A stretch of DNA of 64,000 nucleotides from Fibrobacter succinogenes (GTDB lineage: Bacteria; Fibrobacterota; Fibrobacteria; Fibrobacterales; Fibrobacteraceae): NCBI GenBank assembly GCA_902762795.1, contig CACWPM010000005.1, positions 1 through 64,000 on the forward strand, in the 5' to 3' direction. Made by a program: the position numbers and the translations under genes. The notes beneath the pieces were generated by a model. That model saw only the letters and a program-made list of their open reading frames with translations, was not told the origin of the DNA and ran no database searches. Positions within the stretch are counted from its first letter, which is position 1. Every line of letters starts with the position of its first letter. Positions 1-64,000 of the stretch are shown here, piece by piece.

Positions 1-71
1 ACAGCTTCTTTCATGACTTCGGGGCCGATACCGTCGCCCGGAAGCACTGCAATCTTGTAATTCTTGCTCAT
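1..71 (-). CDS. leuB: 3-isopropylmalate dehydrogenase, N-terminus only (LeuB)
   Basis: Only the first 23 codons lie in the window. They read [20 protein letters not shown] and continue, which is the N-terminal NAD-binding signature ([10 protein letters not shown]) of isopropylmalate/isocitrate dehydrogenases. Its role would be oxidative decarboxylation of 3-isopropylmalate in leucine synthesis. The ATG is preceded by AAGGA seven bases upstream, a good ribosome binding site. It diverges from the GH8-like gene. Isocitrate or tartrate dehydrogenase shares the motif, so the exact substrate cannot be fixed from this fragment, but the spacing and wording fit LeuB best. Confidence 0.75.
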
Positions 72-92
72 TGTTAATCCTTGGTTTATAAT
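64..92 (+). promoter_or_regulatory. possible promoter for the GH8-like gene
   Basis: TATAAT at 87-92 with TTGCTC at 64-69, 17 bp apart, reads as a sigma-70-type promoter pointing at the GH8-like gene. A short inverted repeat (GCTAAAAA at 101-108 and TTTTTAGC at 114-121) lies just downstream in the leader. The -35 match is poor and lies inside the leuB start region, so this is tentative. Confidence 0.3.
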
Positions 93-189
93 TTGAACGC
101 GCTAAAAATAGCTTTTTTAGCTAGAGTGAAAGGTTTCTTCGGGGGAAAGATTCTATTTTAAATGAGTGTTTTGGAAGAAAGGAGGCCTT

Positions 190-2313
190 ATGCACATGCT
201 GTTCCGTTTTTCGATGCTGCTTTTGCTTGCATCTGTCTTAGCCGGCGCGGCACCGCAGTACCCGTTCCCGCAAAACAAGCAGTACGCCTATGGGCAAATT
301 TTCAACCCCGACCTGAAAAAAACGGAAACTGCCATTCAACAAAAGTTTGCAGACTGGCGCAAAAATTGGGTAACCGAGAACGTCGAGATAGACGGTGTCA
401 AAACCGCATACATTAAAATGTCGGATTCTAAGATACTCCGCATTTCATCTAGGGATATCGCTTTTGGTATGTTGCTCTCCGTGTATATGGCCGACGCCAC
501 CAACGACGCCCAATCGTTATTCAACCAGTTCATGAATTTCTACCGTTGTTTCGCAAACGAGAATAAGGAACCGAAAACCTGCAAAAGTCAAAACTTCAAA
601 ATTATGGCAGGCGAAGTCTACGAAGAAGATTCCGCATTAGTTCGGTACGCAGGGGTATCCAACCCCGATGCCGACATGGATGCCGCTCTTGCACTTCTCT
701 TGGCCGACAAGCAGTGGGGTTCCGAAGGTACAGAAAAATATGCCACCTATGCAAAGTCGCTATTGCAGGATATCTATGAAAATGATATAGAAACCGGCGA
801 AAAGATGCATATAAAGGCATACTCGAACTATGACGCTGCATTTAACCCTAGTTATTCCGCCTTCGCCAGCTTTGAAATTTTTGCAGAATCCGGAGCCGCG
901 CTCAAGGATGCATGGAATACATTGGCAAAGAATACCGCCGCAGAACTCGCCCTTTGTCAGGATTCTACAACAGGACTCGTTCCACTCTGGTGCGATTACA
1001 GCACGCATAAACCGGTGAAGGTTCAAGATTCTTATTCTTATGAAGAAGGCCCTGGTTTCATTTACGATGCTTTGTTGGTCCCATGGAGAATGGCTACGGC
1101 GTATTATTGGTACGGCGACGAAAACGCCAAGAAAGTTAACGATAAACTTGCCAAGTGGTTGCCATATGTGTCGTATGGGCATGCCAGCTATATCAGAAGC
1201 TATTATAAATTGGACGGCTCGTATTTGACTTATGGCAAGTGGGATGATCTTGCAGAAGCTAGCGGTGTTGGTCTAGCATTCAGTTCTACAGACAAGTACG
1301 ATCCCTATCTAGAAACGGTCTACGAATCACTGATGAACCTGAATTCCAAAACGGCAAGAACGGAGACGGAACGTATTTTGGAACTGTTACTCTTGACCGG
1401 AAACATGCCGGACTTGACACATATGGAAAATACGAAAAACATCGCAACCGCATCGGTTATGCGTCAGCCACAAATGCCCAAAGGCACGCAGGATTCTACG
1501 CTCAAGGTTTCCGGTTTCGGGAACTGGGTTACCAAATCGAACGGCTTTAACAAAATCACCATCTTCCCCGATTCCACCAAGAAACCGCTCTTTGCCGATA
1601 ACGGAATGGCTCTTGTCAAAGCCGAAATGCGCGTAGAATCTAGCGTAGGCAAGGAATGCTCTGGAGCATATTGTGACGACCGCGAAAATGTCTTTAGCGG
1701 ACTCGCTCTTTATCTTGACGACAAGTTCCAAGACCTGAGCGATGTGGATACTATCCGCATGACGCTCAAGACGCAGGGGGTTATCGGAGTTTCTGCACTT
1801 TGCTACGGCAAGAATGATGAAGGGCGTCGAATCACCTATTGGGAAAATAATCTCATTCACTCGAGCGATGAATTTACGACCTTGAGTTTCACGATTGATG
1901 ATTACGGGAACAAAGCAAGTATGGACAAGGTCAAAGGGTTCGTGTTTGAACCCATGATGACTCCGGGTGGATACGCCTCTATCGAAATCCAGGATATCAA
2001 GTTCTTGAACAAGGACGGAAAACTGGCCAAGGTTTACGATGAACTTAAAATCGATACCACGGCGTCGGAAATCAAGACCGTCACCGTGAAGCCCGTCCCT
2101 TCAAATAGCTTGAAGACAAAGGTCCATGTTGCAGGGCATTCCGTGAGCGTCTCGAACGTGTCCAACGCTTCCAGAGTGCAGTTGTTCGACCTGCAGGGGA
2201 AGGTTGTTCTCGAAAGGGTCGTGAACGCAAACGAGGCTATCGAGATACCCCGCGCCGGTTCTTACCTGCTGCGGGTTGACGGCCGTTTTTATCCGGTAAG
2301 GATTAACCGTTAG
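190..2313 (+). CDS. secreted GH8-like protein with C-terminal binding and sorting domains, active-site acid apparently missing
   Basis: The start at 190 is chosen because AAAGGAGG sits just upstream and a clean signal peptide follows (about residues 1-20). Residues about 25-390 resemble glycoside hydrolase family 8 (endoglucanase/xylanase, inverting): the family signature appears as DADMDAALALLLADKQWG near residue 160 and YDALLVPWR near 292-300. However, the SEGMGYG-type motif that carries the general acid Glu reads SRDIAFG at residues 87-93, so Glu is replaced by Arg/Asp. Residues about 437-616 look like a beta-sandwich carbohydrate-binding domain, and the last 80 residues are a Fibrobacter-type C-terminal tail (VQLFDLQGK...). 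The fold assignment is firm; catalysis is doubtful. It converges with the GH10 gene. Confidence 0.8.
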   Translation: MHMLFRFSMLLLLASVLAGAAPQYPFPQNKQYAYGQIFNPDLKKTETAIQQKFADWRKNWVTENVEIDGVKTAYIKMSDSKILRISSRDIAFGMLLSVYMADATNDAQSLFNQFMNFYRCFANENKEPKTCKSQNFKIMAGEVYEEDSALVRYAGVSNPDADMDAALALLLADKQWGSEGTEKYATYAKSLLQDIYENDIETGEKMHIKAYSNYDAAFNPSYSAFASFEIFAESGAALKDAWNTLAKNTAAELALCQDSTTGLVPLWCDYSTHKPVKVQDSYSYEEGPGFIYDALLVPWRMATAYYWYGDENAKKVNDKLAKWLPYVSYGHASYIRSYYKLDGSYLTYGKWDDLAEASGVGLAFSSTDKYDPYLETVYESLMNLNSKTARTETERILELLLLTGNMPDLTHMENTKNIATASVMRQPQMPKGTQDSTLKVSGFGNWVTKSNGFNKITIFPDSTKKPLFADNGMALVKAEMRVESSVGKECSGAYCDDRENVFSGLALYLDDKFQDLSDVDTIRMTLKTQGVIGVSALCYGKNDEGRRITYWENNLIHSSDEFTTLSFTIDDYGNKASMDKVKGFVFEPMMTPGGYASIEIQDIKFLNKDGKLAKVYDELKIDTTASEIKTVTVKPVPSNSLKTKVHVAGHSVSVSNVSNASRVQLFDLQGKVVLERVVNANEAIEIPRAGSYLLRVDGRFYPVRINR

Positions 2314-2317
2314 CGCC

Positions 2318-2342
2318 GCGGCCCGAGTGTGCGGGCCCAATC
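2318..2342. terminator. GC hairpin between convergent GH8-like and GH10 genes
   Basis: GGCCCG (2320-2325) pairs with CGGGCC (2332-2337) across a 6-nt loop in the 36-bp gap between two convergent stop codons. There is no strong T-run on either side, so it is a weak or bidirectional terminator. Confidence 0.5.
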
Positions 2343-2349
2343 TCCCTAT

Positions 2350-3636
2350 TTATTTAGCCTGTGCAATCCGCACTTGCTTTACGGTGCCGTTCTTCACGGA
2401 GCGGAGCATGTAGATGCCCTGGACCTTGATTTCGCTGGTATTCTGGAGTATTGAAATAGCCTCGTCCATGGTGTAGGCGCGTAGGCGGCCGAGGCGCACG
2501 CCGTTCAGGTCAAATACGTCGTATGCCTGGAGGGTGTTCGCTTGCAGGTGAAGGTTGCTGCCAATTGCAATCGTGGAATCGGCAATAGTCGTATCCTTTG
2601 CAGTGGTATCTTCCTGAAAATTGAAATACTCCTTGAGCCAGGTCATTGCCGGGCGGTCTATGCCATCCTTGATAATGCCGGAACACCCTAGTTCCTTTGC
2701 GTTGCAAGATGCCCATGTCTTGCCATAGATATAGCCCCAAAGGGTAATGCCAGCAATACGCTCCTCTTCCATGAAGAGCGGGATTTGTTCGGAGTAGCAT
2801 TTTTTCTGAATATCGTCGTTCACGGTTCCTATATCGTATTCGGTAATGAACAATGGAATCTGCGTACTGTCAATAATTTCTTGTAGGTATTTTTTTAGGA
2901 TATTGAAGTTGAGACAGTTTGTCGGGCCGGAGCCCGTTGCCATTAAATCATGTCCTTGCATTCCGTAGCCGTCGACTGGTGCACCGTTCTTTTTGATGGT
3001 ATTGATAAGATTTATTCCGACATCTCTTTGCCATTGGAACGTATTGTAGTCGTTGTAAATGAGGATCGCCTTGGGCCAGCGCTCGCGAGCCATCTTGAAG
3101 GCCGTAGTGACGAAATTGTAGTCGCCATCGTTGTCACCGCCTAGGGCATCGATAAAGAGATTGCCTCTACCGAATCCAGAGTGGTACTGGTTTGTCGCTG
3201 ATCGGCCAGCCTCGGTTACCACATCGATCATTTCCAGGTCGGGGTAATGTTCTGCGACGGCATCGAACCAGGCGGTAATGGCATCCTTGGTTTCTTCGAC
3301 ATTAAGTTGATTGACCCAACCTGGGTATTGCGAACCCCACACGAGCGTGCGGAACTTGAATAGGACTCCGTTCTGTTTTGCCCAGTTGTAAATGGCATCG
3401 CACTTGGAAAAGTCGAATTCGCCGTGTTTTTTTTCAATTTGGACCCACAGGCATTCGTATTCGGGGGTAATCTGGTTCCAGTATTTCGCGAAATCAGACG
3501 GAACTTCGCCATCAACCGGAATGTTGCCGAGGAACTTAGCCGCGCCGTCGGCAAGGCCTGGGCCCGCAAAGACTCCCGAAAAAGCGCAAAATAGTGCAAA
3601 AAAAGGTATTGTTAAAATTCTATAGCTCATAACCAC
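2350..3636 (-). CDS. secreted GH10 endo-1,4-beta-xylanase, divergent active-site wording
   Basis: 428 residues with a signal peptide (about 1-24). The GH10 barrel is recognisable from FRTLVWGSQYPGW (95-107), IDVVTEAGR (137-145, acid/base Glu142), IYNDYNTF (193-200) and PLFITEYDIG (261-270, nucleophile Glu266), with a late Trp loop ITLWGYIYG. Unlike most GH10 enzymes, the Asn normally preceding the acid/base Glu is Thr141, and the His of the HTLVW motif is Arg96. A C-terminal domain (about 365-428) resembles the tail seen on the GH8-like and deacetylase neighbours. The likely role is xylan backbone cleavage outside the cytoplasm. Two Met codons (3636 or 3630) could start it; GGGTGG precedes the first. 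Confidence 0.85.
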   Translation of the reverse strand: MVMSYRILTIPFFALFCAFSGVFAGPGLADGAAKFLGNIPVDGEVPSDFAKYWNQITPEYECLWVQIEKKHGEFDFSKCDAIYNWAKQNGVLFKFRTLVWGSQYPGWVNQLNVEETKDAITAWFDAVAEHYPDLEMIDVVTEAGRSATNQYHSGFGRGNLFIDALGGDNDGDYNFVTTAFKMARERWPKAILIYNDYNTFQWQRDVGINLINTIKKNGAPVDGYGMQGHDLMATGSGPTNCLNFNILKKYLQEIIDSTQIPLFITEYDIGTVNDDIQKKCYSEQIPLFMEEERIAGITLWGYIYGKTWASCNAKELGCSGIIKDGIDRPAMTWLKEYFNFQEDTTAKDTTIADSTIAIGSNLHLQANTLQAYDVFDLNGVRLGRLRAYTMDEAISILQNTSEIKVQGIYMLRSVKNGTVKQVRIAQAK

Positions 3637-3792
3637 CCGTTATAAACATATATCGTTCACGTAAATAAATTACTGAAGAGCTTTTTTTATCATGGACAAA
3701 ACATCAATACGGGGATATTGAAATTTGGATGGCCATTTAAGCGGCTTGAAAAAAGTAAATTAGTAGATAGTTGTGTGATTAGGATTATAAAT

Positions 3793-5070
3793 ATGTTTTT
3801 ATCAAATTGGCAAAACCGCGCTGCGATTGTGGCGCTTGGATTTACCGTTGGGTTAGCGGGGTTTTGTATGGCCGAATCTCCTATTAAGACCGTTCCCTGG
3901 AACGGTCATGTCGGGGCTGTGAGTTTCACTTTCGATGATGCGCTTGCGAACCAACCGCAGAATTTGAAACCTATATTGGACGCTCTGCCGGATGTCCATG
4001 TGACATTCTTTTTCACGGACATGGGGAATGGATTGAAGCAGAATGGTGCGGGCTTTGTAGCGCTTGCGAAATCGGGAAACGAAATCGGGAACCATACCAA
4101 GACGCATCCGCATTTGACAGGAATCAGCGCTGGGGAACTTGAAGAAGAAATAGTCAAGTTCGCAAATACGATTGAAAGTACGTTTGCGGAACAGGGGGCT
4201 GATGTGACGGTGACCTCGCTTGCAACTCCTTTTTGTGAAAATAACGACAAAGTAAAGAATGTCATCGCAAAACGGCATTTTATCAACCGCGATTGCGGAT
4301 GGCATGGCCGCAACGAATGGGATGTGGAACCGGACTGGATGAGTATTCAGGCAAAAGTTTGGACGCGTTCGGGAGCTACGGTGCCTGAGATGCTTTCGGC
4401 TCTCGATACGGCTGCGTTTATCGGTAATTTCGGGGGCGCGCAACCATGGGAAGTCCAAGTGAAGGGCGGTTCATGGCTCGTTGTCTTGAATCATGGCGTC
4501 ACGGATGATACGGGTGATGATTATTCGATCAACCCCTCGGATATCAAGAAAATTTTTGAACATGCTATTGAAAATAAATTATGGGTAGCACCGTTTGGAG
4601 TAATTGGGGCTTACTATAGGGCGCATTTTGTCGTGGATGCCGCGGCTGCAAAAAAGACGGATGATGGGTTTACGGTAAGTTGGGAAATTCCGAACGAACA
4701 CATGCCGAAAAGCGTCCCGCTGCGTGTGAAAATCGATACGAAGAGCGTTGGCGAAAATGTTGTTGTGGAACAGGGGGGCAAAAAGATTGCTCGCGAAGGT
4801 GATGGCTCCTACATCATCGAGTTCATGGCGAAGAGTCTCAAGGTGCGCAAGCCCGGTGCGAATGATGTTCCGGACGATTCGACAAATTCCCTTTCAAAAG
4901 CACATCTTGAAAAAAGGTTGTATAAAAAGTTTACGGTGTTTGACGTGAATGGGAATAGCCTTGGCGTGGCTGATGGTTGGAACATTCCTGCCAATTATCC
5001 CAAGGGTGCTTACATTGTTCGTGCCGAAGCTGTTGGAGGATCCGTTGTAATAAGAAAAGTGTTCAAATAA
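3793..5070 (+). CDS. secreted NodB-type polysaccharide deacetylase (CE4-like)
   Basis: From ATG 3793 the protein is 425 residues with a signal peptide (about 1-27); an upstream TTG at 3718 would put a charged stretch before it and is less likely. NodB motif 1 is TFDDA (Asp48, Asp49) and motif 2 is NHTKTH (His101, His105), the metal ligands of carbohydrate esterase family 4. A C-terminal tail (FTVFDVNGNSLG... IRKVFK) matches the sorting-type tails of neighbouring secreted enzymes. Position beside a GH10 xylanase suggests removal of acetyl groups from xylan or another plant glycan, but chitin or peptidoglycan cannot be excluded. Confidence 0.8.
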   Translation: MFLSNWQNRAAIVALGFTVGLAGFCMAESPIKTVPWNGHVGAVSFTFDDALANQPQNLKPILDALPDVHVTFFFTDMGNGLKQNGAGFVALAKSGNEIGNHTKTHPHLTGISAGELEEEIVKFANTIESTFAEQGADVTVTSLATPFCENNDKVKNVIAKRHFINRDCGWHGRNEWDVEPDWMSIQAKVWTRSGATVPEMLSALDTAAFIGNFGGAQPWEVQVKGGSWLVVLNHGVTDDTGDDYSINPSDIKKIFEHAIENKLWVAPFGVIGAYYRAHFVVDAAAAKKTDDGFTVSWEIPNEHMPKSVPLRVKIDTKSVGENVVVEQGGKKIAREGDGSYIIEFMAKSLKVRKPGANDVPDDSTNSLSKAHLEKRLYKKFTVFDVNGNSLGVADGWNIPANYPKGAYIVRAEAVGGSVVIRKVFK

Positions 5071-5119
5071 AAATGGAGTCACTTTTTACAAGCTTCCTTT
5101 ATTTACTACCTTTAAAAAC

Positions 5120-6217
5120 ATGGTTACGTTAGCTCTTTCTCATTTTGAAAAAAGTTTCCCGGCAGCGCTCCGTGGCAAGCGTCTGGGTGCGGTTTTGCAC
5201 CCGGCTTCGGTTTGTGCCGATTTGCGTTATACGCTTGACTTGCTCAAGGATTTGGACGGCAAGCTCTTTAAACTTTCGGCTTTGTTTGGCCCGCAGCACG
5301 GCATCAAGGGACATACGCAAGACAACATGATTGAATGGGAAGGCTACGAAGACCCGGAACTCCATATTCCGGTTTATAGCCTTTACGGCGAACATCGCGA
5401 GCCGACGGCGGAAATGCTTTCGCACGTGGATGCGATGCTTGTGGATTTGCAGGATGTGGGTGCTCGTTACTACACGTTCATTTGGACGCTGTTCCTTTGC
5501 ATGAAGGCCTGCGAAAAGGCGGGAATCCCAGTGGTTGTCGTAGATCGCCCGAACCCGATCAACTGCGTGGACGAAGAAGGACCGGTGCTCGACTTGGATT
5601 ATACGAGCTTTGTGGGTTTGCATAGCATCCGCACGAGGCATGCAAAGACGATTGGCGAACTGGCGGAACAGTTCAAGGCCGAGCGTTTCCCGAAGTGCGA
5701 ACTTTACGTGATGCACATGGACGGCTACGATAAGCGCATGTGGTTTGACGAAACGGGACTTCCGTGGATTTTGCCGAGCCCAAACATGCCAACACTCGAT
5801 ACCGCGATTGTGTATCCGGGCATGTGCTTGTTCGAGGCGACCAACGTGAGCGAAGGCCGTGGCACAACGCGCCCGTTCGAAATTTTTGGAGCGCCGTTCA
5901 TCGATGCGGTCAAGCTTTGCAAGTACATGAATGGACTCAAGCTCCCAGGCGTGTATTTCCGCGAAAATTACTTCCAGCCGACGTTCCACAAGGGCGCGGG
6001 GCAGATTTGCGGCGGTGCGCAGATTCACGTGACCGACCGCAACAAGTTCCGCAGTTTTGAGATGGCGGTGAAACTGTTGCAGTACATTTTCAACGAATAC
6101 CCGAATGATTTTGCGTGGAAACAGCCTCCGTACGAGTACGAATTCCACAAGCTGCCGATTGATATTTTGCTTGGTAACGGGACGTTCCGCAAGGAATATA
6201 TCGAGTCGAGTATTTGA
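5120..6217 (+). CDS. namZ: DUF1343/NamZ-type exo-beta-N-acetylmuramidase (GH171)
   Basis: 365 residues without a signal peptide, so probably cytoplasmic. The DUF1343 wording is clear: FGPQHGIKG near residue 58, VDLQDVGARYYTFIWT near 110, VVVVDRPNPIN near 140, and ATNVSEGRGTTRPFE near 236. NamZ of Bacillus removes MurNAc from the non-reducing end of muropeptides. Here it stands directly before a Yej-like peptide permease and an ABC ATPase on the same strand, which fits import and dismantling of cell-wall fragments. The function is inferred from the family; the gene itself is certain. Confidence 0.8.
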   Translation: MVTLALSHFEKSFPAALRGKRLGAVLHPASVCADLRYTLDLLKDLDGKLFKLSALFGPQHGIKGHTQDNMIEWEGYEDPELHIPVYSLYGEHREPTAEMLSHVDAMLVDLQDVGARYYTFIWTLFLCMKACEKAGIPVVVVDRPNPINCVDEEGPVLDLDYTSFVGLHSIRTRHAKTIGELAEQFKAERFPKCELYVMHMDGYDKRMWFDETGLPWILPSPNMPTLDTAIVYPGMCLFEATNVSEGRGTTRPFEIFGAPFIDAVKLCKYMNGLKLPGVYFRENYFQPTFHKGAGQICGGAQIHVTDRNKFRSFEMAVKLLQYIFNEYPNDFAWKQPPYEYEFHKLPIDILLGNGTFRKEYIESSI

Positions 6218-6356
6218 TGGTTGTGGAAAATGCCGCAAAGATGCGAAATTTCGTTGGAACTGCCGCAAAACAATGCGAAAATGCGCGCGGAATGTGCAAA
6301 AGCGCAAAAATGCAAATGCGCGAGAATGCAAAAGTGCGCCGGACCTTGTTTAATTT
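6218..6356. repeat. low-complexity spacer of TGCAAAA/TGCGAAA-like octads
   Basis: The 139-bp gap between the NamZ and permease genes is built from near-repeats of about 8 bp (TGCAAAAG, CGCAAAAA, TGCAAATG, CGCGAGAA, TGCAAAAG at about 6294-6335) and pairs such as CCGCAAAGATGCGAAA. No gene or terminator is visible. Similar AAAAGCGC wording recurs inside the downstream ATPase gene at 7995-8085. Confidence 0.6.
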
Positions 6357-7436
6357 ATGAAACTTAGACTTTCGACAGAAACTTTGAATCGATTGAAACG
6401 CTTCCGCAAGAACAAGCGCGCCTTTTGGTCGCTTGTGATTTTGGTGGTGGCGTACTTGCTTTCGCTCACGAGCCCGTGGACGGTGAATGACGAGCCGTTC
6501 TATTTGCGTTATAACGGCAAGAATTACTTCCCGGCGTTTGCACGTTACAGCGAAGCTGATTTTGGCGGCGAATACAAGACGGAGCAGGATTACGCGAAGC
6601 TCTTTGCGGATGTCGCCGAGTGCAAGCAGGACGAAGAAGACGGATTCCCGCGTGCTGGAGGCTGCCCCGAGATGTGGACGATCATGCCGCCAGTGCCGCA
6701 CGATCCGCTGAAGGCGGATCTGAGCGAGGAGGGAACCCCTCCCTTTGCGCCGAGCGCAAAGCATTGGCTCGGCACGGATAGCAATGGGCGAGATGTTCTT
6801 TCGCGCTTGATTCACGGGTTCCGCATTTGCATTAGCTTTAGTTTGCTCTTGACCGTGCTCGGAACGTTCCTCGGCATTGTGATTGGCGGTATCCAGGGCT
6901 ACCTTGGGAAGTTTTGGGATACGGGCATGCAGCGTATGATTGAAATTTGGTCGTCGCTCCCGATGCTCTACGTGGTGATTCTCATCGGCAGTATTTATGG
7001 CCGCAGTTTCTGGCTCTTAATTCTCATCATGGCGGCGTTCAACTGGCTTTCGCTCAGCTACTACATGCGCGCGGAATTCCTGAAACTCCGCAGCATGACT
7101 TACGTGATGTCCGCGAAAGTGCTTGGACTCGGGCATCGCCATATCTTTTTCAAAGAAATTTTGCCGAATGCGATGACGCCCGTGGTGACGCTTTTCCCGT
7201 TCACGCTTATCGGTGGAATCGGAAGCCTCACGTCGCTCGACTTCTTGGGCTTTGGACTCCAGCCGCCCACGCCGAGCTGGGGCGAGCTCATGAGCCAGGG
7301 ACTCAACAACCTCTATGCTCCGTGGATTTCCGTGAGTACGGTTGCTGCGCTGTTCGTGACGCTTTTGCTTACGACATTTGTCGGCGAAGGCGTAAGGGAT
7401 GCCATGGACCCCAAATCGGGAGATAGGTATGTTTAG
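6357..7436 (+). CDS. yejE: peptide ABC transporter permease, YejE/OppC-like
   Basis: 359 residues. The N-terminus (RFRKNKRAFWSL, one membrane segment, then a periplasmic loop containing YSEADFGG) is the layout of YejE, the microcin C/muropeptide permease. The core has the inner-membrane permease domain with the LGTDSNGRDVLSRL motif near residue 138 and an EAA-type loop around residues 240-265 (LGLGHRHIFFKEILPNAM). It works with the overlapping ATPase gene (stop TAG 7434-7436, ATPase start 7429). No partner YejB permease or binding protein is present in the window. Confidence 0.85.
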   Translation: MKLRLSTETLNRLKRFRKNKRAFWSLVILVVAYLLSLTSPWTVNDEPFYLRYNGKNYFPAFARYSEADFGGEYKTEQDYAKLFADVAECKQDEEDGFPRAGGCPEMWTIMPPVPHDPLKADLSEEGTPPFAPSAKHWLGTDSNGRDVLSRLIHGFRICISFSLLLTVLGTFLGIVIGGIQGYLGKFWDTGMQRMIEIWSSLPMLYVVILIGSIYGRSFWLLILIMAAFNWLSLSYYMRAEFLKLRSMTYVMSAKVLGLGHRHIFFKEILPNAMTPVVTLFPFTLIGGIGSLTSLDFLGFGLQPPTPSWGELMSQGLNNLYAPWISVSTVAALFVTLLLTTFVGEGVRDAMDPKSGDRYV

Positions 7437-8694
7437 ACGAGAGGCGAGAGACGAGAGACGAGAGAAACTCGTCATCCTGAGCGAAGGCGAAGGATCCAGT
7501 AAAGTCCCCGTTTTGTGCGTTAAAGATGTTTCGGTGGCGTTTGGGTTTGACAAGAACGGTCTTTCGCGTGACGGTAAGCAGCCGTTGCAAGTGACGGACC
7601 GTGTGTCATTCGACATTTTCCCTGGTGAATTTTTTGCGCTGGTGGGCGAGTCCGGCTGCGGAAAGAGTGTGACCGCGATGAGCATTTTGCGCCTATTGCC
7701 ATGGCCGAGTGCTAAAATTGTGAGCGGCGAGATTTTATTCAAGGTCGGCGATTCTAGTGAAGTCGGTGATGACAATGCGAACGTTCGTGATTCTCGCGAC
7801 GTTCACGGCGATGTTGATGATGGCAATGGGAGTACCCGCAATCTAGCGACGCTTTCGCTTGAAGAACTGCAATCTGTTCGCGGTTCCGAAATTGCGTGCA
7901 TCTTCCAGGAACCGATGCAGGCTCTGAATCCCGTTGTCACTATTAAAAAGCAACTCCTCGAAGTTTTCAAGTTCGCCGCAGTCTCGAAGGGCGTAGTACC
8001 GAAAAGCGCGCATCCCCCAAAAGCGCAGTCCCCAAATGCGCTGTCCAAACAAGAATCCGCGCTATCTCGGAATGCGCAAAACGATCCTCTTGACCTTATC
8101 CGCGAACAGCTCCGCTTGGCCGGTTTCACCGACCCGGACCGCGTTTTGAATTCTTACCCGCATGAACTTTCGGGCGGAATGTTGCAGCGCGTTTGCATCG
8201 TGATGGCGCTTTTGCCAAAGCCCAAATTGATCATCGCCGATGAACCGACAACGGCTTTGGATGTGACCGTGCAGGCTCAAGTTCTCGCCGTGCTCAAGGA
8301 CATGGCTGAAAAGACGGGAACTGCCGTTCTTCTCATTACGCACAACATGGGTATCGTTTCGCAGTACGCCCACCGCGTCGCCGTGATGTACGCCGGTCGC
8401 ATTGTCGAAGAAGGTCCCGTTCGCGAAGTCATTAACAATCCGATGCACCCGTACACGCAAGGTCTTCTCGCCGCAATTCCCGAAAGCCACAGTGACTTGC
8501 GCACGCTTGCGTCCATTCCGGGGTCCGTGCCGCACCCGAAGGACTTTGCCCAAGGCTGCCGCTTTGCCGACCGCTGCAGCAAATGTGCTCAAGCCTCTGC
8601 CGATGTTCGCGAGAAATGTCTCTCTGCGGAACTTCCGCCGAAAATTGCGGACGCGGAACATTTCGCATACTGTTTTTTCAAACAAATGGAATAA
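7429..8694 (+). CDS. peptide ABC transporter ATP-binding protein (OppD/YejF N-half type) with repeat-derived insertions
   Basis: From ATG 7429 (8-bp overlap with the permease) the protein has 421 residues. Walker A is GESGCGKS (about 74-81), the Q-loop is IFQEPMQALNP, the signature is LSGGM (about 247), Walker B is LIIADEPTTALD (about 265), and the C-terminus has the oligopeptide-type HPYTQGLL and GCRFADRC region. It energises uptake by the YejE-like permease. Unusually, three stretches have no family counterpart: the N-terminus (heptad tract plus a GTCATCCTGAGCG-type repeat), about 104-142 (Asp/Gly/Asn-rich) and about 187-220 (a PKAQSPNALS-like repeat). A start at 7399 is possible but lacks support. 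Confidence 0.85.
   Translation: MFRREARDERREKLVILSEGEGSSKVPVLCVKDVSVAFGFDKNGLSRDGKQPLQVTDRVSFDIFPGEFFALVGESGCGKSVTAMSILRLLPWPSAKIVSGEILFKVGDSSEVGDDNANVRDSRDVHGDVDDGNGSTRNLATLSLEELQSVRGSEIACIFQEPMQALNPVVTIKKQLLEVFKFAAVSKGVVPKSAHPPKAQSPNALSKQESALSRNAQNDPLDLIREQLRLAGFTDPDRVLNSYPHELSGGMLQRVCIVMALLPKPKLIIADEPTTALDVTVQAQVLAVLKDMAEKTGTAVLLITHNMGIVSQYAHRVAVMYAGRIVEEGPVREVINNPMHPYTQGLLAAIPESHSDLRTLASIPGSVPHPKDFAQGCRFADRCSKCAQASADVREKCLSAELPPKIADAEHFAYCFFKQME
7436..7497. repeat. heptad tract (GACGAGA)n plus dispersed repeat, inside ABC ATPase 5' end
   Basis: Four 7-bp units (GACGAGA, GGCGAGA, GACGAGA, GACGAGA at 7436-7463) are followed by a 27-bp stretch at 7471-7497 starting GTCATCCTGAGCG and ending AAGGATCC. 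That stretch is a dispersed-repeat type also seen in reverse complement near 33560. Together they encode the first 20 or so residues of the ATPase. Confidence 0.8.
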
Positions 8695-8877
8695 ATGTAT
8701 AGATTTTTTTAGGCATCGGTCTAAATGACGTATGATAAATTGTCGAATAATTAGAGGATAACGATTATACGTTGTGAGAATGGAGGCTTCGGCCAACGGT
8801 GGACCATAAATTTTTCCAAATTAATTTTATTTTTAAACCGTTAAATATTCGAATTATTTCTCTCGGGGAAATGAGCC

Positions 8878-9819
8878 ATGTTTTGTATCCAATGCCATAA
8901 AAATTTAAAGGATTTTGAAGCTTTAATCGATAAAATGGAAAATTGCCCGTTCTGTGGCGCAAAATTGGTGAGGCCTCCAGTCAAGGTTCCGCAAAAGGAT
9001 GTGAATACCTTGTTCGACAATTTGGTGCAAAAAATTGGCGAGAATATTTTTGTCGATGATTCCATTTTGGAAAACGAGCTCCGTAACATGAGCGCTCCCG
9101 AATTCGAAGATGCGAAAGACCGTTTGTTTTTGCTTGTCTTGAAGCATATTCCTTCTAGCATGTATGCCGTGAAGGAATTCTCGGATGGCGAACAGCAGGA
9201 AGTGCTTGAAGCTTGTTTAAGGCGCCTTTGCGTGGATTTGGGGATGTCGTTTGAACCCTGTGCCCAAATGCTAGACGCTTTGCAGGAATATATCTGGAAG
9301 AAGACTTTCCCGTTGTCCCCGAATTTTTTTGAAGGTCATTTTGTGGATCCCCGTGACGGGCAAGTTTATAAGACTGTTAAGATTGGCAACCAGGTATGGA
9401 TGAAGGAACCGCTGAAATACAAATGCGTGGGTTATACCGGAGAAGGTATTTATGAATGGAATGCCGTTAATAAGTACTGCGCTGTAAGAGGGTGGCGCGT
9501 CCCCAAGAAAAAGGATTTTGAAATATTGACGCAAACTGCGGCGAACTTGGGCTGTGGCGATCCGTCGAGTGTTTTGATGTCTCGCAAGGGATGGGAAAAG
9601 TGCAGCGTGACTCCGACGGATAACCTTGGCTTTGAAGCGCTTCCTGTGAAAAGCAATACGGGTATAAGCAATAATTACTTTAGCCATTTTTGGACGGCTG
9701 AAGATAAATTCTGCTTTGAAATTTTCCCCGGGCGAGTAACGTTTAGCACGCATTCGCAATCGTATGTGCGTTTAATCAAGGACGATACTGCGGAACCCCA
9801 AACGCCAGAAAAGAAATAA
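8878..9819 (+). CDS. FISUMP-domain protein with N-terminal zinc ribbon
   Basis: 313 residues, no signal peptide. It starts with a two-CxxC zinc ribbon (CIQC near 3-6, CPFC near 23-26), then a helical middle. Residues about 155-300 carry the F. succinogenes major paralogous domain (DPRDGQVYKTVKIGNQVWM, then RGWRVPKKKDF and GFEALP). FISUMP domains are usually on secreted or surface proteins of Fibrobacter; here the partner is a zinc ribbon and the start looks cytoplasmic. Molecular function is unknown. The upstream 180 bp shows no obvious gene. Confidence 0.85.
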   Translation: MFCIQCHKNLKDFEALIDKMENCPFCGAKLVRPPVKVPQKDVNTLFDNLVQKIGENIFVDDSILENELRNMSAPEFEDAKDRLFLLVLKHIPSSMYAVKEFSDGEQQEVLEACLRRLCVDLGMSFEPCAQMLDALQEYIWKKTFPLSPNFFEGHFVDPRDGQVYKTVKIGNQVWMKEPLKYKCVGYTGEGIYEWNAVNKYCAVRGWRVPKKKDFEILTQTAANLGCGDPSSVLMSRKGWEKCSVTPTDNLGFEALPVKSNTGISNNYFSHFWTAEDKFCFEIFPGRVTFSTHSQSYVRLIKDDTAEPQTPEKK

Positions 9820-9824
9820 AAAAT

Positions 9825-9847
9825 GCGCGGGCTGTCCCGCGCAATTT
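9825..9847. terminator. bidirectional hairpin terminator after the FISUMP gene
   Basis: GCGCGGG (9825-9831) pairs with CCCGCGC (9836-9842) with a 4-nt loop, followed by AATTTT. On the opposite strand the same hairpin is followed by ATTTTTTATT, so it can also stop transcripts coming from the sirtuin gene. Confidence 0.85.
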
Positions 9848-9864
9848 TCGTGGCTCCCTTTAAC

Positions 9865-9994
9865 TTCTAGCCACTTCCTACCGCCTACTTGTACTTTCAC
9901 TATGTTCAAGTACCAAATGCTAGACTCGGTCATGCCAAAGCAATCTTTGTCGCGACGCTCATCTTACGCATTTGTCCTACTGTCTACTAATCAC
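9865..9994. repeat. two 7-bp-period tracts downstream of the FISUMP and sirtuin genes
   Basis: TTCTAGC, CACTTCC, TACCGCC, TACTTGT at 9865-9892 and GTCCTAC, TGTCTAC, TAATCAC at 9974-9994 keep a strict 7-bp period of the pyrimidine-rich TACTGCC type. The second tract includes the TGA stop codon of the minus-strand sirtuin gene (9991-9993). Confidence 0.6.
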
Positions 9995-10680
9995 TTAAAC
10001 TCTTCGCACCACTTGGGTACGATTTCGGTTGCCTTCCCTTCAACGACGACGTCCGTGTAGGGGTCGCCGTAGGGCGCTTCGAGGTTGAGGCATGTGACTT
10101 TTGCACCGTACGAATGCGCGAAGCTCTTGAATCCTGCTGCCGGATACACAACGCTACTTGTACCGATATAGACAAATTCATCACAGTTCATGAGCGCGTT
10201 CTGGATTTCGTCCATGTACAAAGGCGTTTCCCCGAAGAATACGATGTCCGGTCGCACGGGGCTTCCGCAAATCGGGCACTTGGTGTCCATCGTTTCTTCG
10301 CCCGTGAAGTCGAATTCATGCTCATGCTTTGTGCAGCGGAGCTTCATCAAGTCGCCGTGCATATGCAGCACGCGCTTGCTTCCGCCTCGTTCGTGCAGGT
10401 CATCGACGTTTTGCGTTACAAGCAAAAATTTATCGCCGAGGCGCTCTTCGAGCTTGGCAAGCGCGATGTGTGCCGCGTTCGGCTCATGCTCGGGGAGTCC
10501 CTTTCGCAAGAAGTTGTAAAAGTCCTTGACTCGTTTCGGGTCGCGGCGGAGGGCTTCCGGCGTGCAGACGTCTTCGATGTTTTCGTGCTCCCACATGCCA
10601 TCGTTCCCGCGGAATGTGCGAAGACCTGATTCAGCGCTGATTCCAGCACCTGTCAGAACCACTACTCTATAACGTTTCAT
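9991..10680 (-). CDS. cobB: NAD-dependent protein deacylase, sirtuin family (CobB-like)
   Basis: 229 residues. NAD-binding TGAGISAESGLRTFRG (10-25), TQNVDDLHERGG (89-100), catalytic HMHG (His108) and a Cys-containing zinc region (KCPICG near residue 134) identify a bacterial sirtuin. In E. coli CobB the desuccinylase pocket uses Tyr and Arg three residues apart; here Tyr55 is present but +3 is Leu58 with Arg59 next, so acyl preference is open. AGGAGA precedes the ATG. It lies 18 bp downstream of the M20 peptidase gene, probably in one transcript. Confidence 0.9.
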   Translation of the reverse strand: MKRYRVVVLTGAGISAESGLRTFRGNDGMWEHENIEDVCTPEALRRDPKRVKDFYNFLRKGLPEHEPNAAHIALAKLEERLGDKFLLVTQNVDDLHERGGSKRVLHMHGDLMKLRCTKHEHEFDFTGEETMDTKCPICGSPVRPDIVFFGETPLYMDEIQNALMNCDEFVYIGTSSVVYPAAGFKSFAHSYGAKVTCLNLEAPYGDPYTDVVVEGKATEIVPKWCEEFK

Positions 10681-10698
10681 ATTTTCTCCTTCTTCTTG

Positions 10699-12066
10699 CT
10701 ACAGGTTCGCAAAGAAAAGCGCTTCTGCGACGATTCCGCTTTCGAAATCGGGCAAATACAGGCTTTCGTTTTCGCCGTGGGCATTGCATTCCGGGTCCTC
10801 GAGGCCCGTGAGCAAAATGGGGATGTCGCCGAACGTGTTACGGAAAAGCTCTGCACCGGGGATGCTTGCGCCGCAACCGATAAATTTTGTGGGGGCGTTG
10901 TAGGCGTCCGCCATAGCATCGCTCATTTTCTTGAAGAATGGGTGTGTCGTGTCGGTGACGAACGGATTGGCGCCGTCTTCCTTGTCGATGGTGATTTCCA
11001 TGTTGTTCGAAACTTGCGCTTTAAGGAAGTCGGCGAGCATGTCGGTGCATTTGTTTGCATCCATGCCGGGGGCAAGGCGGATTCCTATGCGGGCGTAGGC
11101 GCTGTCTTGCAATACGTTACCGGCGTTTGCGCGGGAGCCGGACTCGATGGTGCTTACGATGATACTCGGGCGGCGCCACAGCGAAATCAAAATTTCGTCT
11201 TCGGGTACGTTCAATTTCACTTGTTCGAGAACTCCGCCATCGTTGCGGAAAATTTCTTCGGTCATGCCGAGCGATTTGTACGATTCCAGTTCATTCTTTG
11301 TCGGCGGGATGATGTCATCTTCGTAATGCGGAATGAGAATCTTGCCGTCCTTGTCGGTGAGGCTTGCGATCATGCGGCAAAGCGCTTGTACCGGATCGGG
11401 AATTGGGCCGGACCACGAGCCGGAATGGAGAGGCGCCTTTGTCGCGCGGAGTGTCACGTTGATGGCGCTCATGCCGCGGAGCGTTGTCGTGATGGAGGGC
11501 GTTCCCTTCGCGAAGTTCCCAAGGTCAGCGACAATCACGGCATCGCATTTCAGGAGTTCCGCATGTTCCGAAAGGATTTTCTCGAAGCCCGCGCTTCCGG
11601 ATTCTTCTTCGCCCTCGATGATGAACTTGAGATTCGGGCCTTCGCCTTTGAGTTCCTTGCGAACTTGTTCAAGGGCTGCGAGATGCACGATGACGCCTGC
11701 CTTGTCGTCGGCGGTGCCGCGTCCAAAGAGACGGTCGCCTTTTTGCGTGGCCTTAAACGGTGGCGTGTCCCACAAAGCTTCACGCATTGGCGGTTGCACA
11801 TCGTGGTGGGCGTACAAAAGAATGGTCGGCTTATCCGGAGTGGTGAGACTTTCTGCGTAAACGCTTGGTCGTCCGCTCGGCGGCATCAAAAACTGGATGT
11901 TCGTAAGCCCAGCTTTTTCAAACATGGCTTTGACCGCATTGGCGGAGTCCAAAACAAACTTCTGGTCGAAATTGTCGAAACTGATGGATGGTATGGCTAC
12001 CAAGTTCGAAAGCATGTCGATGTAGCGCGGCATGTTTTCGTGAATATCTTTTTTGATATTTTGCAT
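10699..12066 (-). CDS. M20 family dipeptidase/metallopeptidase
   Basis: 455 residues, cytoplasmic. Metal-binding motifs are LLYAHHDVQPP (about residues 82-92), RGTADDKAG (about 115-123) and EGEEESGS (about 150-157), typical of the M20 clan (CNDP-like dipeptidases rather than DapE). A dimerisation lid domain lies around residues 195-320. It probably releases amino acids from short peptides; the peptide importer at 6357-8694 is a plausible functional partner, though not adjacent. AGAGAG precedes the start. Confidence 0.85.
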   Translation of the reverse strand: MQNIKKDIHENMPRYIDMLSNLVAIPSISFDNFDQKFVLDSANAVKAMFEKAGLTNIQFLMPPSGRPSVYAESLTTPDKPTILLYAHHDVQPPMREALWDTPPFKATQKGDRLFGRGTADDKAGVIVHLAALEQVRKELKGEGPNLKFIIEGEEESGSAGFEKILSEHAELLKCDAVIVADLGNFAKGTPSITTTLRGMSAINVTLRATKAPLHSGSWSGPIPDPVQALCRMIASLTDKDGKILIPHYEDDIIPPTKNELESYKSLGMTEEIFRNDGGVLEQVKLNVPEDEILISLWRRPSIIVSTIESGSRANAGNVLQDSAYARIGIRLAPGMDANKCTDMLADFLKAQVSNNMEITIDKEDGANPFVTDTTHPFFKKMSDAMADAYNAPTKFIGCGASIPGAELFRNTFGDIPILLTGLEDPECNAHGENESLYLPDFESGIVAEALFFANL

Positions 12067-12186
12067 AATATTCTCTCTTGTCTAATAGAATTATAAAATT
12101 TTTTGGGGCGTGGCAATAGGTGGTTTGCCAGTTCTATAAGTCTTGCCGTGCAGTCTTTGGTGGCAGATTTTTCTATTTTACTACTC

Positions 12187-13362
12187 ATGAACGATAATTG
12201 TATCAATCACGAATATTTTATGCGTCCGAGCGACCGCATTCTTGCATTGATTCGCCGCATTTTCCACAACAATCCGGAATTTCGCCACGATTCTTTTAAG
12301 CATGTGGCGCGTTTTGCTCCGATTATCCCGTTTATGGGCGGTCGTCCGGATTTGAGCAAGGTTCTTAATCGCGTGGTGACTTTTGCTGACGGCTCCAATC
12401 CGCTGCATTTCGGTTGCCCGATCGTACTCGCGGCTGGTGCAAACAAGACGGCTCTTCGCATTTGCGATTACGCCAATATGGGTTTTGGCGGTATTTCTGT
12501 GGGGACGGCGACACGCCATGTTCGCGAAGGAAACACGCATAGACCGCGTATCGGTTTCATTGAAAAAGATCGTGCCATCCACAACAGCATGGGCCTCAAC
12601 AACGATGGTGTCGAAGCTGTGACTCGTCGTACGGATGCGCAGATTGCCGCTGCTCACAGGGCCGGAATGTGCGTGGGCATTTCCGTTGCCGAAACGCCGG
12701 GCCTTACCGACGAAAACGAAAAGCTCAAGGACATTGTCGAAAGTTTCTCCATTGCTTATCGCGTTGCCGATTACATCGAAATCAACGTGAGCTGCCCGAA
12801 TACGGGGGAGAACCGCCTCGATCTCGACATGTCCTTCATCGACAAGATTTTCTCCGAAATCAAGAATTACCGCGATGCGCAGAGCTACCGCAAGGCTGTT
12901 TATGCAAAGCTCAGCCCGGATATGGCCGAAGCCCACACGGCTACGATTATGGATGCGCTTGTGAAGGCGGGCGTGAACGGCGTTGTCATCGGCAACACGT
13001 ATCCGACCAAGAAAATCGTAGATCTCCCGGTCCGCGTCAATTATAACGAACTGACTCCGCTCCGCGCGGATGGCGATCGTGGGGGGATGTCGGGCCGTCC
13101 GCTTTACGAGAACATGGTGAAAAACGTCAAGTTCATCCGCGAACATTATCCGCAGATGAGCGTGATGGCTTGTGGCGGCATTGACCACGGCTACAAAATT
13201 TACGACCTCATCAAGCTGGGTGTCGATGCGGTGCAGTGCTACTCGGTCGTCGCGTTCCGTTGGATGGCCGCTCACGCGATGCGCAGTGAACTTGAAGAAG
13301 CTCTTTCGAAAGACGGTTACAAGACTCTCGCTGATTACGATGCCAAAAATCCGAAACGTTAA
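12187..13362 (+). CDS. pyrD: dihydroorotate dehydrogenase-like flavoprotein (PyrD class 2 type)
   Basis: From ATG 12187 the protein has 391 residues; ATG 12220 is an alternative, and neither has a clear Shine-Dalgarno. Features are NPLHFGCPIVLAAGANK, GFGGISVGTAT, NSMGLNNDGV, EINVSCPNTG, VVIGNTYP, SGRPLYE and a late CGGIDHGYKIYDLIKLGVDAVQCYS, following the DHODH barrel order with FMN-phosphate loops. Class 2 enzymes oxidise dihydroorotate with quinone at the membrane; the N-terminal helices would fit that. Position next to unrelated genes gives no further support, so a related FMN oxidoreductase is possible. Confidence 0.8.
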   Translation: MNDNCINHEYFMRPSDRILALIRRIFHNNPEFRHDSFKHVARFAPIIPFMGGRPDLSKVLNRVVTFADGSNPLHFGCPIVLAAGANKTALRICDYANMGFGGISVGTATRHVREGNTHRPRIGFIEKDRAIHNSMGLNNDGVEAVTRRTDAQIAAAHRAGMCVGISVAETPGLTDENEKLKDIVESFSIAYRVADYIEINVSCPNTGENRLDLDMSFIDKIFSEIKNYRDAQSYRKAVYAKLSPDMAEAHTATIMDALVKAGVNGVVIGNTYPTKKIVDLPVRVNYNELTPLRADGDRGGMSGRPLYENMVKNVKFIREHYPQMSVMACGGIDHGYKIYDLIKLGVDAVQCYSVVAFRWMAAHAMRSELEEALSKDGYKTLADYDAKNPKR

Positions 13363-13919
13363 TGATGATTCGATGCGCTAAAATATTTGCCCTTGCGGTT
13401 TTGCTTAGCTGTGTTCAGTCTTTTGCTGGATATTTTATCGAGCAATCCTACGAAGATGTTCCAGCTAAAGATTCGCTTGCGTCTTTTTCTTTTGGCGGCG
13501 AGTTGGAGCTCGTCTATTACTTGAGTTCCATCCATCCGGGAATTCTGCTTAGTGGCGAGTACCGTTTCCATAAACATCATTCGGCAGATTTATTCGCGGT
13601 GGCGTTGTTTTCTGGGGACTATCTGGAAATTGGCGCCGATTGGCGCTTCTTTTTCCGTGGTGCTCGTGAAGACGATTTTGTGCGTCTGGGAATTTCGTTC
13701 GTTTCTTTTGAACGTTTCGAAAAGAACTATTTTCCGCCGCGCGTGACGCTTGGTTATGGTCGCGATATCACTTTTTTCAAGAATACAAGTTTTCTGTGTC
13801 GTATAGAACTGGATGCAAGTTACATCATGGGACGGGCGCTTGTTGAAAAGGAAAATGATTTTTCTTATCGTGAAGCGCATTTTACGGCATCGTTGAATAT
13901 CGGTTTTTATCTGTTTTAA
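13362..13919 (+). CDS. hypothetical exported protein, probable small beta-barrel
   Basis: 185 residues. A signal peptide (MMIRCAKIFALAVLLSCVQSFA) is followed by alternating amphipathic strands rich in aromatic residues, for example FSFGGELELVYYLSS and GYGRDITFFKNTSFLC, ending in ...SLNIGFYLF with a terminal Phe. That is the usual sign of an outer-membrane beta-barrel. Its ATG overlaps the pyrD stop (TAATG), so translation is probably coupled. I do not recognise a named family. Confidence 0.75.
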   Translation: MMIRCAKIFALAVLLSCVQSFAGYFIEQSYEDVPAKDSLASFSFGGELELVYYLSSIHPGILLSGEYRFHKHHSADLFAVALFSGDYLEIGADWRFFFRGAREDDFVRLGISFVSFERFEKNYFPPRVTLGYGRDITFFKNTSFLCRIELDASYIMGRALVEKENDFSYREAHFTASLNIGFYLF

Positions 13920-13943
13920 ATAGCTATTTATAGGATGGATTAA

Positions 13944-14711
13944 ATGTCTAAAATAATTCGTGCAATTTTCGTTCTTTTGTTCCTTGCTGCATCAGTGTTT
14001 GCTGGGCCGTGGCTTGGACTCACTTACAAAAAAGCCCTCTACGAAAATCACCTAGCGCTCCTCGTTTCTGGAGTGCATCCGGAATCGGGTTGCCTTGCGG
14101 CAGGAGTTCTTTCGGGGGATTTGGTCATCGGTTTCGATGGCAAGGACTTGGTCAACGTGGCGCAAATCCAAAATGTACTTAAAAATGCGACCGTTGGATC
14201 GCATGTCTCTATCGAAATTTTCCGCGAAGGCAAGCGCATTCCCTTGACGGTGACGCTCACGGAACGTCCGGACGATATTTCGAGCCTTACGGGTTCTGCT
14301 ATCGGGAGCAAGATGGCTTCGTTCGGCAAGAACTTTTACAAGAATGGCGAGAAGAGGCAAGAAGCCCCGAAGGCTACATTATTGGACTTCTGGGCGACTT
14401 GGTGCGGACCGTGCCGCCAGACGTTACCCGTGCTTGAAAAAATGTACAACAAGTATTCTAGCCAGGGGCTAGAAATCATTGGCATTTCGTCCGAACAAAA
14501 GAATACGCTTCTCTCGTTCTATAAAAAGCAACATGCCTCGCCATATCCGCTTTACCGCGATGCCGATCAGGGACTCTGGCGCCGTTACGGCATTCATGCG
14601 GTTCCGACGCTCATGCTCCTCGATTCGAACGGCTACATCAAGCGCGTCTGGAGTGGCGCTCCGAGTTTTGAAATGCTCGAGAAACTTGTGCTTGAAGTCA
14701 TGGAAAAGTAG
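13944..14711 (+). CDS. exported PDZ-thioredoxin fusion (TlpA/ResA-like)
   Basis: 255 residues with a signal peptide (about 1-20). Residues about 22-108 form a PDZ domain (GPWLGLTY..., SGDLVIGFDGKDL, V.I.IFREGKRIPLTV). Residues about 125-255 form a TlpA/ResA thioredoxin fold with active site WCGPC at 153-157 and cis-Pro motif VPT near 225. It would reduce or exchange disulfides in the periplasm, with the PDZ part choosing peptide C-termini or tethering. It follows the barrel protein by 24 bp on the same strand, possibly an envelope-assembly pair. Confidence 0.85.
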   Translation: MSKIIRAIFVLLFLAASVFAGPWLGLTYKKALYENHLALLVSGVHPESGCLAAGVLSGDLVIGFDGKDLVNVAQIQNVLKNATVGSHVSIEIFREGKRIPLTVTLTERPDDISSLTGSAIGSKMASFGKNFYKNGEKRQEAPKATLLDFWATWCGPCRQTLPVLEKMYNKYSSQGLEIIGISSEQKNTLLSFYKKQHASPYPLYRDADQGLWRRYGIHAVPTLMLLDSNGYIKRVWSGAPSFEMLEKLVLEVMEK

Positions 14712-14716
14712 AGCTT

Positions 14717-14796
14717 GGAGAATTCGGAATTAAGAGTTTTTAGATCTGGCGGTACCCTCGGTTATGCCCATTCGGAACTCTGGATTCTGAATTTGG
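14717..14796. repeat. heptad element with inverted arms
   Basis: Left tract GGAGAAT, TCGGAAT, TAAGAGT (14717-14737) and right tract CATTCGG, AACTCTG, GATTCTG, AATTTGG (14769-14796) are both 7-bp periodic and roughly reverse-complementary to each other. They fill the gap between the thioredoxin and ClC genes. Confidence 0.6.
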
Positions 14797-14875
14797 TGTA
14801 TCTGGCGGATGTCGCAGATTTGGGCGTGTTCGCGAAACCTTGTCGCGTACTTTTAAAATTTCTATCTTGCGCCGT

Positions 14876-16246
14876 GTGAAGCGGATTCATAGAACGATTG
14901 CGAAAATACTTGTAGTGAACGGTTACTTGCCAAAGCTTGGTCTTGCAGCGGTAATTGGTTTTGTGACGGGGCTTGTCGCAGTCGCATTCCATTTTGGGCT
15001 TTCCGAAGCGGTTGCATGGGTGCGCAAGCCATGGATTCTTGGAATTTTGCCATGGTGGGCTTTTGCCGCGGTGCCTGCGATTGGCGGGCTTGTTGTCGGT
15101 CTTTTCATCCACAAGATTGCTCGTGCGCCAGAAACGGCGGGGCAGGGCACTGACAAGATGATCCATTCGTTTCATCATCAGGGCGGCAATGTTCGTGCGC
15201 GCGTGGCGCCGGTCAAGTTTTTTGCGAGTATTGTCACGCTTTCGACAGGCGGTTCGGCAGGTTACGAGGGACCGATTTCGCAAATTGGCTCTGGGATTGC
15301 ATCTACGATATGCAAATTCTTCAAGATGCCACGGATGATGCGCGGGCAGTTCTTGCTGGCGGGTACGGCGGCCGGGCTCGGCGCTATTTTCAAGGCTCCG
15401 CTCGCGGGAGCGCTTACATCGGTCGAGATGCTTTATCGCGAAGATTTTGAATCGAATGCTTTTGCCACCTCCATCATATCGTCGGTCGTGGCGTTTGCGG
15501 TTTACGTGGCGTTTGTGGGGACCTCTCCTTTGATTGGCGGAGTGCCCGCGTTCCCGTTTACAGGGGGCGTGGAATTGCTTGCCTGTGCTTTGCTAGGAAT
15601 TTTCTGCTTCCCGTTCTCGTACTTGTATGTGCGTTTTTACTACGAATCCGAACGGCGTTTTGGCAAGTGGGCCATTCCTGCCTGGAGTAAGCCCGCGGTG
15701 GGCGGCGCGTTCATTTCGCTGCTGGTGCTTGCGTACCCGGAAGTTTCGGGTGGCGGCTTTGAATTTATCGATAATCTGGTGGCGGGGCTTGTGCCGCATA
15801 CGTTGTGGGGCGTGGTGCTTTTGCTTGGAATAGTGCTTGCGAAAATTGTGGCCACGGCGTTGACGGTCGGTTCGGGAGGTTCCGGAGGTGTCTTTGGACC
15901 ATCGTTATTTATTGGTGGTGTTGTCGGTGCTATTTTTGCTGGAATTTGCGAACTTGTGCTGCCGGGATTCATCCGCATACCGGAAATGTTCATTTTCGTT
16001 GGGATGGCTGCGTTCTTTGCTGGGGCTACAAAGGCCCCGATTGCGGGCGTCGTTATGGTTTGCGAAATGACGGGAAGCTATAGCTTGCTTCCGGGACTCT
16101 TGATTGCGGCCGTGATGCACATGGCGTTCTCGCGCAACTGGACGATATATAAAAGCCAGGTGCTCAACAAGTTTGCATCGCCGGCACATCGCCGGGACAT
16201 GGACCGCGAACTCATTCAGGCGTACGATAAAATTGCGAAGGGATAG
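14876..16246 (+). CDS. ClC-family chloride channel/transporter
   Basis: About 456 residues from GTG 14876 (a TTG at 14840 adds 12 residues; neither has a ribosome site). Ten or more membrane helices. Selectivity-filter wording GGSAGYEGP, then GTAAGLGAIFKAPLAGALTSVE, and GSGGSGGVFGPSLFIGG, are characteristic ClC motifs. The gating Glu position of the GxExP motif is retained (YEGP). The first GSGIP motif reads GQGTD, a variant found in several bacterial ClC branches. No CBS domain follows. It probably moves chloride or another halide across the inner membrane. A hairpin terminator follows. Confidence 0.9.
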   Translation: MKRIHRTIAKILVVNGYLPKLGLAAVIGFVTGLVAVAFHFGLSEAVAWVRKPWILGILPWWAFAAVPAIGGLVVGLFIHKIARAPETAGQGTDKMIHSFHHQGGNVRARVAPVKFFASIVTLSTGGSAGYEGPISQIGSGIASTICKFFKMPRMMRGQFLLAGTAAGLGAIFKAPLAGALTSVEMLYREDFESNAFATSIISSVVAFAVYVAFVGTSPLIGGVPAFPFTGGVELLACALLGIFCFPFSYLYVRFYYESERRFGKWAIPAWSKPAVGGAFISLLVLAYPEVSGGGFEFIDNLVAGLVPHTLWGVVLLLGIVLAKIVATALTVGSGGSGGVFGPSLFIGGVVGAIFAGICELVLPGFIRIPEMFIFVGMAAFFAGATKAPIAGVVMVCEMTGSYSLLPGLLIAAVMHMAFSRNWTIYKSQVLNKFASPAHRRDMDRELIQAYDKIAKG

Positions 16247-16288
16247 CGCTGCGGGCGCTGTTGCTTTTTGCCAGGGAAATATGTTGCG

Positions 16289-16312
16289 TCCTCCCGGTCG
16301 GGGAGGATTTTT
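16289..16312 (+). terminator. Rho-independent terminator of the ClC gene
   Basis: TCCTCCC (16289-16295) pairs with GGGAGGA (16301-16307) with a short loop, followed by TTTTT. It lies in the 71-bp gap between the convergent ClC and murA genes. Confidence 0.9.
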
Positions 16313-16317
16313 GCTAG

Positions 16318-17598
16318 CTATTCCGCGTCGCGGGCATCGGGGTTAACACGTTTGACAGTGGCGCCGATCTTTGCCATCTTGGCTTCGAAATCTTCGTAAC
16401 CGCGGTCGAGGTGGTAAATGCGGCTGATGGTCGTTTCGCCTTCGGCGATGAGGCCTGCGAGTACAAGCGCTGCGCTTGCACGGAGGTCGGAGCCCATGAT
16501 GTCGGCGCCTTCGAGCGGAAGGCCACCCTTGATGGTTGCCGTGTTGCCGTTCAGCTGGATGGACGCACCCAAGCGTTCAAGTTCTGCAACATGCTTGAAA
16601 CGGTCATTATAGACTGTATCTTGCACGAGGCTGTTGCCTGGAACGGAGAGAAGCGTTGCCATGAACGGGGCTTGCATATCGGTCGGGAATCCCGGGAACG
16701 GGAGCGTCATGAGGCTCATCGGCTTGAGTTCTTGCTGACGGGCATCGACTTCTGCCCAATCGGCGCCGACACTTACCTTGCAGCCGATTTCGCGGAAAGC
16801 GTCGAGTGTTGATGCAATGTGTTCCGGGATGATATGCGTGACCTTCACGCGGCCTCGTGTGATGGCGGCGGCGCAGAGGAACGTGCCTGCTTCGATTCTG
16901 TCGGGGATGGTGACGCCAGTGCCCGGGCGGAGCGATTCGACACCTTGAACGGTGAGGGTGCGCGTGCCTCGGCCTTGAATCTTGGCGCCCATGTTCGTGA
17001 GAAAGTCGATGAGGTTGTCAATTTCGGGTTCGAGGGCTGCATTCTGCAAGACGCTTACGCCTTTTGCGAGTGTTGCCGCCATCAAGACGTTGACTGTTGC
17101 ACCGACGCTAGAAATCGGGAAGTTGAAGTTTCCGCCGGGGAGGCGGCCTTCGCAGGTGGCTTCGACATAACCGTGCGTGACAGTAATCTTTGCGCCGAGC
17201 GCTTCAAGACCTTTGAGGTGCAGGTCAACAGGGCGCGGGCCCCAGGCGCATCCGCCGGGGAGCGAAACGCGGCAGCGACCGAATCTGGCAACGAGCGGGC
17301 CTAGAACGTAGAAGCTTGCGCGCATGGTTTTCACAAGTTCGTACGGGGCTTCGAGATGGTCTACGCCGCGTGTGTCGATTTTCAAAATATGGCTTCCACC
17401 ATTGATGTGGCAGCCAATCACGCGGAGCACATCGGACATGGTCTTCATGTCTTTCAAGTGCGGTACATTCGTAATTTCAGAAACGCCGTCGGCGAGGAGC
17501 GCTGCGGCCATCACGGCAAGCACTGCATTCTTTGCTCCTGAAATTTCAATTTCTCCATTGACCGGTGCTTTCACTTGCGGAACGATAAACTGATCCAT
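16318..17598 (-). CDS. murA: UDP-N-acetylglucosamine 1-carboxyvinyltransferase
   Basis: 426 residues, the usual MurA length. N-terminal GEIEISGAKNAVLAVMAA, substrate loop LPGGCAWGPRPVDLHL with the catalytic Cys at 117 (so fosfomycin-sensitive type), and the C-terminal DLRASAALVLAG are all intact. It adds enolpyruvate from PEP to UDP-GlcNAc, the first committed step of peptidoglycan synthesis, in the cytoplasm. The RDD protein gene lies just upstream on the same strand (5-bp gap), suggesting co-transcription. Confidence 0.97.
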   Translation of the reverse strand: MDQFIVPQVKAPVNGEIEISGAKNAVLAVMAAALLADGVSEITNVPHLKDMKTMSDVLRVIGCHINGGSHILKIDTRGVDHLEAPYELVKTMRASFYVLGPLVARFGRCRVSLPGGCAWGPRPVDLHLKGLEALGAKITVTHGYVEATCEGRLPGGNFNFPISSVGATVNVLMAATLAKGVSVLQNAALEPEIDNLIDFLTNMGAKIQGRGTRTLTVQGVESLRPGTGVTIPDRIEAGTFLCAAAITRGRVKVTHIIPEHIASTLDAFREIGCKVSVGADWAEVDARQQELKPMSLMTLPFPGFPTDMQAPFMATLLSVPGNSLVQDTVYNDRFKHVAELERLGASIQLNGNTATIKGGLPLEGADIMGSDLRASAALVLAGLIAEGETTISRIYHLDRGYEDFEAKMAKIGATVKRVNPDARDAE

Positions 17599-17603
17599 AT
17601 AAA

Positions 17604-18368
17604 TTAAACCTCTTTATTATTCTTTTGTTCAATCGGGTCGTGGACAACACGGGTTCTTGCAATAAAGTCGTGCAAGGCCCTCTTTTGCGGATCGACGAGA
17701 ACTATAAGGTAGCCCAGACCATAAAAAATAAGTGTCGCTTGCGTGACGATGCTTGCGATGAAGCGGAAAATCGAGAATGCCCACGAGAGCTTTTCGCCGT
17801 TAGCCAGTTCTACGTGAATGCGCAAGAGTCTCTTGCCCGGTGTGGCGCCCCAAACCGCATGGAATACGATAAAGTAAATCGCCTGGACTAAACTCCAAAT
17901 CGTAAAGAACGTGGACACTCCAGGAATTTCAAGTGCCTTTGAAATAAGTTCCGAGGACGTTGGGTTTTCAACGTATTGCTTTGCAATTTCGGTGACGGCG
18001 TTGATGTCGACCAAGCCTGCCAAGCCCATCACGTAAATGAATACTGCTCCGACAACAGAAAGAATTAAGTTGTCTACGATAAAGGCGTTGGCGCGCACGA
18101 AAAAGCCTGCAAAACGCTTGCGTTGCATCTTTGTGTTGAGCAACGTTTCAATAGTCTGTTTGAGGATTTCTTCTTCCGTGAGTTCGGGCGTTTCGCTTGC
18201 TTCAGGAAATTCTTTCCAAGTTTTCCAATTGGTCTCGCCGCTGTGCCAGACAAGAGTTTCGTCCGTTATTTTGCCGTCTTGAACAAAATTTCTGATTTCA
18301 TCGAGGGAGAATGGGCCTTGACGCCTGTCCCCGTCTGTAATTGAGGTGTCTATGTAAAACCATTTCAT
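17604..18368 (-). CDS. RDD family membrane protein with N-terminal GYF_2 domain
   Basis: 254 residues. The first about 55 residues (KWFYIDTSITDGDRRQGPFSLDE ..., VWHSGETNWKTWKEF) match the GYF_2 domain, a small cytoplasmic module thought to bind proline-rich or membrane partners. Residues about 80-245 form an RDD domain with the Arg-Asp-Asp-like RANAFIVDN start and four hydrophobic segments, ending ALHDFIARTRVV. It is an inner-membrane protein of unknown transport or scaffolding role. It is the first gene of the murA transcript and diverges from rapA. Confidence 0.85.
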   Translation of the reverse strand: MKWFYIDTSITDGDRRQGPFSLDEIRNFVQDGKITDETLVWHSGETNWKTWKEFPEASETPELTEEEILKQTIETLLNTKMQRKRFAGFFVRANAFIVDNLILSVVGAVFIYVMGLAGLVDINAVTEIAKQYVENPTSSELISKALEIPGVSTFFTIWSLVQAIYFIVFHAVWGATPGKRLLRIHVELANGEKLSWAFSIFRFIASIVTQATLIFYGLGYLIVLVDPQKRALHDFIARTRVVHDPIEQKNNKEV

Positions 18369-18434
18369 GTTGTGGAATAATTTAGTAAAAAGTTTGCAAG
18401 CCGAAATTTTGAAAAAAATGTAAATTTAGGGGTT

Positions 18435-21425
18435 ATGATGATGTTTAAAATTGGTCAGCGCTACGTTAGCCAAGCCGAACCAACCCTGGGGCTTGGTATA
18501 GTATCTGAAGTTCAGGGCCGTACTGTTAAAATTTTGTTCCCTTCCATCGGTCAGTCTCGCATTTATAGAACCGAAGAAGCTCCTGTTGAACGTTTTGTGT
18601 TGCAAGTGGGTGAATCTGTCAAGAGTGAAAAGGGCGTCTCTTTTGTGGTGGACTCCGTTCGCGAGGATTCGGGAATCATGGTTTATGCCGGGCGAAACGG
18701 CAAGGAAATGAAGGAATCCGAGCTGAGTTCGAAGATTTCGACTGCTCGACCGGCAGTGCTGTTCAAGGCTTTGGCCGATGACGAAGTTTGCTCATCGAGT
18801 GATTTTTTGCGTCATGAAGATGCGATGGAAATGTATTACAAGTGGACATCTTCGCCAGTCCGTGGTATGATTGGTCCGCGCGTGAACATGATCCCGCACC
18901 AGTATTACCTTTGCTACCGAGCCTGTTCTAGCTCCACGCTCCCGAGGCTCATGCTTTCGGACGAAGTGGGCCTTGGCAAGACGATTGAAGCCGGCATGAT
19001 TTGGCATGCGCTCAAGTCGAGAGGCCGCATCCAGCGCACGCTCGTGATTGTCCCGGAAACGCTCAAACACCAGTGGATGATTGAAATGAAACGTCGTTTC
19101 AACCAGCTCTTTACGCTTGTCGATGAAGGCTATATCCGCGGGCTTTTCGTGGGCGTCGCTAAAGACGAGACGAAACCCAATCCGTTCTTGCAAAGTAACG
19201 ACATCATCGTATCGTTTGATTTTTTGATGGCGCAGCCTGCGTTGATAGAAGACCTTTTGAAGACGAACTGGGACATGACCATCATCGATGAAGCCCACCA
19301 TCTAGTGTGCGAGGACGGGTTTACAAGTCACGAGTACATGCTTGCGAACAGGGTAATTGCGCGATCGAAAGGTGTGCTGCTCTTGACGGGTACTCCGCTC
19401 CAGCTCCATCCGGAATCTCAGTTCAACCGCCTCAAGATGCTCGACCCGGTGCGCTTTGCGGACTACAATGATTTTATCAAGGATCAGGAAACTTACCTCA
19501 AGCTTGTGAGGGACTTGAACAAGTTGCCGACAGATCCGAGTCATCAAATGAGCTGGGACGACTTGTACGAATGCGTCCCGAAGAACTCGAAGATTCGTCC
19601 GTGGCTGGAACAGGAAAATTCAAAGTCGATGACGGCGGGCGAATGGATGCGTCGCATTGTCGATGGCATGGGCACGGGTTCCGTGGTGTTTCGCAATACG
19701 CGTAAGGGCGTGGGTGGATTCCCGAAGCGCGTGCTCGATGAAATTCCGCTCGAACCGAACCTGGCTTACCGTGAAATGGTGGAAGTCGCAGCGGACCGCG
19801 ACTTGGAAGCTTCGACGGACATTCAGGAAAACGGCCTCCTCTGCACGAGATTCTCCGATGCATGGGCGCTGGACGAACGCTTTGTGTGGCTGAAGGGTTT
19901 CCTTAAGGAATACAAGAACGAAAAGGTCTTGTTGATTTGCGAATCTATCCAGGTGGTGCAGGCTCTTGAAACTTTGCTCCTCGAATTCTTGGGCGAAGGT
20001 GCGTTTGTAATGTTCCACGAAGACATGAGCATCATGGCTCGTGACAAGGCTGCGGCAAACTTCAGCAAGCCCGATGGAGCAAACTTGCTCATTGCATCAG
20101 AAATCGGTTCCGAAGGCCGTAACTTCCAGTTCTCGCATCACCTGGTCTTGTTCGACCTCCCGCTCGATGCGGCTCTTGTAGAACAACGTATTGGCCGCTT
20201 GGACCGTATTGGTCAGGACAAGGACATCATCATCCATGTGCCGTACGTGAAGGGCTCGGGCCAGGAAGTCATGTTCCGTTGGTACAATGAAGGCTTGAAC
20301 TCGTTCGGTGCCCCTCTCATGAGCGGTGGCGAACTTTTCCTCAAGTACACGGAAGCGTTGATTGAAGCTCTTGCAACTCCGCAGGCAAGCCTTGATAACT
20401 TTGTGAAGAACATCATTCCGCAAGTCAAGAAAGACTGCGAACTCATGCGCAAGAATATTGAAAACGGGCGCGACCGCTTGCTCGAATTCAACTCCCGCAA
20501 TCCCGAAAAGGCAAAGGAAATCACGGACGAAATTCGTGAACTCGATGCGGAACCGGAACTCAAGAATCTCGTGTTTGATTCCTTGATGAATCGCGGTCTC
20601 GATGTCGAAAAGAGCTCTGTGCAAGATTGCTTCCTCATCACGATGGGGCCGCAGGTTGAAGCGGGTTCTGTGCCGGGCATGCCTGATTTGGCTATGGCTG
20701 CGTTCAGTGCTGGCGGTGGCCGTGTGAACAGTCAGACGGATTTGTGCGGTGAAGGTGGCGAAAGCTCCGATGGTGATGGTCGCGTGAGTGGTGGCACATG
20801 CATGACGGTGACGTTCGATCGCGATGTTGCCATGACGCACGACGATATTGAATTTATCAGTTTGGACCATCCGCTTGCTCAAGGCGTGTTCGATTACGAA
20901 ACAGGCATGGGACGCGGTACCGTTTCTTGTGCGATTTGGCCGAACTCCGGATTGCGCGGGCTCATGATGCAGTACAACTTTGCGGTGGAACTCCCGGTGT
21001 CCGAAGAATGGGGCTGTGCCGATATCGCTGGGCCGAAGTATTTCAAGGTGCTCGTGAATGCGAAGGGCGAAAACATGTCCGATTATTTCGATGCGCTTTC
21101 GAATGCGGCGCTCAAGGATGTTGGCGTTCCGCAAGGGAATGCCGCGGTCGATATGACGCTCCGTTACTTTGCTAAGGATGGTCTTGCAAAGGCTCGTCTG
21201 ATAGTTTCTGAACAAGCGAAAAAATATGCAGAAGAGGCGGCAAATGCCGTGGAGGCACGCTCGGAACAGGAATACCAGCGTATGAACCATTTGCTTACGA
21301 TGCGTGGCAAGGCGGGCACGAGCGAAGCTCTCAAGTTGCTCCGCAAGAACGTGCAGGAGCGCAAGAAAATTGTTGCAAATCCGCAACTCCGCCTCGATGC
21401 AATTCGACTGGTGGTGTGCAAGTAG
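18435..21425 (+). CDS. rapA: RapA-like RNA polymerase-associated SNF2 ATPase
   Basis: 996 residues. The N-terminal Tudor-like region (KIGQRYVSQAEPTLGLGIV..., VKILFPSIGQSRIY) is the RapA/HepA type that binds RNA polymerase. The SNF2 motor follows: DEVGLGKTIEAG (Walker A, about 175-187), DEAHH (about 285), TGTPLQ, and helicase motifs ASEIGSEGRNFQ and QRIGRLDRIGQ. RapA recycles stalled RNA polymerase after termination. The gene is alone on the strand; AGGGG precedes ATG. A heptad element, not a terminator, lies downstream. Confidence 0.92.
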   Translation: MMMFKIGQRYVSQAEPTLGLGIVSEVQGRTVKILFPSIGQSRIYRTEEAPVERFVLQVGESVKSEKGVSFVVDSVREDSGIMVYAGRNGKEMKESELSSKISTARPAVLFKALADDEVCSSSDFLRHEDAMEMYYKWTSSPVRGMIGPRVNMIPHQYYLCYRACSSSTLPRLMLSDEVGLGKTIEAGMIWHALKSRGRIQRTLVIVPETLKHQWMIEMKRRFNQLFTLVDEGYIRGLFVGVAKDETKPNPFLQSNDIIVSFDFLMAQPALIEDLLKTNWDMTIIDEAHHLVCEDGFTSHEYMLANRVIARSKGVLLLTGTPLQLHPESQFNRLKMLDPVRFADYNDFIKDQETYLKLVRDLNKLPTDPSHQMSWDDLYECVPKNSKIRPWLEQENSKSMTAGEWMRRIVDGMGTGSVVFRNTRKGVGGFPKRVLDEIPLEPNLAYREMVEVAADRDLEASTDIQENGLLCTRFSDAWALDERFVWLKGFLKEYKNEKVLLICESIQVVQALETLLLEFLGEGAFVMFHEDMSIMARDKAAANFSKPDGANLLIASEIGSEGRNFQFSHHLVLFDLPLDAALVEQRIGRLDRIGQDKDIIIHVPYVKGSGQEVMFRWYNEGLNSFGAPLMSGGELFLKYTEALIEALATPQASLDNFVKNIIPQVKKDCELMRKNIENGRDRLLEFNSRNPEKAKEITDEIRELDAEPELKNLVFDSLMNRGLDVEKSSVQDCFLITMGPQVEAGSVPGMPDLAMAAFSAGGGRVNSQTDLCGEGGESSDGDGRVSGGTCMTVTFDRDVAMTHDDIEFISLDHPLAQGVFDYETGMGRGTVSCAIWPNSGLRGLMMQYNFAVELPVSEEWGCADIAGPKYFKVLVNAKGENMSDYFDALSNAALKDVGVPQGNAAVDMTLRYFAKDGLAKARLIVSEQAKKYAEEAANAVEARSEQEYQRMNHLLTMRGKAGTSEALKLLRKNVQERKKIVANPQLRLDAIRLVVCK

Positions 21426-21433
21426 GGGCTGAT

Positions 21434-21510
<77 letters not shown>

Positions 21511-21518
21511 AAAAGATT

Positions 21519-22658
21519 ATGAGTGAATTAAGAAAGAACATTTTAGATGAAGCTCGCCGCGTGGTAGTGAAGATCGGATCCCGCATTCTCGTGGATTCCG
21601 AGCGTGGTGGAGTCCGTACACGTTATATTCAAAAGTTGGCTGATTCTGTCGCGCGTTTGATGGATGCCGGGAAAGAAGTCGTCATTGTCACGAGTGGCGC
21701 TGTGGGTACCGGCATGGCTGAACTTGGCTACAAGCAGAAGCCGACGGTGCTTGCCGAAAAGCAGGCCTGTGCAGCCGTGGGGCAAATCGACCTCATGTAT
21801 GCCTACCGTGAAATGTTCCGCTGGGTTGAACTCTCCGTCGGTCAAATTCTCTTGTCTGCAGAAGATTTCCGTGACCGTGCGCGTTACAAGAATTTGCAGA
21901 ACACCATCAAGGCGATGCTTGCCAAAAAGATTGTTCCGATCATTAACGAGAACGACTCCTTGGCCGTGGCCGAAATCAAGGTGGGCGATAACGACAAGCT
22001 TTCGAGCGATGTGGCGCTGTTCCTTGATGCAGACTTGCTCCTCATCTTTACGGATGAAGACGGCTTGTTCGATGACAATCCGAAGAAGAATCCGAACGCT
22101 CGCTTGTTGAACTTTGTTCCTGAAATCACGCCTGCCATTTTGGCGCTTGCCGGAAAGCCCGGCGAGGCCGGGTCCGCCGTCAGTACCGGCGGTATGAGGA
22201 GCAAGCTCGAAGCGATCCGCAATGTGACGAAGAGCGGCGCGAACGCGTTCCTCGCAAGCGGTATGAAGGTCCTCCCGCATCAGGTGTTCTTTGAAAATGC
22301 AACAGGTACGTTGTTTGCTGGTTCCAAGAAAAAGCTCAATAGCCGTCAGCGCTGGCTGAGTTTCATTACGACGCCGCGTGGAAGCGTGATTGTCGATGAA
22401 GGCGGCGTGAAGGCTTTGCGCGAAAATCATTCGAGCTTGTTGCCTGTGGGCGTGATTGCCGTGCAGAAACACTTTGACAAGGGCGACCTGATTGAAGTCC
22501 AGGACGAAAAGAAAAATCCCGTGGCTCGCGGTGTTGCCGGTTTCGATAGCGAGACGCTCAAGCTCGTGCTCCGCAAGAAAACCGCCCAAGTGCACGAAAT
22601 TTTGGGTAAAAATGTTCCCGATGAACTTATCCACAAGAACGACTTGGTTGTTTTTTAA
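21519..22658 (+). CDS. proB: glutamate 5-kinase with PUA domain
   Basis: 379 residues, standard ProB size. Amino-acid kinase domain: VVKIGSRILV, VTSGAVGTGMAELG, INENDSLAV, GDNDKLSSDVALFLDADLLLIFTDEDGL, and GTGGM-like VSTGGMRSK. A PUA domain occupies about residues 285-379 (GSVIVDEGGVKAL...). It phosphorylates glutamate in proline synthesis and is normally feedback-inhibited by proline. proA is not adjacent. A strong terminator follows at 22703. Confidence 0.96.
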   Translation: MSELRKNILDEARRVVVKIGSRILVDSERGGVRTRYIQKLADSVARLMDAGKEVVIVTSGAVGTGMAELGYKQKPTVLAEKQACAAVGQIDLMYAYREMFRWVELSVGQILLSAEDFRDRARYKNLQNTIKAMLAKKIVPIINENDSLAVAEIKVGDNDKLSSDVALFLDADLLLIFTDEDGLFDDNPKKNPNARLLNFVPEITPAILALAGKPGEAGSAVSTGGMRSKLEAIRNVTKSGANAFLASGMKVLPHQVFFENATGTLFAGSKKKLNSRQRWLSFITTPRGSVIVDEGGVKALRENHSSLLPVGVIAVQKHFDKGDLIEVQDEKKNPVARGVAGFDSETLKLVLRKKTAQVHEILGKNVPDELIHKNDLVVF

Positions 22659-22702
22659 TAAATTTGTGAAATAAGACGCTTATTTTGCGTATTTGCAAGG
22701 CT

Positions 22703-22729
22703 ATCCCTCCCTATGGGGAGGGATTTTTT
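22703..22729 (+). terminator. Rho-independent terminator of proB
   Basis: ATCCCTCCC (22703-22711) pairs with GGGAGGGAT (22716-22724) over a 4-nt loop and is followed by TTTTT. Confidence 0.92.
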
Positions 22730-22753
22730 ATTTATATTGAATCTAATCGCATC

Positions 22754-25700
22754 ATGAGGTTTCCCGTGTTGAAAAAAATCCTTGCAATTCTTTTATTCAT
22801 ATGCTCCTTGGTTTTTGCCAATTGGGAAGGTGCCGTCAAGAAACCTTCTACCCGTGAAATTGATGGCAAGGAATTTTACGAAATCGCAACTCCTGAAAAC
22901 CTGGCGTGGTTTGCTGTTCAGGTGAACAAGGGAAACTTGGACTATAATGCCATCCTTACCGACGATATCGTTGTCTGGGAAGATTCTGTATCTAGCGAAA
23001 CTATTGAATGGATTCCGATTGGTATCGTCGAAACGAGAGAGTCCGACACTTTGGGGTTTAGGGGCATTTTTGATGGCAACGGGCACAAGGTGTCCGGTAT
23101 TTATGTCCCTGAAAAAAAATATAGACGGAGCGGTTTCTTTTCTGTTCTGAACGGTGGTGCCGTTGTCAAGAACCTGACGATTGAAAATGCCTTGATTCAA
23201 GGGGATATGAGCACCTACTTTGCGCCGGGCGGTATGGAAATATACGCGGAAACGGGCGGTATTGCGGGTATCTTCGATGGTGATTCAATCGTCAACTGCG
23301 AATTTCATGGAACAGTCATTGATTCTCTTGCTGGTGGACTCGTAGGCAAGGCACGAAGAACTTGCATTAGCGGTTGCGGATATAAATATCCAGAAACCCC
23401 AAAGGGGCATGCGGGCGTTATTGCAAATAGCCGCAATTATGGAAATGTTAAAGGTCTGTATGTGGGGGGCGGGCTTGTCGGTACCGCTTACAGTGTCGAT
23501 ATCATCGCTTCTGAAAACTTTGGAAATGTGACCGGCGCATACTGTGGCGGTATTTCGGGATTTGTGGAAAACTTTGAAACGACAATAGACGGCTGTATTA
23601 ACCATGCAACTATCGCCACAACGGACTCTAATGGAACCTCGGGAGGTATTGTTTCAGAAATAAGCTCGTCGAATCATCCGATCGTCATCCGCAACACGGT
23701 CAACGACGGTAACGTTTATTCGGGTAATTTTCCTGATTATGGATTTATTGTAGGCGGCATTGTTGGCATTACCGATGGAAAACTGATGATTGAAAACTGC
23801 ATAAACAATGGAACTGTTACACGTTCTGCTCATGTTACCGAGGTTGGTTATGCGGGGGGCTTTGTCGGTTATGCCTCCATTGGATCGCTGAACATTTCGG
23901 GAAGCGTGAACAAGGGTTTTGTAGATGGAATAAAGTATAATGGCGGCTTTATTGGGAAAACGACAAACACCGGCTCGATATTGAATAGTGTCAATGAAGG
24001 ACGCCTTGGTTATGATTCTACTGTGTTTTCGTATAATGCTGGTTTTATTGCTTCAATGGGTTATAAAAATGATTATGGTTGGACGCTTGATGGTCTTTTG
24101 AATAAAGCCCATATCAAGGGAAGTGTTGTTGGCGGGATTGTTGCGAAAGCGGAAGGTCCGTTACAGCTTTTGAATTCGGTAAACGAAGGGAATATTGAAG
24201 GCGAGATGAAATATTGCTATATGGGTGGCCTTGTCGCTTCTATTTCGTCGATTTCCAAGACGAAACACGAAATCAGGAATGTCGTAAACAAGGGAAATAT
24301 TTTATATCGCGGTTCTGAAGGCTCGGCTACGGGTGGAATTGCCGCTCGAATTTCGGATTCTCTACTTGTTATAGACAATGCGGTCAATTATGGAAACATA
24401 GATATCTTTGTTGACGCATCTTCGGGGGCTGATGCTTATGTTGGAGGCCTCGTAGGTCGCGGATATAGCAAGTTGTCTATAACGCGGAGTACAAATAACG
24501 GAAATATCAATTTTATCGAGAATGGTCCTGACAAGCTCTATGCTTACATGGGCGGAATTGTCGGTTATATGGCTTCTGTCGAACAATCCCTGAATACTGG
24601 AAATATTTATGCCCGGATGCAAAATTCTGCATCGACATCTTTGGTTGCAGGTATTGCTGCGGAAGGCTCTGTAAGAAAGTCCGTGAATGAAGGTCGTATA
24701 GAATTTGTGGGCAGCGAACTGCTCCGGAGCGCTTTTGTAGCTGGAATAAATTGTTCGGGATCAGTGGTCAATAGCGTTAACAAGGGTAACCTTATCCAGC
24801 ACTGGTCAAAATCAATAGAGTCTTCTATTGGAGCTGTTCAGAGTGGAAACACTAAGGGTGGCGGCAACTATAGCATTGCCGATACGGTGATGGCTAACGG
24901 AAAGATGGTTGCTGCCGTGAATGGCTGTAGTTTTGCGGACCGCAATAAATTAGGCCTTGATGGCGCATCGAATAGCAACGCCCTTACGACTGCCGAAATG
25001 CAGAGCCTTGAATTTGCATGGCGTTTGAATACATGCAACGGCACCGTCGATAATGGCGGGGGCTGGACCTATTACGGCAATGGTTATCCTGTCTTTGCAG
25101 ATGAATTGCATCATCCTATTTACAAAGTAACATTTTTAGATTCCGCGAAAGTCTTTAGTGTCAGAACTTATACGGTGGGGGCTAGTTATACCGATGATTC
25201 GGGCCACATTGTCAAAATGCCGGAAGAACCGAATCCGGAAGATGCCGGTGAAGACGAACTCCAGTTCGGTTACTGGGGTAATTGGGACGGCAAGGCTATT
25301 TCTCAAAAATCTATAATCAGTTCCGATTACGATCTCTATGCGTTCTATATCGCAAAGGGGACAGAGCCTTCTATTATTTCGTTTGAGGCTGATGGGAAGC
25401 GGATTGCTGATTATGTATTGAAAGGTTCTAGCCTTACGCTCACTTTGCCGAATGTGCAGAAGGCTGGGTGTGTGTTCCTGGGTTGGTTCAATGGAGACAA
25501 ATTAGTAGGCATTGCGGGTGAAAGCAAAAAGTTTACAACTGCGATGGCTTTGACTGCAAAATTTGAAAATGTGTATTACTCGGTGCAGTTCTTGGATCAG
25601 GGGAAGGTCTTGCAGAGCGATAGCCTTCTTTATGGAGCCTTGCCGGAGTTTAAGGGCGAAACACCGACGTACAGGAATTACGAGTTTGTCGGCTGGTTCC

Positions 25701-28700
25701 CCGAAATTTCGTCTGTGACAGGTGATACAAAGTATTTTGCAAATTATGTGAACCCGGATGCAAGTTCTTCTAGTGTTGTGTCCAGCAGTTCTGTGGCGAG
25801 CTCATCAAGCACGAAGTCTAGCTCATCAAGCGCGAAGTCTAGTTCTTCGCAGATGCCGATGAGCTCCAGTGGCCATGGCGCAGGCTGGGTGGTCGATGCT
25901 CTTGGCGGTGCGGGCGACTTTGTCCATACAAAGAGCGTTAAGGGATGGACGCTGAGAGGCGGTACCGAGTTGGTTGAAAACGATGACGGAGACATTGTGC
26001 TTCAGCTTTACTCCACTTCCGAGAGATCGGCTGCTTATGCCGTTCAGGCAAAGTATCCTGTAACTTTGCGAAAGGGCCATTCGTACAAGATAAAAGGCAG
26101 CGGCTATCTTTATGATGATGTTACATGGGATACTGTATATGTGGGACTGATGCTATCTTATGAACCTTATAGCGTATTCTTCGAGCATGTGTTTAAACTG
26201 GATGGAAAATTCGAATCTGGAACTTTTGATTATTGCGGTAATGGGCAATCCGCATCGTTCTACATCAATGGCGGTCTCCGTTACGGGGGATTTGCGATAC
26301 AGAATGTTGTTGTCGAGGAACGTGAAATCCAGTGCCCGGGAACTGTGTATGCATCACAAATCGGTTTCCAAAAAGATGGCTTCAAGGAACTTGTTATAGA
26401 ATATGGACTTGACGAGCCCCTGAAATTTATCAATGAAGCGGGGAATGTTGCCTTGACGGTTCCGCTTGGCAATGCTTCGGGCTATGCCCCGAGTGACCAA
26501 TGGGTCAGACTTGCTGATTTTTCGAAGCTTACGACGAATGGAACCTATCAGGTGGTGCAGGGAAACGATACTATTTATAAAAATATTGTTGTTGGTGAAA
26601 ATATCTACGAAAATTTATTGAAGGGCTCTCTCAAGTTCTATTACTACCAACGAGCCTCGATGTCTTTAGACGAAAGCTTTGCTGGTGTGTACGCGCGCGT
26701 TGCGGGACACCCCGATACTGCGGTCTATATCCACTCTTCGACAGGTGACGAAGGCGTGGTTGTTGCTTCCAAGGGGTGGTATGATGCTGGCGATTACGGT
26801 AAATATACCGTCAATGCAGGCATTACGACATATACGTTGCTTTCGCTTTATGAACGTTTCCCCAATTATTTCAAAAAACTCAAGTGGAATATTCCGGCCG
26901 ATGGAAATTTGCCCGATCTACTTGCCGAAATCAAGTACAATTTGGATTGGATGCTTGCGATGCAGGCTAGTGATGGCGGAGTTTATCATAAACTCACTGC
27001 ACTAGATTTTCCGGAAACGGTGATGCCTGACGAGGATGCTTCGGGTTCACGCTTTATGATTGGTAAAAGCGTGACGGCGGCTTACGATTTTGCCGCTGTG
27101 ATGGCAGCTGCTTCGCGTGTGTATAAGGGCTTTGATGCTTCGTATGCGAAACGTTGCCTTGATGCTGCCGAAATGGCTTACCGCTGGGCGGAAAGCCATC
27201 CGAACTATTTCTTTACGGCAAACCCTGCGGGGGTAAAGACGGGGGCTTACGAAGATGCCGATGCTACCGATGAGCGGCAGTTTGCGGCTACGGAACTCTA
27301 TGTGGCGACAGGAAACCCTGCTTATAAAATGGATGGCTCATCGGGTGTGATACCATCGTGGCAGAACGTGTATGGCCTTGCCACTTATGAAAAATCCAAT
27401 TACACGAATGATTTTGGAACGGGGGCCTATACGGACTTGATTGCGACCGCTGACAGGTTGGTGCAAATAGCTTCGACGGGTTTTGGAGTTCCGATGTCGA
27501 GCGATGATTTCGTGTGGGGGTCTAATGGTGTGGCGGCTAATCAAGGGGTCTGGCTCTTAAATGCTTATTATTTGACTGGTAAAGAACAATACTATAATAC
27601 TGCTGTTCGTACTTTGGATTACCTTGTCGGAAAAAATCCTCTGAGAATGAGCTATGTGACAGGGTTTGGAACAAAGTCACCGCAGAATCCGCATCATAGA
27701 ATTTCTCAGGCCGATGGAATTAAGGCTCCGGTTCCTGGAATGTTGGTGGGTGGTCCGCAGAATAACGACAATAGCGATAAGTCCTCCAAATGTTCTTATG
27801 CGACAAGTTACCCTGCAATTAGTTATTATGACAATGATTGTAGTTACACGACGAACGAGGTCGCCATCAATTGGAATGCTCCTCTCGCTTATTTGGCTGG
27901 GGCTTTGGAGGCTCTTGCATCTGGTGAAATACCGGCGTTTGCCAAAATCCCTGTTTATACGGCTAGCTCTTCTTCGAATGTTGTGTCTAGCAGTTCAGCG
28001 AAGGCGTCTTCAAGCAGTTCCGCGGAAGTTGCGTCTAGCAGTTCTGCGAAGTCCAGCAGTTCCGCGGCAAGCTCTTCAAGCGTAAAATCGAGCAGCTCTC
28101 ATGCGCCTTCCAGCTCTTCGATTGCTCCGAGTTCATCGAGCGTGAAGTCGAGCTCTTCGAGTGCGAAATCTAGTTCGTCTGTATTGTCGAGCTCGTCTGC
28201 GAAGGCCGTGTCCAGCAGTTCTGTGGCAAGCTCTTCAAGCGTAAAATCGAGCAGCTCTCATGCGCCTTCCAGCTCTTCGATTGCTCCGAGTTCGTCGAGC
28301 GTGAAGTCGAGCTCTTCGAGTGCGAAATCTAGTTCGTCTGTATTGTCGAGCTCGTCTGCGAAGGCCGTGTCCAGCAGTTCTGTGAAGGTTTCATCAAGCA
28401 GTTCCGCGAAGGCATCTTCGAGCAGTTCTGCGAAGTCCAGCAGTTCCGCGGCAAGCTCTTCAAGCGTGAAATCGAGCAGCTCTCATGCACCTTCCAGCTC
28501 TTCGATTGCTCCGAGTTCGTCGAGCGTGAAGTCGAGCTCTTCGAGTGCGAAATCTAGTTCTTCTTCGGGAAAAGTTTTTGTTGCGATGTTGGAGGCTGCT
28601 CCTAAGTTCTCTGTGGATGTTGTACCGAGCGGCTTGATTATTTCCAATGCAAAAATCGGCTCAACATATGCTTTGATGGATTTGCAGGGAAGAATCCTTG

Positions 28701-28804
28701 AAAAAGGGACCGTTTCGCGCGAAAGCCAATTTGTGCCGCTGCAGTTTATGGGACGGCTTCTGTTCAGCATGCAGTCCGAGGTCAGGTTGCTGAATATACG
28801 GTAG
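22754..28804 (+). CDS. giant secreted multidomain GH9 cellulase with GLUG-like repeats and poly-Ser linkers
   Basis: From ATG 22754 the protein has 2016 residues and a signal peptide (about 1-23). Order: about 30-760, some fifteen GLUG-like beta repeats (pattern GGIVG..., then VNxGNI); about 790-996, InlB-type repeats (VTFLDSAKVF..., YEFVGWFPE); about 1002-1036 Ser linker; about 1040-1193 a CBM4/9-like binding module; about 1195-1275 the Ig-like N-domain of GH9; about 1283-1735 GH9 catalytic barrel with WYDAGDYGK (Asp1344, Asp1347) and NEVAINWN (acid Glu1702); about 1737-1936 long Ser/Ala/Lys linker; then an 80-residue C-terminal tail. It is likely an extracellular endoglucanase bound to the cell surface or fibre. 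GLUG repeats on a cellulase are unusual. Confidence 0.9.
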   Translation: MRFPVLKKILAILLFICSLVFANWEGAVKKPSTREIDGKEFYEIATPENLAWFAVQVNKGNLDYNAILTDDIVVWEDSVSSETIEWIPIGIVETRESDTLGFRGIFDGNGHKVSGIYVPEKKYRRSGFFSVLNGGAVVKNLTIENALIQGDMSTYFAPGGMEIYAETGGIAGIFDGDSIVNCEFHGTVIDSLAGGLVGKARRTCISGCGYKYPETPKGHAGVIANSRNYGNVKGLYVGGGLVGTAYSVDIIASENFGNVTGAYCGGISGFVENFETTIDGCINHATIATTDSNGTSGGIVSEISSSNHPIVIRNTVNDGNVYSGNFPDYGFIVGGIVGITDGKLMIENCINNGTVTRSAHVTEVGYAGGFVGYASIGSLNISGSVNKGFVDGIKYNGGFIGKTTNTGSILNSVNEGRLGYDSTVFSYNAGFIASMGYKNDYGWTLDGLLNKAHIKGSVVGGIVAKAEGPLQLLNSVNEGNIEGEMKYCYMGGLVASISSISKTKHEIRNVVNKGNILYRGSEGSATGGIAARISDSLLVIDNAVNYGNIDIFVDASSGADAYVGGLVGRGYSKLSITRSTNNGNINFIENGPDKLYAYMGGIVGYMASVEQSLNTGNIYARMQNSASTSLVAGIAAEGSVRKSVNEGRIEFVGSELLRSAFVAGINCSGSVVNSVNKGNLIQHWSKSIESSIGAVQSGNTKGGGNYSIADTVMANGKMVAAVNGCSFADRNKLGLDGASNSNALTTAEMQSLEFAWRLNTCNGTVDNGGGWTYYGNGYPVFADELHHPIYKVTFLDSAKVFSVRTYTVGASYTDDSGHIVKMPEEPNPEDAGEDELQFGYWGNWDGKAISQKSIISSDYDLYAFYIAKGTEPSIISFEADGKRIADYVLKGSSLTLTLPNVQKAGCVFLGWFNGDKLVGIAGESKKFTTAMALTAKFENVYYSVQFLDQGKVLQSDSLLYGALPEFKGETPTYRNYEFVGWFPEISSVTGDTKYFANYVNPDASSSSVVSSSSVASSSSTKSSSSSAKSSSSQMPMSSSGHGAGWVVDALGGAGDFVHTKSVKGWTLRGGTELVENDDGDIVLQLYSTSERSAAYAVQAKYPVTLRKGHSYKIKGSGYLYDDVTWDTVYVGLMLSYEPYSVFFEHVFKLDGKFESGTFDYCGNGQSASFYINGGLRYGGFAIQNVVVEEREIQCPGTVYASQIGFQKDGFKELVIEYGLDEPLKFINEAGNVALTVPLGNASGYAPSDQWVRLADFSKLTTNGTYQVVQGNDTIYKNIVVGENIYENLLKGSLKFYYYQRASMSLDESFAGVYARVAGHPDTAVYIHSSTGDEGVVVASKGWYDAGDYGKYTVNAGITTYTLLSLYERFPNYFKKLKWNIPADGNLPDLLAEIKYNLDWMLAMQASDGGVYHKLTALDFPETVMPDEDASGSRFMIGKSVTAAYDFAAVMAAASRVYKGFDASYAKRCLDAAEMAYRWAESHPNYFFTANPAGVKTGAYEDADATDERQFAATELYVATGNPAYKMDGSSGVIPSWQNVYGLATYEKSNYTNDFGTGAYTDLIATADRLVQIASTGFGVPMSSDDFVWGSNGVAANQGVWLLNAYYLTGKEQYYNTAVRTLDYLVGKNPLRMSYVTGFGTKSPQNPHHRISQADGIKAPVPGMLVGGPQNNDNSDKSSKCSYATSYPAISYYDNDCSYTTNEVAINWNAPLAYLAGALEALASGEIPAFAKIPVYTASSSSNVVSSSSAKASSSSSAEVASSSSAKSSSSAASSSSVKSSSSHAPSSSSIAPSSSSVKSSSSSAKSSSSVLSSSSAKAVSSSSVASSSSVKSSSSHAPSSSSIAPSSSSVKSSSSSAKSSSSVLSSSSAKAVSSSSVKVSSSSSAKASSSSSAKSSSSAASSSSVKSSSSHAPSSSSIAPSSSSVKSSSSSAKSSSSSGKVFVAMLEAAPKFSVDVVPSGLIISNAKIGSTYALMDLQGRILEKGTVSRESQFVPLQFMGRLLFSMQSEVRLLNIR
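27960..28565 (+). repeat. tandem DNA repeats encoding the Ser-rich linker
   Basis: A unit of 159 bp starting GCAAGCTCTTCAAGCG at 28067 is repeated at 28226 with about one mismatch, and a truncated third copy starts at 28451. It encodes SSSSVKSSSSHAP-type linker. The near-identity at DNA level, beyond what the protein needs, points to recent slippage or unequal recombination. Confidence 0.9.
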
Positions 28805-28818
28805 CAAGTTTTTCATTG

Positions 28819-28860
28819 AGAAAAGGACTCCTTTGGAAGAAGGAATCCTTTCTTGTTTTT
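28819..28860 (+). terminator. terminator of the giant GH9 gene
   Basis: An extended imperfect stem (AGAAAAGGA at 28819 with TCCTTTCT ending 28853, inner TCCTT/AAGGA) is followed by TGTTTTT just before scpB. Confidence 0.8.
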
Positions 28861-28883
28861 GAAAATTTTTATTTTGCGAATGT

Positions 28884-29588
28884 ATGAAGGAAAACCAGAA
28901 TTTAGATGATTTGCCAGAGGAATCGGCGGAACTCCCGAAAGTTGAAAGTAGGGAAGACCTGGCTCGCATTATACAGGCGCTTGTGTTTGCGTCCCCGGAT
29001 GTCGTGACACTCAAGAAACTTCGCGAAATTCTCGGCGATTTTTTGGATGCCCGTTCTGTGGCCGATGCGCTTATCACTGCGAACGATTCTTTGAACAAGA
29101 TTCAGTCCCCGTTTGAAATTGTGGAACAGGCGGGCGGTTACCGCTTTAGAACACGTGCAAAGTATTACCCCTGGGTGCGCAAGCTCTTCCCGGAAGCAAA
29201 CGCCAGGCGACTTTCGCAGGCGGCGCTTGAAACGCTTGCCGTGATTGCGTACCAGCAACCGATTACAAAGGCCGCGATTGAACAGGTGCGTGGCGTTTCG
29301 TCTGCCGATGGCCCGATCCGTAACTTGCTCGACAAGGGCTTCATTACGCTTGGTGCACGTGCAGAAACGGTCGGTAACCCCTATACTTACGTGACTACGC
29401 AGGAATTTTTGAAATACTTTGGTATCAATCGCATTCCCGAGGATTTGCCGCGTTTGCGCGAATTCAGTGAACTTCTGGAAGCGGGCGCTTTGGTGCCGCA
29501 GTATTCCAAGCCCGAAAATGCTCCGGAAGAACCTTCACCGCTTGAAGAATCGACAGACCAGATTGAATTGTCTATGGGAGATGCTTAA
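28884..29588 (+). CDS. scpB: segregation and condensation protein B
   Basis: 234 residues. Two winged-helix domains with the family wording LARIIQALVFASPDVVTLKKL, then YRFRTRAKYYPWVRKLF, RLSQAALETLAVIAYQQPITKAAIEQVRGV and GRAE-like LGARAETVGNPYTYVTT. ScpB dimers join ScpA and SMC in the bacterial condensin complex. The stop overlaps the mutS start (TTAATG), so the two are translationally coupled. A proline-rich C-terminal tail of about 35 residues is present. scpA is not adjacent. Confidence 0.93.
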   Translation: MKENQNLDDLPEESAELPKVESREDLARIIQALVFASPDVVTLKKLREILGDFLDARSVADALITANDSLNKIQSPFEIVEQAGGYRFRTRAKYYPWVRKLFPEANARRLSQAALETLAVIAYQQPITKAAIEQVRGVSSADGPIRNLLDKGFITLGARAETVGNPYTYVTTQEFLKYFGINRIPEDLPRLREFSELLEAGALVPQYSKPENAPEEPSPLEESTDQIELSMGDA

Positions 29589-32227
29589 TGGCCGTTACTC
29601 CGTTGATGCAGCAATATTACGAAATCAAGAAAGAAAATCCTGGCTGCATTTTGTTTTTCCGCATGGGCGACTTCTTTGAGCTTTTTGAAGATGACGCTGT
29701 AATCGCCTCTAAAATTTTAGGTTTAACGCTCACGAGCCGCAATAACGGTGCTGCCGGGGCAACGCCTTTGTGCGGGTTCCCGCACCACGCTGCCGAACGC
29801 TATGTGCCAAAGATGGTGGCCGCTGGTTATCGCATCGCCATTTGCGAACAGGTCGAAGACCCGAAGCTCGCGAAAGGAATTGTCAAGCGCGACATTGTTG
29901 AAATCATCAGTGCCGGCACGGCGATGAACGAGGCAAACCTCGATGCAAAAGAAGCGAACTATCTTTTTGCGTACGTGCCTGCGACAAACGATGACGGCAA
30001 GGGCGGAAACGGGGATGTAGCGGCATTTGCGATTGCGGATGTGACGACGGGTTATTTGGCGGCGTGCCGCAGTAGCGTGCAATCCTTTGAGTGCGAGTTC
30101 AGCCGCCGCATGCCCAAAGAAATTGTGGTTCCCGAAGGGACGACTATTCCGACGGTCATCATGGACTTGATCAAGGCGGAAAACGTCTTGGTCACTGAAC
30201 TCCCGGCGATTTTGTTTGCAGAAGACCAAGCGAAGGATGTGCTGTTCAACCACTTCAAGGTCGAAGCGCTTGATGGCCTTGGCTTGGACGGTCGCGTTTT
30301 TGAAACGTCTGTGACGGGCGCGTTGTTGCAGTATTTGATCAACCAGAAAAAGTCCGAACTGTCGCACTTCACGACACTCGAAATTTTGAATCTGGACGAT
30401 TACATGACGCTCGACCCGAGTACGTTGCGTAACTTGGAACTCGTGCGTCCGCTGAATGCTGATGATTATTCCAGCACGCTCTGCTCAGTGCTCGATTTTA
30501 CGGTGACGGCGATGGGCGGGCGTACGCTTAAGGACTGGGTGAGCCATCCGTTGATTGCCGTGGACCGCATCCGCGAACGCGAAGAAGCGGTGGGCGAGCT
30601 TGTCCAGAATCCCGTGGCGCTTGACGAACTTAAGGAATCGCTCACGTCGATTCTCGATATGGAGCGTTTGATGGGCCGTGTCGGTAGCGGTCGTGCAAAT
30701 GCGCGTGACCTCGCGGGAATGGGACGTTCACTCTCGCAGGCGTCGAAGGTCGCTGACGTTTTGGAAGGCTTGCATGCACCGCTTTTTGAAGGTCTCCGCG
30801 AAACGTTAAACGGTGCAAAAGGCCGTGGTGAAGACTTGCTCAAGTACTTCAATGACGATTTGCCGTTGACCGTGCGCGAAGGCGGAATGATCCGCCCGGG
30901 CGCAAGTGCTGAACTCGATGCGATGAACGAGGACATCAAGGAACGCCGTGAATGGATTGCTTCGTTGGAAGGTCGTGAGCGCGAACGCCTCGGCATTCCG
31001 ACTCTGAAAGTGGGCTATAATCGCGTATTCGGTTACTACATCGAAATCACGAAGGCGCAGATGGCAAAGGCCACGCAGCCGATTCCCGATGAATACATTC
31101 GCAAGCAGACGACGGTGAACGGCGAACGCTATATCACACCGGAGATGAAGGAGTGCGAGTCCGTCATCAGCAATGCCGAAGTCAATATCCATGCGCTGGA
31201 ATACAAGATTTTCTGCGAAATCCGCGAACGCGTGAACAGCTGGCGCGCCGAACTTCAGGGCATCGCCGATGCGATTGCCCGCGTCGATAGTTTGTACAGC
31301 TTTGCCCGTGCCGCCCGCAAGTTCAATTACGTTTGCCCTGAAGTTTTCGAAGGTACGGGGATTGAAATTCGCGGCGGTTTCCATCCAGTGATTGTCGCGG
31401 TGAACCCCGATTTGAACTTTGTCCCGAACGACGTGACGCTCTCGCCGGACGGAACGCGGCTGATGCTCATTACGGGCCCGAACATGGCCGGTAAATCGAC
31501 GTACTTGCGCCAGACGGGGCTTATTGTGCTCATGGCGCAGATTGGCTGCTTTGTGCCTGCCGAAAGTGCCCGCATTGGCGTAGTGGACCGCATCTTTACG
31601 CGTGTGGGCGCGAGCGACCGCTTGAGTCGTGGCCTCAGTACGTTCATGGTCGAGATGATCGAAACGGCGAACATCCTCCGCAATGCGACGCCGCATAGCC
31701 TTGTGCTGCTCGATGAAATCGGTCGCGGTACGAGTACGTTTGACGGCCTTTCGATTGCGTGGGCGATTGTCGAGACGCTCCACAGCGAGCCTGCCCGCAT
31801 GGCGCTCACGCTGTTTGCAACGCACTATCACGAATTGACGGGGCTCGTGGAATCGCTGGAACATGCCGGAAACTTCCAGGTGGCCGTGCAGGAAAAAGGC
31901 GACAAGCTCACGTTCTTGCACAAGATTCTCGAAGGCGCTTGCGATTCGAGCTATGGCATTCACGTGGCCGAGATGGCGGGGCTGCCACCTAACGTGGTTC
32001 GCCGTGCCCGCAAGATTTTGTTGCGCTTGGAAAAGCAGAAGATTGACCCGAGCGACGAGGCGCAAAACAAGAAAATCAAGGCGCAGCCGCAGATGGACTT
32101 GTTTGCTCCGCCAGACGAAAACACGCTCTTGCTCAAGGATGAAATCCGCAGGCTCAAGCCCGAGGAAATGACCCCGATGCAAGCGCTACAAAGATTAATG
32201 GACCTGAAGGAAAATTACGGAAAGTAA
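29588..32227 (+). CDS. mutS: DNA mismatch repair protein MutS
   Basis: 879 residues, full length. The mismatch-binding N-domain begins TPLMQQYYEIKKENPGCILFFRMGDFFELF, which holds the Phe-x-Glu mismatch wedge (FFELF). The ATPase has GPNMAGKSTYLRQ (about 630-642), TFMVEMIETANIL, DEIGRGTSTFDGLS, and FATHYHELT. It recognises base mismatches and small loops and recruits MutL. It overlaps scpB by one base and is followed by a repeat-rich spacer rather than a clear terminator. Confidence 0.97.
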   Translation: MAVTPLMQQYYEIKKENPGCILFFRMGDFFELFEDDAVIASKILGLTLTSRNNGAAGATPLCGFPHHAAERYVPKMVAAGYRIAICEQVEDPKLAKGIVKRDIVEIISAGTAMNEANLDAKEANYLFAYVPATNDDGKGGNGDVAAFAIADVTTGYLAACRSSVQSFECEFSRRMPKEIVVPEGTTIPTVIMDLIKAENVLVTELPAILFAEDQAKDVLFNHFKVEALDGLGLDGRVFETSVTGALLQYLINQKKSELSHFTTLEILNLDDYMTLDPSTLRNLELVRPLNADDYSSTLCSVLDFTVTAMGGRTLKDWVSHPLIAVDRIREREEAVGELVQNPVALDELKESLTSILDMERLMGRVGSGRANARDLAGMGRSLSQASKVADVLEGLHAPLFEGLRETLNGAKGRGEDLLKYFNDDLPLTVREGGMIRPGASAELDAMNEDIKERREWIASLEGRERERLGIPTLKVGYNRVFGYYIEITKAQMAKATQPIPDEYIRKQTTVNGERYITPEMKECESVISNAEVNIHALEYKIFCEIRERVNSWRAELQGIADAIARVDSLYSFARAARKFNYVCPEVFEGTGIEIRGGFHPVIVAVNPDLNFVPNDVTLSPDGTRLMLITGPNMAGKSTYLRQTGLIVLMAQIGCFVPAESARIGVVDRIFTRVGASDRLSRGLSTFMVEMIETANILRNATPHSLVLLDEIGRGTSTFDGLSIAWAIVETLHSEPARMALTLFATHYHELTGLVESLEHAGNFQVAVQEKGDKLTFLHKILEGACDSSYGIHVAEMAGLPPNVVRRARKILLRLEKQKIDPSDEAQNKKIKAQPQMDLFAPPDENTLLLKDEIRRLKPEEMTPMQALQRLMDLKENYGK

Positions 32228-32230
32228 TAG

Positions 32231-32386
32231 CGCGGTGCTACGCACCTTTGAGGTATGAGGTCGCGACCAAAGGTCGCTTTGAGCTATGAGGCTTTTAAAA
32301 TAAAATGTATTTTTATTTTGACCTTAAGATAAACCTCAAAGGTAGCCATAGGCTACCGTGCCCATAGCCCACAACCCCATACCCCT
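32231..32386. repeat. hairpin-rich heptad element between mutS and the HD gene
   Basis: It contains GTGC-TAC-GCAC (32235-32245), the inverted pair ACCTTTGAGGT (32244-32254) and ACCTCAAAGGT (32333-32343), GGTAGCC-ATA-GGCTACC (32341-32357), and a 7-bp-period tract CCCATAG, CCCACAA, CCCCATA (32361-32381) running almost to the ATG at 32387. GTGCTACGCAC is the reverse complement of the GTGCGTAGCAC hairpin found in the element before rnhB (44512-44522). Confidence 0.7.
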
Positions 32387-32890
32387 ATGATCGATTTCGC
32401 TGCTTTAATGAATTTTGCTTTTGAGAATCGGCTCTACGAGTCCGAGGTTCATGGCATTGAACATTGGCATCAGGTGGAATACAATGGACTCCTTTTGGCG
32501 AAAAAGACCGGCGCCGATATTGACGTAGTGCGCTTGTTCGCGATTTTCCATGACTCGCAGCGCCTGGATGATGCGTACGATCGTGAACATGGCGCTCGCG
32601 GTGCGGAATTTGCAAAGCGCTGCCGCGAAGAAAAACGTTTTGATCTTGATGACGAGCGCTTTGGCTGGCTCTATGATGCGTGCCGCCTCCACACGATTCA
32701 GTCGCGTACGGGGATTGTTACGATAGACACCTGCTTTGATGCGGATCGACTAGATTTGGGCCGCGTCGGGTTTCCGTTGGATCCCAAGAAAATGGCAACG
32801 GAATGGGGTGCAAAAATAGCCCAGAAGTCACTCTCTTCGGGCTATTCTGTATTCCACATGCGCGAGTGGATCCGCAAATTGGTGCTTTAA
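32387..32890 (+). CDS. small HD-domain phosphohydrolase-like protein
   Basis: 167 residues, cytoplasmic. Metal-binding wording HGIEHW (His22, His25), AIFHDSQR (His-Asp pair near residues 54-55), then ACRLHTIQ and a later DADRLDLGR fits the HD superfamily. Substrate is unknown. Its start is directly preceded by a heptad tract and it ends base-to-base against the convergent RidA gene. Confidence 0.75.
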   Translation: MIDFAALMNFAFENRLYESEVHGIEHWHQVEYNGLLLAKKTGADIDVVRLFAIFHDSQRLDDAYDREHGARGAEFAKRCREEKRFDLDDERFGWLYDACRLHTIQSRTGIVTIDTCFDADRLDLGRVGFPLDPKKMATEWGAKIAQKSLSSGYSVFHMREWIRKLVL

Positions 32891-33358
32891 TTATTCCTTA
32901 ATTGCCTGGAACGTGCAGCTGATTTCCACGGCGACGTTCTTCGGGAGCGTCGAAACGCCAACGGCAGTGCGGGCGTGCTTCCCGTTTTCACCGAGAATCT
33001 GTACCGCGAGTTCGCTTGCGCCATTCAGCACGATCGGCTGGTCATGGAAATCGTTTGCGGATTGTACAAATCCCTGTATCTGCACCAGTCGGAGCGTTTC
33101 TCCATTCTTGAGTTGCGTGAGGGCTGCTGCAATGTTGTTCAAAAAGCAAATCTGTGATGCTTCTTTCGCCTTTTCTACTGAAATCTGGTTCGGGACAGTG
33201 CCGGTAAAAGCGGAAAAGTCGCCCTTCACAGATGGCAATTGACCGGAAACGATAATTGTATCGCCAAAGCGCGTTGCCGGAACATAAGCGGCAACCGGTG
33301 CGGGGCAGGCGGGGAGCGTCAGCCCCAATTCTTGGAATTTAGAGACAATATTGCTCAT
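32891..33358 (-). CDS. RidA/YjgF-family protein
   Basis: 155 residues, longer than canonical RidA (about 130) and of the YjgF-like subgroup that begins with a helical extension. Features are GDTIIVSGQLP, NNIAAALTQLKNG, VQIQGFVQSANDFHDQPIVLNGASELAVQILGENGKHARTAVGVSTLPKNVAVEISC. The Arg of the active site (HARTAVG) is present. It probably hydrolyses reactive enamine/imine intermediates. AAGGAG precedes its ATG. Confidence 0.85.
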   Translation of the reverse strand: MSNIVSKFQELGLTLPACPAPVAAYVPATRFGDTIIVSGQLPSVKGDFSAFTGTVPNQISVEKAKEASQICFLNNIAAALTQLKNGETLRLVQIQGFVQSANDFHDQPIVLNGASELAVQILGENGKHARTAVGVSTLPKNVAVEISCTFQAIKE

Positions 33359-33485
33359 TTAATCTCCTTGTTTTGCTCCATTAATATACAATAATTGCGG
33401 TGGTTTGGGGCTGCGCGATCTTGTTAATCGCTGTTCGAAAAAAATTTAGGGAGCCGTTATATTCTAAGGCTATTAGTGGTGTTTA

Positions 33486-33517
33486 TAAAAAGGAGATGCC
33501 CCGTCTAGGCGGGGCAT
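33486..33517 (-). terminator. hairpin terminator / REP-like repeat downstream of the Aas fusion gene
   Basis: ATGCCCCG (33496-33503) pairs with CGGGGCAT (33510-33517); reading on the minus strand it is followed by CTCCTTTTT. The plus-strand wording (hairpin followed by GAC) resembles a dispersed intergenic repeat type, and 33552-33590 next to it carries a CTTCGCTCAGGATGACA repeat. Confidence 0.65.
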
Positions 33518-33601
33518 GACACAGATGCTTGGTGAGCTTCTCGAATTGTAACTGGATCTTTCGACTTCGCTTGCGCTTCGCTCAGGATGACAAGAGTGTC
33601 G

Positions 33602-36600
33602 TTACTTCTTCTCGACGAGTTCCGTGGCGAGCTTCTTCATTCCGTTGAAGTCCCACTTGCCGCTGCCGAGCTTCGGGATTGCGTTGACGCAGAATACGGA
33701 ACCCGGCTGCATGAGTGGCGGAATGCCCGACTTGCGGAGGCTTCTCGAGATTTCTTCGGTGTCGAGCGTTGCGTCGCCCTTGACGAGGAGCACAATGCGT
33801 TCGCCCTTGACTGAATCCGGAACGGCAGTAATGGCGAATTCGTGGTCGCCCAAGATGCCTGTTTCTGCAATGCGGAGTTCCACGGCAGTAAGCGAAATCA
33901 TTTCGCCGCCGAGCTTTGCGAAGCGGCTGTAGCGACCGAGAATTTGTATGAACCCGTCCTTGGTGATGGTGCACTTGTCGCCGGTCTTGTACCAGCGGCG
34001 TCCATCGATTTCGAGGATTACGGAGGATGTCTTGGCTTCGTCCTTGAGGTAGCCCTTCATGACTTGCGGGCCGGTCACAACGAGCATGCCTTCTTCACCC
34101 GGAGCCAAGAATTCGTTTGTCTCGGGGTTAATAATGGCACCTGTTGAACCTGGAACGACCATGCCGATGCTCGATGGGTCACTGCATTTTTCCATCGTCA
34201 AGAAGTCGTCGAGCAATACGTTCGGAGCATTGAGCGTGGCAAGCGGCGTGAGTTCCGTACAGCCGTAGCCTTCGTAGATGTCCTTGCCGAACTTGAGCTT
34301 GAACGTTTCGCGCATTTCGGGGCGGAGCTTTTCTGCACCGGCAATCACGTAGCGCAAAGAGTCGAGGCACATCGGGTGTACCCAGCGGTTGATGGCGATG
34401 GCGCGGAGGAACGTCGGGGTGCCCATGAGGATGGTTGCCTTGTATTCGGCGCACACGCGAGCAAGAGTCTTGATGTCAGTCGGATCTGGGCAGAGCACCA
34501 TCGGTACACCGTCCAAAAGCGGCATCATGAACGTCATCGTAAAGCCGAACGAGTGGAAGAGCGGGAGGAGGGAAGTCATCACGTCGGTGCGGCAAAGCCT
34601 GATGACGTGATCTCCTTGCTGAGCGTTGGAAATCACGTTCTTGTGCGTGAGTTCTACACCCTTCGGTGTACCTTCAGAACCGGAACTGAACAAGATAACG
34701 GCATCATCGGTTAACTTAGACGTGGTGAACCAGAGGTCTCTCAAAAGTTTCTTGGGGAACGTTAAGACGATGAACGATTCGAGCAGACGGCAGAATGTGC
34801 TGATTTTCTGTTCTTCTTCGTCGATGTAGAACATCTGGCATTTTTCGGCGAGCTGCTTGAAGTCCGGGTTCTTGCCGCAGAGCTTGTCGAAGAAGGCGTG
34901 GGACGTGACGATTGTCGAAAGTTCAGCCTTGTCGATGCAACCAATGAGCGTGTCTACAGGCGAGGTGTAGTTCAGGTTGACGGTCGTCTTTCCGCAGCCG
35001 AGAATAGACATAATGCCGAGAGCGGCATCGCGGCTCGTGGGGAGCATGAAGCCTACGTTCTGGTCGTTCTTGGTGAGCGATTTGATTTTCTTGCTGAAGT
35101 GGTGGCAGAGGCGGATCATCTCGTAACCATTCACGTGGCGGCCGGCCGGATCAATCAATATTGGGCGGGAACGGCGCTTGCGCATCGCGCGGTACCAGAG
35201 CGGGATGATACTTGCGGAATGGTCCATCGCCATGTTCCAGATATCCGTGCCCAAGTTCTGCAAGTCCTTGCGGATAACATCTTCGGGAGTGGAGGCGGGA
35301 AGTGCCTTGCCGAAACCTACGCTGATGACTCGGTTGAAATACTGCGGGCGGTTTACGCATTCGGAGGCGTGGCTGTAGCGGCTGCCCCAAAGACCTTGTA
35401 TGTAGAACGGGACGATTTGGGCTTCGGTGCCTTCAATAGCCTTTGTGTAATCGAGCGAGAACTTGGATACAAATGGAGTCTTTGATACTTCGCCTTCGGG
35501 GAAAATCACGACTGCCTCGCCCTTGAGGAGCGCTTCGTGGATTTTTTCCATCGCTTCACTTGGGTCGCGGCGGTTGATGTCGATGACGGACTTGCCGTGT
35601 GCGAACCAGCGCAAATACCAGTCGGCAAAGGTGTTGCGGTTGCTTGCGATGAGGAGCGGGCGCGGGCTTGCCATCTGGAGCACAGCCCAGTCAATAAAGC
35701 TGTAGTGCGGACCGACCAAAAGGAGCGGACCAGATTCGGGCATGTTCTGGATGCCGTGGACCTTGACCTTATAGCGGAACACGTACGAGAATGCAAAGCG
35801 GAGCCCAGCGCGGAGGAGCGTCATCGGGGTGCGCTTGAGCGTGAACACGAACGTGAGGGCGAGGATCACAGCGAGGAAGAATAGCTGTTTGTGGAGGCTG
35901 AGTTCGGTCATGAGGAAGAGGATGACCTGGAAGCCGAGCAAGATGAACAAGAAGCTCATCTGGATCATGAACGAAACGGCGTGGATGCGGCCAGATGTGT
36001 CGGGGCGTGTGACGTTCTGGATGACCGTGCGGAGGATGACGAATGCGGAGCCTGCCCAGAAGGCGATGAATGCGTAGAGGAACGCTAGAACATACTGGTT
36101 ATTGATGAACGGCGTCACAATCATCGTAATAGAAGAAGCTATGGCGGCGATGGGGATAATGCCTGTTTCAACGAAGTTCTTGGAGGACTTTGCTGCGCTG
36201 ATGGCTCCGATGATGTAACCGATACCCGTAAAGATGAAAGTCCACTGGAAAAGCGTCGTACTTTGCGTGCCCGTCATGTTCTGCGAAATCATGATCAGGA
36301 ATTGCGTTACGCTCCAGAATGCGGCGATACCGAGCATCGAAAGCCTGAGCATCGGGTTTGACCACGTGGATGAAAAATTGCGGATGGGGGAGCGTAGTTT
36401 GACGTACTTGCTCTGCTTGTTAATACGGATGCAAAATGAGGAAATGGCGGCTACAAGGGCAACACCTGAAAGAATGAACGGGAGAAGCGTGTAGTTGATG
36501 CTGGAATTGCCGGTCGGGCTGTAGTCAAAGGTCAGGAACGAAATGACCGTGATACCAATCGCCATAAAAATCAAGTGTTTCGCATTGATCTTTACGAGAT

Positions 36601-37000
36601 TGTTCCCGTCGGTGATTTCTTTCATGAGACCGATTTTTGCAGGATTGAAAATCGCGAGGAAAATGCCGTAAAGGAAGAGCAGCGCAAATGCGCCAAAGTC
36701 GAGCCTATCGCCAAAGAAAAATGCAATCAGCAAAACGGATATGGCCATACCGACGGAAGTCCATCCCATGACTTTGCTCTTGGGGTAGCGGCCTGCAAAG
36801 TAGCTTGCGACGTGCATCATGATGATGCTTGGCGAAAACATGGCGAACTGGAGTAAGAGGCTTAACCAAAAAAATCGTGTTCCTTCGGAATTGAAGGTTA
36901 TCCACCTTTGGAAGTGGATGAATAAACCCAATTGCATGAATGAACTTAAAAATACCGCAATGTAATAGGGAATTTCGCCGGGGCAAGTTGTGCGTTTCAT
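33602..37000 (-). CDS. LplT-PlsC-Aas fusion: lysophospholipid flippase, acyltransferase and acyl-ACP synthetase
   Basis: 1132 residues. About 1-405 is a twelve-helix MFS transporter of LplT type. About 415-610 is a PlsC acyltransferase with GPHYSFIDW (HX4D motif near 431) and IFPEGEVSKT (near 498). About 640-1132 is an AMP-forming synthetase with LFSSGSEGTPKGVELTH (near 770), YGCTELTPL (near 911) and YKTGDKCTI. In E. coli LplT imports lysophosphatidylethanolamine and Aas re-acylates it; here both are one inner-membrane polypeptide. The start has weak ribosome-site support; the hairpin at 33496 ends the transcript. Confidence 0.92.
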   Translation of the reverse strand: MKRTTCPGEIPYYIAVFLSSFMQLGLFIHFQRWITFNSEGTRFFWLSLLLQFAMFSPSIIMMHVASYFAGRYPKSKVMGWTSVGMAISVLLIAFFFGDRLDFGAFALLFLYGIFLAIFNPAKIGLMKEITDGNNLVKINAKHLIFMAIGITVISFLTFDYSPTGNSSINYTLLPFILSGVALVAAISSFCIRINKQSKYVKLRSPIRNFSSTWSNPMLRLSMLGIAAFWSVTQFLIMISQNMTGTQSTTLFQWTFIFTGIGYIIGAISAAKSSKNFVETGIIPIAAIASSITMIVTPFINNQYVLAFLYAFIAFWAGSAFVILRTVIQNVTRPDTSGRIHAVSFMIQMSFLFILLGFQVILFLMTELSLHKQLFFLAVILALTFVFTLKRTPMTLLRAGLRFAFSYVFRYKVKVHGIQNMPESGPLLLVGPHYSFIDWAVLQMASPRPLLIASNRNTFADWYLRWFAHGKSVIDINRRDPSEAMEKIHEALLKGEAVVIFPEGEVSKTPFVSKFSLDYTKAIEGTEAQIVPFYIQGLWGSRYSHASECVNRPQYFNRVISVGFGKALPASTPEDVIRKDLQNLGTDIWNMAMDHSASIIPLWYRAMRKRRSRPILIDPAGRHVNGYEMIRLCHHFSKKIKSLTKNDQNVGFMLPTSRDAALGIMSILGCGKTTVNLNYTSPVDTLIGCIDKAELSTIVTSHAFFDKLCGKNPDFKQLAEKCQMFYIDEEEQKISTFCRLLESFIVLTFPKKLLRDLWFTTSKLTDDAVILFSSGSEGTPKGVELTHKNVISNAQQGDHVIRLCRTDVMTSLLPLFHSFGFTMTFMMPLLDGVPMVLCPDPTDIKTLARVCAEYKATILMGTPTFLRAIAINRWVHPMCLDSLRYVIAGAEKLRPEMRETFKLKFGKDIYEGYGCTELTPLATLNAPNVLLDDFLTMEKCSDPSSIGMVVPGSTGAIINPETNEFLAPGEEGMLVVTGPQVMKGYLKDEAKTSSVILEIDGRRWYKTGDKCTITKDGFIQILGRYSRFAKLGGEMISLTAVELRIAETGILGDHEFAITAVPDSVKGERIVLLVKGDATLDTEEISRSLRKSGIPPLMQPGSVFCVNAIPKLGSGKWDFNGMKKLATELVEKK

Positions 37001-37345
37001 ATAATCGTTAGTCGAAATAAAAAGTTATGAAAATGTTGGGGTAAATATAGCAATGATTGGTGTGAATAAAAAAAGAAATGCCGTCCTCATCCGCGCATCA
37101 TGAGTACTAAGCAGCAAGCTGCAAGTAGTCAAAGAGGACAAGTCCGGCATGACACGATTGATTCAAGGAAGAATAGATTGCTTCGCTAGCTTCCCATGCT
37201 GTCGCCCAGAGCAGGTGTGGCTCGCAGTGACGTGGGAGCGGAGTGATGCAAAAATAAGCTTGCTTATTTCTATATCCGAAGCGAACCAGTCATGCGCTTG
37301 CGCAAAGACGATTCTTCCTACTTCTAACCTTCTACTGTCTGCTAT
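37001..37345. other. intergenic region with dispersed repeat pieces, no gene seen
   Basis: 345 bp between the Aas fusion start and the MetS-like gene. It holds an interrupted inverted repeat (ATGCCG...GTCCTC at 37078-37088 against GAGGAC at 37134 and CCGGCAT at 37144-37150) with an internal GCAGCAAGCTGC hairpin. There is also an AGATTGCTTCGCT...CTCGCAGTGACG repeat at about 37178-37232. The small stem AAATAAGC/GCTTATTT (37252-37269), followed on the minus strand by T residues, may terminate the symporter transcript. Confidence 0.6.
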
Positions 37346-37349
37346 TTAC
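37315..37349. repeat. heptad tract covering the MetS-like stop codon
   Basis: Five 7-bp units TTCCTAC, TTCTAAC, CTTCTAC, TGTCTGC, TATTTAC run to 37349 and include the stop codon of the minus-strand MetS-like gene at 37346-37348. Confidence 0.65.
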
Positions 37350-37450
37350 TTCTTAAATACTTTGTAAAAGCAGAATGCGCAAAGTCCTACGATGGCGCCC
37401 CAGGCGCAGATCATGAATGCTAGCCCGCCAGTTGTAAATTCAGCGTCCAT
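37346..37450 (-). CDS. tiny MetS-like subunit of the sodium symporter
   Basis: 34 codons: MDAEFTTGGLAFMICAWGAI..., ending YKVFKK. It is a single membrane helix with a basic cytoplasmic end, the layout of MetS, the small subunit required by MetP-type amino-acid symporters in Corynebacterium. It starts 2 bp after the symporter stop codon and has AGGAGG upstream of its ATG, so it is certainly translated from the same mRNA. The family match is by position, size and topology, not by strong sequence identity. Confidence 0.8.
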   Translation of the reverse strand: MDAEFTTGGLAFMICAWGAIVGLCAFCFYKVFKK

Positions 37451-37452
37451 AG

Positions 37453-39138
37453 TTAAGCCTCCTCTGCGTTGTCTGAATTTCCGATTTCCATTTTCTTGAT
37501 GTCCTTGCTACGGCCCGATTCCGCCGGACCGCCCTTGCGCCAGGCATAGGCAATCGCAAGGTTCAATAGCAGGAACAACACCAACAAAAATCCACGGAAC
37601 GCCCACGTGAATCCGATTTTTGGGAACGTATGGCCAAGAAAATCAACGGTTGCGCTTGGATCCACATTGCTGAGCGTGATGAACGGGAGACCGTCAGTTG
37701 CCGTGAACGAAACCAAAAGCACAATCAAGTAAATTGGACAAACATACAAAATAACTGGACGCAAGAAACGAGGAAGCTTGAGTAGTGCGCCATCGTTCAT
37801 CGTGGCGAAAGCTTCGTTCTCGCCCGGCTCAATAATCACTTCGGCTGGGAGGTCTCCTTGTGCTTGGGCTTCCTTGGCCTTGCGACGTCCGAGCACGAGG
37901 CTAAAGAGTACTGCCTGGATCATGCCCACGAACACGATGAGATACGTACCGCCCCAGAAATCGAGTTCGTCCACCGTTCCAGCGGCAAGTCCAAAAATTG
38001 CGGTGAGGCTACCGACAAATGTAATCGTGCTGACCGTAGTCACGGATTTTTTACGCGTGAACTTGAGATCGTCTTCGCAGAAACTGATGAGCGGCTGGAT
38101 GATGGAAATTGCACTCGTGATGCCCGCAAAGAAGAGCATGGTGAACCAGACTGTCTGGAGAACGCCCCCGAGCGGGAGCGTGCCGAAAACGTACGGCATC
38201 GTCTGGAAGCCAAGCCCGAACGTGCCGAGCTTCGCGCATTCTTCGATGTTTGCGCCTGCGATAAGCACCGCCATCGGGATCACGACGGTACCACCAATAA
38301 TCACCTCGGCGAAGCCGTTCGTGGCGCTAGCCGTGAGCGAAGAAAGTACGAGGTCTTCTTTCGGCTTGAGGTAGCTTGCGTAGCAGAAGATAATAGCCAT
38401 ACCGAGACTCATCGTGAAGAACACCTGGCCTGCGGCCGCCATCCACACCTTCGGGCTTGCAAGTTCCGACAAATCCGGGTTCCACATGAATGCAAGCCCT
38501 TTACCAATGCCTGGGAGTGTGAGCACTCGGACCACGAGCACGAGACCCAAAATCAAGAGAATCGGCATGCAGATCTTGTTGGCGCGTTCAATGCCCTTAC
38601 GTACGCCGAACGAAAGTACGACCATGTTTGCTATGAATGTGATGAGGAAGAATATAATTGCGACTGGGATGCCGCCTACGCATGTCTTCAGCATAATGTA
38701 GTTGCCGAAGAATTCTGTCATCTTTGCAGGCCCTTGTGCGACAACATCCATCAATGTGCCCGTTGCCGAATAAAACGCGAATGCCAAAATCCATGATTGG
38801 ATGAACCCGTAGTAGAAAATGATGAAAATTGGCGGTAAAAGTCCAAGCGAACCCAAGTACTTTGCCCACTTCTTTTTTTTCTGAAAAATCACGTGGTATG
38901 TACTCGGGGATGTGCCATAGTTATGATAGCCCGCATAACGGCCCAGAGTCCATTCAATCCACGCCAAGGGAATTCCGAGGAACACGAATGCGATGAGGTA
39001 TGGGATGATGAATGCGCCGCCACCATTGGTAGCTGCCTGCACAGGGAACCGAAGAAAATTGCCAAGCCCGACCGCCGACCCCGCGACTGCGAGAATCACG
39101 CCGAGTTTGGAACCCCAGTTTTCACGATTGTTTGCCAT
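37453..39138 (-). CDS. sodium-dependent amino-acid transporter (NSS family, MetP-like)
   Basis: 561 residues, about twelve membrane helices. Helix 1 carries the sodium/substrate motif SKLGVILAVAGSAVGLGNFLRFP with the unwound GSAVGLGN region; helix 6 reads FFTMSLGMAIIFCYASYL. Such bacterial transporters import amino acids with Na+, MetP taking methionine and alanine. The MetS-like small gene follows 2 bp downstream. AGGA lies upstream of the ATG. The specific amino acid cannot be read from sequence. Confidence 0.92.
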   Translation of the reverse strand: MANNRENWGSKLGVILAVAGSAVGLGNFLRFPVQAATNGGGAFIIPYLIAFVFLGIPLAWIEWTLGRYAGYHNYGTSPSTYHVIFQKKKKWAKYLGSLGLLPPIFIIFYYGFIQSWILAFAFYSATGTLMDVVAQGPAKMTEFFGNYIMLKTCVGGIPVAIIFFLITFIANMVVLSFGVRKGIERANKICMPILLILGLVLVVRVLTLPGIGKGLAFMWNPDLSELASPKVWMAAAGQVFFTMSLGMAIIFCYASYLKPKEDLVLSSLTASATNGFAEVIIGGTVVIPMAVLIAGANIEECAKLGTFGLGFQTMPYVFGTLPLGGVLQTVWFTMLFFAGITSAISIIQPLISFCEDDLKFTRKKSVTTVSTITFVGSLTAIFGLAAGTVDELDFWGGTYLIVFVGMIQAVLFSLVLGRRKAKEAQAQGDLPAEVIIEPGENEAFATMNDGALLKLPRFLRPVILYVCPIYLIVLLVSFTATDGLPFITLSNVDPSATVDFLGHTFPKIGFTWAFRGFLLVLFLLLNLAIAYAWRKGGPAESGRSKDIKKMEIGNSDNAEEA

Positions 39139-39248
39139 ATTTTTTTTCCTGGAATTAAAGCCGGAGCTTTGTGAGTATCAAGATAAATTTAATTATTTCG
39201 TGAAACGTGGCAACTAGGAGGAATGATATCTGAACCGCACTTGTTGTA

Positions 39249-39281
39249 GAAAAAAAAGCGTCCTTTAACGGAACGCATTTT
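39249..39281. terminator. bidirectional terminator upstream of the symporter
   Basis: GCGTCC (39258-39263) pairs with GGAACGC (39270-39276, one bulge). On the minus strand it is followed by eight T residues; on the plus strand by ATTTTTAATTTT. Confidence 0.75.
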
Positions 39282-39306
39282 TAATTTTAAAGTCTCGCTT
39301 TAGGCA

Positions 39307-39363
39307 ACGGAGGCTCTATATTACAATAGAGCCGAGCGGTCTTCTTAGTAAAGCAAAGCGAAC
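39307..39363. repeat. 57-bp direct repeat, copy A
   Basis: It matches 39549-39605 with three mismatches. It contains the hairpin GGCTCTAT-ATTACA-ATAGAGCC, and its right end is the sequence of the last GH116 codons (reverse complement of TTCGCTTTGCTTTACTAA). The copy lies 186 bp beyond the true gene end, so it looks like a duplicated 3' end. Confidence 0.85.
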
Positions 39364-39381
39364 CCGCAAAAACGGAGCTTG

Positions 39382-39531
39382 CAAGTAATTGCATTAAGAC
39401 GTAAGAGAATAAGTCGCTAAGCGAACAATTCCGCACCGAAGGGAGGACCTGTGAGCGTGCGAGCTTATTCTCTGCAGTTTACAATTACTTGTAGTGAGCA
39501 AAAAAACGCCCGGTATTAACCGGGCGTTTTT
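39382..39531. ncRNA. candidate structured RNA, bulged long stem plus terminator, strand unresolved
   Basis: CAAGTAATTG (39382-39391) pairs with CAATTACTTG (39482-39491). After an internal bulge, AGAGAATAAG plus TCGC (39404-39417) pairs with GCGA plus CTTATTCTCT (39459-39473, one bulged G). The apical part contains TCGCTAAGCGA and a GGGAGGACC stretch. The plus strand then runs straight into the hairpin terminator at 39506-39527. On the minus strand a transcript would end at 39258. Two long stems around an internal bulge recall 6S RNA in shape, but the length and wording do not let me name it. Confidence 0.55.
39503..39531. terminator. strong bidirectional Rho-independent terminator
   Basis: ACGCCCGGT (39506-39514) pairs perfectly with ACCGGGCGT (39519-39527), flanked by A-run and T-run so that both strands end in a U-tract. 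It serves the GH116 transcript on the minus strand and any RNA from 39382 on the plus strand. Confidence 0.93.
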
Positions 39532-39548
39532 GCGAGAGCGAGGCGAAG

Positions 39549-39605
39549 ACGGAGGTTCTATATTGCGATAGAGCCGAGCGGTCTTCTTAGTAAAGCAAAG
39601 CGAAC
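39549..39605. repeat. 57-bp direct repeat, copy B, overlapping the GH116 stop
   Basis: Counterpart of 39307-39363. It spans the GH116 stop codon (complement of TTA at 39587-39589) and a hairpin GGTTCTAT...ATAGAGCC just after it. The stem base change relative to copy A (C to T) keeps a G-U pair. Confidence 0.85.
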
Positions 39606-42600
39606 ACCATGCCCGGACGGAAGTACTTACCTGCGGTGTACTTCAAAGCCGTGCTGTGGAGCAGCGTGAAGAGCTCGTTCACATCGACCTTGTTGCTCTT
39701 CGCAATGGCGCCGAAAGCCTTGGTGAAGGCGGCGATGTTGCGCGGGAGCTTCGGGCTGATGCGGGAGTCGGCGAGGAGGGCACCCTTCTTCAGGAGTTCC
39801 TTGTGCATCTTGTCGGCGGCAGTTGAGCTGAGGCCGAACTTTGCAACGAGAGCTTCTGGGTGGAGGCGGCAAGAACCGTTGAATCCTTCCGGTGCTGCAA
39901 ACGGCACGCGAGCTTCGTCATAGAGGTTTCCGATCATGGAATCGGCGAGCACGGAGGCTTCCTTTTCCAAACCGTGGAACATCATGGCGGTCATGATGCT
40001 GTACTGGATGCCAATCCAAACGTCGTGAGCCTGGAAGTTGAATTCGTCAAGCGGAGAACCGTCTTTACGGACAAGGTTTGCGGCACCGATGAGCGGGCTG
40101 TTGGCCTTATAGTTCGTATTGAAAATTCTGAGCAAGTTAGACTTGGCCTTGGCGCTGTCGGTAATCGGTTCGAGGTCCAGTAAGCGGAGGTAAGTGTCTG
40201 CAAGCATCGTATCGGCGAACACGTCGTCGCTGTCGTTAGCAATCTTTGCTTCCCAGCTCTTGGTGAAGGCTTCCTTGCACTGAGCCGTAATCCAAGCCTT
40301 CTTGAGGCCGCGGAGTTCGTTCTTGGAGAGGTCTTCGCCGTCCGGGATTTCGCCTGCGCAGAGCCATTCGTTGATGGCCTTCACGCCTGCGTTCGGATCT
40401 TCCGGGAGTTCCAAAGAAACCTTCACGGCTTCGCGGAGTTCGGCGTACTTTTCGACGTTCAAGTCCTTCATTTCCATCGGGGTCACGAAGAAGCGGAAGT
40501 AGCCTTCGTTTTCGTCCCAGAGTGACTCGGTAAATTCCTTGTTCGCTGCTTCGGACTTTTCATTCCACTTGGCGGCTTGTTCGTTATCGCCGAGGAGTTC
40601 TGCAATCTTGGCTGCAGCACGGAGGCCTGCAATCCAGAGGGAACCGCAGTAAACGGAAATGCCGTAGCTGCAGAGGTTGTCGAACGTGTCGTCGGTACCG
40701 TGCGTGAGCGGGAAGTTTTCGCCCGGGTTCACCATCTTTTCGAGGTATTCCATAGCGGCATAGACAGCTTCCTTGCAATCGGCGAGGCACTGCATGTCCT
40801 TCGTCTTGTGGTAGTGACGGTAGACCATGAGCACATATTTCGGAGCGAGGTCCTTCCATTCCTTCACGTTGTGCCAGTCGTAGGCATCCGGTTCGGCATC
40901 GAAGGGGCTACCGAGGTCGTGAATCACGGCGCCACGCACTGCGCGCGGGCCTTCGAGTTTCGGGTCCGGGAGGTCGGCGTAGGGGAGGTTCACGAATTCG
41001 TGGTGACGGCGACGGTTTTCGTTCACGGCGAGAATGGCATCGCCAAAGCGCTTCATCACGACGCCATCGAGGCGCGGCATGAGGGCGAGCAAGCTAAAGC
41101 TGCCGTAGAAATACACGTCGAGAGAGTTGAAGAACGGATAGTCGGCGCATTCGCGAACCAAGAAGCGGTCTTCCTTGTCCCACACGGTGGCTTCGGCGAG
41201 GAAGCTGAGCGTGTTGATGGCGAGGCTCTTGAATTCAGCCTGCTTGGCGGCAGTCTTGTAGAGCTTGGCGACCGGCTTCTTCGGAACAAGGTTTTCAAAA
41301 GCCTTGAGGCGAGCGTCGAAAGTCTTGTCGGCGGCGAGAGCTTCCGTGAGGAGGGCGACCACGCGGCCGTATGCTTCCGGGTAGAATGCGGTGTACTTCT
41401 TGGCGGAGGTGAGCTTGTTCAGCTTGATTTCCGGGAAGTCGAGCACCATGTTGAACTGGAAACTGACCTTCTGCTTCGGCTTGAGGACTGCGGTCACGGC
41501 GATGGCTCCTGCAATCGTTTCACGACCGCTGTAAACGTTCTTGACCCAGGAATTGGCAACGCGACCGCTTTGGAGTGCAGCCTTCAAGACGGCCTTGGCG
41601 TCGTCTTGGTAGAACATCGGCTTCACGGAAACGTTGAGGTTATCCTTCTTGTTCCAAGCCACGCTCACGCCCATGCAACCGTTGAAGTCGCTTTCGGCGA
41701 GAGCCTTTTCGTTATAAAATTCGATACCGCGAACAGAGCGGCCATCTTCGAGTTCCTTGTCGAACTGCACACCCTTCGGGAAACGTGCGGATGGCACAAG
41801 CACAAAGCTGGAGTCCTGAACGCCCTGGCGGTCCTTCTTCGCCATGTAGCCCGTGATGCTGTCCTGAATCTGGACAATCGTCACTTCGCGGGTTTCCTTG
41901 GTGTTGTTTTCGAGCGTGAAGACGGTGGCGTTCACCGGGAGGCTGGAGAGGCGTTCGTCGCCCGGAGTCACGTAGCTGGACTGTGTCTTGGTGATGGCGA
42001 CACCCTTGCCTTCGTAAACGGTTTCGCTGACCGGGTAGAGGGCGGTGTACTTCATCTTGGCAGCGTCATAACCCGGCTGGCCGAGGAATTCGCTGTCGTT
42101 TGCCCAAGCGGCGGTGAGGGCGCCTTCGCGGGCTGCCTTTTCGCCAACCATGCCGTCGAAGAAGTCGATGAGCACGGCGCGGTTGATGGCGGCAACGTCC
42201 TTGCCTGCGGCAATCAAAGCCTGCGTGCGGTCGCTGAACTGGATGTGCCAGCGTTCAAAAGCTGCCTTGTTCGTTGCAAAAAGCGTCTTGTCGGCAAGCA
42301 CCTTGTTGAGCTTGGCTTCGGCCTTCTTCTGGTCCTTCATGTCGGCGTCGCCGAAAACGCGTGCGCCATTAGCATCGAGGAGCGGGAAGTTGTTGTTGTA
42401 GATGCCGAATGCTGCGAAGTTGCCAATCACGAGCGCAGCTTTTGCGCTGAGCACGGCTTCCTTGAAGAAGAAGTTGTTGAAGCGAAGGTCGGACGGCTTT
42501 TCGGTGCGAACCTGGACGCCCGGCATCACGTTCATCACGGGAGTCGTGCCGGCAGGCGTTGCTGTAAACGTAGAACCGATGCCACCCACGGCGATACCCG

Positions 42601-42727
42601 TGGTGGATGGAGTTGTTGAAAGCGGGGTGTACCACGGCTGAATGAATTCCACAGCGAGACCCGGGGTCATCAATTTTTGAACGGTTCCGGCTTGTTTTGC
42701 ACCGGCGAGATAATCTTTAATGCTCAT
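39587..42727 (-). CDS. GH116-family glycosidase (GBA2-like beta-glucosidase/xylosidase)
   Basis: 1046 residues without a signal peptide, so probably cytoplasmic. The N-terminal beta-domain (GGIGSTFTATPAG..., SDLRFNN...) leads into an (alpha/alpha)6 barrel with FNSLDVYFYGSFSLLALMPRL, IHDLGSPFDAEPDAYDWHNVKEWKDLAPKYVLMVYRHY and THGTDDTFDNL...SVYCGSLW. These line up with the GH116 wording YDVHFYASF, IPHDIGDP, WKDLNLKFVLQVYRDY, ADQTYDGW and AYCGGLW. The acid Asp of the DDTFD motif is kept. It would cleave beta-glucosides or xylosides derived from imported oligosaccharides. A long open frame antisense to it is a coding shadow. Confidence 0.85.
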   Translation of the reverse strand: MSIKDYLAGAKQAGTVQKLMTPGLAVEFIQPWYTPLSTTPSTTGIAVGGIGSTFTATPAGTTPVMNVMPGVQVRTEKPSDLRFNNFFFKEAVLSAKAALVIGNFAAFGIYNNNFPLLDANGARVFGDADMKDQKKAEAKLNKVLADKTLFATNKAAFERWHIQFSDRTQALIAAGKDVAAINRAVLIDFFDGMVGEKAAREGALTAAWANDSEFLGQPGYDAAKMKYTALYPVSETVYEGKGVAITKTQSSYVTPGDERLSSLPVNATVFTLENNTKETREVTIVQIQDSITGYMAKKDRQGVQDSSFVLVPSARFPKGVQFDKELEDGRSVRGIEFYNEKALAESDFNGCMGVSVAWNKKDNLNVSVKPMFYQDDAKAVLKAALQSGRVANSWVKNVYSGRETIAGAIAVTAVLKPKQKVSFQFNMVLDFPEIKLNKLTSAKKYTAFYPEAYGRVVALLTEALAADKTFDARLKAFENLVPKKPVAKLYKTAAKQAEFKSLAINTLSFLAEATVWDKEDRFLVRECADYPFFNSLDVYFYGSFSLLALMPRLDGVVMKRFGDAILAVNENRRRHHEFVNLPYADLPDPKLEGPRAVRGAVIHDLGSPFDAEPDAYDWHNVKEWKDLAPKYVLMVYRHYHKTKDMQCLADCKEAVYAAMEYLEKMVNPGENFPLTHGTDDTFDNLCSYGISVYCGSLWIAGLRAAAKIAELLGDNEQAAKWNEKSEAANKEFTESLWDENEGYFRFFVTPMEMKDLNVEKYAELREAVKVSLELPEDPNAGVKAINEWLCAGEIPDGEDLSKNELRGLKKAWITAQCKEAFTKSWEAKIANDSDDVFADTMLADTYLRLLDLEPITDSAKAKSNLLRIFNTNYKANSPLIGAANLVRKDGSPLDEFNFQAHDVWIGIQYSIMTAMMFHGLEKEASVLADSMIGNLYDEARVPFAAPEGFNGSCRLHPEALVAKFGLSSTAADKMHKELLKKGALLADSRISPKLPRNIAAFTKAFGAIAKSNKVDVNELFTLLHSTALKYTAGKYFRPGMVFALLY

Positions 42728-42780
42728 AATGAAGTCCGATATTTAAAGGTTTATACGCAGGGAAAGATAGCATTTTAGAG

Positions 42781-42922
42781 CTTAGAACTTAGAACTTAGA
42801 GCTTAGAAATTGGTTGTTAGTAGGCAGTAGACAGTGGATGGTGGGATGGATTGTCATCCTGGAGCAGTCATCCTCGAACGACGTGAGGATTTTTCAGTAG
42901 GAAGTAGACTGTAGGAAGTTTG
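42781..42922. repeat. three successive heptad tracts of different unit
   Basis: CTTAGAA-type units at 42781-42808, TAGGCAG/TAGACAG/TGGATGG units at 42814-42849 and CAGTAGG/AAGTAGA/CTGTAGG units at 42895-42922. The last two are separated by a GTCATCCT...GTGAGGAT repeat piece (42852-42890). Confidence 0.8.
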
Positions 42923-43020
42923 CTGCGTCATCCAGACGCTGAAGATGGTATAGAATTGTTGTCAATTCATTGGCTTACAATTCTTAAGCTCTCATGGGCT
43001 AAGGATCCAGTTAAGTCTGC

Positions 43021-43040
43021 TTTACGATGTTTTTTTTCAA
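43021..43040 (+). repeat. 20-bp direct repeat, left copy, bounding the inverted-repeat array
   Basis: TTTACGATGTTTTTTTTCAA; it recurs with one change at 43512-43531. T-rich, so chance similarity is possible, but the TTTACGATGT head is not low-complexity. Confidence 0.55.
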
Positions 43041-43212
43041 TCATTTTTCATCAAAGTCGCACCACATCGAACGTCCAGAGAACAACTACAAAAAAGCTGT
43101 CGTCGCAGGTAAGAAAATCGCTAGAATAAATTCAAACTAGTTGTCCGTAAAGTCTAAAAAACATGCCACGGAATTGTTCATAATACTCTTCTTTAGCGTT
43201 TTTTTTTGCTTC

Positions 43213-43482
43213 AGTACCTATAAAACAGATTATAATGAAGTTTTATAGGTACTGAGAACTCTTTTTTTTATTCCGTACCTATAAATCCCTAAGAGCAACG
43301 CTTTTATAGGTACGTTTTTCTGTTTTTACACATAAGTTAAGTGCGAAAATACCTATAAAAATGATTTATCGCGTTGTTTATAGGTACAAGTACAATGAAA
43401 TTCACCTTGCGATAGCCTCGATGAATTGAAAATAACCTGTTTTGTACCTATAAAAGCACATAAAATCAAGATTTATAGGTAC
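43213..43482. repeat. array of four inverted repeats GTACCTATAAA-N17-TTTATAGGTAC
   Basis: Units: 43214-43252, 43275-43313, 43349-43387 (first base A instead of G) and 43444-43482. In every unit the left 11-mer starts exactly 28 bp before the right 11-mer, leaving a 17-nt spacer whose sequence differs in all four. In unit 1 the pairing extends to 14 bp. Gaps between units grow: 22, 35, 56 bp. No repeat or Cas-like gene lies nearby. It could be paired protein sites, recombination sites or RNA hairpins with variable loops; nothing in the window decides this. Confidence 0.9.
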
Positions 43483-43511
43483 GAACTTCCGAATTGTCTT
43501 AAATTTTGAGT

Positions 43512-43531
43512 TTTACGATGTCTTTTTTCAA
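43512..43531 (+). repeat. 20-bp direct repeat, right copy
   Basis: TTTACGATGTCTTTTTTCAA, one substitution from 43021-43040. The two copies enclose about 470 bp containing all four inverted repeats. Confidence 0.55.
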
Positions 43532-43573
43532 ATTATTTACACCAATTGTGTTAGATTGAATTATTTTTAGGGT

Positions 43574-43774
43574 ATGACAAAACTAATTGCACATATGTTC
43601 CCCGGCGTTTTCCTGATTGTAGTGTTTTCCCTGTTGAAAGCCTACGTTATCCCAGCCCACGTGACATTTGAATCGTGGTTCGTCTACGTCAACTTTTTCG
43701 TCTGGGTCGTTTGCATAACTGTCCCTTGCGTCATCTATTACCTGCGCACCCCGCCCGGAATCGATCATAAGTAG
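43574..43774 (+). CDS. small hypothetical membrane protein
   Basis: 66 residues with two hydrophobic segments (about 8-27 and 36-56) separated by a short loop, then a polar tail ending GIDHK. AGGG lies four bases upstream of ATG, a poor but possible ribosome site. It is the first gene after the inverted-repeat array. Coding is likely but not proven; no family recognised. Confidence 0.55.
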   Translation: MTKLIAHMFPGVFLIVVFSLLKAYVIPAHVTFESWFVYVNFFVWVVCITVPCVIYYLRTPPGIDHK

Positions 43775-43853
43775 TGATTAGTAAGCTGTGGTTAGTAAAC
43801 AGGTTTGTGATGAGTATGTTCTATAACATTTCCTAACCACTAACCACTGATTT
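43774..43853. repeat. heptad element with inverted arms before purN
   Basis: Left units GTGATTA, GTAAGCT, GTGGTTA, GTAAACA (43774-43801) and right units CTAACCA, CTAACCA, CTGATTT (43833-43853). GTGGTTAGT on the left is the reverse complement of ACTAACCAC on the right. Confidence 0.8.
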
Positions 43854-43869
43854 AAACTATATTTGGCGC

Positions 43870-44469
43870 ATGTTTAAAATTGGCGTCATGGCTTCCGGTG
43901 GTGGAAGCAACTTCAAAGCGATTATAGATCGCATTGGCGAGGGTGACCTCGAAGCCCAGTGCAAGTTTTTGATTACGAACAATGCGGGTTGTGGTGCTGT
44001 GCATCATGCCGAAGAATTCGGAATACCGGTTTACCATATCTCGGGCAAAACGCATCCCGATCAGGCTGCGTACGAAGCGGCCATGCTTGAAGTTCTCGAC
44101 AAGTACGATGTTGACCTCTTGATTTTGGCGGGCTACATGAAGGCGCTCCCGCTTTGCATGCTTGAGCGCATGCCGGACCGCATTTTGAACATTCATCCAT
44201 CTCTGTTGCCGAAGTTTGGCGGTAAGGGGTTCTTTGGACACCACGTTCACGAGGCCGTGCTTGCTGCACACGAAACGGAATCGGGCCCGACGGTGCATCT
44301 CGTGAGCGAAGAAATCGACCGCGGTCGCATCTTGGCGCAGACGAAAGTCCCTGTGCTGCCGGACGATACGCCTGACACGCTTGCCGCCCGTGTCTTGGAG
44401 CAGGAACATGCCCTGTACTGGAAGACTATTCGCGACTACGCGGAGAAGGTGATAGGTGTTAGGGATTAG
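43870..44469 (+). CDS. purN: phosphoribosylglycinamide formyltransferase
   Basis: 199 residues. MASGGGSNFKAI (phosphate loop), NIHPSLLPKFGGKGFFGHHVHEAV (catalytic Asn-His) and the later SEEIDRGRIL identify GAR transformylase of purine synthesis, using 10-formyltetrahydrofolate. The last codons (VIGVRD and the TAG stop) are written by a 7-bp-period tract (GATAGGT, GTTAGGG, ATTAGGT), so the natural C-terminus was probably replaced by repeat sequence. purF lies 12 kb away. Confidence 0.95.
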   Translation: MFKIGVMASGGGSNFKAIIDRIGEGDLEAQCKFLITNNAGCGAVHHAEEFGIPVYHISGKTHPDQAAYEAAMLEVLDKYDVDLLILAGYMKALPLCMLERMPDRILNIHPSLLPKFGGKGFFGHHVHEAVLAAHETESGPTVHLVSEEIDRGRILAQTKVPVLPDDTPDTLAARVLEQEHALYWKTIRDYAEKVIGVRD

Positions 44470-44568
44470 GTATTAGGGATAAAATTCGCGGCGGAGCCGC
44501 CCTGTATAGAAGTGCGTAGCACGTGATGTAAAGCCTAAAACCTATAACCTACAACCTAAGACCTAAAA
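44451..44568. repeat. full heptad element between purN and rnhB
   Basis: Left tract GATAGGT, GTTAGGG, ATTAGGT, ATTAGGG (44451-44478), GC hairpin GGCGG-AG-CCGCC (44490-44501), hairpin GTGC-GTA-GCAC (44512-44522), right inverted tract GCCTAAA, ACCTATA, ACCTACA, ACCTAAG, ACCTAAA (44533-44567). It begins inside purN and ends at the base before the rnhB ATG. Confidence 0.9.
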
Positions 44569-45372
44569 ATGAAATTCAAACTGCCCGCATTTCTTGAAAA
44601 CATCGAATCCCCTGTCGAAGGGGAGGTGGCGTTGCGCAAGTTCGCTGCAAATCCGCTTGCGTTCGGCGGTGATTTGGATTTGTTTTCTGCGGGAGCGGAT
44701 GGCGCGCGTTCTGAAAATGCGCCGGAAAATTCTGCGATTGTTGTGGGCATTGATGAAGTCGGGCGAGGGCCGCTCGCCGGGCCTGTTGTGGCGTGTGCTG
44801 CCGTGCTCCAGTCCCCCGATGCGCTTTTGACGCTGAACGATTCCAAGAAACTTTCCCGCCCGAAGCGCGAAGCGATGTTTGATGCAGTGAAAGACGCGTG
44901 TGCGTGCTATGCGATTGCGAGCGCGAGCGTCGAGGAAATTGACGAGATGAACATTCTCGAAGCGGATTTCTTGGCGATGCGTCGTGCGTTGCAGGCTCTT
45001 GGGTTTCCCGGCCTGAACGAATTCGCCCCCGAAATCCCCATTGAAGTCAAAGGCTCTTTCGCTTCCCTAACCACTAACCACCAACCACTAACCACTTTAA
45101 TCGCCGTCGATGGAAACCTCAAGATTCGTGGTGTCCCCGCCGAAAAGCAAATGCCGATCGTCAAAGGCGATGGCCGAATCGCAAGCATTTCGGCCGCCTC
45201 CATCCTTGCAAAAGTATTCCGTGACCGTTATATGGACAAGTTGGAAGAGACTTATCCGGGCTACGGTTTTGATAAACATGCTGGCTATGGAACAAAGTCT
45301 CATTTAGACGCTATCCGTCGCCTAGGATTTACTCCAGCACACCGCAAAAGCTTTCATCCGAAAAGTTTGTAG
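44569..45372 (+). CDS. rnhB: ribonuclease HII with repeat-derived insertion
   Basis: 267 residues. The catalytic wording GIDEVGRGPLAGPV (Asp, Glu of the DEDD set), LNDSKKLS, VDGN and later SISAASILAKVFRDRYM is intact; it removes ribonucleotides and RNA primers from DNA. Two oddities. About 55 extra N-terminal residues precede the core. An in-frame insertion near residues 160-177 reads SFASLTTNHQPLTT, encoded by CTAACCA heptads at 45067-45094. No Shine-Dalgarno: a heptad tract touches the ATG. The start could also be internal, since no other Met precedes the GIDEVG core closely. Confidence 0.93.
   Translation: MKFKLPAFLENIESPVEGEVALRKFAANPLAFGGDLDLFSAGADGARSENAPENSAIVVGIDEVGRGPLAGPVVACAAVLQSPDALLTLNDSKKLSRPKREAMFDAVKDACACYAIASASVEEIDEMNILEADFLAMRRALQALGFPGLNEFAPEIPIEVKGSFASLTTNHQPLTTLIAVDGNLKIRGVPAEKQMPIVKGDGRIASISAASILAKVFRDRYMDKLEETYPGYGFDKHAGYGTKSHLDAIRRLGFTPAHRKSFHPKSL
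45067..45094. repeat. heptad tract (CTAACCA)n inside rnhB
   Basis: Units CTAACCA, CTAACCA, CCAACCA, CTAACCA at 45067-45094, identical in type to the intergenic units at 43833-43846, read in frame within rnhB. Confidence 0.9.
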
Positions 45373-45406
45373 ATTATCCTGCCCTGGATTGTGTTGTCGC
45401 AGTTTG

Positions 45407-45430
45407 GCCGGAGTAACCGGCTGTTTTTTT
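45407..45430 (+). terminator. Rho-independent terminator of rnhB
   Basis: GCCGG (45407-45411) pairs with CCGGC (45417-45421) over AGTAA and is followed by TGTTTTTTT. Confidence 0.88.
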
Positions 45431-45516
45431 ATTGCTTTGACTATTGCAGAATATGTAATAAAGGCTATGTAAAAAAATGAAAAGTGTTTTTTTAAATGTG
45501 AATTTTTTATCTTTTT

Positions 45517-45528
45517 CCTTACGTAAGG
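45517..45528. promoter_or_regulatory. perfect 12-bp palindrome upstream of the sugar nucleotidyltransferase
   Basis: CCTTACGTAAGG, 36 bp before the ATG at 45565. Its core TTACGTAA also appears in the ddl/epimerase intergenic region (54346, 54545). Operator-like; the regulator is unknown. Confidence 0.5.
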
Positions 45529-45564
45529 GTGTTTGAATACACTAATAGAAAAAAGGGTTTTTGA

Positions 45565-46488
45565 ATGAAAATAGTTCTTCCTGTTGCTGGAAATGGCATT
45601 CGCCTTCGTCCATACACGGAAAATTTACCAAAGTGTTTGCTTCCTGTTGCTGGTAAGACAATCCTTGATTGGATCGTCGATGGTGCTCTTTTTTTGAATC
45701 CTTCCGAGACTATTTTTATTACAGGTTATAAAGCCTCTGTTGTTGATGAATATTTGAAGAACAAACAGGAATGGGGCGCAGTACGCACGGTTATCCAGTC
45801 CAATCCGCAGGGCTTGGGTGAAGCCATTAGCCTTGCGCTTCCTTATGTGAATGATGATGAACCGCTCTTGATTATTCTTGGCGATACGCTTTTTGAAGCG
45901 GATCTATCCATTCTCGACAAAGCCACTGAAAACATTCTCTACACGTTTAAGGTTGAGGATCCCAAGCGTTTTGGCGTTGCCGTGACGGATAAGAATGGTT
46001 GTATAGAGCGCCTTGTGGAAAAACCGCAGGAGTTTGTTTCGGACGAAGCTATAGTTGGAATTTATTACATCAAGGATGTCAAGGCACTCAAGGAGGCTTT
46101 GAACTATCTCATGCAAAATAATATCCGTACGAAGGGTGAATTCCAGCTGACGGATGCGCTTGAACGGATGATTCAGGGCGGTTGCATGTTCCATACGGCT
46201 CCGGTCGAAAAGTGGCTTGATTGCGGTCTTGTGGAAACTTTGCTTGAAACAAATGCGCATGTCTTGCAACGAAATGAAAAATCTCCTCCGCAACAGTTCG
46301 AAGGTTCCGAGATTATCATGCCTTGCCATATCGGTAAAAACGTGGTTATCAAGAATTCCAAGGTCGGTCCTAACGTGTCGGTTGGAGATAACTGCGTGAT
46401 TGAAAATTCAGAAGTTCGCGACGCCATATTCTGGGACGGTGTGAAGGTCGTGAATCAAAAACTTGAAAAAGTCGTCGTTCACGAGTAA
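45565..46488 (+). CDS. sugar-1-phosphate nucleotidyltransferase
   Basis: 307 residues. The N-terminal nucleotidyltransferase signature is MKIVLPVAGNGIRLRPYTENLPKCLLPVAGKTIL, with the metal Asp in LGDTLFE, and VEKPQE and GEFQLTDALERMI further on. The last about 60 residues are a short left-handed hexapeptide helix (IGKNVVIKNSKVGPNVSVGDNCVIENS). The layout resembles RfbA/GlmU-type enzymes making NDP-sugars for envelope glycans. The specific nucleotide and sugar cannot be read from sequence. A palindrome lies in its upstream region. Confidence 0.85.
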   Translation: MKIVLPVAGNGIRLRPYTENLPKCLLPVAGKTILDWIVDGALFLNPSETIFITGYKASVVDEYLKNKQEWGAVRTVIQSNPQGLGEAISLALPYVNDDEPLLIILGDTLFEADLSILDKATENILYTFKVEDPKRFGVAVTDKNGCIERLVEKPQEFVSDEAIVGIYYIKDVKALKEALNYLMQNNIRTKGEFQLTDALERMIQGGCMFHTAPVEKWLDCGLVETLLETNAHVLQRNEKSPPQQFEGSEIIMPCHIGKNVVIKNSKVGPNVSVGDNCVIENSEVRDAIFWDGVKVVNQKLEKVVVHE

Positions 46489-46540
46489 TTCGTAAAAATG
46501 ACGTGTTGGACTTTGCGGTTCACACTCGATAAACATTAAA

Positions 46541-46566
46541 AAAGGCATCGCACCGCGATGCCTTCT
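46541..46566. terminator. bidirectional terminator between convergent genes
   Basis: GGCATCGC (46544-46551) pairs perfectly with GCGATGCC (46555-46562); on the minus strand a TTTTTT tract follows, so it mainly ends the AsmA-like transcript, and also lies after the nucleotidyltransferase gene. Confidence 0.9.
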
Positions 46567-46590
46567 GGCTTTCTAATTCCCTGGTTTATA

Positions 46591-46613
46591 GCCAACTGTG
46601 GAAACGCCGCCTA
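46591..46613. repeat. decayed hairpin piece of the heptad element
   Basis: GCCAACTGTGGAAACGCCGC followed by CTACTG resembles the CCAACTGCGGCGAAGCCGC end of the elements at 21491 and 53105; it overlaps the stop codon of the AsmA-like gene. Confidence 0.5.
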
Positions 46614-48986
46614 CTGTACGTCCACGGTGACTTTATACATGGGCTTGTCCTTGTAGTTGCGAAGCGCATCTTTCGGGGCCGTAATGATTTTCAGATTCTT
46701 CTTTGTGATGCCTGGCTGTGCGCGTAGAACCTTGAGGAGGTCGGCATTGCGCTGGGCGGCCATCTTGGGAAGAACTTTCATCATGTAGTTTTTGTCGATT
46801 TCGGCGGAGTGCTCCTTGACGTAGGCCTGGAATTCCTTGTCCTTTTCTTTCATTTCGTCAATAGCTCTGTAGTCAAGTTCGTTCAGTTCTGTTTTGTTGT
46901 TCTTTTGTTTGTAGAAATCGATCTTGAGTTGTTTGACCTTGTATTCCTTGGCTGTTTTTCTCGGACTGTAGTATTGCGTGAAGGTCAGCATGAGCTTTGG
47001 ATCCTTCTGGATGATTTCTGTCATCTTGATGGCTTTCGCGTACTGTTCGCTGGTGAATGTTTCCGAGTTTGCATCTATCACCACTTCATCGTTCTTGCCG
47101 AGATCGAAACCGAGTGCGCTAGCTCCTGCAAGGGCGAGATTTCCGACAAGCCTGAATGGCGAAATCGCTACTTTGACGAGCAGGTTCACGACGGTTTTCC
47201 AAATAATTTTTCCGTAGGAAAAATCCGGGTCATCAAGGTTTCCCTTGACCGGGACATCGAATTGAATCTTGTCGTCTTTGTCTTTCAAGATATAGAGGCC
47301 AATCTTCATCGGAACAGTGTATTCCGGATCGATGTCGTCAACTTTGTTACCAACGGTAATGTTGTAAATATCGATGGTGTTCTTGCTGTCGAGATTGCGC
47401 GCCACAATCTTGTTTTCACTTGCGAAGGCGAGCGTTCCTGCCTTGATGGGGTAGGCCGTGTAATGGAGCGAGTAGTTCGAGAAGTGCTTGAGGGCGAGGT
47501 TTTTTATGCTGATGTAAATGTCCATCGTGTTCAAGTTGCTGAGGGCGCCGTGGTACTTGAGCGAGAGGCTTCCGCCTTCGGGGAATGCTGCCGAGACTTT
47601 CACGTTGCACGGAGTGTCGTAATTAATGTTTTGACCACTTACGGTAATGTCGCTAACCTTGTAGTTGAATGGGCGGATGATAGTGTGGTCGGTAACGGTA
47701 ATGTATGTGTTCTTGACGAGGAGCTTGTTGATCTTGGCTTTCAGTTTTTTTGCCTTGGCGGGTTTGGCAGGTGAATTTGTCGAAGTATCGGCGATTTTTG
47801 TCGTATCGCTAGTGGCTTCGGCCGGTTCCACTTTAGGCTCTTCCGTTGAGGTGTTCTCGGTTGCTGTGGCATCCTGTTTTGAACCTTCTGCCGCGACGTC
47901 TTCCTTGGCGGTCGTGTCCGGGGCCGGTGCGTTCTTGTTCATCGGGGCGAGGAGCACGTCAAAATTTGTCTTGCCGTCCTTGTACAAGTCGATGTGCGCA
48001 AAAGCGCCATCCACGATGACCGAATCGATGAGGTAGGCGTTTTCAGTCATGTTCGCCTTACCGATGCCGACGATGACGTTTTCGGCGCCGAGCTTGCTTC
48101 CGCTATTTTCCGTGAGGCCCACGTTGTCCAGAGAAACTTTGCCTTTGACATTGGAGGAAATAATGCTATTGATGTTTCCGTTGATGGTCAAGTTTGCAGA
48201 TAGGTAACCTGCAAAATCCTTGTAGCTGATAAAGTCGTTCAAGTATGGCTTTATGCAAGAGAGCGCAAAACGGTGCAAGTTCAAATAAATGTTGAAATTG
48301 TAAGTCGCCATGTTGGCATCGACTTTTACGGTGAGATCCCCTCCGTCAGCAAACCTGAGACTGAGATCGACACCTGTCGAATTGTCTTCCAGATAAATTG
48401 CAGGAATGTTAATCGAAAAATCCTTGAGGTGGAACTTGGAACCGACCTTGGTGTCTTGGTAAATGATGTTCCCTTTTTCGAAGACTATGTTGCGCAGGCA
48501 AAGCTTGACGGGCAGTCCGGCCGCGATTTCTGCTGCGCTTTTGTTGCTGTTGTCCTCGACCTTCTTTTCTTCGGGATGCTCCGCATAGTAGATGCTGTCT
48601 TTCTTGGCTAGGAATTCCAAAATGTCGCTGAAGTTGAAGCGTTCACCGTGCTGGCTTACTCGGACATAAAGCTCCTTCATGTAGATATCGCTGATATCCA
48701 GCGTGCCTGTAAATAGCTTGAGCGGGTTGATATTGATGCTGAATTTCTCGAATGCGACAAAGCGAGTCTGGTCGTCTGCTTCCATGACCGCGAGCGTATC
48801 GACATCCAGGACGTAGGTGAATGGGTTTAAACTTATATCCTTGATAGTGATACTTCGGCCAATCATTTCCTTGGAGTGTTCTTCGATATAGCTGCGGGCT
48901 ATCTTTGGACCCACGAGGAGGGCGATGAAGTAGATGAGGACCAATGATCCTAGGACGATGAGGATAATTTTGACTGGCTTTTTCAT
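46611..48986 (-). CDS. AsmA/DUF748-like envelope protein
   Basis: 791 residues. One N-terminal membrane anchor (VKIILIVLGSLVLIYFIALLV), then the DUF748 wording GRSITIKDISLNPFTYVLDVDTLAVME and a long run of beta-rich repeats. Around residues 355-415 there is a low-complexity Pro/Ala/Glu/Thr segment, and the C-terminal 150 residues are charged and helical. AsmA-like proteins bridge inner and outer membranes and are thought to move phospholipids. Codon 1 has no strong ribosome site. It diverges from the GH9 gene at 49101. Confidence 0.82.
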   Translation of the reverse strand: MKKPVKIILIVLGSLVLIYFIALLVGPKIARSYIEEHSKEMIGRSITIKDISLNPFTYVLDVDTLAVMEADDQTRFVAFEKFSININPLKLFTGTLDISDIYMKELYVRVSQHGERFNFSDILEFLAKKDSIYYAEHPEEKKVEDNSNKSAAEIAAGLPVKLCLRNIVFEKGNIIYQDTKVGSKFHLKDFSINIPAIYLEDNSTGVDLSLRFADGGDLTVKVDANMATYNFNIYLNLHRFALSCIKPYLNDFISYKDFAGYLSANLTINGNINSIISSNVKGKVSLDNVGLTENSGSKLGAENVIVGIGKANMTENAYLIDSVIVDGAFAHIDLYKDGKTNFDVLLAPMNKNAPAPDTTAKEDVAAEGSKQDATATENTSTEEPKVEPAEATSDTTKIADTSTNSPAKPAKAKKLKAKINKLLVKNTYITVTDHTIIRPFNYKVSDITVSGQNINYDTPCNVKVSAAFPEGGSLSLKYHGALSNLNTMDIYISIKNLALKHFSNYSLHYTAYPIKAGTLAFASENKIVARNLDSKNTIDIYNITVGNKVDDIDPEYTVPMKIGLYILKDKDDKIQFDVPVKGNLDDPDFSYGKIIWKTVVNLLVKVAISPFRLVGNLALAGASALGFDLGKNDEVVIDANSETFTSEQYAKAIKMTEIIQKDPKLMLTFTQYYSPRKTAKEYKVKQLKIDFYKQKNNKTELNELDYRAIDEMKEKDKEFQAYVKEHSAEIDKNYMMKVLPKMAAQRNADLLKVLRAQPGITKKNLKIITAPKDALRNYKDKPMYKVTVDVQ

Positions 48987-49100
48987 GGTATAAAATCTAA
49001 ATATAATTATGAGAAAAGTGTAGTAAAAAAGCCTAAAATAGATAAGCTATTTGGGGTGGTTTTGGACTAGATTAAAAAAAAAAAAAGTTATTCTTGATAC

Positions 49101-50819
49101 ATGATTGCGAAAATCCATTATTGTCAACCGGGTTATGCTCCATCTGCCACCAAGACATTCTTGGTTGCCTTTTTGGAAGAGGTTCCGTTTACAGCGGTTA
49201 AGTTCAAAATTTTGGATGGAGAGTCTCGTATTGTTTACGAAGGGTTGGCTGGGAAGTTTTGTCATTGCGATTATACGGGTGAGTTCTTGTTCAAGGGAGA
49301 TTTCACTGAGGTTTCCACTCCAGGGCGCTATCGGATTGCCATAGATGACTATAACGTAAAATCGCATTTGTTTGAGATTTCCAATGAATGGATTGTGCGT
49401 GAGCTTCGGGCCAATATCAAGTCGTTCTATTTTCAACGGAGCGGCGTAGAATTGCCATTAAAATATGCGGGGGCTTGGGCGCGTCCGGCTGCACACTTGG
49501 ATGACAAACTTGAATTCCATCCGACAATGAACCGCGCTGGCGATTGGAATGCCCATGGCGGTTGGTACGATGCCGGTGATTATGGCAAGTATATTGTGAA
49601 TGGGGGCGTGAGTGTTGCAACGCTGATGCTTGCGTGCGAACTTCAAAATAAAAATAAATTTGTTTGTGACAAACTCTTCAACGCCTCGTTTGAACAGCCT
49701 GAAAGCTTGTTGGATGAAATCCGATTTGAATTGGAATTTTTCTTGCGGATGCAAGATGACGACGGTGGTGTGTTTTTTAAAGTGACACCTTATCGCTGGG
49801 ATGGTTTCGTGATGCCGTCAGAATCTGACGTCTCGCAAAAACGCTATATCCTCGGAAAATCTACATCTTCGACGCTGAATTTTGTAGGGGCTTTGGCCGA
49901 AGCGCATCACGTGTATATTGATATCGATAGTGAATTTGCGACAAAGTGCTTGATCGCAAGTGCCCGTGCTTATTTATGGGCCGAGAAAAATCCAGAAGTG
50001 GAATGGCCGCACAACACAGAAGGCAGCGGCGGATATGGCGATCCTGATTTGGGCGATGATTTTTTCTGGGCGCGAGCTATGCTTTATCGTGAACTGAAAA
50101 GCGAACGTGGCGCCGCTTGCCTAAATGCTTCAGCTTTGGCTGATGGTCATGAGACCGGGTTAAACATTGCAAAATTTGTCGATGAAAATATCACGGAAAT
50201 GACCGAACGAATAGAAAATTTGCTCCCTGCGGATATGGAGGCTTATTTGCCGACATACGGGCTGCAATGGCGTTCAACGCAGAACTTGGCATGGTTCGCT
50301 CTTGCAACGATGGATTGCAAGTGGAATGATCGTGCTCGAATGGCTTTCAAATACACAGCCGATGAAATTCTCCGTTTGCAAGAGAATGATCCGTATAACT
50401 TATCTATTCGCAAGTTTATCTGGGGCAGCAATGGCGATATTGCAAATCATGCGTTGACACTTTATTTGTCATACGAATGGTTTAAAGAAAAAAGGTATCG
50501 TGATGCGGCCATGCAACAAATTGAATTTATCTATGGTAAAAATCCTGTTGACGTAAGTTTTGTAACGGGCTCGTCGTGGAGTTCTCCAAAGCATCCGCAT
50601 CATCGCATCAGCCATTCGGACGGAGTCGAAGAACCGGTGCCGGGGCTTGTCGTAGGCGGCATTAACGAAGATCGTCAGGATCTCCATCGCAATCCGCATT
50701 ATTTAGGCGATGCCCGTGGGTTTTCATATGCCGATGAACAGTGTTCATTTGCAAGTAATGAAGTCGCGATTAACTGGAGCGCTCCTTTGACTGCCGCTTT
50801 GTTGTTACTTGTCCGCTAA
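49101..50819 (+). CDS. GH9 glucanase lacking a signal peptide
   Basis: 572 residues. About 1-95 is the Ig-like N-domain (IHYCQPGYAPSATKTFLV..., FTEVSTPGRYRI). About 105-572 is the GH9 barrel with GGWYDAGDYGKYIVNGG (Asp157, Asp160), HHRISHSDG and the acid motif NEVAINWSAPL (Glu554). There is no signal peptide, linker or sorting tail, unlike the giant GH9 at 22754, so it is probably intracellular or periplasmic-by-other-route, perhaps trimming imported cellodextrins. An alternative upstream start with a signal is not available because the preceding bases are A-rich noncoding sequence. Confidence 0.9.
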   Translation: MIAKIHYCQPGYAPSATKTFLVAFLEEVPFTAVKFKILDGESRIVYEGLAGKFCHCDYTGEFLFKGDFTEVSTPGRYRIAIDDYNVKSHLFEISNEWIVRELRANIKSFYFQRSGVELPLKYAGAWARPAAHLDDKLEFHPTMNRAGDWNAHGGWYDAGDYGKYIVNGGVSVATLMLACELQNKNKFVCDKLFNASFEQPESLLDEIRFELEFFLRMQDDDGGVFFKVTPYRWDGFVMPSESDVSQKRYILGKSTSSTLNFVGALAEAHHVYIDIDSEFATKCLIASARAYLWAEKNPEVEWPHNTEGSGGYGDPDLGDDFFWARAMLYRELKSERGAACLNASALADGHETGLNIAKFVDENITEMTERIENLLPADMEAYLPTYGLQWRSTQNLAWFALATMDCKWNDRARMAFKYTADEILRLQENDPYNLSIRKFIWGSNGDIANHALTLYLSYEWFKEKRYRDAAMQQIEFIYGKNPVDVSFVTGSSWSSPKHPHHRISHSDGVEEPVPGLVVGGINEDRQDLHRNPHYLGDARGFSYADEQCSFASNEVAINWSAPLTAALLLLVR

Positions 50820-50923
50820 ATGACAGGGAACGTGGCTATCGCTTTTTGCTTGAGCTCAAATCCTGTAGAAAATTTTTTTACTTTACGATATTGTTGTTAA
50901 TATCGAAGATGCTGGTGGGCCCG

Positions 50924-51835
50924 TTATTTCTTTGAATTCGCAGGTTTAGTGGATGCTTTGGAGGGTTCCTTCTTCGTCTCTTTTGGCGAGGCTTTAGAAA
51001 CTTCCGGCTTTTTTTCAATATTTTTTTCTTTGGGTTGTTCCTTTGCTGCTTCTTTTTCGGATTCGCTTTTTATCTTGTCTTCAATCCTTGGTAAAATCTT
51101 TTGCAAATTGACATTTGAACGGATATCTTTTTTGTATTCGGCGTAAGACTTAATGGGTTTATAGTATGAGGAATCTACGGCTTTGAGAGTATCGGTGTTG
51201 AAAATATCTATATACGAGGCGAATAAAGCCGCCCAACCACGGAGCCAAACTTTGCGCGATTCTCTGTTGTTGTACCAACAGCTTGGATTGTATGTGACGT
51301 GTTGGATATCCTTGGTCAGGTAGACTGGACTATTTCCAGAAAGCTTTTGAAAAATTCTTTTGACTCTATACGTCGATTCTCCCGATGTCAAGAGAAGTAC
51401 TGTGTCGATGTTGTGTTTTTTTAACCATGGAACAAGAGAGTAGGCTTCGCTGATGGTGGACGGGTCGTTGTGCGGAACCAAGAATACGGCATTTTCGTCA
51501 AAAGCTCCGAGTTTCATGAAATCTTCGGCATAAAATTCAGAATTGCTCCTGTCGCGGAATGTGCGGCGTCCGAGAATGAGAACGGAATCCGCTTTCCCTT
51601 CTTTTAAAAGGTTTGCTGCATAGTCGTTTCGCTCGAGGTCTGCAGTTTGCCCGTCGAGTACCGCTACCCATTTAACATGTTCGAAACTGTCGTCTTCGAC
51701 AAGCCAGTGTCCACTTTTTTCAAAGATAACATAAGTAAGTATGGCTATAATAAGTAGAGCGAACAGCGTAAATCCTACGCTGAAATTCTTTTTTTTACGA
51801 TTCTCGTTCTTGTCGGATTTTAGAATTTTTGACAA
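50924..51835 (-). CDS. YdcF/DUF218-like membrane-anchored protein
   Basis: 303 residues from a TTG start, six bases after the rimI stop and with AGCAGG upstream. One membrane helix (VGFTLFALLIIAILTYVIF), then a DUF218-type fold: VAVLDGQTADLERNDYAANLLKEGKADSVLILG, STISEAYSLVPWLKKHNIDTVLLLTS. The last about 50 residues are a Lys/Glu/Pro/Ser-rich disordered tail. DUF218 proteins such as SanA and YdcF are linked to envelope integrity. Probably the last gene of the tsaB-rimI-DUF218 group. Confidence 0.75.
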   Translation of the reverse strand: MSKILKSDKNENRKKKNFSVGFTLFALLIIAILTYVIFEKSGHWLVEDDSFEHVKWVAVLDGQTADLERNDYAANLLKEGKADSVLILGRRTFRDRSNSEFYAEDFMKLGAFDENAVFLVPHNDPSTISEAYSLVPWLKKHNIDTVLLLTSGESTYRVKRIFQKLSGNSPVYLTKDIQHVTYNPSCWYNNRESRKVWLRGWAALFASYIDIFNTDTLKAVDSSYYKPIKSYAEYKKDIRSNVNLQKILPRIEDKIKSESEKEAAKEQPKEKNIEKKPEVSKASPKETKKEPSKASTKPANSKK

Positions 51836-51840
51836 AGTAA

Positions 51841-52335
51841 TTACCTGCTGGAGTTATCCCGCTCGTTTACGAGCGGGTGAATTCTTGAAAACTTGTACAA
51901 TGCCGCGTCCTCTCCGTCAGCATAGTAATTCTTGCGTGTGTTATACAATTTGAAACCATGTTTTTCATAAAATGCGCGAGCTTTCGTGTTCCCTTCGCGA
52001 ACTTCTAAAAAACATTGATCGTCGTTTTCGGTGAGTTTGTTCAAACCTGCTTTTAGGAGATGCGAGCCTACGCCCTTGCGTTGTTCTGTACCGCGTGTGG
52101 CGATACTCAAAAGTTCGGAATCGGCCCCCAGCAAATGGAATATGGCGTAGCCCAGAAGCGTGTGGCTCTGAATGCCTCTAGGATTGCAGCCGTTGTCTTC
52201 GCAGACCACGCAATATGCATAGCTTGCACGGATTTCCGACAGAAACTGCTTCTCGTTCCAATCTTGAAACGCCAGTTCTCTCTGAATTTCGAGAACTTGC
52301 GGCAAATCAGATTCTGTCATCTCGCGCAGTTGCAT
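51841..52335 (-). CDS. rimI: RimI-like ribosomal-protein/TsaD-linked N-acetyltransferase
   Basis: 164 residues, GNAT fold: MTESDLPQVLEIQREL at the start, acetyl-CoA loop RGTEQRKGVGSHLLKAGL (Q/RxxGxG/A), then EVREGNTKARAFYEKHGF. RimI often follows tsaB, as here (33 bp). AGTAGGAAGAAGGAAG upstream, itself part of a 7-bp-period tract, supplies the ribosome binding site. Could acetylate ribosomal protein S18 or another N-terminus. Confidence 0.85.
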   Translation of the reverse strand: MQLREMTESDLPQVLEIQRELAFQDWNEKQFLSEIRASYAYCVVCEDNGCNPRGIQSHTLLGYAIFHLLGADSELLSIATRGTEQRKGVGSHLLKAGLNKLTENDDQCFLEVREGNTKARAFYEKHGFKLYNTRKNYYADGEDAALYKFSRIHPLVNERDNSSR

Positions 52336-52348
52336 TGGTTATTTCTGC

Positions 52349-52369
52349 TTCCTTCTTCCTACTGCCGAC
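52349..52369. repeat. heptad tract in the tsaB-rimI gap
   Basis: TTCCTTC, TTCCTAC, TGCCGAC; on the minus strand its GTAGGAAGAAGGAAG wording provides the Shine-Dalgarno of rimI and the tract abuts the tsaB stop. Confidence 0.6.
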
Positions 52370-52998
52370 TAAGTTTTCAATTTCTCGAAGTACGAGGGCT
52401 GGATGTAGTTCGCTTCTTGAATGAGCGATGGCTTCACTGTATCAAAAAGCGGGGACCACATGTTGAGCTTCTTGTCTGTATCGAGTATCGTCGGGATTCC
52501 TTTGTCCTTGAAAATGGTGGCGAGCACTTCGTCTGCAAGTGCCGCTGCATCGACAACGGCTTTTGTAACCACGCTTGCATTGAGGCGTTCGATAACTTCC
52601 GCAGTTTCGATAAAACTCTCTTTGCCGTTCAACCGCAAGTACCAGAATCCGTTGCGAGCACGGATGACGACCGCCGTATCGTTGTCGGCGACTCCCGAAA
52701 AGCAGGCGAGCGCTTGCAATGTCGTTACGCCATACAAATTGCGTTTCCCGCTAAAGCAAAGCCCCTGGCAGAAGGCAACGCCTGTACGCAGTCCGCTGAA
52801 CGACCCCGGCCCGACTGTCACCATGACGCGTTTTACATCATCGAGCGTGGCCCCGACTTTCGACAAAAGCGTATCCAGGCTTGCGCTCAGGATTTCTCCC
52901 TTGGCGGATGGATCGACTATTTCTTCGTACACGGAATCTGCGCACAGAGCCATCGAAATTCCCTTTCGGGATGTGTCTACTATTAAGTTATAGTTCAT
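52369..52998 (-). CDS. tsaB: tRNA threonylcarbamoyladenosine biosynthesis protein TsaB
   Basis: 209 residues. The N-terminal MNYNLIVDTSRKGISMAL and the VTVGPGSFSGLRTGVAFCQGL motif are classic TsaB; the metal-binding His motif of its paralogue TsaD is absent, as expected. It works with TsaD and TsaE in making t6A37 on ANN-decoding tRNAs. There is no Shine-Dalgarno: the start codon lies inside a long heptad tract (52991-53046). It is upstream of rimI. Confidence 0.93.
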   Translation of the reverse strand: MNYNLIVDTSRKGISMALCADSVYEEIVDPSAKGEILSASLDTLLSKVGATLDDVKRVMVTVGPGSFSGLRTGVAFCQGLCFSGKRNLYGVTTLQALACFSGVADNDTAVVIRARNGFWYLRLNGKESFIETAEVIERLNASVVTKAVVDAAALADEVLATIFKDKGIPTILDTDKKLNMWSPLFDTVKPSLIQEANYIQPSYFEKLKT

Positions 52999-53124
52999 AG
53001 TTACTAGTTCGTAGTTACTAGAACTTAGAGCTTAGAACTTAGAGCTTAGAAAAAATGTTTGGATCAACTTGTCTAAGTTCTAAGAGCGAAGCGGTCTAAG
53101 TTCTGCCAACTGCGGCAACGCCGC
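52991..53124. repeat. longest heptad element, with inverted arms and GC hairpin
   Basis: Eight exact-period units TAGTTCA, TAGTTAC, TAGTTCG, TAGTTAC, TAGAACT, TAGAGCT, TAGAACT, TAGAGCT (52991-53046), inverse CTAAGTTC at 53073 and 53096, then GCCAACT and GCGGC-AAC-GCCGC (53112-53124). One end covers the tsaB start codon and the other touches the ddl stop codon. Confidence 0.92.
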
Positions 53125-54158
53125 TAACGTTTAATTTCCAAGCTTTTGTCTATAATCAAATCGATGAGCTGGCTGTATGTGATGCCAACGCATGCGGCCT
53201 GTTGCGGCAAAAGCGATGTAGGTGTCATGCCCGGGAGCGTGTTCGTTTCAATCGCGAAGAGTTCGCCGTCCTTCGTGATGCGCACGTCCGTGCGGCTGTA
53301 TCCTGCGCCGCCCAAAGCGTAGTGGGCGTTTTTGACGAGTTCCTGAATGCGTGCGGTAAGTTCCGGCGCAAATTCAGCTGGAGTCACTTCTTGACATTCG
53401 CCGTTGTACTTCGCCTCGTAGTCAAAGTATTCGCGGGTTGTCATACGCATTTCGGTCGGTGGCAAAGGCTTTTCGCCTTCGATGTAGCCGCAGCTTGCTT
53501 CGCCGCCGGCGATGAACTTTTCGCAGAGCAGGCGATTGGAATCCTTGAACAAGTCTTGGGCAATCTTGCCGGCTTCGTCAAGATCCTTGGCTATACCGAT
53601 GCCGATGGAAGAGCCTCCCAGCGGGTCCTTGATGACGAGCGGAAACCCGAGTTCGTCAGAAACGTTCACGAGTGTATCGCCGGTGAAGTCGTGCTTCCAG
53701 ATAACGCGGTAAGGCGGCGTCGGGATGCCGTTAGCGCGGTAAATTTCTTTCGACTTGATTTTGTCCATAGCCAAGGCCGAAGCGAGCAGTCCGCAACCCG
53801 TGTAAGGAATGTTCCAGTTTTCGAGCATTGCCTGGATGTGACCGTCTTCGCCCCATTTGCCGTGGAGCGCAAGGAATGCGATATCTGCAGACGGAAGTTC
53901 CGAAAGGGCCGGAGATTTTTTCTTATTTGCGGCCGAGCCTTCGAGGCTATGGAAATAGTTTGCGGAGAAGTTTGCTTTTTGGTACGGAGAGAGTTCGCGT
54001 GAAGACCAGTGCCAAGTGCCATCCTTGTCGATAAGAACCGGGTGGATGTTGTACTTTTCCGGATCCATGGCACGCACAACGCCGGTGCCGCTGACGACTG
54101 AAACATCATGTTCTGTAGATGGACCGCCCATCAAAACCAAAACGCGTAAACGGGACAT
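53124..54158 (-). CDS. ddl: D-alanine--D-alanine ligase
   Basis: 344 residues. ATP-grasp enzyme: MGGPSTEHDVSVVSGTGVV, FLALHGKWGEDGHIQAMLE, PLGGSSIGIGIAKD, and GAGYSRTDVRITKDGELFAIETNTLPGMTPTSLLPQQA are standard Ddl motifs. It makes the D-Ala-D-Ala dipeptide for peptidoglycan. It is upstream of tsaB, rimI and the DUF218 gene on the same strand but is separated from them by the heptad element. The 542-bp region upstream is rich in repeats. Confidence 0.96.
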   Translation of the reverse strand: MSRLRVLVLMGGPSTEHDVSVVSGTGVVRAMDPEKYNIHPVLIDKDGTWHWSSRELSPYQKANFSANYFHSLEGSAANKKKSPALSELPSADIAFLALHGKWGEDGHIQAMLENWNIPYTGCGLLASALAMDKIKSKEIYRANGIPTPPYRVIWKHDFTGDTLVNVSDELGFPLVIKDPLGGSSIGIGIAKDLDEAGKIAQDLFKDSNRLLCEKFIAGGEASCGYIEGEKPLPPTEMRMTTREYFDYEAKYNGECQEVTPAEFAPELTARIQELVKNAHYALGGAGYSRTDVRITKDGELFAIETNTLPGMTPTSLLPQQAACVGITYSQLIDLIIDKSLEIKR

Positions 54159-54700
54159 AAAAACCTCACAAAAATCTTTGGATTTTAATCTAGTAAATTA
54201 GAACTTGGTTCTAGGCCAATGGTTTACCGTTTTGTAATATGCTGTACTAAATTCTTTAAGGTATAGGCTGAAAATGGTGGCAAAAAACCAAATTTTCTGA
54301 AAAATGATGATTTTTACGTGAAATTCGATTGTTTATTGACGTTTTTTACGTAATTTTTTGATGTTGTTTGTGATGATTTGAACTTTTTCTCAAAAATTTT
54401 CATTTCGTGGTATTATTTCGTGGTATTGTTTGGAATGAAAAACAGTGCTTTTTCTTCCTGAATGGTGAAAAAGTGTATCAGGATATGTAAAAGAACTTAA
54501 CTTGTATGATTTTTTACGTGAATTTTCTAAAAAAAATCTTTTTTTTACGTAAAAAACGGAAAAAAAATGAAAAAATACTTTCTTATATGTACGATTATGG
54601 CAAAATGAGGGTGAAAACGCAAATAAATACATGTTTTTTCTTGCCGAATTGCGCCGACAAAATCTATATTGAAAAAAATACATGTTAAAAAGGAGATTGT
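54159..54700. other. 542-bp AT-rich divergent intergenic region with paired ACGT motifs
   Basis: No gene seen. TTTTTACGTGAA (54311) and TTTTTTACGTAA (54342) have their ACGT cores 32 bp apart; a second pair, TTTTTTACGTGAA (54510) and TTTTTTACGTAA (54541), is 31 bp apart. A perfect 13-bp tandem repeat ATTTCGTGGTATT lies at 54402-54427. It separates ddl from the epimerase gene and probably holds both promoters. Confidence 0.7.
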
Positions 54701-55621
54701 ATGAGAGTCTTTGTTACGGGTGGGACTGGTTTTATTGGCCATTATGTGGTCAAGGCCCTTTTAGAAAAAGGGCATGAAGTTGTCGTTGCGACGCGCCATC
54801 CTAACAAGGTTCCTACATTAAGGGCGAATCCGAACGTTTTTTTCGTAGAAGCGGCGTTGACGGATTTTGAAAAAATGGGGGAGGGGCTTATTGGCTGTGA
54901 TGCATGCATTCATGTTGCTCTTGGTTGGGGCGATACCCCGAGTGCCATGCTCATGAACGATACGCGTGCAACGGTTGCTCTTTTGGAAATGTCGGCTCGT
55001 GCGGGCTGCGATAAATTTATCATGACTAGTAGTACTTCGGCGATGGGACGTGTACGTTCCGAAATGCGTGAAATCACCAGCAATTTGCCGATTGATTTGT
55101 ACGGGGCGACCAAGGCTGCTGGCGAAGCGTTTGTACTCGGCTTTAGCCATGGTTACGGGAGTCAGTTTCCCGAAGTCAAGATGAAACGTAATATCATCCG
55201 CCCGGGGTATACGTTTGGAAATCCGGCGTTCCCTGATGGGTGCTCTCAGCCGGATCGCAGATTTTTTGACATGGCTTATGCGGTCAAGGAAAACCGCGAT
55301 ATCCATATTATCAAGAACGATGGTACGCAATTTATTCATGCTTCCCAGCAGGCTCAAATTTATATGAAATTGTTGGAGTCCGACTACAACGAAGAAATCT
55401 TTCTCGGGCTGGGTTCCGAATGGATTAGTTGGAAAGAAATTGCAGAAAAGATGATTGCTCTCAAGCCGGGGTGTACATCCAAAATTGTGGAAGCGGACAT
55501 GGGTTGGGGTGAAGACCCGATGCTTTACGATGTCCAAAAAATCAAGGATTGTTTTGGCCTGGCTTTTGATGCCCACGACTACTTGGATGACCACATCCGC
55601 TGGACTTTCGAAAACGCATAA
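54701..55621 (+). CDS. NAD-dependent epimerase/dehydratase family protein
   Basis: 306 residues, extended short-chain dehydrogenase. Rossmann motif VTGGTGFIGHYVVKALL, MTSSTSAMG (Ser of the catalytic triad), YGATKAAGE (YxxxK) and a later NIIRPGYTFG. AAAAGGAGA precedes the ATG. It probably modifies an NDP-sugar or reduces a small carbonyl; the substrate cannot be read. A clear terminator follows. Confidence 0.85.
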   Translation: MRVFVTGGTGFIGHYVVKALLEKGHEVVVATRHPNKVPTLRANPNVFFVEAALTDFEKMGEGLIGCDACIHVALGWGDTPSAMLMNDTRATVALLEMSARAGCDKFIMTSSTSAMGRVRSEMREITSNLPIDLYGATKAAGEAFVLGFSHGYGSQFPEVKMKRNIIRPGYTFGNPAFPDGCSQPDRRFFDMAYAVKENRDIHIIKNDGTQFIHASQQAQIYMKLLESDYNEEIFLGLGSEWISWKEIAEKMIALKPGCTSKIVEADMGWGEDPMLYDVQKIKDCFGLAFDAHDYLDDHIRWTFENA

Positions 55622-55661
55622 TTAGTGGTTGTTGAACTGTCGGAAGTTGACAGTATATTTT

Positions 55662-55685
55662 AAAAGGCTCCATTAGGAGCCTTTT
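55662..55685. terminator. Rho-independent terminator after the epimerase gene
   Basis: GGCTCC (55666-55671) pairs with GGAGCC (55676-55681) over ATTA and is followed by TTTT; AAAA on the other side makes it usable for purF transcripts too. Confidence 0.85.
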
Positions 55686-55705
55686 GCTTTATGACGTTAG
55701 CGTTG

Positions 55706-55734
55706 CATCCTACTGCCTACTGCGGCGAAGCCGC
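55706..55734. repeat. heptad/GC-hairpin element at the purF 3' end
   Basis: CATCCTA, CTGCCTA, then CTGCGGC-GAA-GCCGC (hairpin 55722-55734), three bases from the purF stop codon. Same hairpin as at 21497-21509. Confidence 0.75.
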
Positions 55735-55736
55735 CT

Positions 55737-57122
55737 CTACCCGCAGCGAGTTTTTTCGGCGTGGCTGCCGATGTAATCGGGATAGCAGTTATCAAAACAT
55801 GCGGCGCAGTAGTTTTCTCCTTCGCCGGTGCAGTTCTTCATGCCTTCGACGCTCAAGTAGCCGAGGCTCTCGACGCCGAGCATTTTTGCAATTTCATCGG
55901 GCGTCATGGAGCTTGCCGCAAGTTCGCCTTGGCTTGGGAAGTCCATCCCGAAGAAGCAAGGATGTGCCACCGGAGGCGAAGCAATGCGAATGTGGACTTC
56001 GAGGGCTCCTGCATCGCGGAGCATCCTGGAGAGAATGCGGAGCGTTGTTCCGCGGACGATGGAATCCTCGACAACGCAAACGCGTTTGTTCTTAAGCACT
56101 CCTTCAATGGGGTTGAACTTGAGACGGACCTTTTGTTCGCGGACGTTTTGAGTCGGGTCGATGAAGGTGCGTCCGACGTAATGGTTACGAAGCAATCCGA
56201 TTTCAAAGCGGATACCGCTAGCTTGTGCGTAACCGAGTGCTGCTGTTGTCGCACTATCCGGCACGGAAATCACGATATCTGCATCGACCGGACATTCTTT
56301 TGCGAGCTGTTTACCCATTTTGCGTCGAATTTTGTCGCAACTTTGTTCGAAAATCTTGGAGTCCGGACGGCTAAAGTAGATGTATTCGAAAATACAGTGG
56401 GCGAGGCGGTCTTTTTGCGTAAAGCGTTCGGAATGGAGCCCGTTCTTGGTGATTGTCAAGAATTCGCCGGGTTGGATGTCGCGAACGTAGTTCGCCCCGA
56501 GCAAGTCGAACGCGCAAGTTTCAGACGCTACGCACCAGGATTTTCCCATGCGGGCAATCGAGAGCGGGCGGAAACCGTAACCGTCGCGGGCCACAAACAT
56601 TGTATCTTTGCTTAGGAAAACGAGGCAAAAGCTTCCTGTAAATTTTGCAATCGCTTTTTTGATGGCTTCTCCCAAGGTATCTGCCTTGGTGCGGGCTATT
56701 TCGTGCAAAAGAATTTCAGAATCGGATGTTGTCTGGAATATGTGACCATCGGCTTCCATTTCGGCGCGGAGCTCGGGGGCGTTTGTGATGTTCCCGTTAT
56801 GAGCTACTGCGATTTGTCCCCATTTGCAGCTTACCAAGATGGGTTGCGCGTTTGCGAGGGTGGAGGCCCCTGTAGTGCTATAGCGGACATGGCCGATGCC
56901 TGCAAAACCTTGCAGTTCGTCGATGTTGTAGTCCCTCAAAAGCGTGGAAACCAGACCCATGGACTTGCGGACTCGAACTTTGTCCCCGTCAGTTACAGCG
57001 AAACCGGCGCTTTCTTGGCCGCGGTGCTGCAATGCGTAAAGTCCCATGGCTACATTGCGGGCTATATTGTCACCGTTGTAAATACCGATGACGCCGCATT
57101 CTTCATGCAATTCTTCGAGCAT
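55737..57122 (-). CDS. purF: amidophosphoribosyltransferase
   Basis: From ATG 57122 the protein is 461 residues beginning MLEELHEECGVIGIY, with AGAGG five bases upstream. The catalytic Cys of the glutaminase (ECGV) is at residue 9, so a short propeptide is removed. Later motifs: YALQHRGQESAGFAV, HVRYSTTGAS, VDADIVISVPDSATTAALGYAQ, VVEDSIVRGTTL (PRPP loop) and Cys residues ENYCAACFDNCYPDYIG that may hold an Fe-S cluster as in Bacillus PurF. First step of purine synthesis. A longer frame to 57185 exists but has no support. Confidence 0.95.
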   Translation of the reverse strand: MLEELHEECGVIGIYNGDNIARNVAMGLYALQHRGQESAGFAVTDGDKVRVRKSMGLVSTLLRDYNIDELQGFAGIGHVRYSTTGASTLANAQPILVSCKWGQIAVAHNGNITNAPELRAEMEADGHIFQTTSDSEILLHEIARTKADTLGEAIKKAIAKFTGSFCLVFLSKDTMFVARDGYGFRPLSIARMGKSWCVASETCAFDLLGANYVRDIQPGEFLTITKNGLHSERFTQKDRLAHCIFEYIYFSRPDSKIFEQSCDKIRRKMGKQLAKECPVDADIVISVPDSATTAALGYAQASGIRFEIGLLRNHYVGRTFIDPTQNVREQKVRLKFNPIEGVLKNKRVCVVEDSIVRGTTLRILSRMLRDAGALEVHIRIASPPVAHPCFFGMDFPSQGELAASSMTPDEIAKMLGVESLGYLSVEGMKNCTGEGENYCAACFDNCYPDYIGSHAEKTRCG

Positions 57123-57474
57123 AATGCCTCTTTGAAGTGGAGCTTCCCTTGCCTCAAAGGCCGTAGCCCACCCGTACGGGTGCAAGCGGAGAAGCGGACG
57201 CCGCGTGTAAGCAAAAAACGTGCCATATGGAATGGGAAAAATGGGTTATGCTCGATCTCTTGGGGCTATAGATATGTTTTACACTCATTGTAAAACAGAG
57301 AATGTAAAATATTACATGAAGTGTAAAACGATCGCTTCGTGCATCAAAACGAACCGAAAGCCCTAAAATGAAATTTGTTCATTGACGACAATTCATGGTT
57401 GAATGTATATTTCGTGCTGCTTTTTGGAAAAATTATGTTGTATGCTCTCTTGCCAGGAAAAATAGGACGTTTCT
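57123..57474. other. 352-bp divergent region between purF and the KAP-like gene
   Basis: No gene seen. The purF-proximal 110 bp have normal GC; from 57270 it becomes AT-rich with a cluster of palindromes (57276-57329, annotated separately). AAAACGAACCGAAAG at 57347 vaguely resembles a Bacillus PurBox but is not a full match. Confidence 0.6.
57276..57329. promoter_or_regulatory. operator-like cluster of TGTAAAA palindromes
   Basis: GTTTTACA-CTCAT-TGTAAAAC is a perfect 8-bp inverted repeat (57276-57296). ATGTAA-AATA-TTACAT follows (57302-57317), then a half-site TGTAAAAC (57322-57329). TGTAAAA starts at 57289, 57303 and 57322, spaced 14 and 19 bp. It lies about 150 bp from both purF and the KAP-like gene. 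Confidence 0.65.
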
Positions 57475-59352
57475 ATGGATAGTTTTGTGCTTTTCGTTGT
57501 TATGACAGCTTCTTTGCTTCTATTGCCGATTATGCCGGCCTTATTTCCCGTTTTGGTGCTGTTCTTGAATCCCGTTAATCTTTTTAAGATGACTGTAAAA
57601 GTCTTTTCGTTTATGGTTTCGCGTGTTGTGGATGTTTTATTATTGTGTATTTTATTTATATTTGTTGCTTTAGAGTTTTTTATATGTCCTATATATATTC
57701 TGATTATGCTTATGAGTCTGATGAAGGTGGCTTTTAAAATGGTATGGGATTGGCTGTGCTGTAAAATAAAGAATTTTGTACATAATTATTTTTTATTAGC
57801 GATTATAGCGTTTGTCCTGTCCCAAAAATATTTGTTCAACGATGCTATGGCGTTTAATGCCGACCTCCTTCATTTTGCGGTTGTCTTCCTTGTTTTTGTC
57901 GCCTTGTTGTTTGGAAGGCGAGGCGCGTTCCAGACATCTACTATTTGTTTAGGTTTTTTAGCGAGCATGGCGTATTATGGAAGAAATGATTTAATCCATT
58001 GCTTTGTGAATACAGCTAGTGACAATTTTTTTAAAACCTATTTTGGGGATTTTATAGTATGCGTACTTGTCTTGATCTTGCCTCCTTTGGTTAAAATTGT
58101 ATCAGATAAGATATATAAACCATCTATTGGAATGACTAAAGATAAATTATACCCGGATCGAAAAATTGTATTTGACAAAATACTGCGATATCTTCAAAAG
58201 TATCGGGTGATTGCGATTGATAGTCCGTATGGTAATGGAAAATCTGCGGTTGTAGAAGCCCTTAAAAATGAAAAAAAAGATTGGAATTTTATCACGTTTG
58301 GCGTTTTGTCTACAACGGTGGATAATATAGAGTTCTGTGTTGTCCGTGAAATCAACGCTGTGTTGGAATCGAAAGGGGTATACTTGAATCCCATTAGTAA
58401 AATCAAGTCGTTTTTCTGCCGTGATTTCATGTACTGTGTTGGCGATTTTTTATTTGACAATCCTCAATCATATGAAAAACAGATGATTGATTTTGTGAAG
58501 GGCGTTCAAAGGCTGAAAGAAGTCATTGTACTTAACTTTGAAGATATTGATAGAATTAATGACACTAAACTGATCAATAAAATTTTTTCTATTTGCGATA
58601 CGTTGCTGAAGTACGAATCTTATTATGAAAAAAAGTACGTCAAGGTCATTTACCAGTGCAATAAAGATGTGGTTAATGAACTGTTTAGTGGTATGGATAA
58701 GAATAAACGGTATGCGGAGAAATTTATTTTGCAATCGGTCAGCCTAGATATTTTGCCGGGGGAATTCTTTAAAAATGTTTTGGAACAAAATTCTGAAAAA
58801 TACCAAAGAATAAAAAACATCCGTTTTGAATTTTTAAGCCAGGGATATAAATTATTTGATGTAACGGTCTCCTTTAAATTTGATGGGTATACTATTCGCG
58901 GTGTGGAACAGATTTTAGATAAAACGAGCGCCGCTTTTGAAATGTTTGACGATTTTTCTTCAGATAATGATCTTGATTTACAGACGGTTCTAGTTTTCTT
59001 TGTGACAATGTACTTTATGCCGGATATTTTTAATAAATTAGTAAAAGGGAAAAAGCTGCATCAACAGAAACTGTTTTGTTATGTTAATGGAAATGATGAG
59101 AAAATAAACTCTATTTTTTCTCTTTATAACAACGGCCCTTATACTCGTACTAGTTATTTTGATGGAACACACAATAAAAAATATAAAGAAAACAGGGACG
59201 CTCTGTTGTTCCTGTCGTGGCTTGGGTATGATGAGATATATTTAGAGTGCTTGGATGCTGTTAATCTTGATGCTCCCCGGGACGGAAAAATTATAGATGA
59301 TATGTCCCGGAGAGAGCTTATTTTGGATAAGTTGCTAAGTCTCCATCAATAA
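57475..59352 (+). CDS. membrane-anchored KAP/YobI-like P-loop NTPase, AT-rich, possible defence gene
   Basis: 625 residues. About 1-215 holds six or so hydrophobic segments. A P-loop domain follows: Walker A DSPYGNGKSAV (Lys256, Ser257), Walker B VIVLNFEDIDRIND with acidic EDID (356-359) and Arg360, the wording of KAP-type STAND NTPases. A sensor-like region VKVIYQCNKDVVNELF follows near 400. The C-terminal 170 residues have no recognised domain. Codon use is clearly more AT-rich than the neighbours, suggesting transfer. KAP proteins with membrane helices occur in phage-exclusion systems such as PifA. It is a single gene converging on the UbiA gene with 10 bp between. Confidence 0.75.
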   Translation: MDSFVLFVVMTASLLLLPIMPALFPVLVLFLNPVNLFKMTVKVFSFMVSRVVDVLLLCILFIFVALEFFICPIYILIMLMSLMKVAFKMVWDWLCCKIKNFVHNYFLLAIIAFVLSQKYLFNDAMAFNADLLHFAVVFLVFVALLFGRRGAFQTSTICLGFLASMAYYGRNDLIHCFVNTASDNFFKTYFGDFIVCVLVLILPPLVKIVSDKIYKPSIGMTKDKLYPDRKIVFDKILRYLQKYRVIAIDSPYGNGKSAVVEALKNEKKDWNFITFGVLSTTVDNIEFCVVREINAVLESKGVYLNPISKIKSFFCRDFMYCVGDFLFDNPQSYEKQMIDFVKGVQRLKEVIVLNFEDIDRINDTKLINKIFSICDTLLKYESYYEKKYVKVIYQCNKDVVNELFSGMDKNKRYAEKFILQSVSLDILPGEFFKNVLEQNSEKYQRIKNIRFEFLSQGYKLFDVTVSFKFDGYTIRGVEQILDKTSAAFEMFDDFSSDNDLDLQTVLVFFVTMYFMPDIFNKLVKGKKLHQQKLFCYVNGNDEKINSIFSLYNNGPYTRTSYFDGTHNKKYKENRDALLFLSWLGYDEIYLECLDAVNLDAPRDGKIIDDMSRRELILDKLLSLHQ

Positions 59353-59362
59353 ACTTTAGTAC

Positions 59363-60325
59363 TTAAATCATCGAGCATATCAAAAGTGCCAAAAGCCCGA
59401 GGAACATCGCAATTTTTGTAACGGATTGTGCGCGTCTATAATTTTTATGGTGAGCGCTCCAAATGGCTATGGCAAAGCATGGCGTGAGCGTTATCGCCGT
59501 GATGATAAGGAACAGAGGCGGATAGTTGTAGTCGAAAACTTTGTCTAGGCAAAATACTGGAAGCGGGAGAGAAATCCAGGTGAATAGAATGATGATATTT
59601 GCAAGTCTGCGTGCTTTTTGTGCGCCGGCAACAATCGGAAATGTCATGATACCAGCCTTGAGGTCGCCGGTTTCGTCTTCTAGATCCTTGTAGATTTCAC
59701 GGGCAAGGGTCAGTAAGAATGCAAAAGGAATGGCGGGGATAACGGCCCAAATGTGTGCTTCTGGGTTGAGGCTGTCGGAATAGTTGTAGAAATACTGTGT
59801 TGCAAAGAGTAGGGGGGTCGTGCATAGGAACGCGACTGTCATGTTCTTGATGAGCGGGATGTGCTTTAGCTTGTTGTTGTAGGCGAGAAGAAGCGCGCCG
59901 AGCAGGGCGAAGAACCAAAGCGGGAATGTCAAAATGTAAAGGCCGACCCATCCGAAAACAAGGGCGTGGTCAATATCTCCGACAAGATGGAAGAAAATTA
60001 TACCTTGTATAACTGTATCGAGAAATCCACAAAAGAGCATGAGAAGAGCTATGGCTTTCCACGCTCTTCGCGCTGTTTTGACGGTAATCTTGCCTGTTAC
60101 GAGCGGGCGTTCCGGGCGGTTCAGCCTATCGCTTTCTAGGTCGCGAACGTCGTTTTCGATGTTTGCGAATGCGATGGCGGCTGCAAATCCCAGCGCCTGT
60201 AATGGCATAATCAAGAGCCCTCTGTAGTAGTTAAGCAACATGTAGCTCGCGACAAGCGTGATTACGGCGATCACGATGTTCAGGGGGCGGGTCATTTTGA
60301 AAAGCGTACGAAGTGTCGATATCAT
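59363..60325 (-). CDS. UbiA-family prenyltransferase
   Basis: 320 residues, eight or nine membrane helices. The first Asp-rich motif is NIENDVRDLESDRLNRPERPLVTG (near residues 55-78) and the second is DLEDETGDLKAGIMT (near 215-229), binding Mg-prenyl diphosphate. UbiA members attach prenyl chains to aromatic rings or glycerol phosphates (menaquinone, heme O, archaeal-type lipids). The NDxxD wording with DRxNRPxRPL is closest to geranylgeranylglycerol-phosphate synthases and chlorophyll-type enzymes; MenA is also possible. Confidence 0.82.
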   Translation of the reverse strand: MISTLRTLFKMTRPLNIVIAVITLVASYMLLNYYRGLLIMPLQALGFAAAIAFANIENDVRDLESDRLNRPERPLVTGKITVKTARRAWKAIALLMLFCGFLDTVIQGIIFFHLVGDIDHALVFGWVGLYILTFPLWFFALLGALLLAYNNKLKHIPLIKNMTVAFLCTTPLLFATQYFYNYSDSLNPEAHIWAVIPAIPFAFLLTLAREIYKDLEDETGDLKAGIMTFPIVAGAQKARRLANIIILFTWISLPLPVFCLDKVFDYNYPPLFLIITAITLTPCFAIAIWSAHHKNYRRAQSVTKIAMFLGLLALLICSMI

Positions 60326-60463
60326 TGATTATTCCCATGTTTTATTTAAGAAAATACTCAAAAAACTGCATAGGATAAAAAATTTTTTTTTGAAAAGCCC
60401 CAAATTATGCGCAAAAACACATTTCCGATTTCTATTGGCATTAGCAGGGAGTTCCTTTTTTAG

Positions 60464-60838
60464 ATGAGTAAGAAGTTACAAGTTCGTGGTTGCCAAGATT
60501 CTCTATCGACTGATGACAATCACATAAGTTCTAATTGCTATAATTGTTCCATGCCTTTTTTTACGAAGAGTAATTTGGAAGATTTGAGAAAGGAAGCGGA
60601 CCAACTTTCCATTTGTGTCGAGCATTTTTTGTACGCGTCGGAGCATATACCCGAAAGCGACTGGAAAACGAAAGGTTTTTATGATAACTGCATCGAGAAG
60701 TGTAATGGCCGACTGAAGGCAATCCATTTTTTGATGGAGTCGATTCGCCGTGGACGGCCGGTGACGGAAGAGGAACTGGAAGAAGCTCGTGAACTAGAGG
60801 ACGAAAAACTTTCTAAATTGAAGAAGAATGCGAAATAA
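60464..60838 (+). CDS. small hypothetical protein upstream of rsgA
   Basis: 124 residues from ATG 60464, with AGGGAG upstream; ATG 60551 (MPFFTKSN..., 95 residues) is the alternative. The first 30 codons overlap a loose 7-bp-period stretch (AAGTTAC, AAGTTCG) and look repeat-derived, so the shorter form may be the original. The rest is helical and charged with EEELEEARELEDEKLSKLKK, a probable coiled coil. It overlaps the rsgA start by 11 bp, so translation may be coupled. No family recognised. Confidence 0.6.
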   Translation: MSKKLQVRGCQDSLSTDDNHISSNCYNCSMPFFTKSNLEDLRKEADQLSICVEHFLYASEHIPESDWKTKGFYDNCIEKCNGRLKAIHFLMESIRRGRPVTEEELEEARELEDEKLSKLKKNAK

Positions 60839-62075
60839 CGATTTTGATTCCGATGAGCAGGAAACTCCTTTGAAAAGTGTACGCACGTCGCGGCGTGAAC
60901 ATAGGAGCCGTCGTATCGATGTCATGCGTGAATTGGAATCGGGTGTTGTGGATGAACGGCCGATTAAGGAACGTTTCAGCCGCGAATTTAAAAAAGCGAA
61001 AATCAAGCGCATCAAGAATCCTGTCGAGAATATCGGCGAAGAAAATTGCGTGGAAGGCCTTGTGCTTGAAGTACACCGTCGCACCTGCGAAGTGCGGCTT
61101 TTGGACGAGAGAACGCCCGCTACTGCGGACTACAGACTAGAGACGAAAGATTATAATCAGGATGAAAACTCTCTCTCGTCTCTCGTCTCTCCTCTCTCGT
61201 CTAATGTTGTCACAGCCATGTACCGTGCGACGACGTCGAAAACGCTTGGTGAATTCCCGGCCGTAGGCGACCATGTGTTGCTTGGGCTTGTGAACGATGC
61301 CGACGATGAAGGTGATGGAGTTGGATCGCAAAAGTATTGCGTTGTTCGTGTGCTTCCGCGAAAGAGCGAACTCAAGCGCCCGGGTCCGCGTGATAGCTTC
61401 TACAAGCAGCAGACGCTTGCCGCGAACATCGATCAGGTCGTGATTGTCGCGAGCGTGACGCAGCCGGGCTTCAATTACGGATTCATGGACCGCTTTTTGC
61501 TTGCTGCGAATTTGAACGATCTGCCGTTTGTGCTCGTGTTGACCAAAATAGACTTGCTTCCAAACGGGGAGGCTGATCTTTCGAGTGAAATTCGCGATTT
61601 CATGAAAATTGTGGACAAGGTGATTCCCGTGAGCGTCAAGAGCGGAACTGGTCTTGAGGATTTGCGCAATGAATTGGTGGGAAAGTCGTCCGTGTTTAGC
61701 GGAATGAGCGGAGTGGGCAAGTCTACGCTGATCAATGAACTTGTTCCACATGCCGAACTGCGTACGGGCGATGTCCGTGAACGAGACGGCAAGGGACGCC
61801 ATACGACGACGTCTTCGAGTTTGTTCGATTTCCCGGGCGGTGGTAATGTCATCGATACGCCGGGGATCCGGAGCATAGGCCTTATGGACTTGGAACCGGA
61901 AACGCTTGCTAAAATTTTTCCAGGTTTTTTTGAAGATGATCTGTTTACGTGCAAGTTTAGCAACTGTAAACATCTCAAGGAACCGGGATGCACAGTACGG
62001 GCCGCGGTGGAAGAAGGTAAGATTTCTGAAGCCCGCTATGCTAGTTATGTTAGAATTTTGAATTCAGGAAAGTAA
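60828..62075 (+). CDS. rsgA: ribosome small subunit-dependent GTPase with repeat-derived insertion
   Basis: 415 residues, longer than usual (300-350). The N-terminal about 65 residues are basic. The OB-fold begins VEGLVLEVHRRTCEVRLL and is interrupted by an insertion at about 97-126 (TADYRLETKDYNQDENSLSS...). Permuted GTPase motifs: VLTKIDLL, SVKSGTGLEDL, FSGMSGVGKSTLINEL (about 288-303), FDFPGGGNVIDTPG, then the zinc motif CKFSNCKHLKEPGC. RsgA matures the 30S subunit. The insertion is exactly a heptad element (61135-61200). Confidence 0.92.
   Translation: MRNNDFDSDEQETPLKSVRTSRREHRSRRIDVMRELESGVVDERPIKERFSREFKKAKIKRIKNPVENIGEENCVEGLVLEVHRRTCEVRLLDERTPATADYRLETKDYNQDENSLSSLVSPLSSNVVTAMYRATTSKTLGEFPAVGDHVLLGLVNDADDEGDGVGSQKYCVVRVLPRKSELKRPGPRDSFYKQQTLAANIDQVVIVASVTQPGFNYGFMDRFLLAANLNDLPFVLVLTKIDLLPNGEADLSSEIRDFMKIVDKVIPVSVKSGTGLEDLRNELVGKSSVFSGMSGVGKSTLINELVPHAELRTGDVRERDGKGRHTTTSSSLFDFPGGGNVIDTPGIRSIGLMDLEPETLAKIFPGFFEDDLFTCKFSNCKHLKEPGCTVRAAVEEGKISEARYASYVRILNSGK
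61135..61200. repeat. heptad element with inverted arms inside rsgA
   Basis: Left units AGACTAG, AGACGAA, AGATTAT (61135-61155); right units CTCTCGT, CTCTCGT, CTCTCCT, CTCTCGT (61173-61200). The arms are reverse-complementary in type, and CTACTGCGG just before (61121) echoes the hairpin end of intergenic elements. Read in frame as part of the OB-fold. Confidence 0.88.
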
Positions 62076-62079
62076 TTTT

Positions 62080-62490
62080 ATGTCTGATTATGTTGTAAAA
62101 ATTGCTCTTGTCGCCTCTATTATTTTGATGGGTTATAATATTTCCGAATTTGCAACGAGCTTTAAGACGGTAAGTGAAAAAGTCGGAGAATTCTTGAATT
62201 TAGCGAAAGAAAATTCGACAACGTTTGCCGATTTGCGGACAACCAATATTGTCGTTTCTTGTATTTTGTCTATCGGCTATGTGGTTCTCGTTTATTTTTC
62301 GGATATTGTTATTTGGATTGTTGCTTTAGTTGTTGTTAAGTTGCTGCTTTCGTTGCTTCTTTCTGATAAGCGTTTGATGCAAGTATTGCGGGATGGGTCG
62401 CTTTCGAAAAAGAATTATCTTGTATCAAAACTTGATGCTCTTTTTAATGCGGTGATGGGTTTTGCCTTTGCTTTAATTTTGGTATTCTAA
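62080..62490 (+). CDS. hypothetical inner-membrane protein
   Basis: 136 residues with three to four hydrophobic segments (about 5-22, 60-78, 80-105, 120-136) and a short polar loop KTVSEKVGEFLNLAKENSTT. It starts 5 bp after rsgA and is followed by another envelope gene 2 bp downstream, so the three form one transcription unit. No family recognised. Confidence 0.75.
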   Translation: MSDYVVKIALVASIILMGYNISEFATSFKTVSEKVGEFLNLAKENSTTFADLRTTNIVVSCILSIGYVVLVYFSDIVIWIVALVVVKLLLSLLLSDKRLMQVLRDGSLSKKNYLVSKLDALFNAVMGFAFALILVF

Positions 62491-62491
62491 G

Positions 62492-63148
62492 ATGAAAAAA
62501 ATGAATGATATTTCTTTAAAATTTATGAAGCACTTTATGCTCGTTGTCGCTTTAGTGCTCGTTGCGGCTTCATCCTCGTTTGCTTTAAATTCTCGCTCGT
62601 CGGGATCTTTACCTGCGTCATCGAATCCGTTGGGGCAAGCTCAAGCGGGGGCCGGAGCGGGGGGCCTGAATATGCGATTGCCCTTGTTTCTGGGAGGTTC
62701 CTTTGGAATTGGCTCCGGTGCTGGAGTCGGGGACAGCCATGGCATTGGTGTTTGCCAAATCAAGCCGACGCTTGGTGCGTGGTTGCCTGGGCTTGCTTTT
62801 TTGCGCTTGGGTTATGGGTTTTCTAGCTATGAAGAAAAGGGGGACAATGACAAGAAAAGCGAAATCGAAACGTCCGATTTTAGTGTCGATGTGGGCGTCC
62901 ATCTTTTTAGTGAATTTTATGTGACCGGCTCTTATTCAAGAGTTAGCGCTTTGAGTGAAAATGGTGATATTGCTTGGAACGAGTGGAGCTCGGGCTTTGG
63001 CACGTTCTGGATGGTCTTTCCGAGAACGTTATTGACTTTTGATATCGGATATCATTGGGTGCGCGAACATTATGATCCGTTTATTGGCAAGGATGTTTCG
63101 GGTGGCCGTTTCCAAATGAATCTCGGATTCGTTGTTTTTGTTTATTAG
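62492..63148 (+). CDS. hypothetical exported beta-barrel-like protein
   Basis: 218 residues. A long signal peptide (KHFMLVVALVLVAASSSFA) is followed by a Gly/Ala-rich stretch and then alternating strands (LAFLRLGYGFSSYE, FYVTGSYSRVSAL, LLTFDIGYHWVREHYD) ending FQMNLGFVVFVY, with a terminal aromatic residue typical of outer-membrane barrels. Starts 2 bp after the preceding membrane gene. Function unknown. Confidence 0.75.
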   Translation: MKKMNDISLKFMKHFMLVVALVLVAASSSFALNSRSSGSLPASSNPLGQAQAGAGAGGLNMRLPLFLGGSFGIGSGAGVGDSHGIGVCQIKPTLGAWLPGLAFLRLGYGFSSYEEKGDNDKKSEIETSDFSVDVGVHLFSEFYVTGSYSRVSALSENGDIAWNEWSSGFGTFWMVFPRTLLTFDIGYHWVREHYDPFIGKDVSGGRFQMNLGFVVFVY

Positions 63149-63180
63149 TTTATTTGATCTAATTTCTGATGAGTTGTGCA

Positions 63181-63810
63181 ATGAAGAATGTTGCTGTTTT
63201 GGGTGGTGCTTTTGACCCGGTCCATAAAGACCACATGCGTGTGGCGAGAACTTGTTTAGACCGTGGCTTCTGCGATGAAGTCTGGTTTATGCCTAGTCCG
63301 GATCGTTGGGACAAGACTTTAAATGCTAGCCCCGAAGATCGTTTTGCCATGCTTGAACTTGCTTTCTCGGGCGATAAACGCTTGATGCTTTCGGACTTGG
63401 AAATTCAACAGGGCGATTACCGCGGTTCATATGTGTTCTTGATGAGTCTCAAGGAAAAATTTCCGGATATCAATTTCCGTTTGCTTACGGGGGCCGACAC
63501 TTACGAAGGCATTCCGCATTGGCGTGACCCTTTGAATTTTTACGGCACGAACTATAACGGGCATTTGCTTTTACGCGATATCGAGTTGATCGTCTTTGCC
63601 CGCAATGGGTACCCGCAACCGGATATGGAACAACATAAACGTCGCGGTTACGCTCCGCTTTTCTGGCTTGGACCGGAGCAGGGGTTTAACGGTGTTTATT
63701 CCAGCACTGCAATTCGCAGGTCGCTCTTGTTGAACCGCAACGTTTGTCCGCAAGGACTGGAACCATCGGTTTACGATTACATCATCAAGCACGACTTGTA
63801 CAGGGAATAA
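63181..63810 (+). CDS. nadD: nicotinate-nucleotide adenylyltransferase
   Basis: From ATG 63181 the protein is 209 residues starting MKNVAVLGGAFDPVHKDHM, the HxGH-type nucleotidyltransferase motif (here HKDH), and has YSSTAIRRSLL near residue 180 (ISSTxIR motif). An ATG at 63169 adds four residues. It makes NaAD from NaMN and ATP in NAD synthesis. The insertion NYNGHLLLRDI... and the C-terminal VYDYIIKHDLY fit NadD. A pantetheine-phosphate adenylyltransferase is less likely from the ISSTxIR motif. Confidence 0.85.
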   Translation: MKNVAVLGGAFDPVHKDHMRVARTCLDRGFCDEVWFMPSPDRWDKTLNASPEDRFAMLELAFSGDKRLMLSDLEIQQGDYRGSYVFLMSLKEKFPDINFRLLTGADTYEGIPHWRDPLNFYGTNYNGHLLLRDIELIVFARNGYPQPDMEQHKRRGYAPLFWLGPEQGFNGVYSSTAIRRSLLLNRNVCPQGLEPSVYDYIIKHDLYRE

Positions 63811-63811
63811 A

Positions 63812-64000
63812 ATGAGCAAAGTTCCTTCGGACATGTTCTTTGAAAGCGAGGTGCGCCCGGAGTACGAAGGCCGCCTTTTGCTCGATTCCCTCAGCGACCG
63901 CTTTACGTACCATAGTCGCGAAGACTGGATTGATCGACTGATGCGCGGACTCGTGACGATTAACGGTGTTACCGCTGATGTGTCGACAATTGCGCATCGA
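63812..64000 (+). CDS. RluA-type pseudouridine synthase, N-terminus only
   Basis: 63 codons, cut by the window end. RLLLDSLSDRFTYHSREDWIDRLMRGLVTINGV is the S4-like RNA-binding start typical of RluA/RluC/RluD family enzymes, which isomerise uridines in rRNA or tRNA. It begins one base after the nadD stop, so the two are co-transcribed. The catalytic HRLD region is outside the window. Confidence 0.65.
   Translation, partial: MSKVPSDMFFESEVRPEYEGRLLLDSLSDRFTYHSREDWIDRLMRGLVTINGVTADVSTIAHR

Follow-up and report, generated by a model that had tools for sequence, protein, structure and literature searches.

The DNA analysed here, a stretch of 64,000 nucleotides from Fibrobacter succinogenes that we call the window, contains at 43213-43482 an array of four inverted repeats, which lies inside a segment that appears to have been inserted between its present neighbours (Table 1). 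The preliminary description of this DNA had reported an identical 28-bp geometry for the four units, and we confirm it: the arms stand 28 bp apart around a 17-nt spacer in 4/4 units, with none expected from shuffled sequence. The arms agree with that description, except that the outer base of the first arm of unit 3 is changed, giving ATACC and not GTACC. The gaps between the units (22, 35 and 56 bp) had been taken as variable. They are not arbitrary, since the units follow each other at whole helical turns when the distances are measured from centre to centre.

Table 1. Features of the array and its surroundings, in window coordinates.
Feature	Coordinates	Strand	Description
Flanking direct repeat, left copy, ~40 bp	43011..43054	+	34/47 identical to the right copy
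Likely donor-derived left flank	43054..43213	+	Includes the rluD 3' end; 125/173 identical to L018:4854-5022
Putative inserted segment	43055..43508	+	Four-unit array between a tail from the rluD-array-uvrD locus and a shared right edge of about 25 bp
Unit 1	43214..43252	.	Inverted repeat GTACCTATAAA-N17-TTTATAGGTAC
Unit 2	43275..43313	.	Centre 61 bp after that of unit 1 (about 6 turns)
Unit 3	43349..43387	.	Centre 74 bp after that of unit 2 (about 7 turns); ATACCTATAAA as first arm
Unit 4	43444..43482	.	Centre 95 bp after that of unit 3 (about 9 turns)
Flanking direct repeat, right copy	43499..43545	+	First ~9 bases overlap the likely donor-derived right edge

The helical repeat of DNA is about 10.5 bp. 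Across the window's genome (G000) the centre-to-centre distances are 61-64, 74-75, 84-86, 94-97 and 168 bp, which correspond to 6, 7, 8, 9 and 16 turns, and the phasing holds in arrays that are alike in their arms alone (R = 0.93 at 10.5 bp, 14 distances). Two more dispersed array families with other arm words are phased in 21/21 and 13/13 distances, and among 41 arrays of two phyla that lie beside the gene described below, all 100 distances are no more than a quarter turn from a multiple of 10.5 bp. Such phasing is the property expected of proteins that sit on one face of duplex DNA. In the Eubacteriales genome S27M_St_58, the arrays of four loci (L114, L111, L079 and L121) have 6-7 units at a spacing of exactly 84 bp with related inter-unit sequence, and therefore local tandem growth also occurs. 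Another array (L197:3970-4473) consists of three repeats of about 201 bp, each a two-unit pair with distances of 64 and 137 bp, and is a case of tandem amplification that preserves the helical phase.

We looked for copies elsewhere in the genome with unrelated spacing, which according to the preliminary description would make this an ordinary palindromic repeat. This concern does not apply, because the other genomic copies keep the 28-bp geometry, which is seen about 35 times outside the window array. When 18-nt spacers are counted as well, the total for the genome rises to 54 units, grouped by three or four into 15 arrays that all lie between genes. The constant spacer of 17 nt is thus true of the window, and genome-wide it is 17 nt in 39 units and 18 nt in 15. 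Nor is the spacer sequence free, as had been proposed. Its central five bases are 81-90% A/T, AAA or TTT stands at its centre in 41 of the 54 units (17 expected), and spacers at matching positions of homologous array copies are related, also between species. Homology among nine of the genome's arrays extends over about 350 bp and includes the inter-unit sequence. We conclude that the spacers are inherited and copied, not acquired.

None of the 15 arrays overlaps an open reading frame of at least 100 aa, and their flanking gene pairs are convergent (5), tandem (8) or divergent (2), with unrelated functions. Operators of a regulon were rejected as an explanation, because the neighbours are unrelated genes in every orientation and five of the 15 arrays lie between convergent genes. 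The complementary arms would allow hairpins on either strand, and a system at the RNA level, in which transcribed arrays give hairpins whose variable loops serve as guides or processing sites, is one of the options that had been raised. It is very improbable, because the spacers are inherited and copied and the phasing between units, which has no role in RNA, points to duplex DNA. Moreover, the spacers are common by position and share a central A/T tract, the arrays lie between genes in every orientation, and Rfam gave weak sub-threshold matches only, with no family near its gathering score. CRISPR and TIGR-type guide arrays have foreign-derived, strain-variable spacers, unlike those seen here, which are common by position among copies and between species, and because they are shared and inherited we do not regard the array as a guide array. 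Among the proteins that flank the 15 arrays no Cas- or Tas-like family is found. Inverted arms around a spacer would also suit a site-specific recombinase with exchangeable spacers. The core of strand exchange is far shorter than a spacer of 17-18 nt. As the spacers (17-19 nt) exceed such a core and no recombinase recurs near arrays or genes, this option is hardly credible; the gene that does recur encodes a protein with a nuclease fold. Among the three options first offered, paired protein-binding sites come closest.

We searched for the protein by scanning genome contigs for the arms and their geometry and then comparing all proteins near the arrays. The same arms and geometry occur in rumen and gut Clostridia and in Fibrobacter, and one protein family of about 270 aa adjoins an array in both phyla. 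In the window's genome its gene (G000:C37) has its start 139 bp from an array; it could not be found in the earlier reading because it lies outside the window. Pfam and NCBIfam gave sub-threshold matches only and PHROGs weak ones only, and none of their models spans the protein in full. The last ~110 residues match the nuclease end of the PADLOC model PDC-S68 (E about 1e-24). In an AlphaFold2 model of moderate confidence (pLDDT 79, pTM 0.50), residues 166-273 show the order of elements of a PD-(D/E)xK nuclease, with an alpha-beta-beta-beta-alpha-beta core. The fold matches of this C-terminal domain, which include TnsA, VRR_NUC, Hjc and Vsr at Z 6-7, with TnsA (Z 7.1, 114 residues) among the best, are weak if taken alone, as a Z near 7 lies under the level of a safe match. 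Foldseek by itself gave no confident match. The motifs RSKSE, PDF and WEH-G are present, and at least 67 of 68 relatives retain E170, PD201, E216, H217 and K168. Because the element order of the model and the fold matches combine with these conserved positions, we regard the assignment of the C-terminal domain to the PD-(D/E)xK superfamily, as a predicted nuclease, as firm. We assign no fold to the N-terminal module, since a second look with VIA ranked nuclease folds alongside unrelated coiled coils for its helices. In homologs at G000:C9:95153-96064, G040:C28 and G009:C28 the match is split near residue 187, and there are extra residues inside the nuclease domain.

The family model matches 28 of 41 Fibrobacter genomes, often several times per genome, a few of them weakly and via larger proteins. 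A phased inverted-repeat array of at least three units lies upstream of 35 of 46 Fibrobacter genes, and one of two units upstream of six more; three of the remaining five have an array downstream instead. The same upstream arrangement, with at least three units, is found for 19 of 22 full-length Clostridia genes, and shuffled controls of the genes of both groups gave no array in nearly every case. Several genes are flanked on both sides by directly repeated arrays. The arm word varies among paralogs while the geometry stays constant, as seen for TACCTATAA, TTACGTACT, TTACATACT, GGGCGTATAA, TGCTACCAA, TTACTTGC, CCGACTAA and GGTAACAAA; these words and the array counts beside genes come from our own scan with fixed thresholds. 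At one locus (L186:2593-5776) about 1.7 kb of other DNA separates the downstream array from the gene and its upstream array, whereas in the orthologs L182 and L190 the downstream array lies within about 150 bp, so an insertion between gene and downstream array is possible.

Outside Fibrobacter, the protein family turned up once more among 121 genomes of the phylum, in another member of the same bacterial family. The genomes that gave a single match in the exact scan, from Paludibacteraceae, Fusobacteria and Clostridium (G052-G054), do not contain the gene; their matches look like chance, and we rejected them. No relative was confirmed in viral contigs and no full-length match was found in plasmids. 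One relative (32% identity) is encoded at MT839528.1:380-1120, in an unannotated record of 4.2 kb named 'Bacteriophage sp.' from human faeces, which is possibly a chromosomal fragment. The family is thus essentially absent from phages and plasmids, and we rejected an origin from either.

These observations bear on a role in defence, in which the nuclease would attack DNA, the arrays would mark the host chromosome as self or store the enzyme, and conflict with phages would drive changes of specificity. PDC-S68, whose nuclease end the C-terminal domain resembles, is a candidate defence protein, and the module that would confer specificity is varied. Yet the gene stands alone, the next best recurrent gene within about 1.5-3 kb being found at 3 of 51 loci. 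Full-length relatives are missing from viral contigs and plasmids, apart from the 4.2-kb phage record, and many paralogs each have their own word. Copies inserted together with donor flank would be unexpected for self marks. We consider such a role improbable. The family also differs from PDC-S68, with which it shares sequence over the last ~110 residues, in that the models of the latter are about 1200 aa long, whereas in the present proteins the domain follows a short N-terminal module and is associated with a DNA array.

The preliminary description had suggested that something reads both arms at a fixed distance, and this is now well supported, as the arm word covaries with one part of the protein. 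Protein distance correlates with word distance (Mantel r = 0.42, which thinning lowers to 0.35; 0 of 2000 shuffles). Among close relatives, different words go with extra divergence in residues 1-68 only: residues 41-68 diverge by 0.55 versus 0.32, and there is no excess in residues 69-268. Because they differ there only, residues 1-68 probably read the arm. For example, the proteins of L160 and L165 are nearly identical except in the first ~68 residues, where their differences are concentrated, and have quite different words; they look like a case in which the N-terminus, as a specificity module, was swapped and the word changed. The same word is never used twice within a genome (0 versus 4.6 repeats expected), and this is only suggestive of a rule that two pairs sharing one word cannot coexist, since we merged words manually and the genes are non-independent.

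In Fibrobacter, dispersed arrays are also nearly confined to the genomes in which the gene with their word is present. Arrays of TTACGTACT are found in the three genomes with the gene (38, 18 and 58 units) and as one unit in one of 38 others, and arrays of TTACATACY in 6 of 6 genomes with the gene and in three others with 1-9 units. For TACCTATAAA the arrays likewise co-occur with the gene. Over the three words the co-occurrence gives Fisher p = 4e-4, 2e-5 and 2e-4, values which are guides only because relatives are non-independent. In one Clostridia genome, 68 exact units accompany a single gene. Four genomes (G019, G006, G028 and G038) carry a few arrays each and no matching gene. Perhaps the gene has been lost there or the assembly is incomplete; as many of the genomes are metagenome assemblies, absence of the gene can be a gap. 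In G019, whose genome is 88% complete, there are nine TTACATAC units and no matching gene was found; they are either orphan arrays after gene loss or the result of a gap.

The clearest case of movement is the window array itself. The inserted segment is homologous on both sides to L018, the rluD-array-uvrD locus of the same genome (G000:C4), and it is absent at the same place in G001, G004 and G014. The flanking repeat of about 40 bp is single where G001 and G038 have an empty site, and we read it as a target duplication. The repeat was read from alignments, because its copies are 72% identical, and for the same reason the insertion appears old and its limits approximate. L018 is the likely donor, since the window copy holds the rluD end of L018 and G019 and G038 carry the L018 array too. 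At the window, L016, L018 and L028 loci there are close relatives that keep the neighbouring genes without the array, and at L028 G038 has 26 bp compared with about 448 in the window's genome. The evidence for movement is strongest for one copy, that in the window; at the other loci with conserved flanks the boundaries are blurred. Our reading is that copying placed the window array, together with some flank of the donor, in a staggered break, although the movement could come from ordinary recombination or repair instead of the nuclease.

On balance, we think that the window array is a solo copy, moved away from the gene, of the cognate array of a PD-(D/E)xK nuclease-like protein, and that phased binding of dimers, cutting and copying by repair lie behind it. 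Comparison of sequences shows the pairing of gene and array, the phasing, the coupling of the word to residues 1-68, the occurrence of same-word arrays mainly with the gene, and intergenic insertion. Nearly all genes of the family have beside them an array with a word of their own, usually upstream and sometimes on both sides, mostly of at least three units. The further steps are proposed as follows. Each unit would be bound by a dimer whose residues 1-68 recognise an arm, and the A/T-rich centre of the spacer may permit a bend. Several dimers on one face of the DNA could then assemble into a complex, and the predicted nuclease domain, with its conserved active-site residues, would cut DNA. 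Repair would copy the array, sometimes with donor flank, into a new intergenic site. Binding at its own array may also control the gene. Overall, this would be a REP/RAYT-like way of working with an unrelated enzyme that acts on duplex DNA.

As an alternative, the role could be architectural or regulatory. A chromosomal DNA-binding factor might fold, bridge or silence DNA at phased arrays and control its own gene. Ordinary duplication would then spread the arrays, their usefulness would preserve them, and the nuclease fold would serve binding or another task. Strict phasing even in arrays alike in their arms alone, the position of arrays next to the gene, the central A/T tract and the absence of a partner gene agree well with this. 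We nevertheless find it unlikely. At least 67 of the 68 proteins retain the nuclease residues, the neighbours of the arrays are unrelated genes in every orientation, the copy number and places of arrays differ between close relatives, and the specificity changes often, unlike that of a core nucleoid protein.

Among the nearest known systems are the REP/REPIN-RAYT systems (REPtron, TnpA-REP), in which dispersed intergenic repeats depend on one chromosomal gene for many copies, repeats lie beside that gene and genomes with the gene have more copies (PMC8049555, PMC8266576); a REP is defined as a palindrome preceded by a GTAG-type tetranucleotide (PMC8266576). Many dispersed intergenic copies with a cognate gene are found here too, in 15 arrays and with co-occurrence in three families. 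However, the enzyme has a PD-(D/E)xK fold and is not a Y1/HUH transposase, the arm GTACCTATAAA is non-palindromic by itself and lacks GTAG, the units form helically phased arrays, and there are many paralogs with different words. A Y1 transposase was rejected as the agent, as Y1_Tnp (PF01797) is absent from several genomes with many arrays (G006, G038, G041 and G042). Since the enzyme fold differs, GTAG is absent and the arms are not palindromic, we do not count the system as a member of REP/RAYT.

Transposon ends carry several phased binding sites, which several sites on one DNA face recall, and the C-terminal fold match to TnsA is a further likeness to Tn7. On the other hand, no TnsB-type partner recurs beside the gene and the arrays do not form two inverted ends. 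The target duplication is about 40 bp, whereas that of Tn7 is 5 bp. As there is no partner gene, we do not regard this as a Tn7-like element. Homing endonuclease genes share with the present system a nuclease gene beside its recognition DNA and the copying of donor flank, and they differ from it in that here the array alone is copied to many sites and gene-side arrays keep their units intact, uninterrupted by the gene.

This is apparently a gene-plus-repeat system of an undescribed kind, in two phyla and mostly in gut and rumen bacteria. We rate at about even chances the wider claim of an undescribed class built on a modular PD-(D/E)xK nuclease that makes chromosomal copies of its phased binding arrays and changes target by an N-terminal swap, so that distinct gene-array families coexist per genome, in Fibrobacterota and Clostridia. 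Searches of open-licence papers, which do not include subscription journals and most preprints, turned up no prior description, and one may exist elsewhere. If true, chromosomes would have a second way, unrelated to RAYT transposases, to keep and spread short repeats, and the list of proteins that may be reprogrammable would gain a small, specific DNA binder that has a nuclease domain. Natural pairs of a protein with its DNA word number in the dozens, and the part likely to confer specificity is mapped (residues 1-68), so a recognition code is directly testable.

If true, the system would also account for one class of the repeats that are dispersed in the genomes of gut and rumen bacteria. The window contains at 42775-42810 short near-tandem motifs (TTAGAACTTAGAGC; GTAGGCAGTAGACGG; GTGGTTAGTAAACAG) that recur in the intergenic DNA of several Fibrobacter genomes, with copies at L232 and L233, and are possibly another class of dispersed intergenic repeat.
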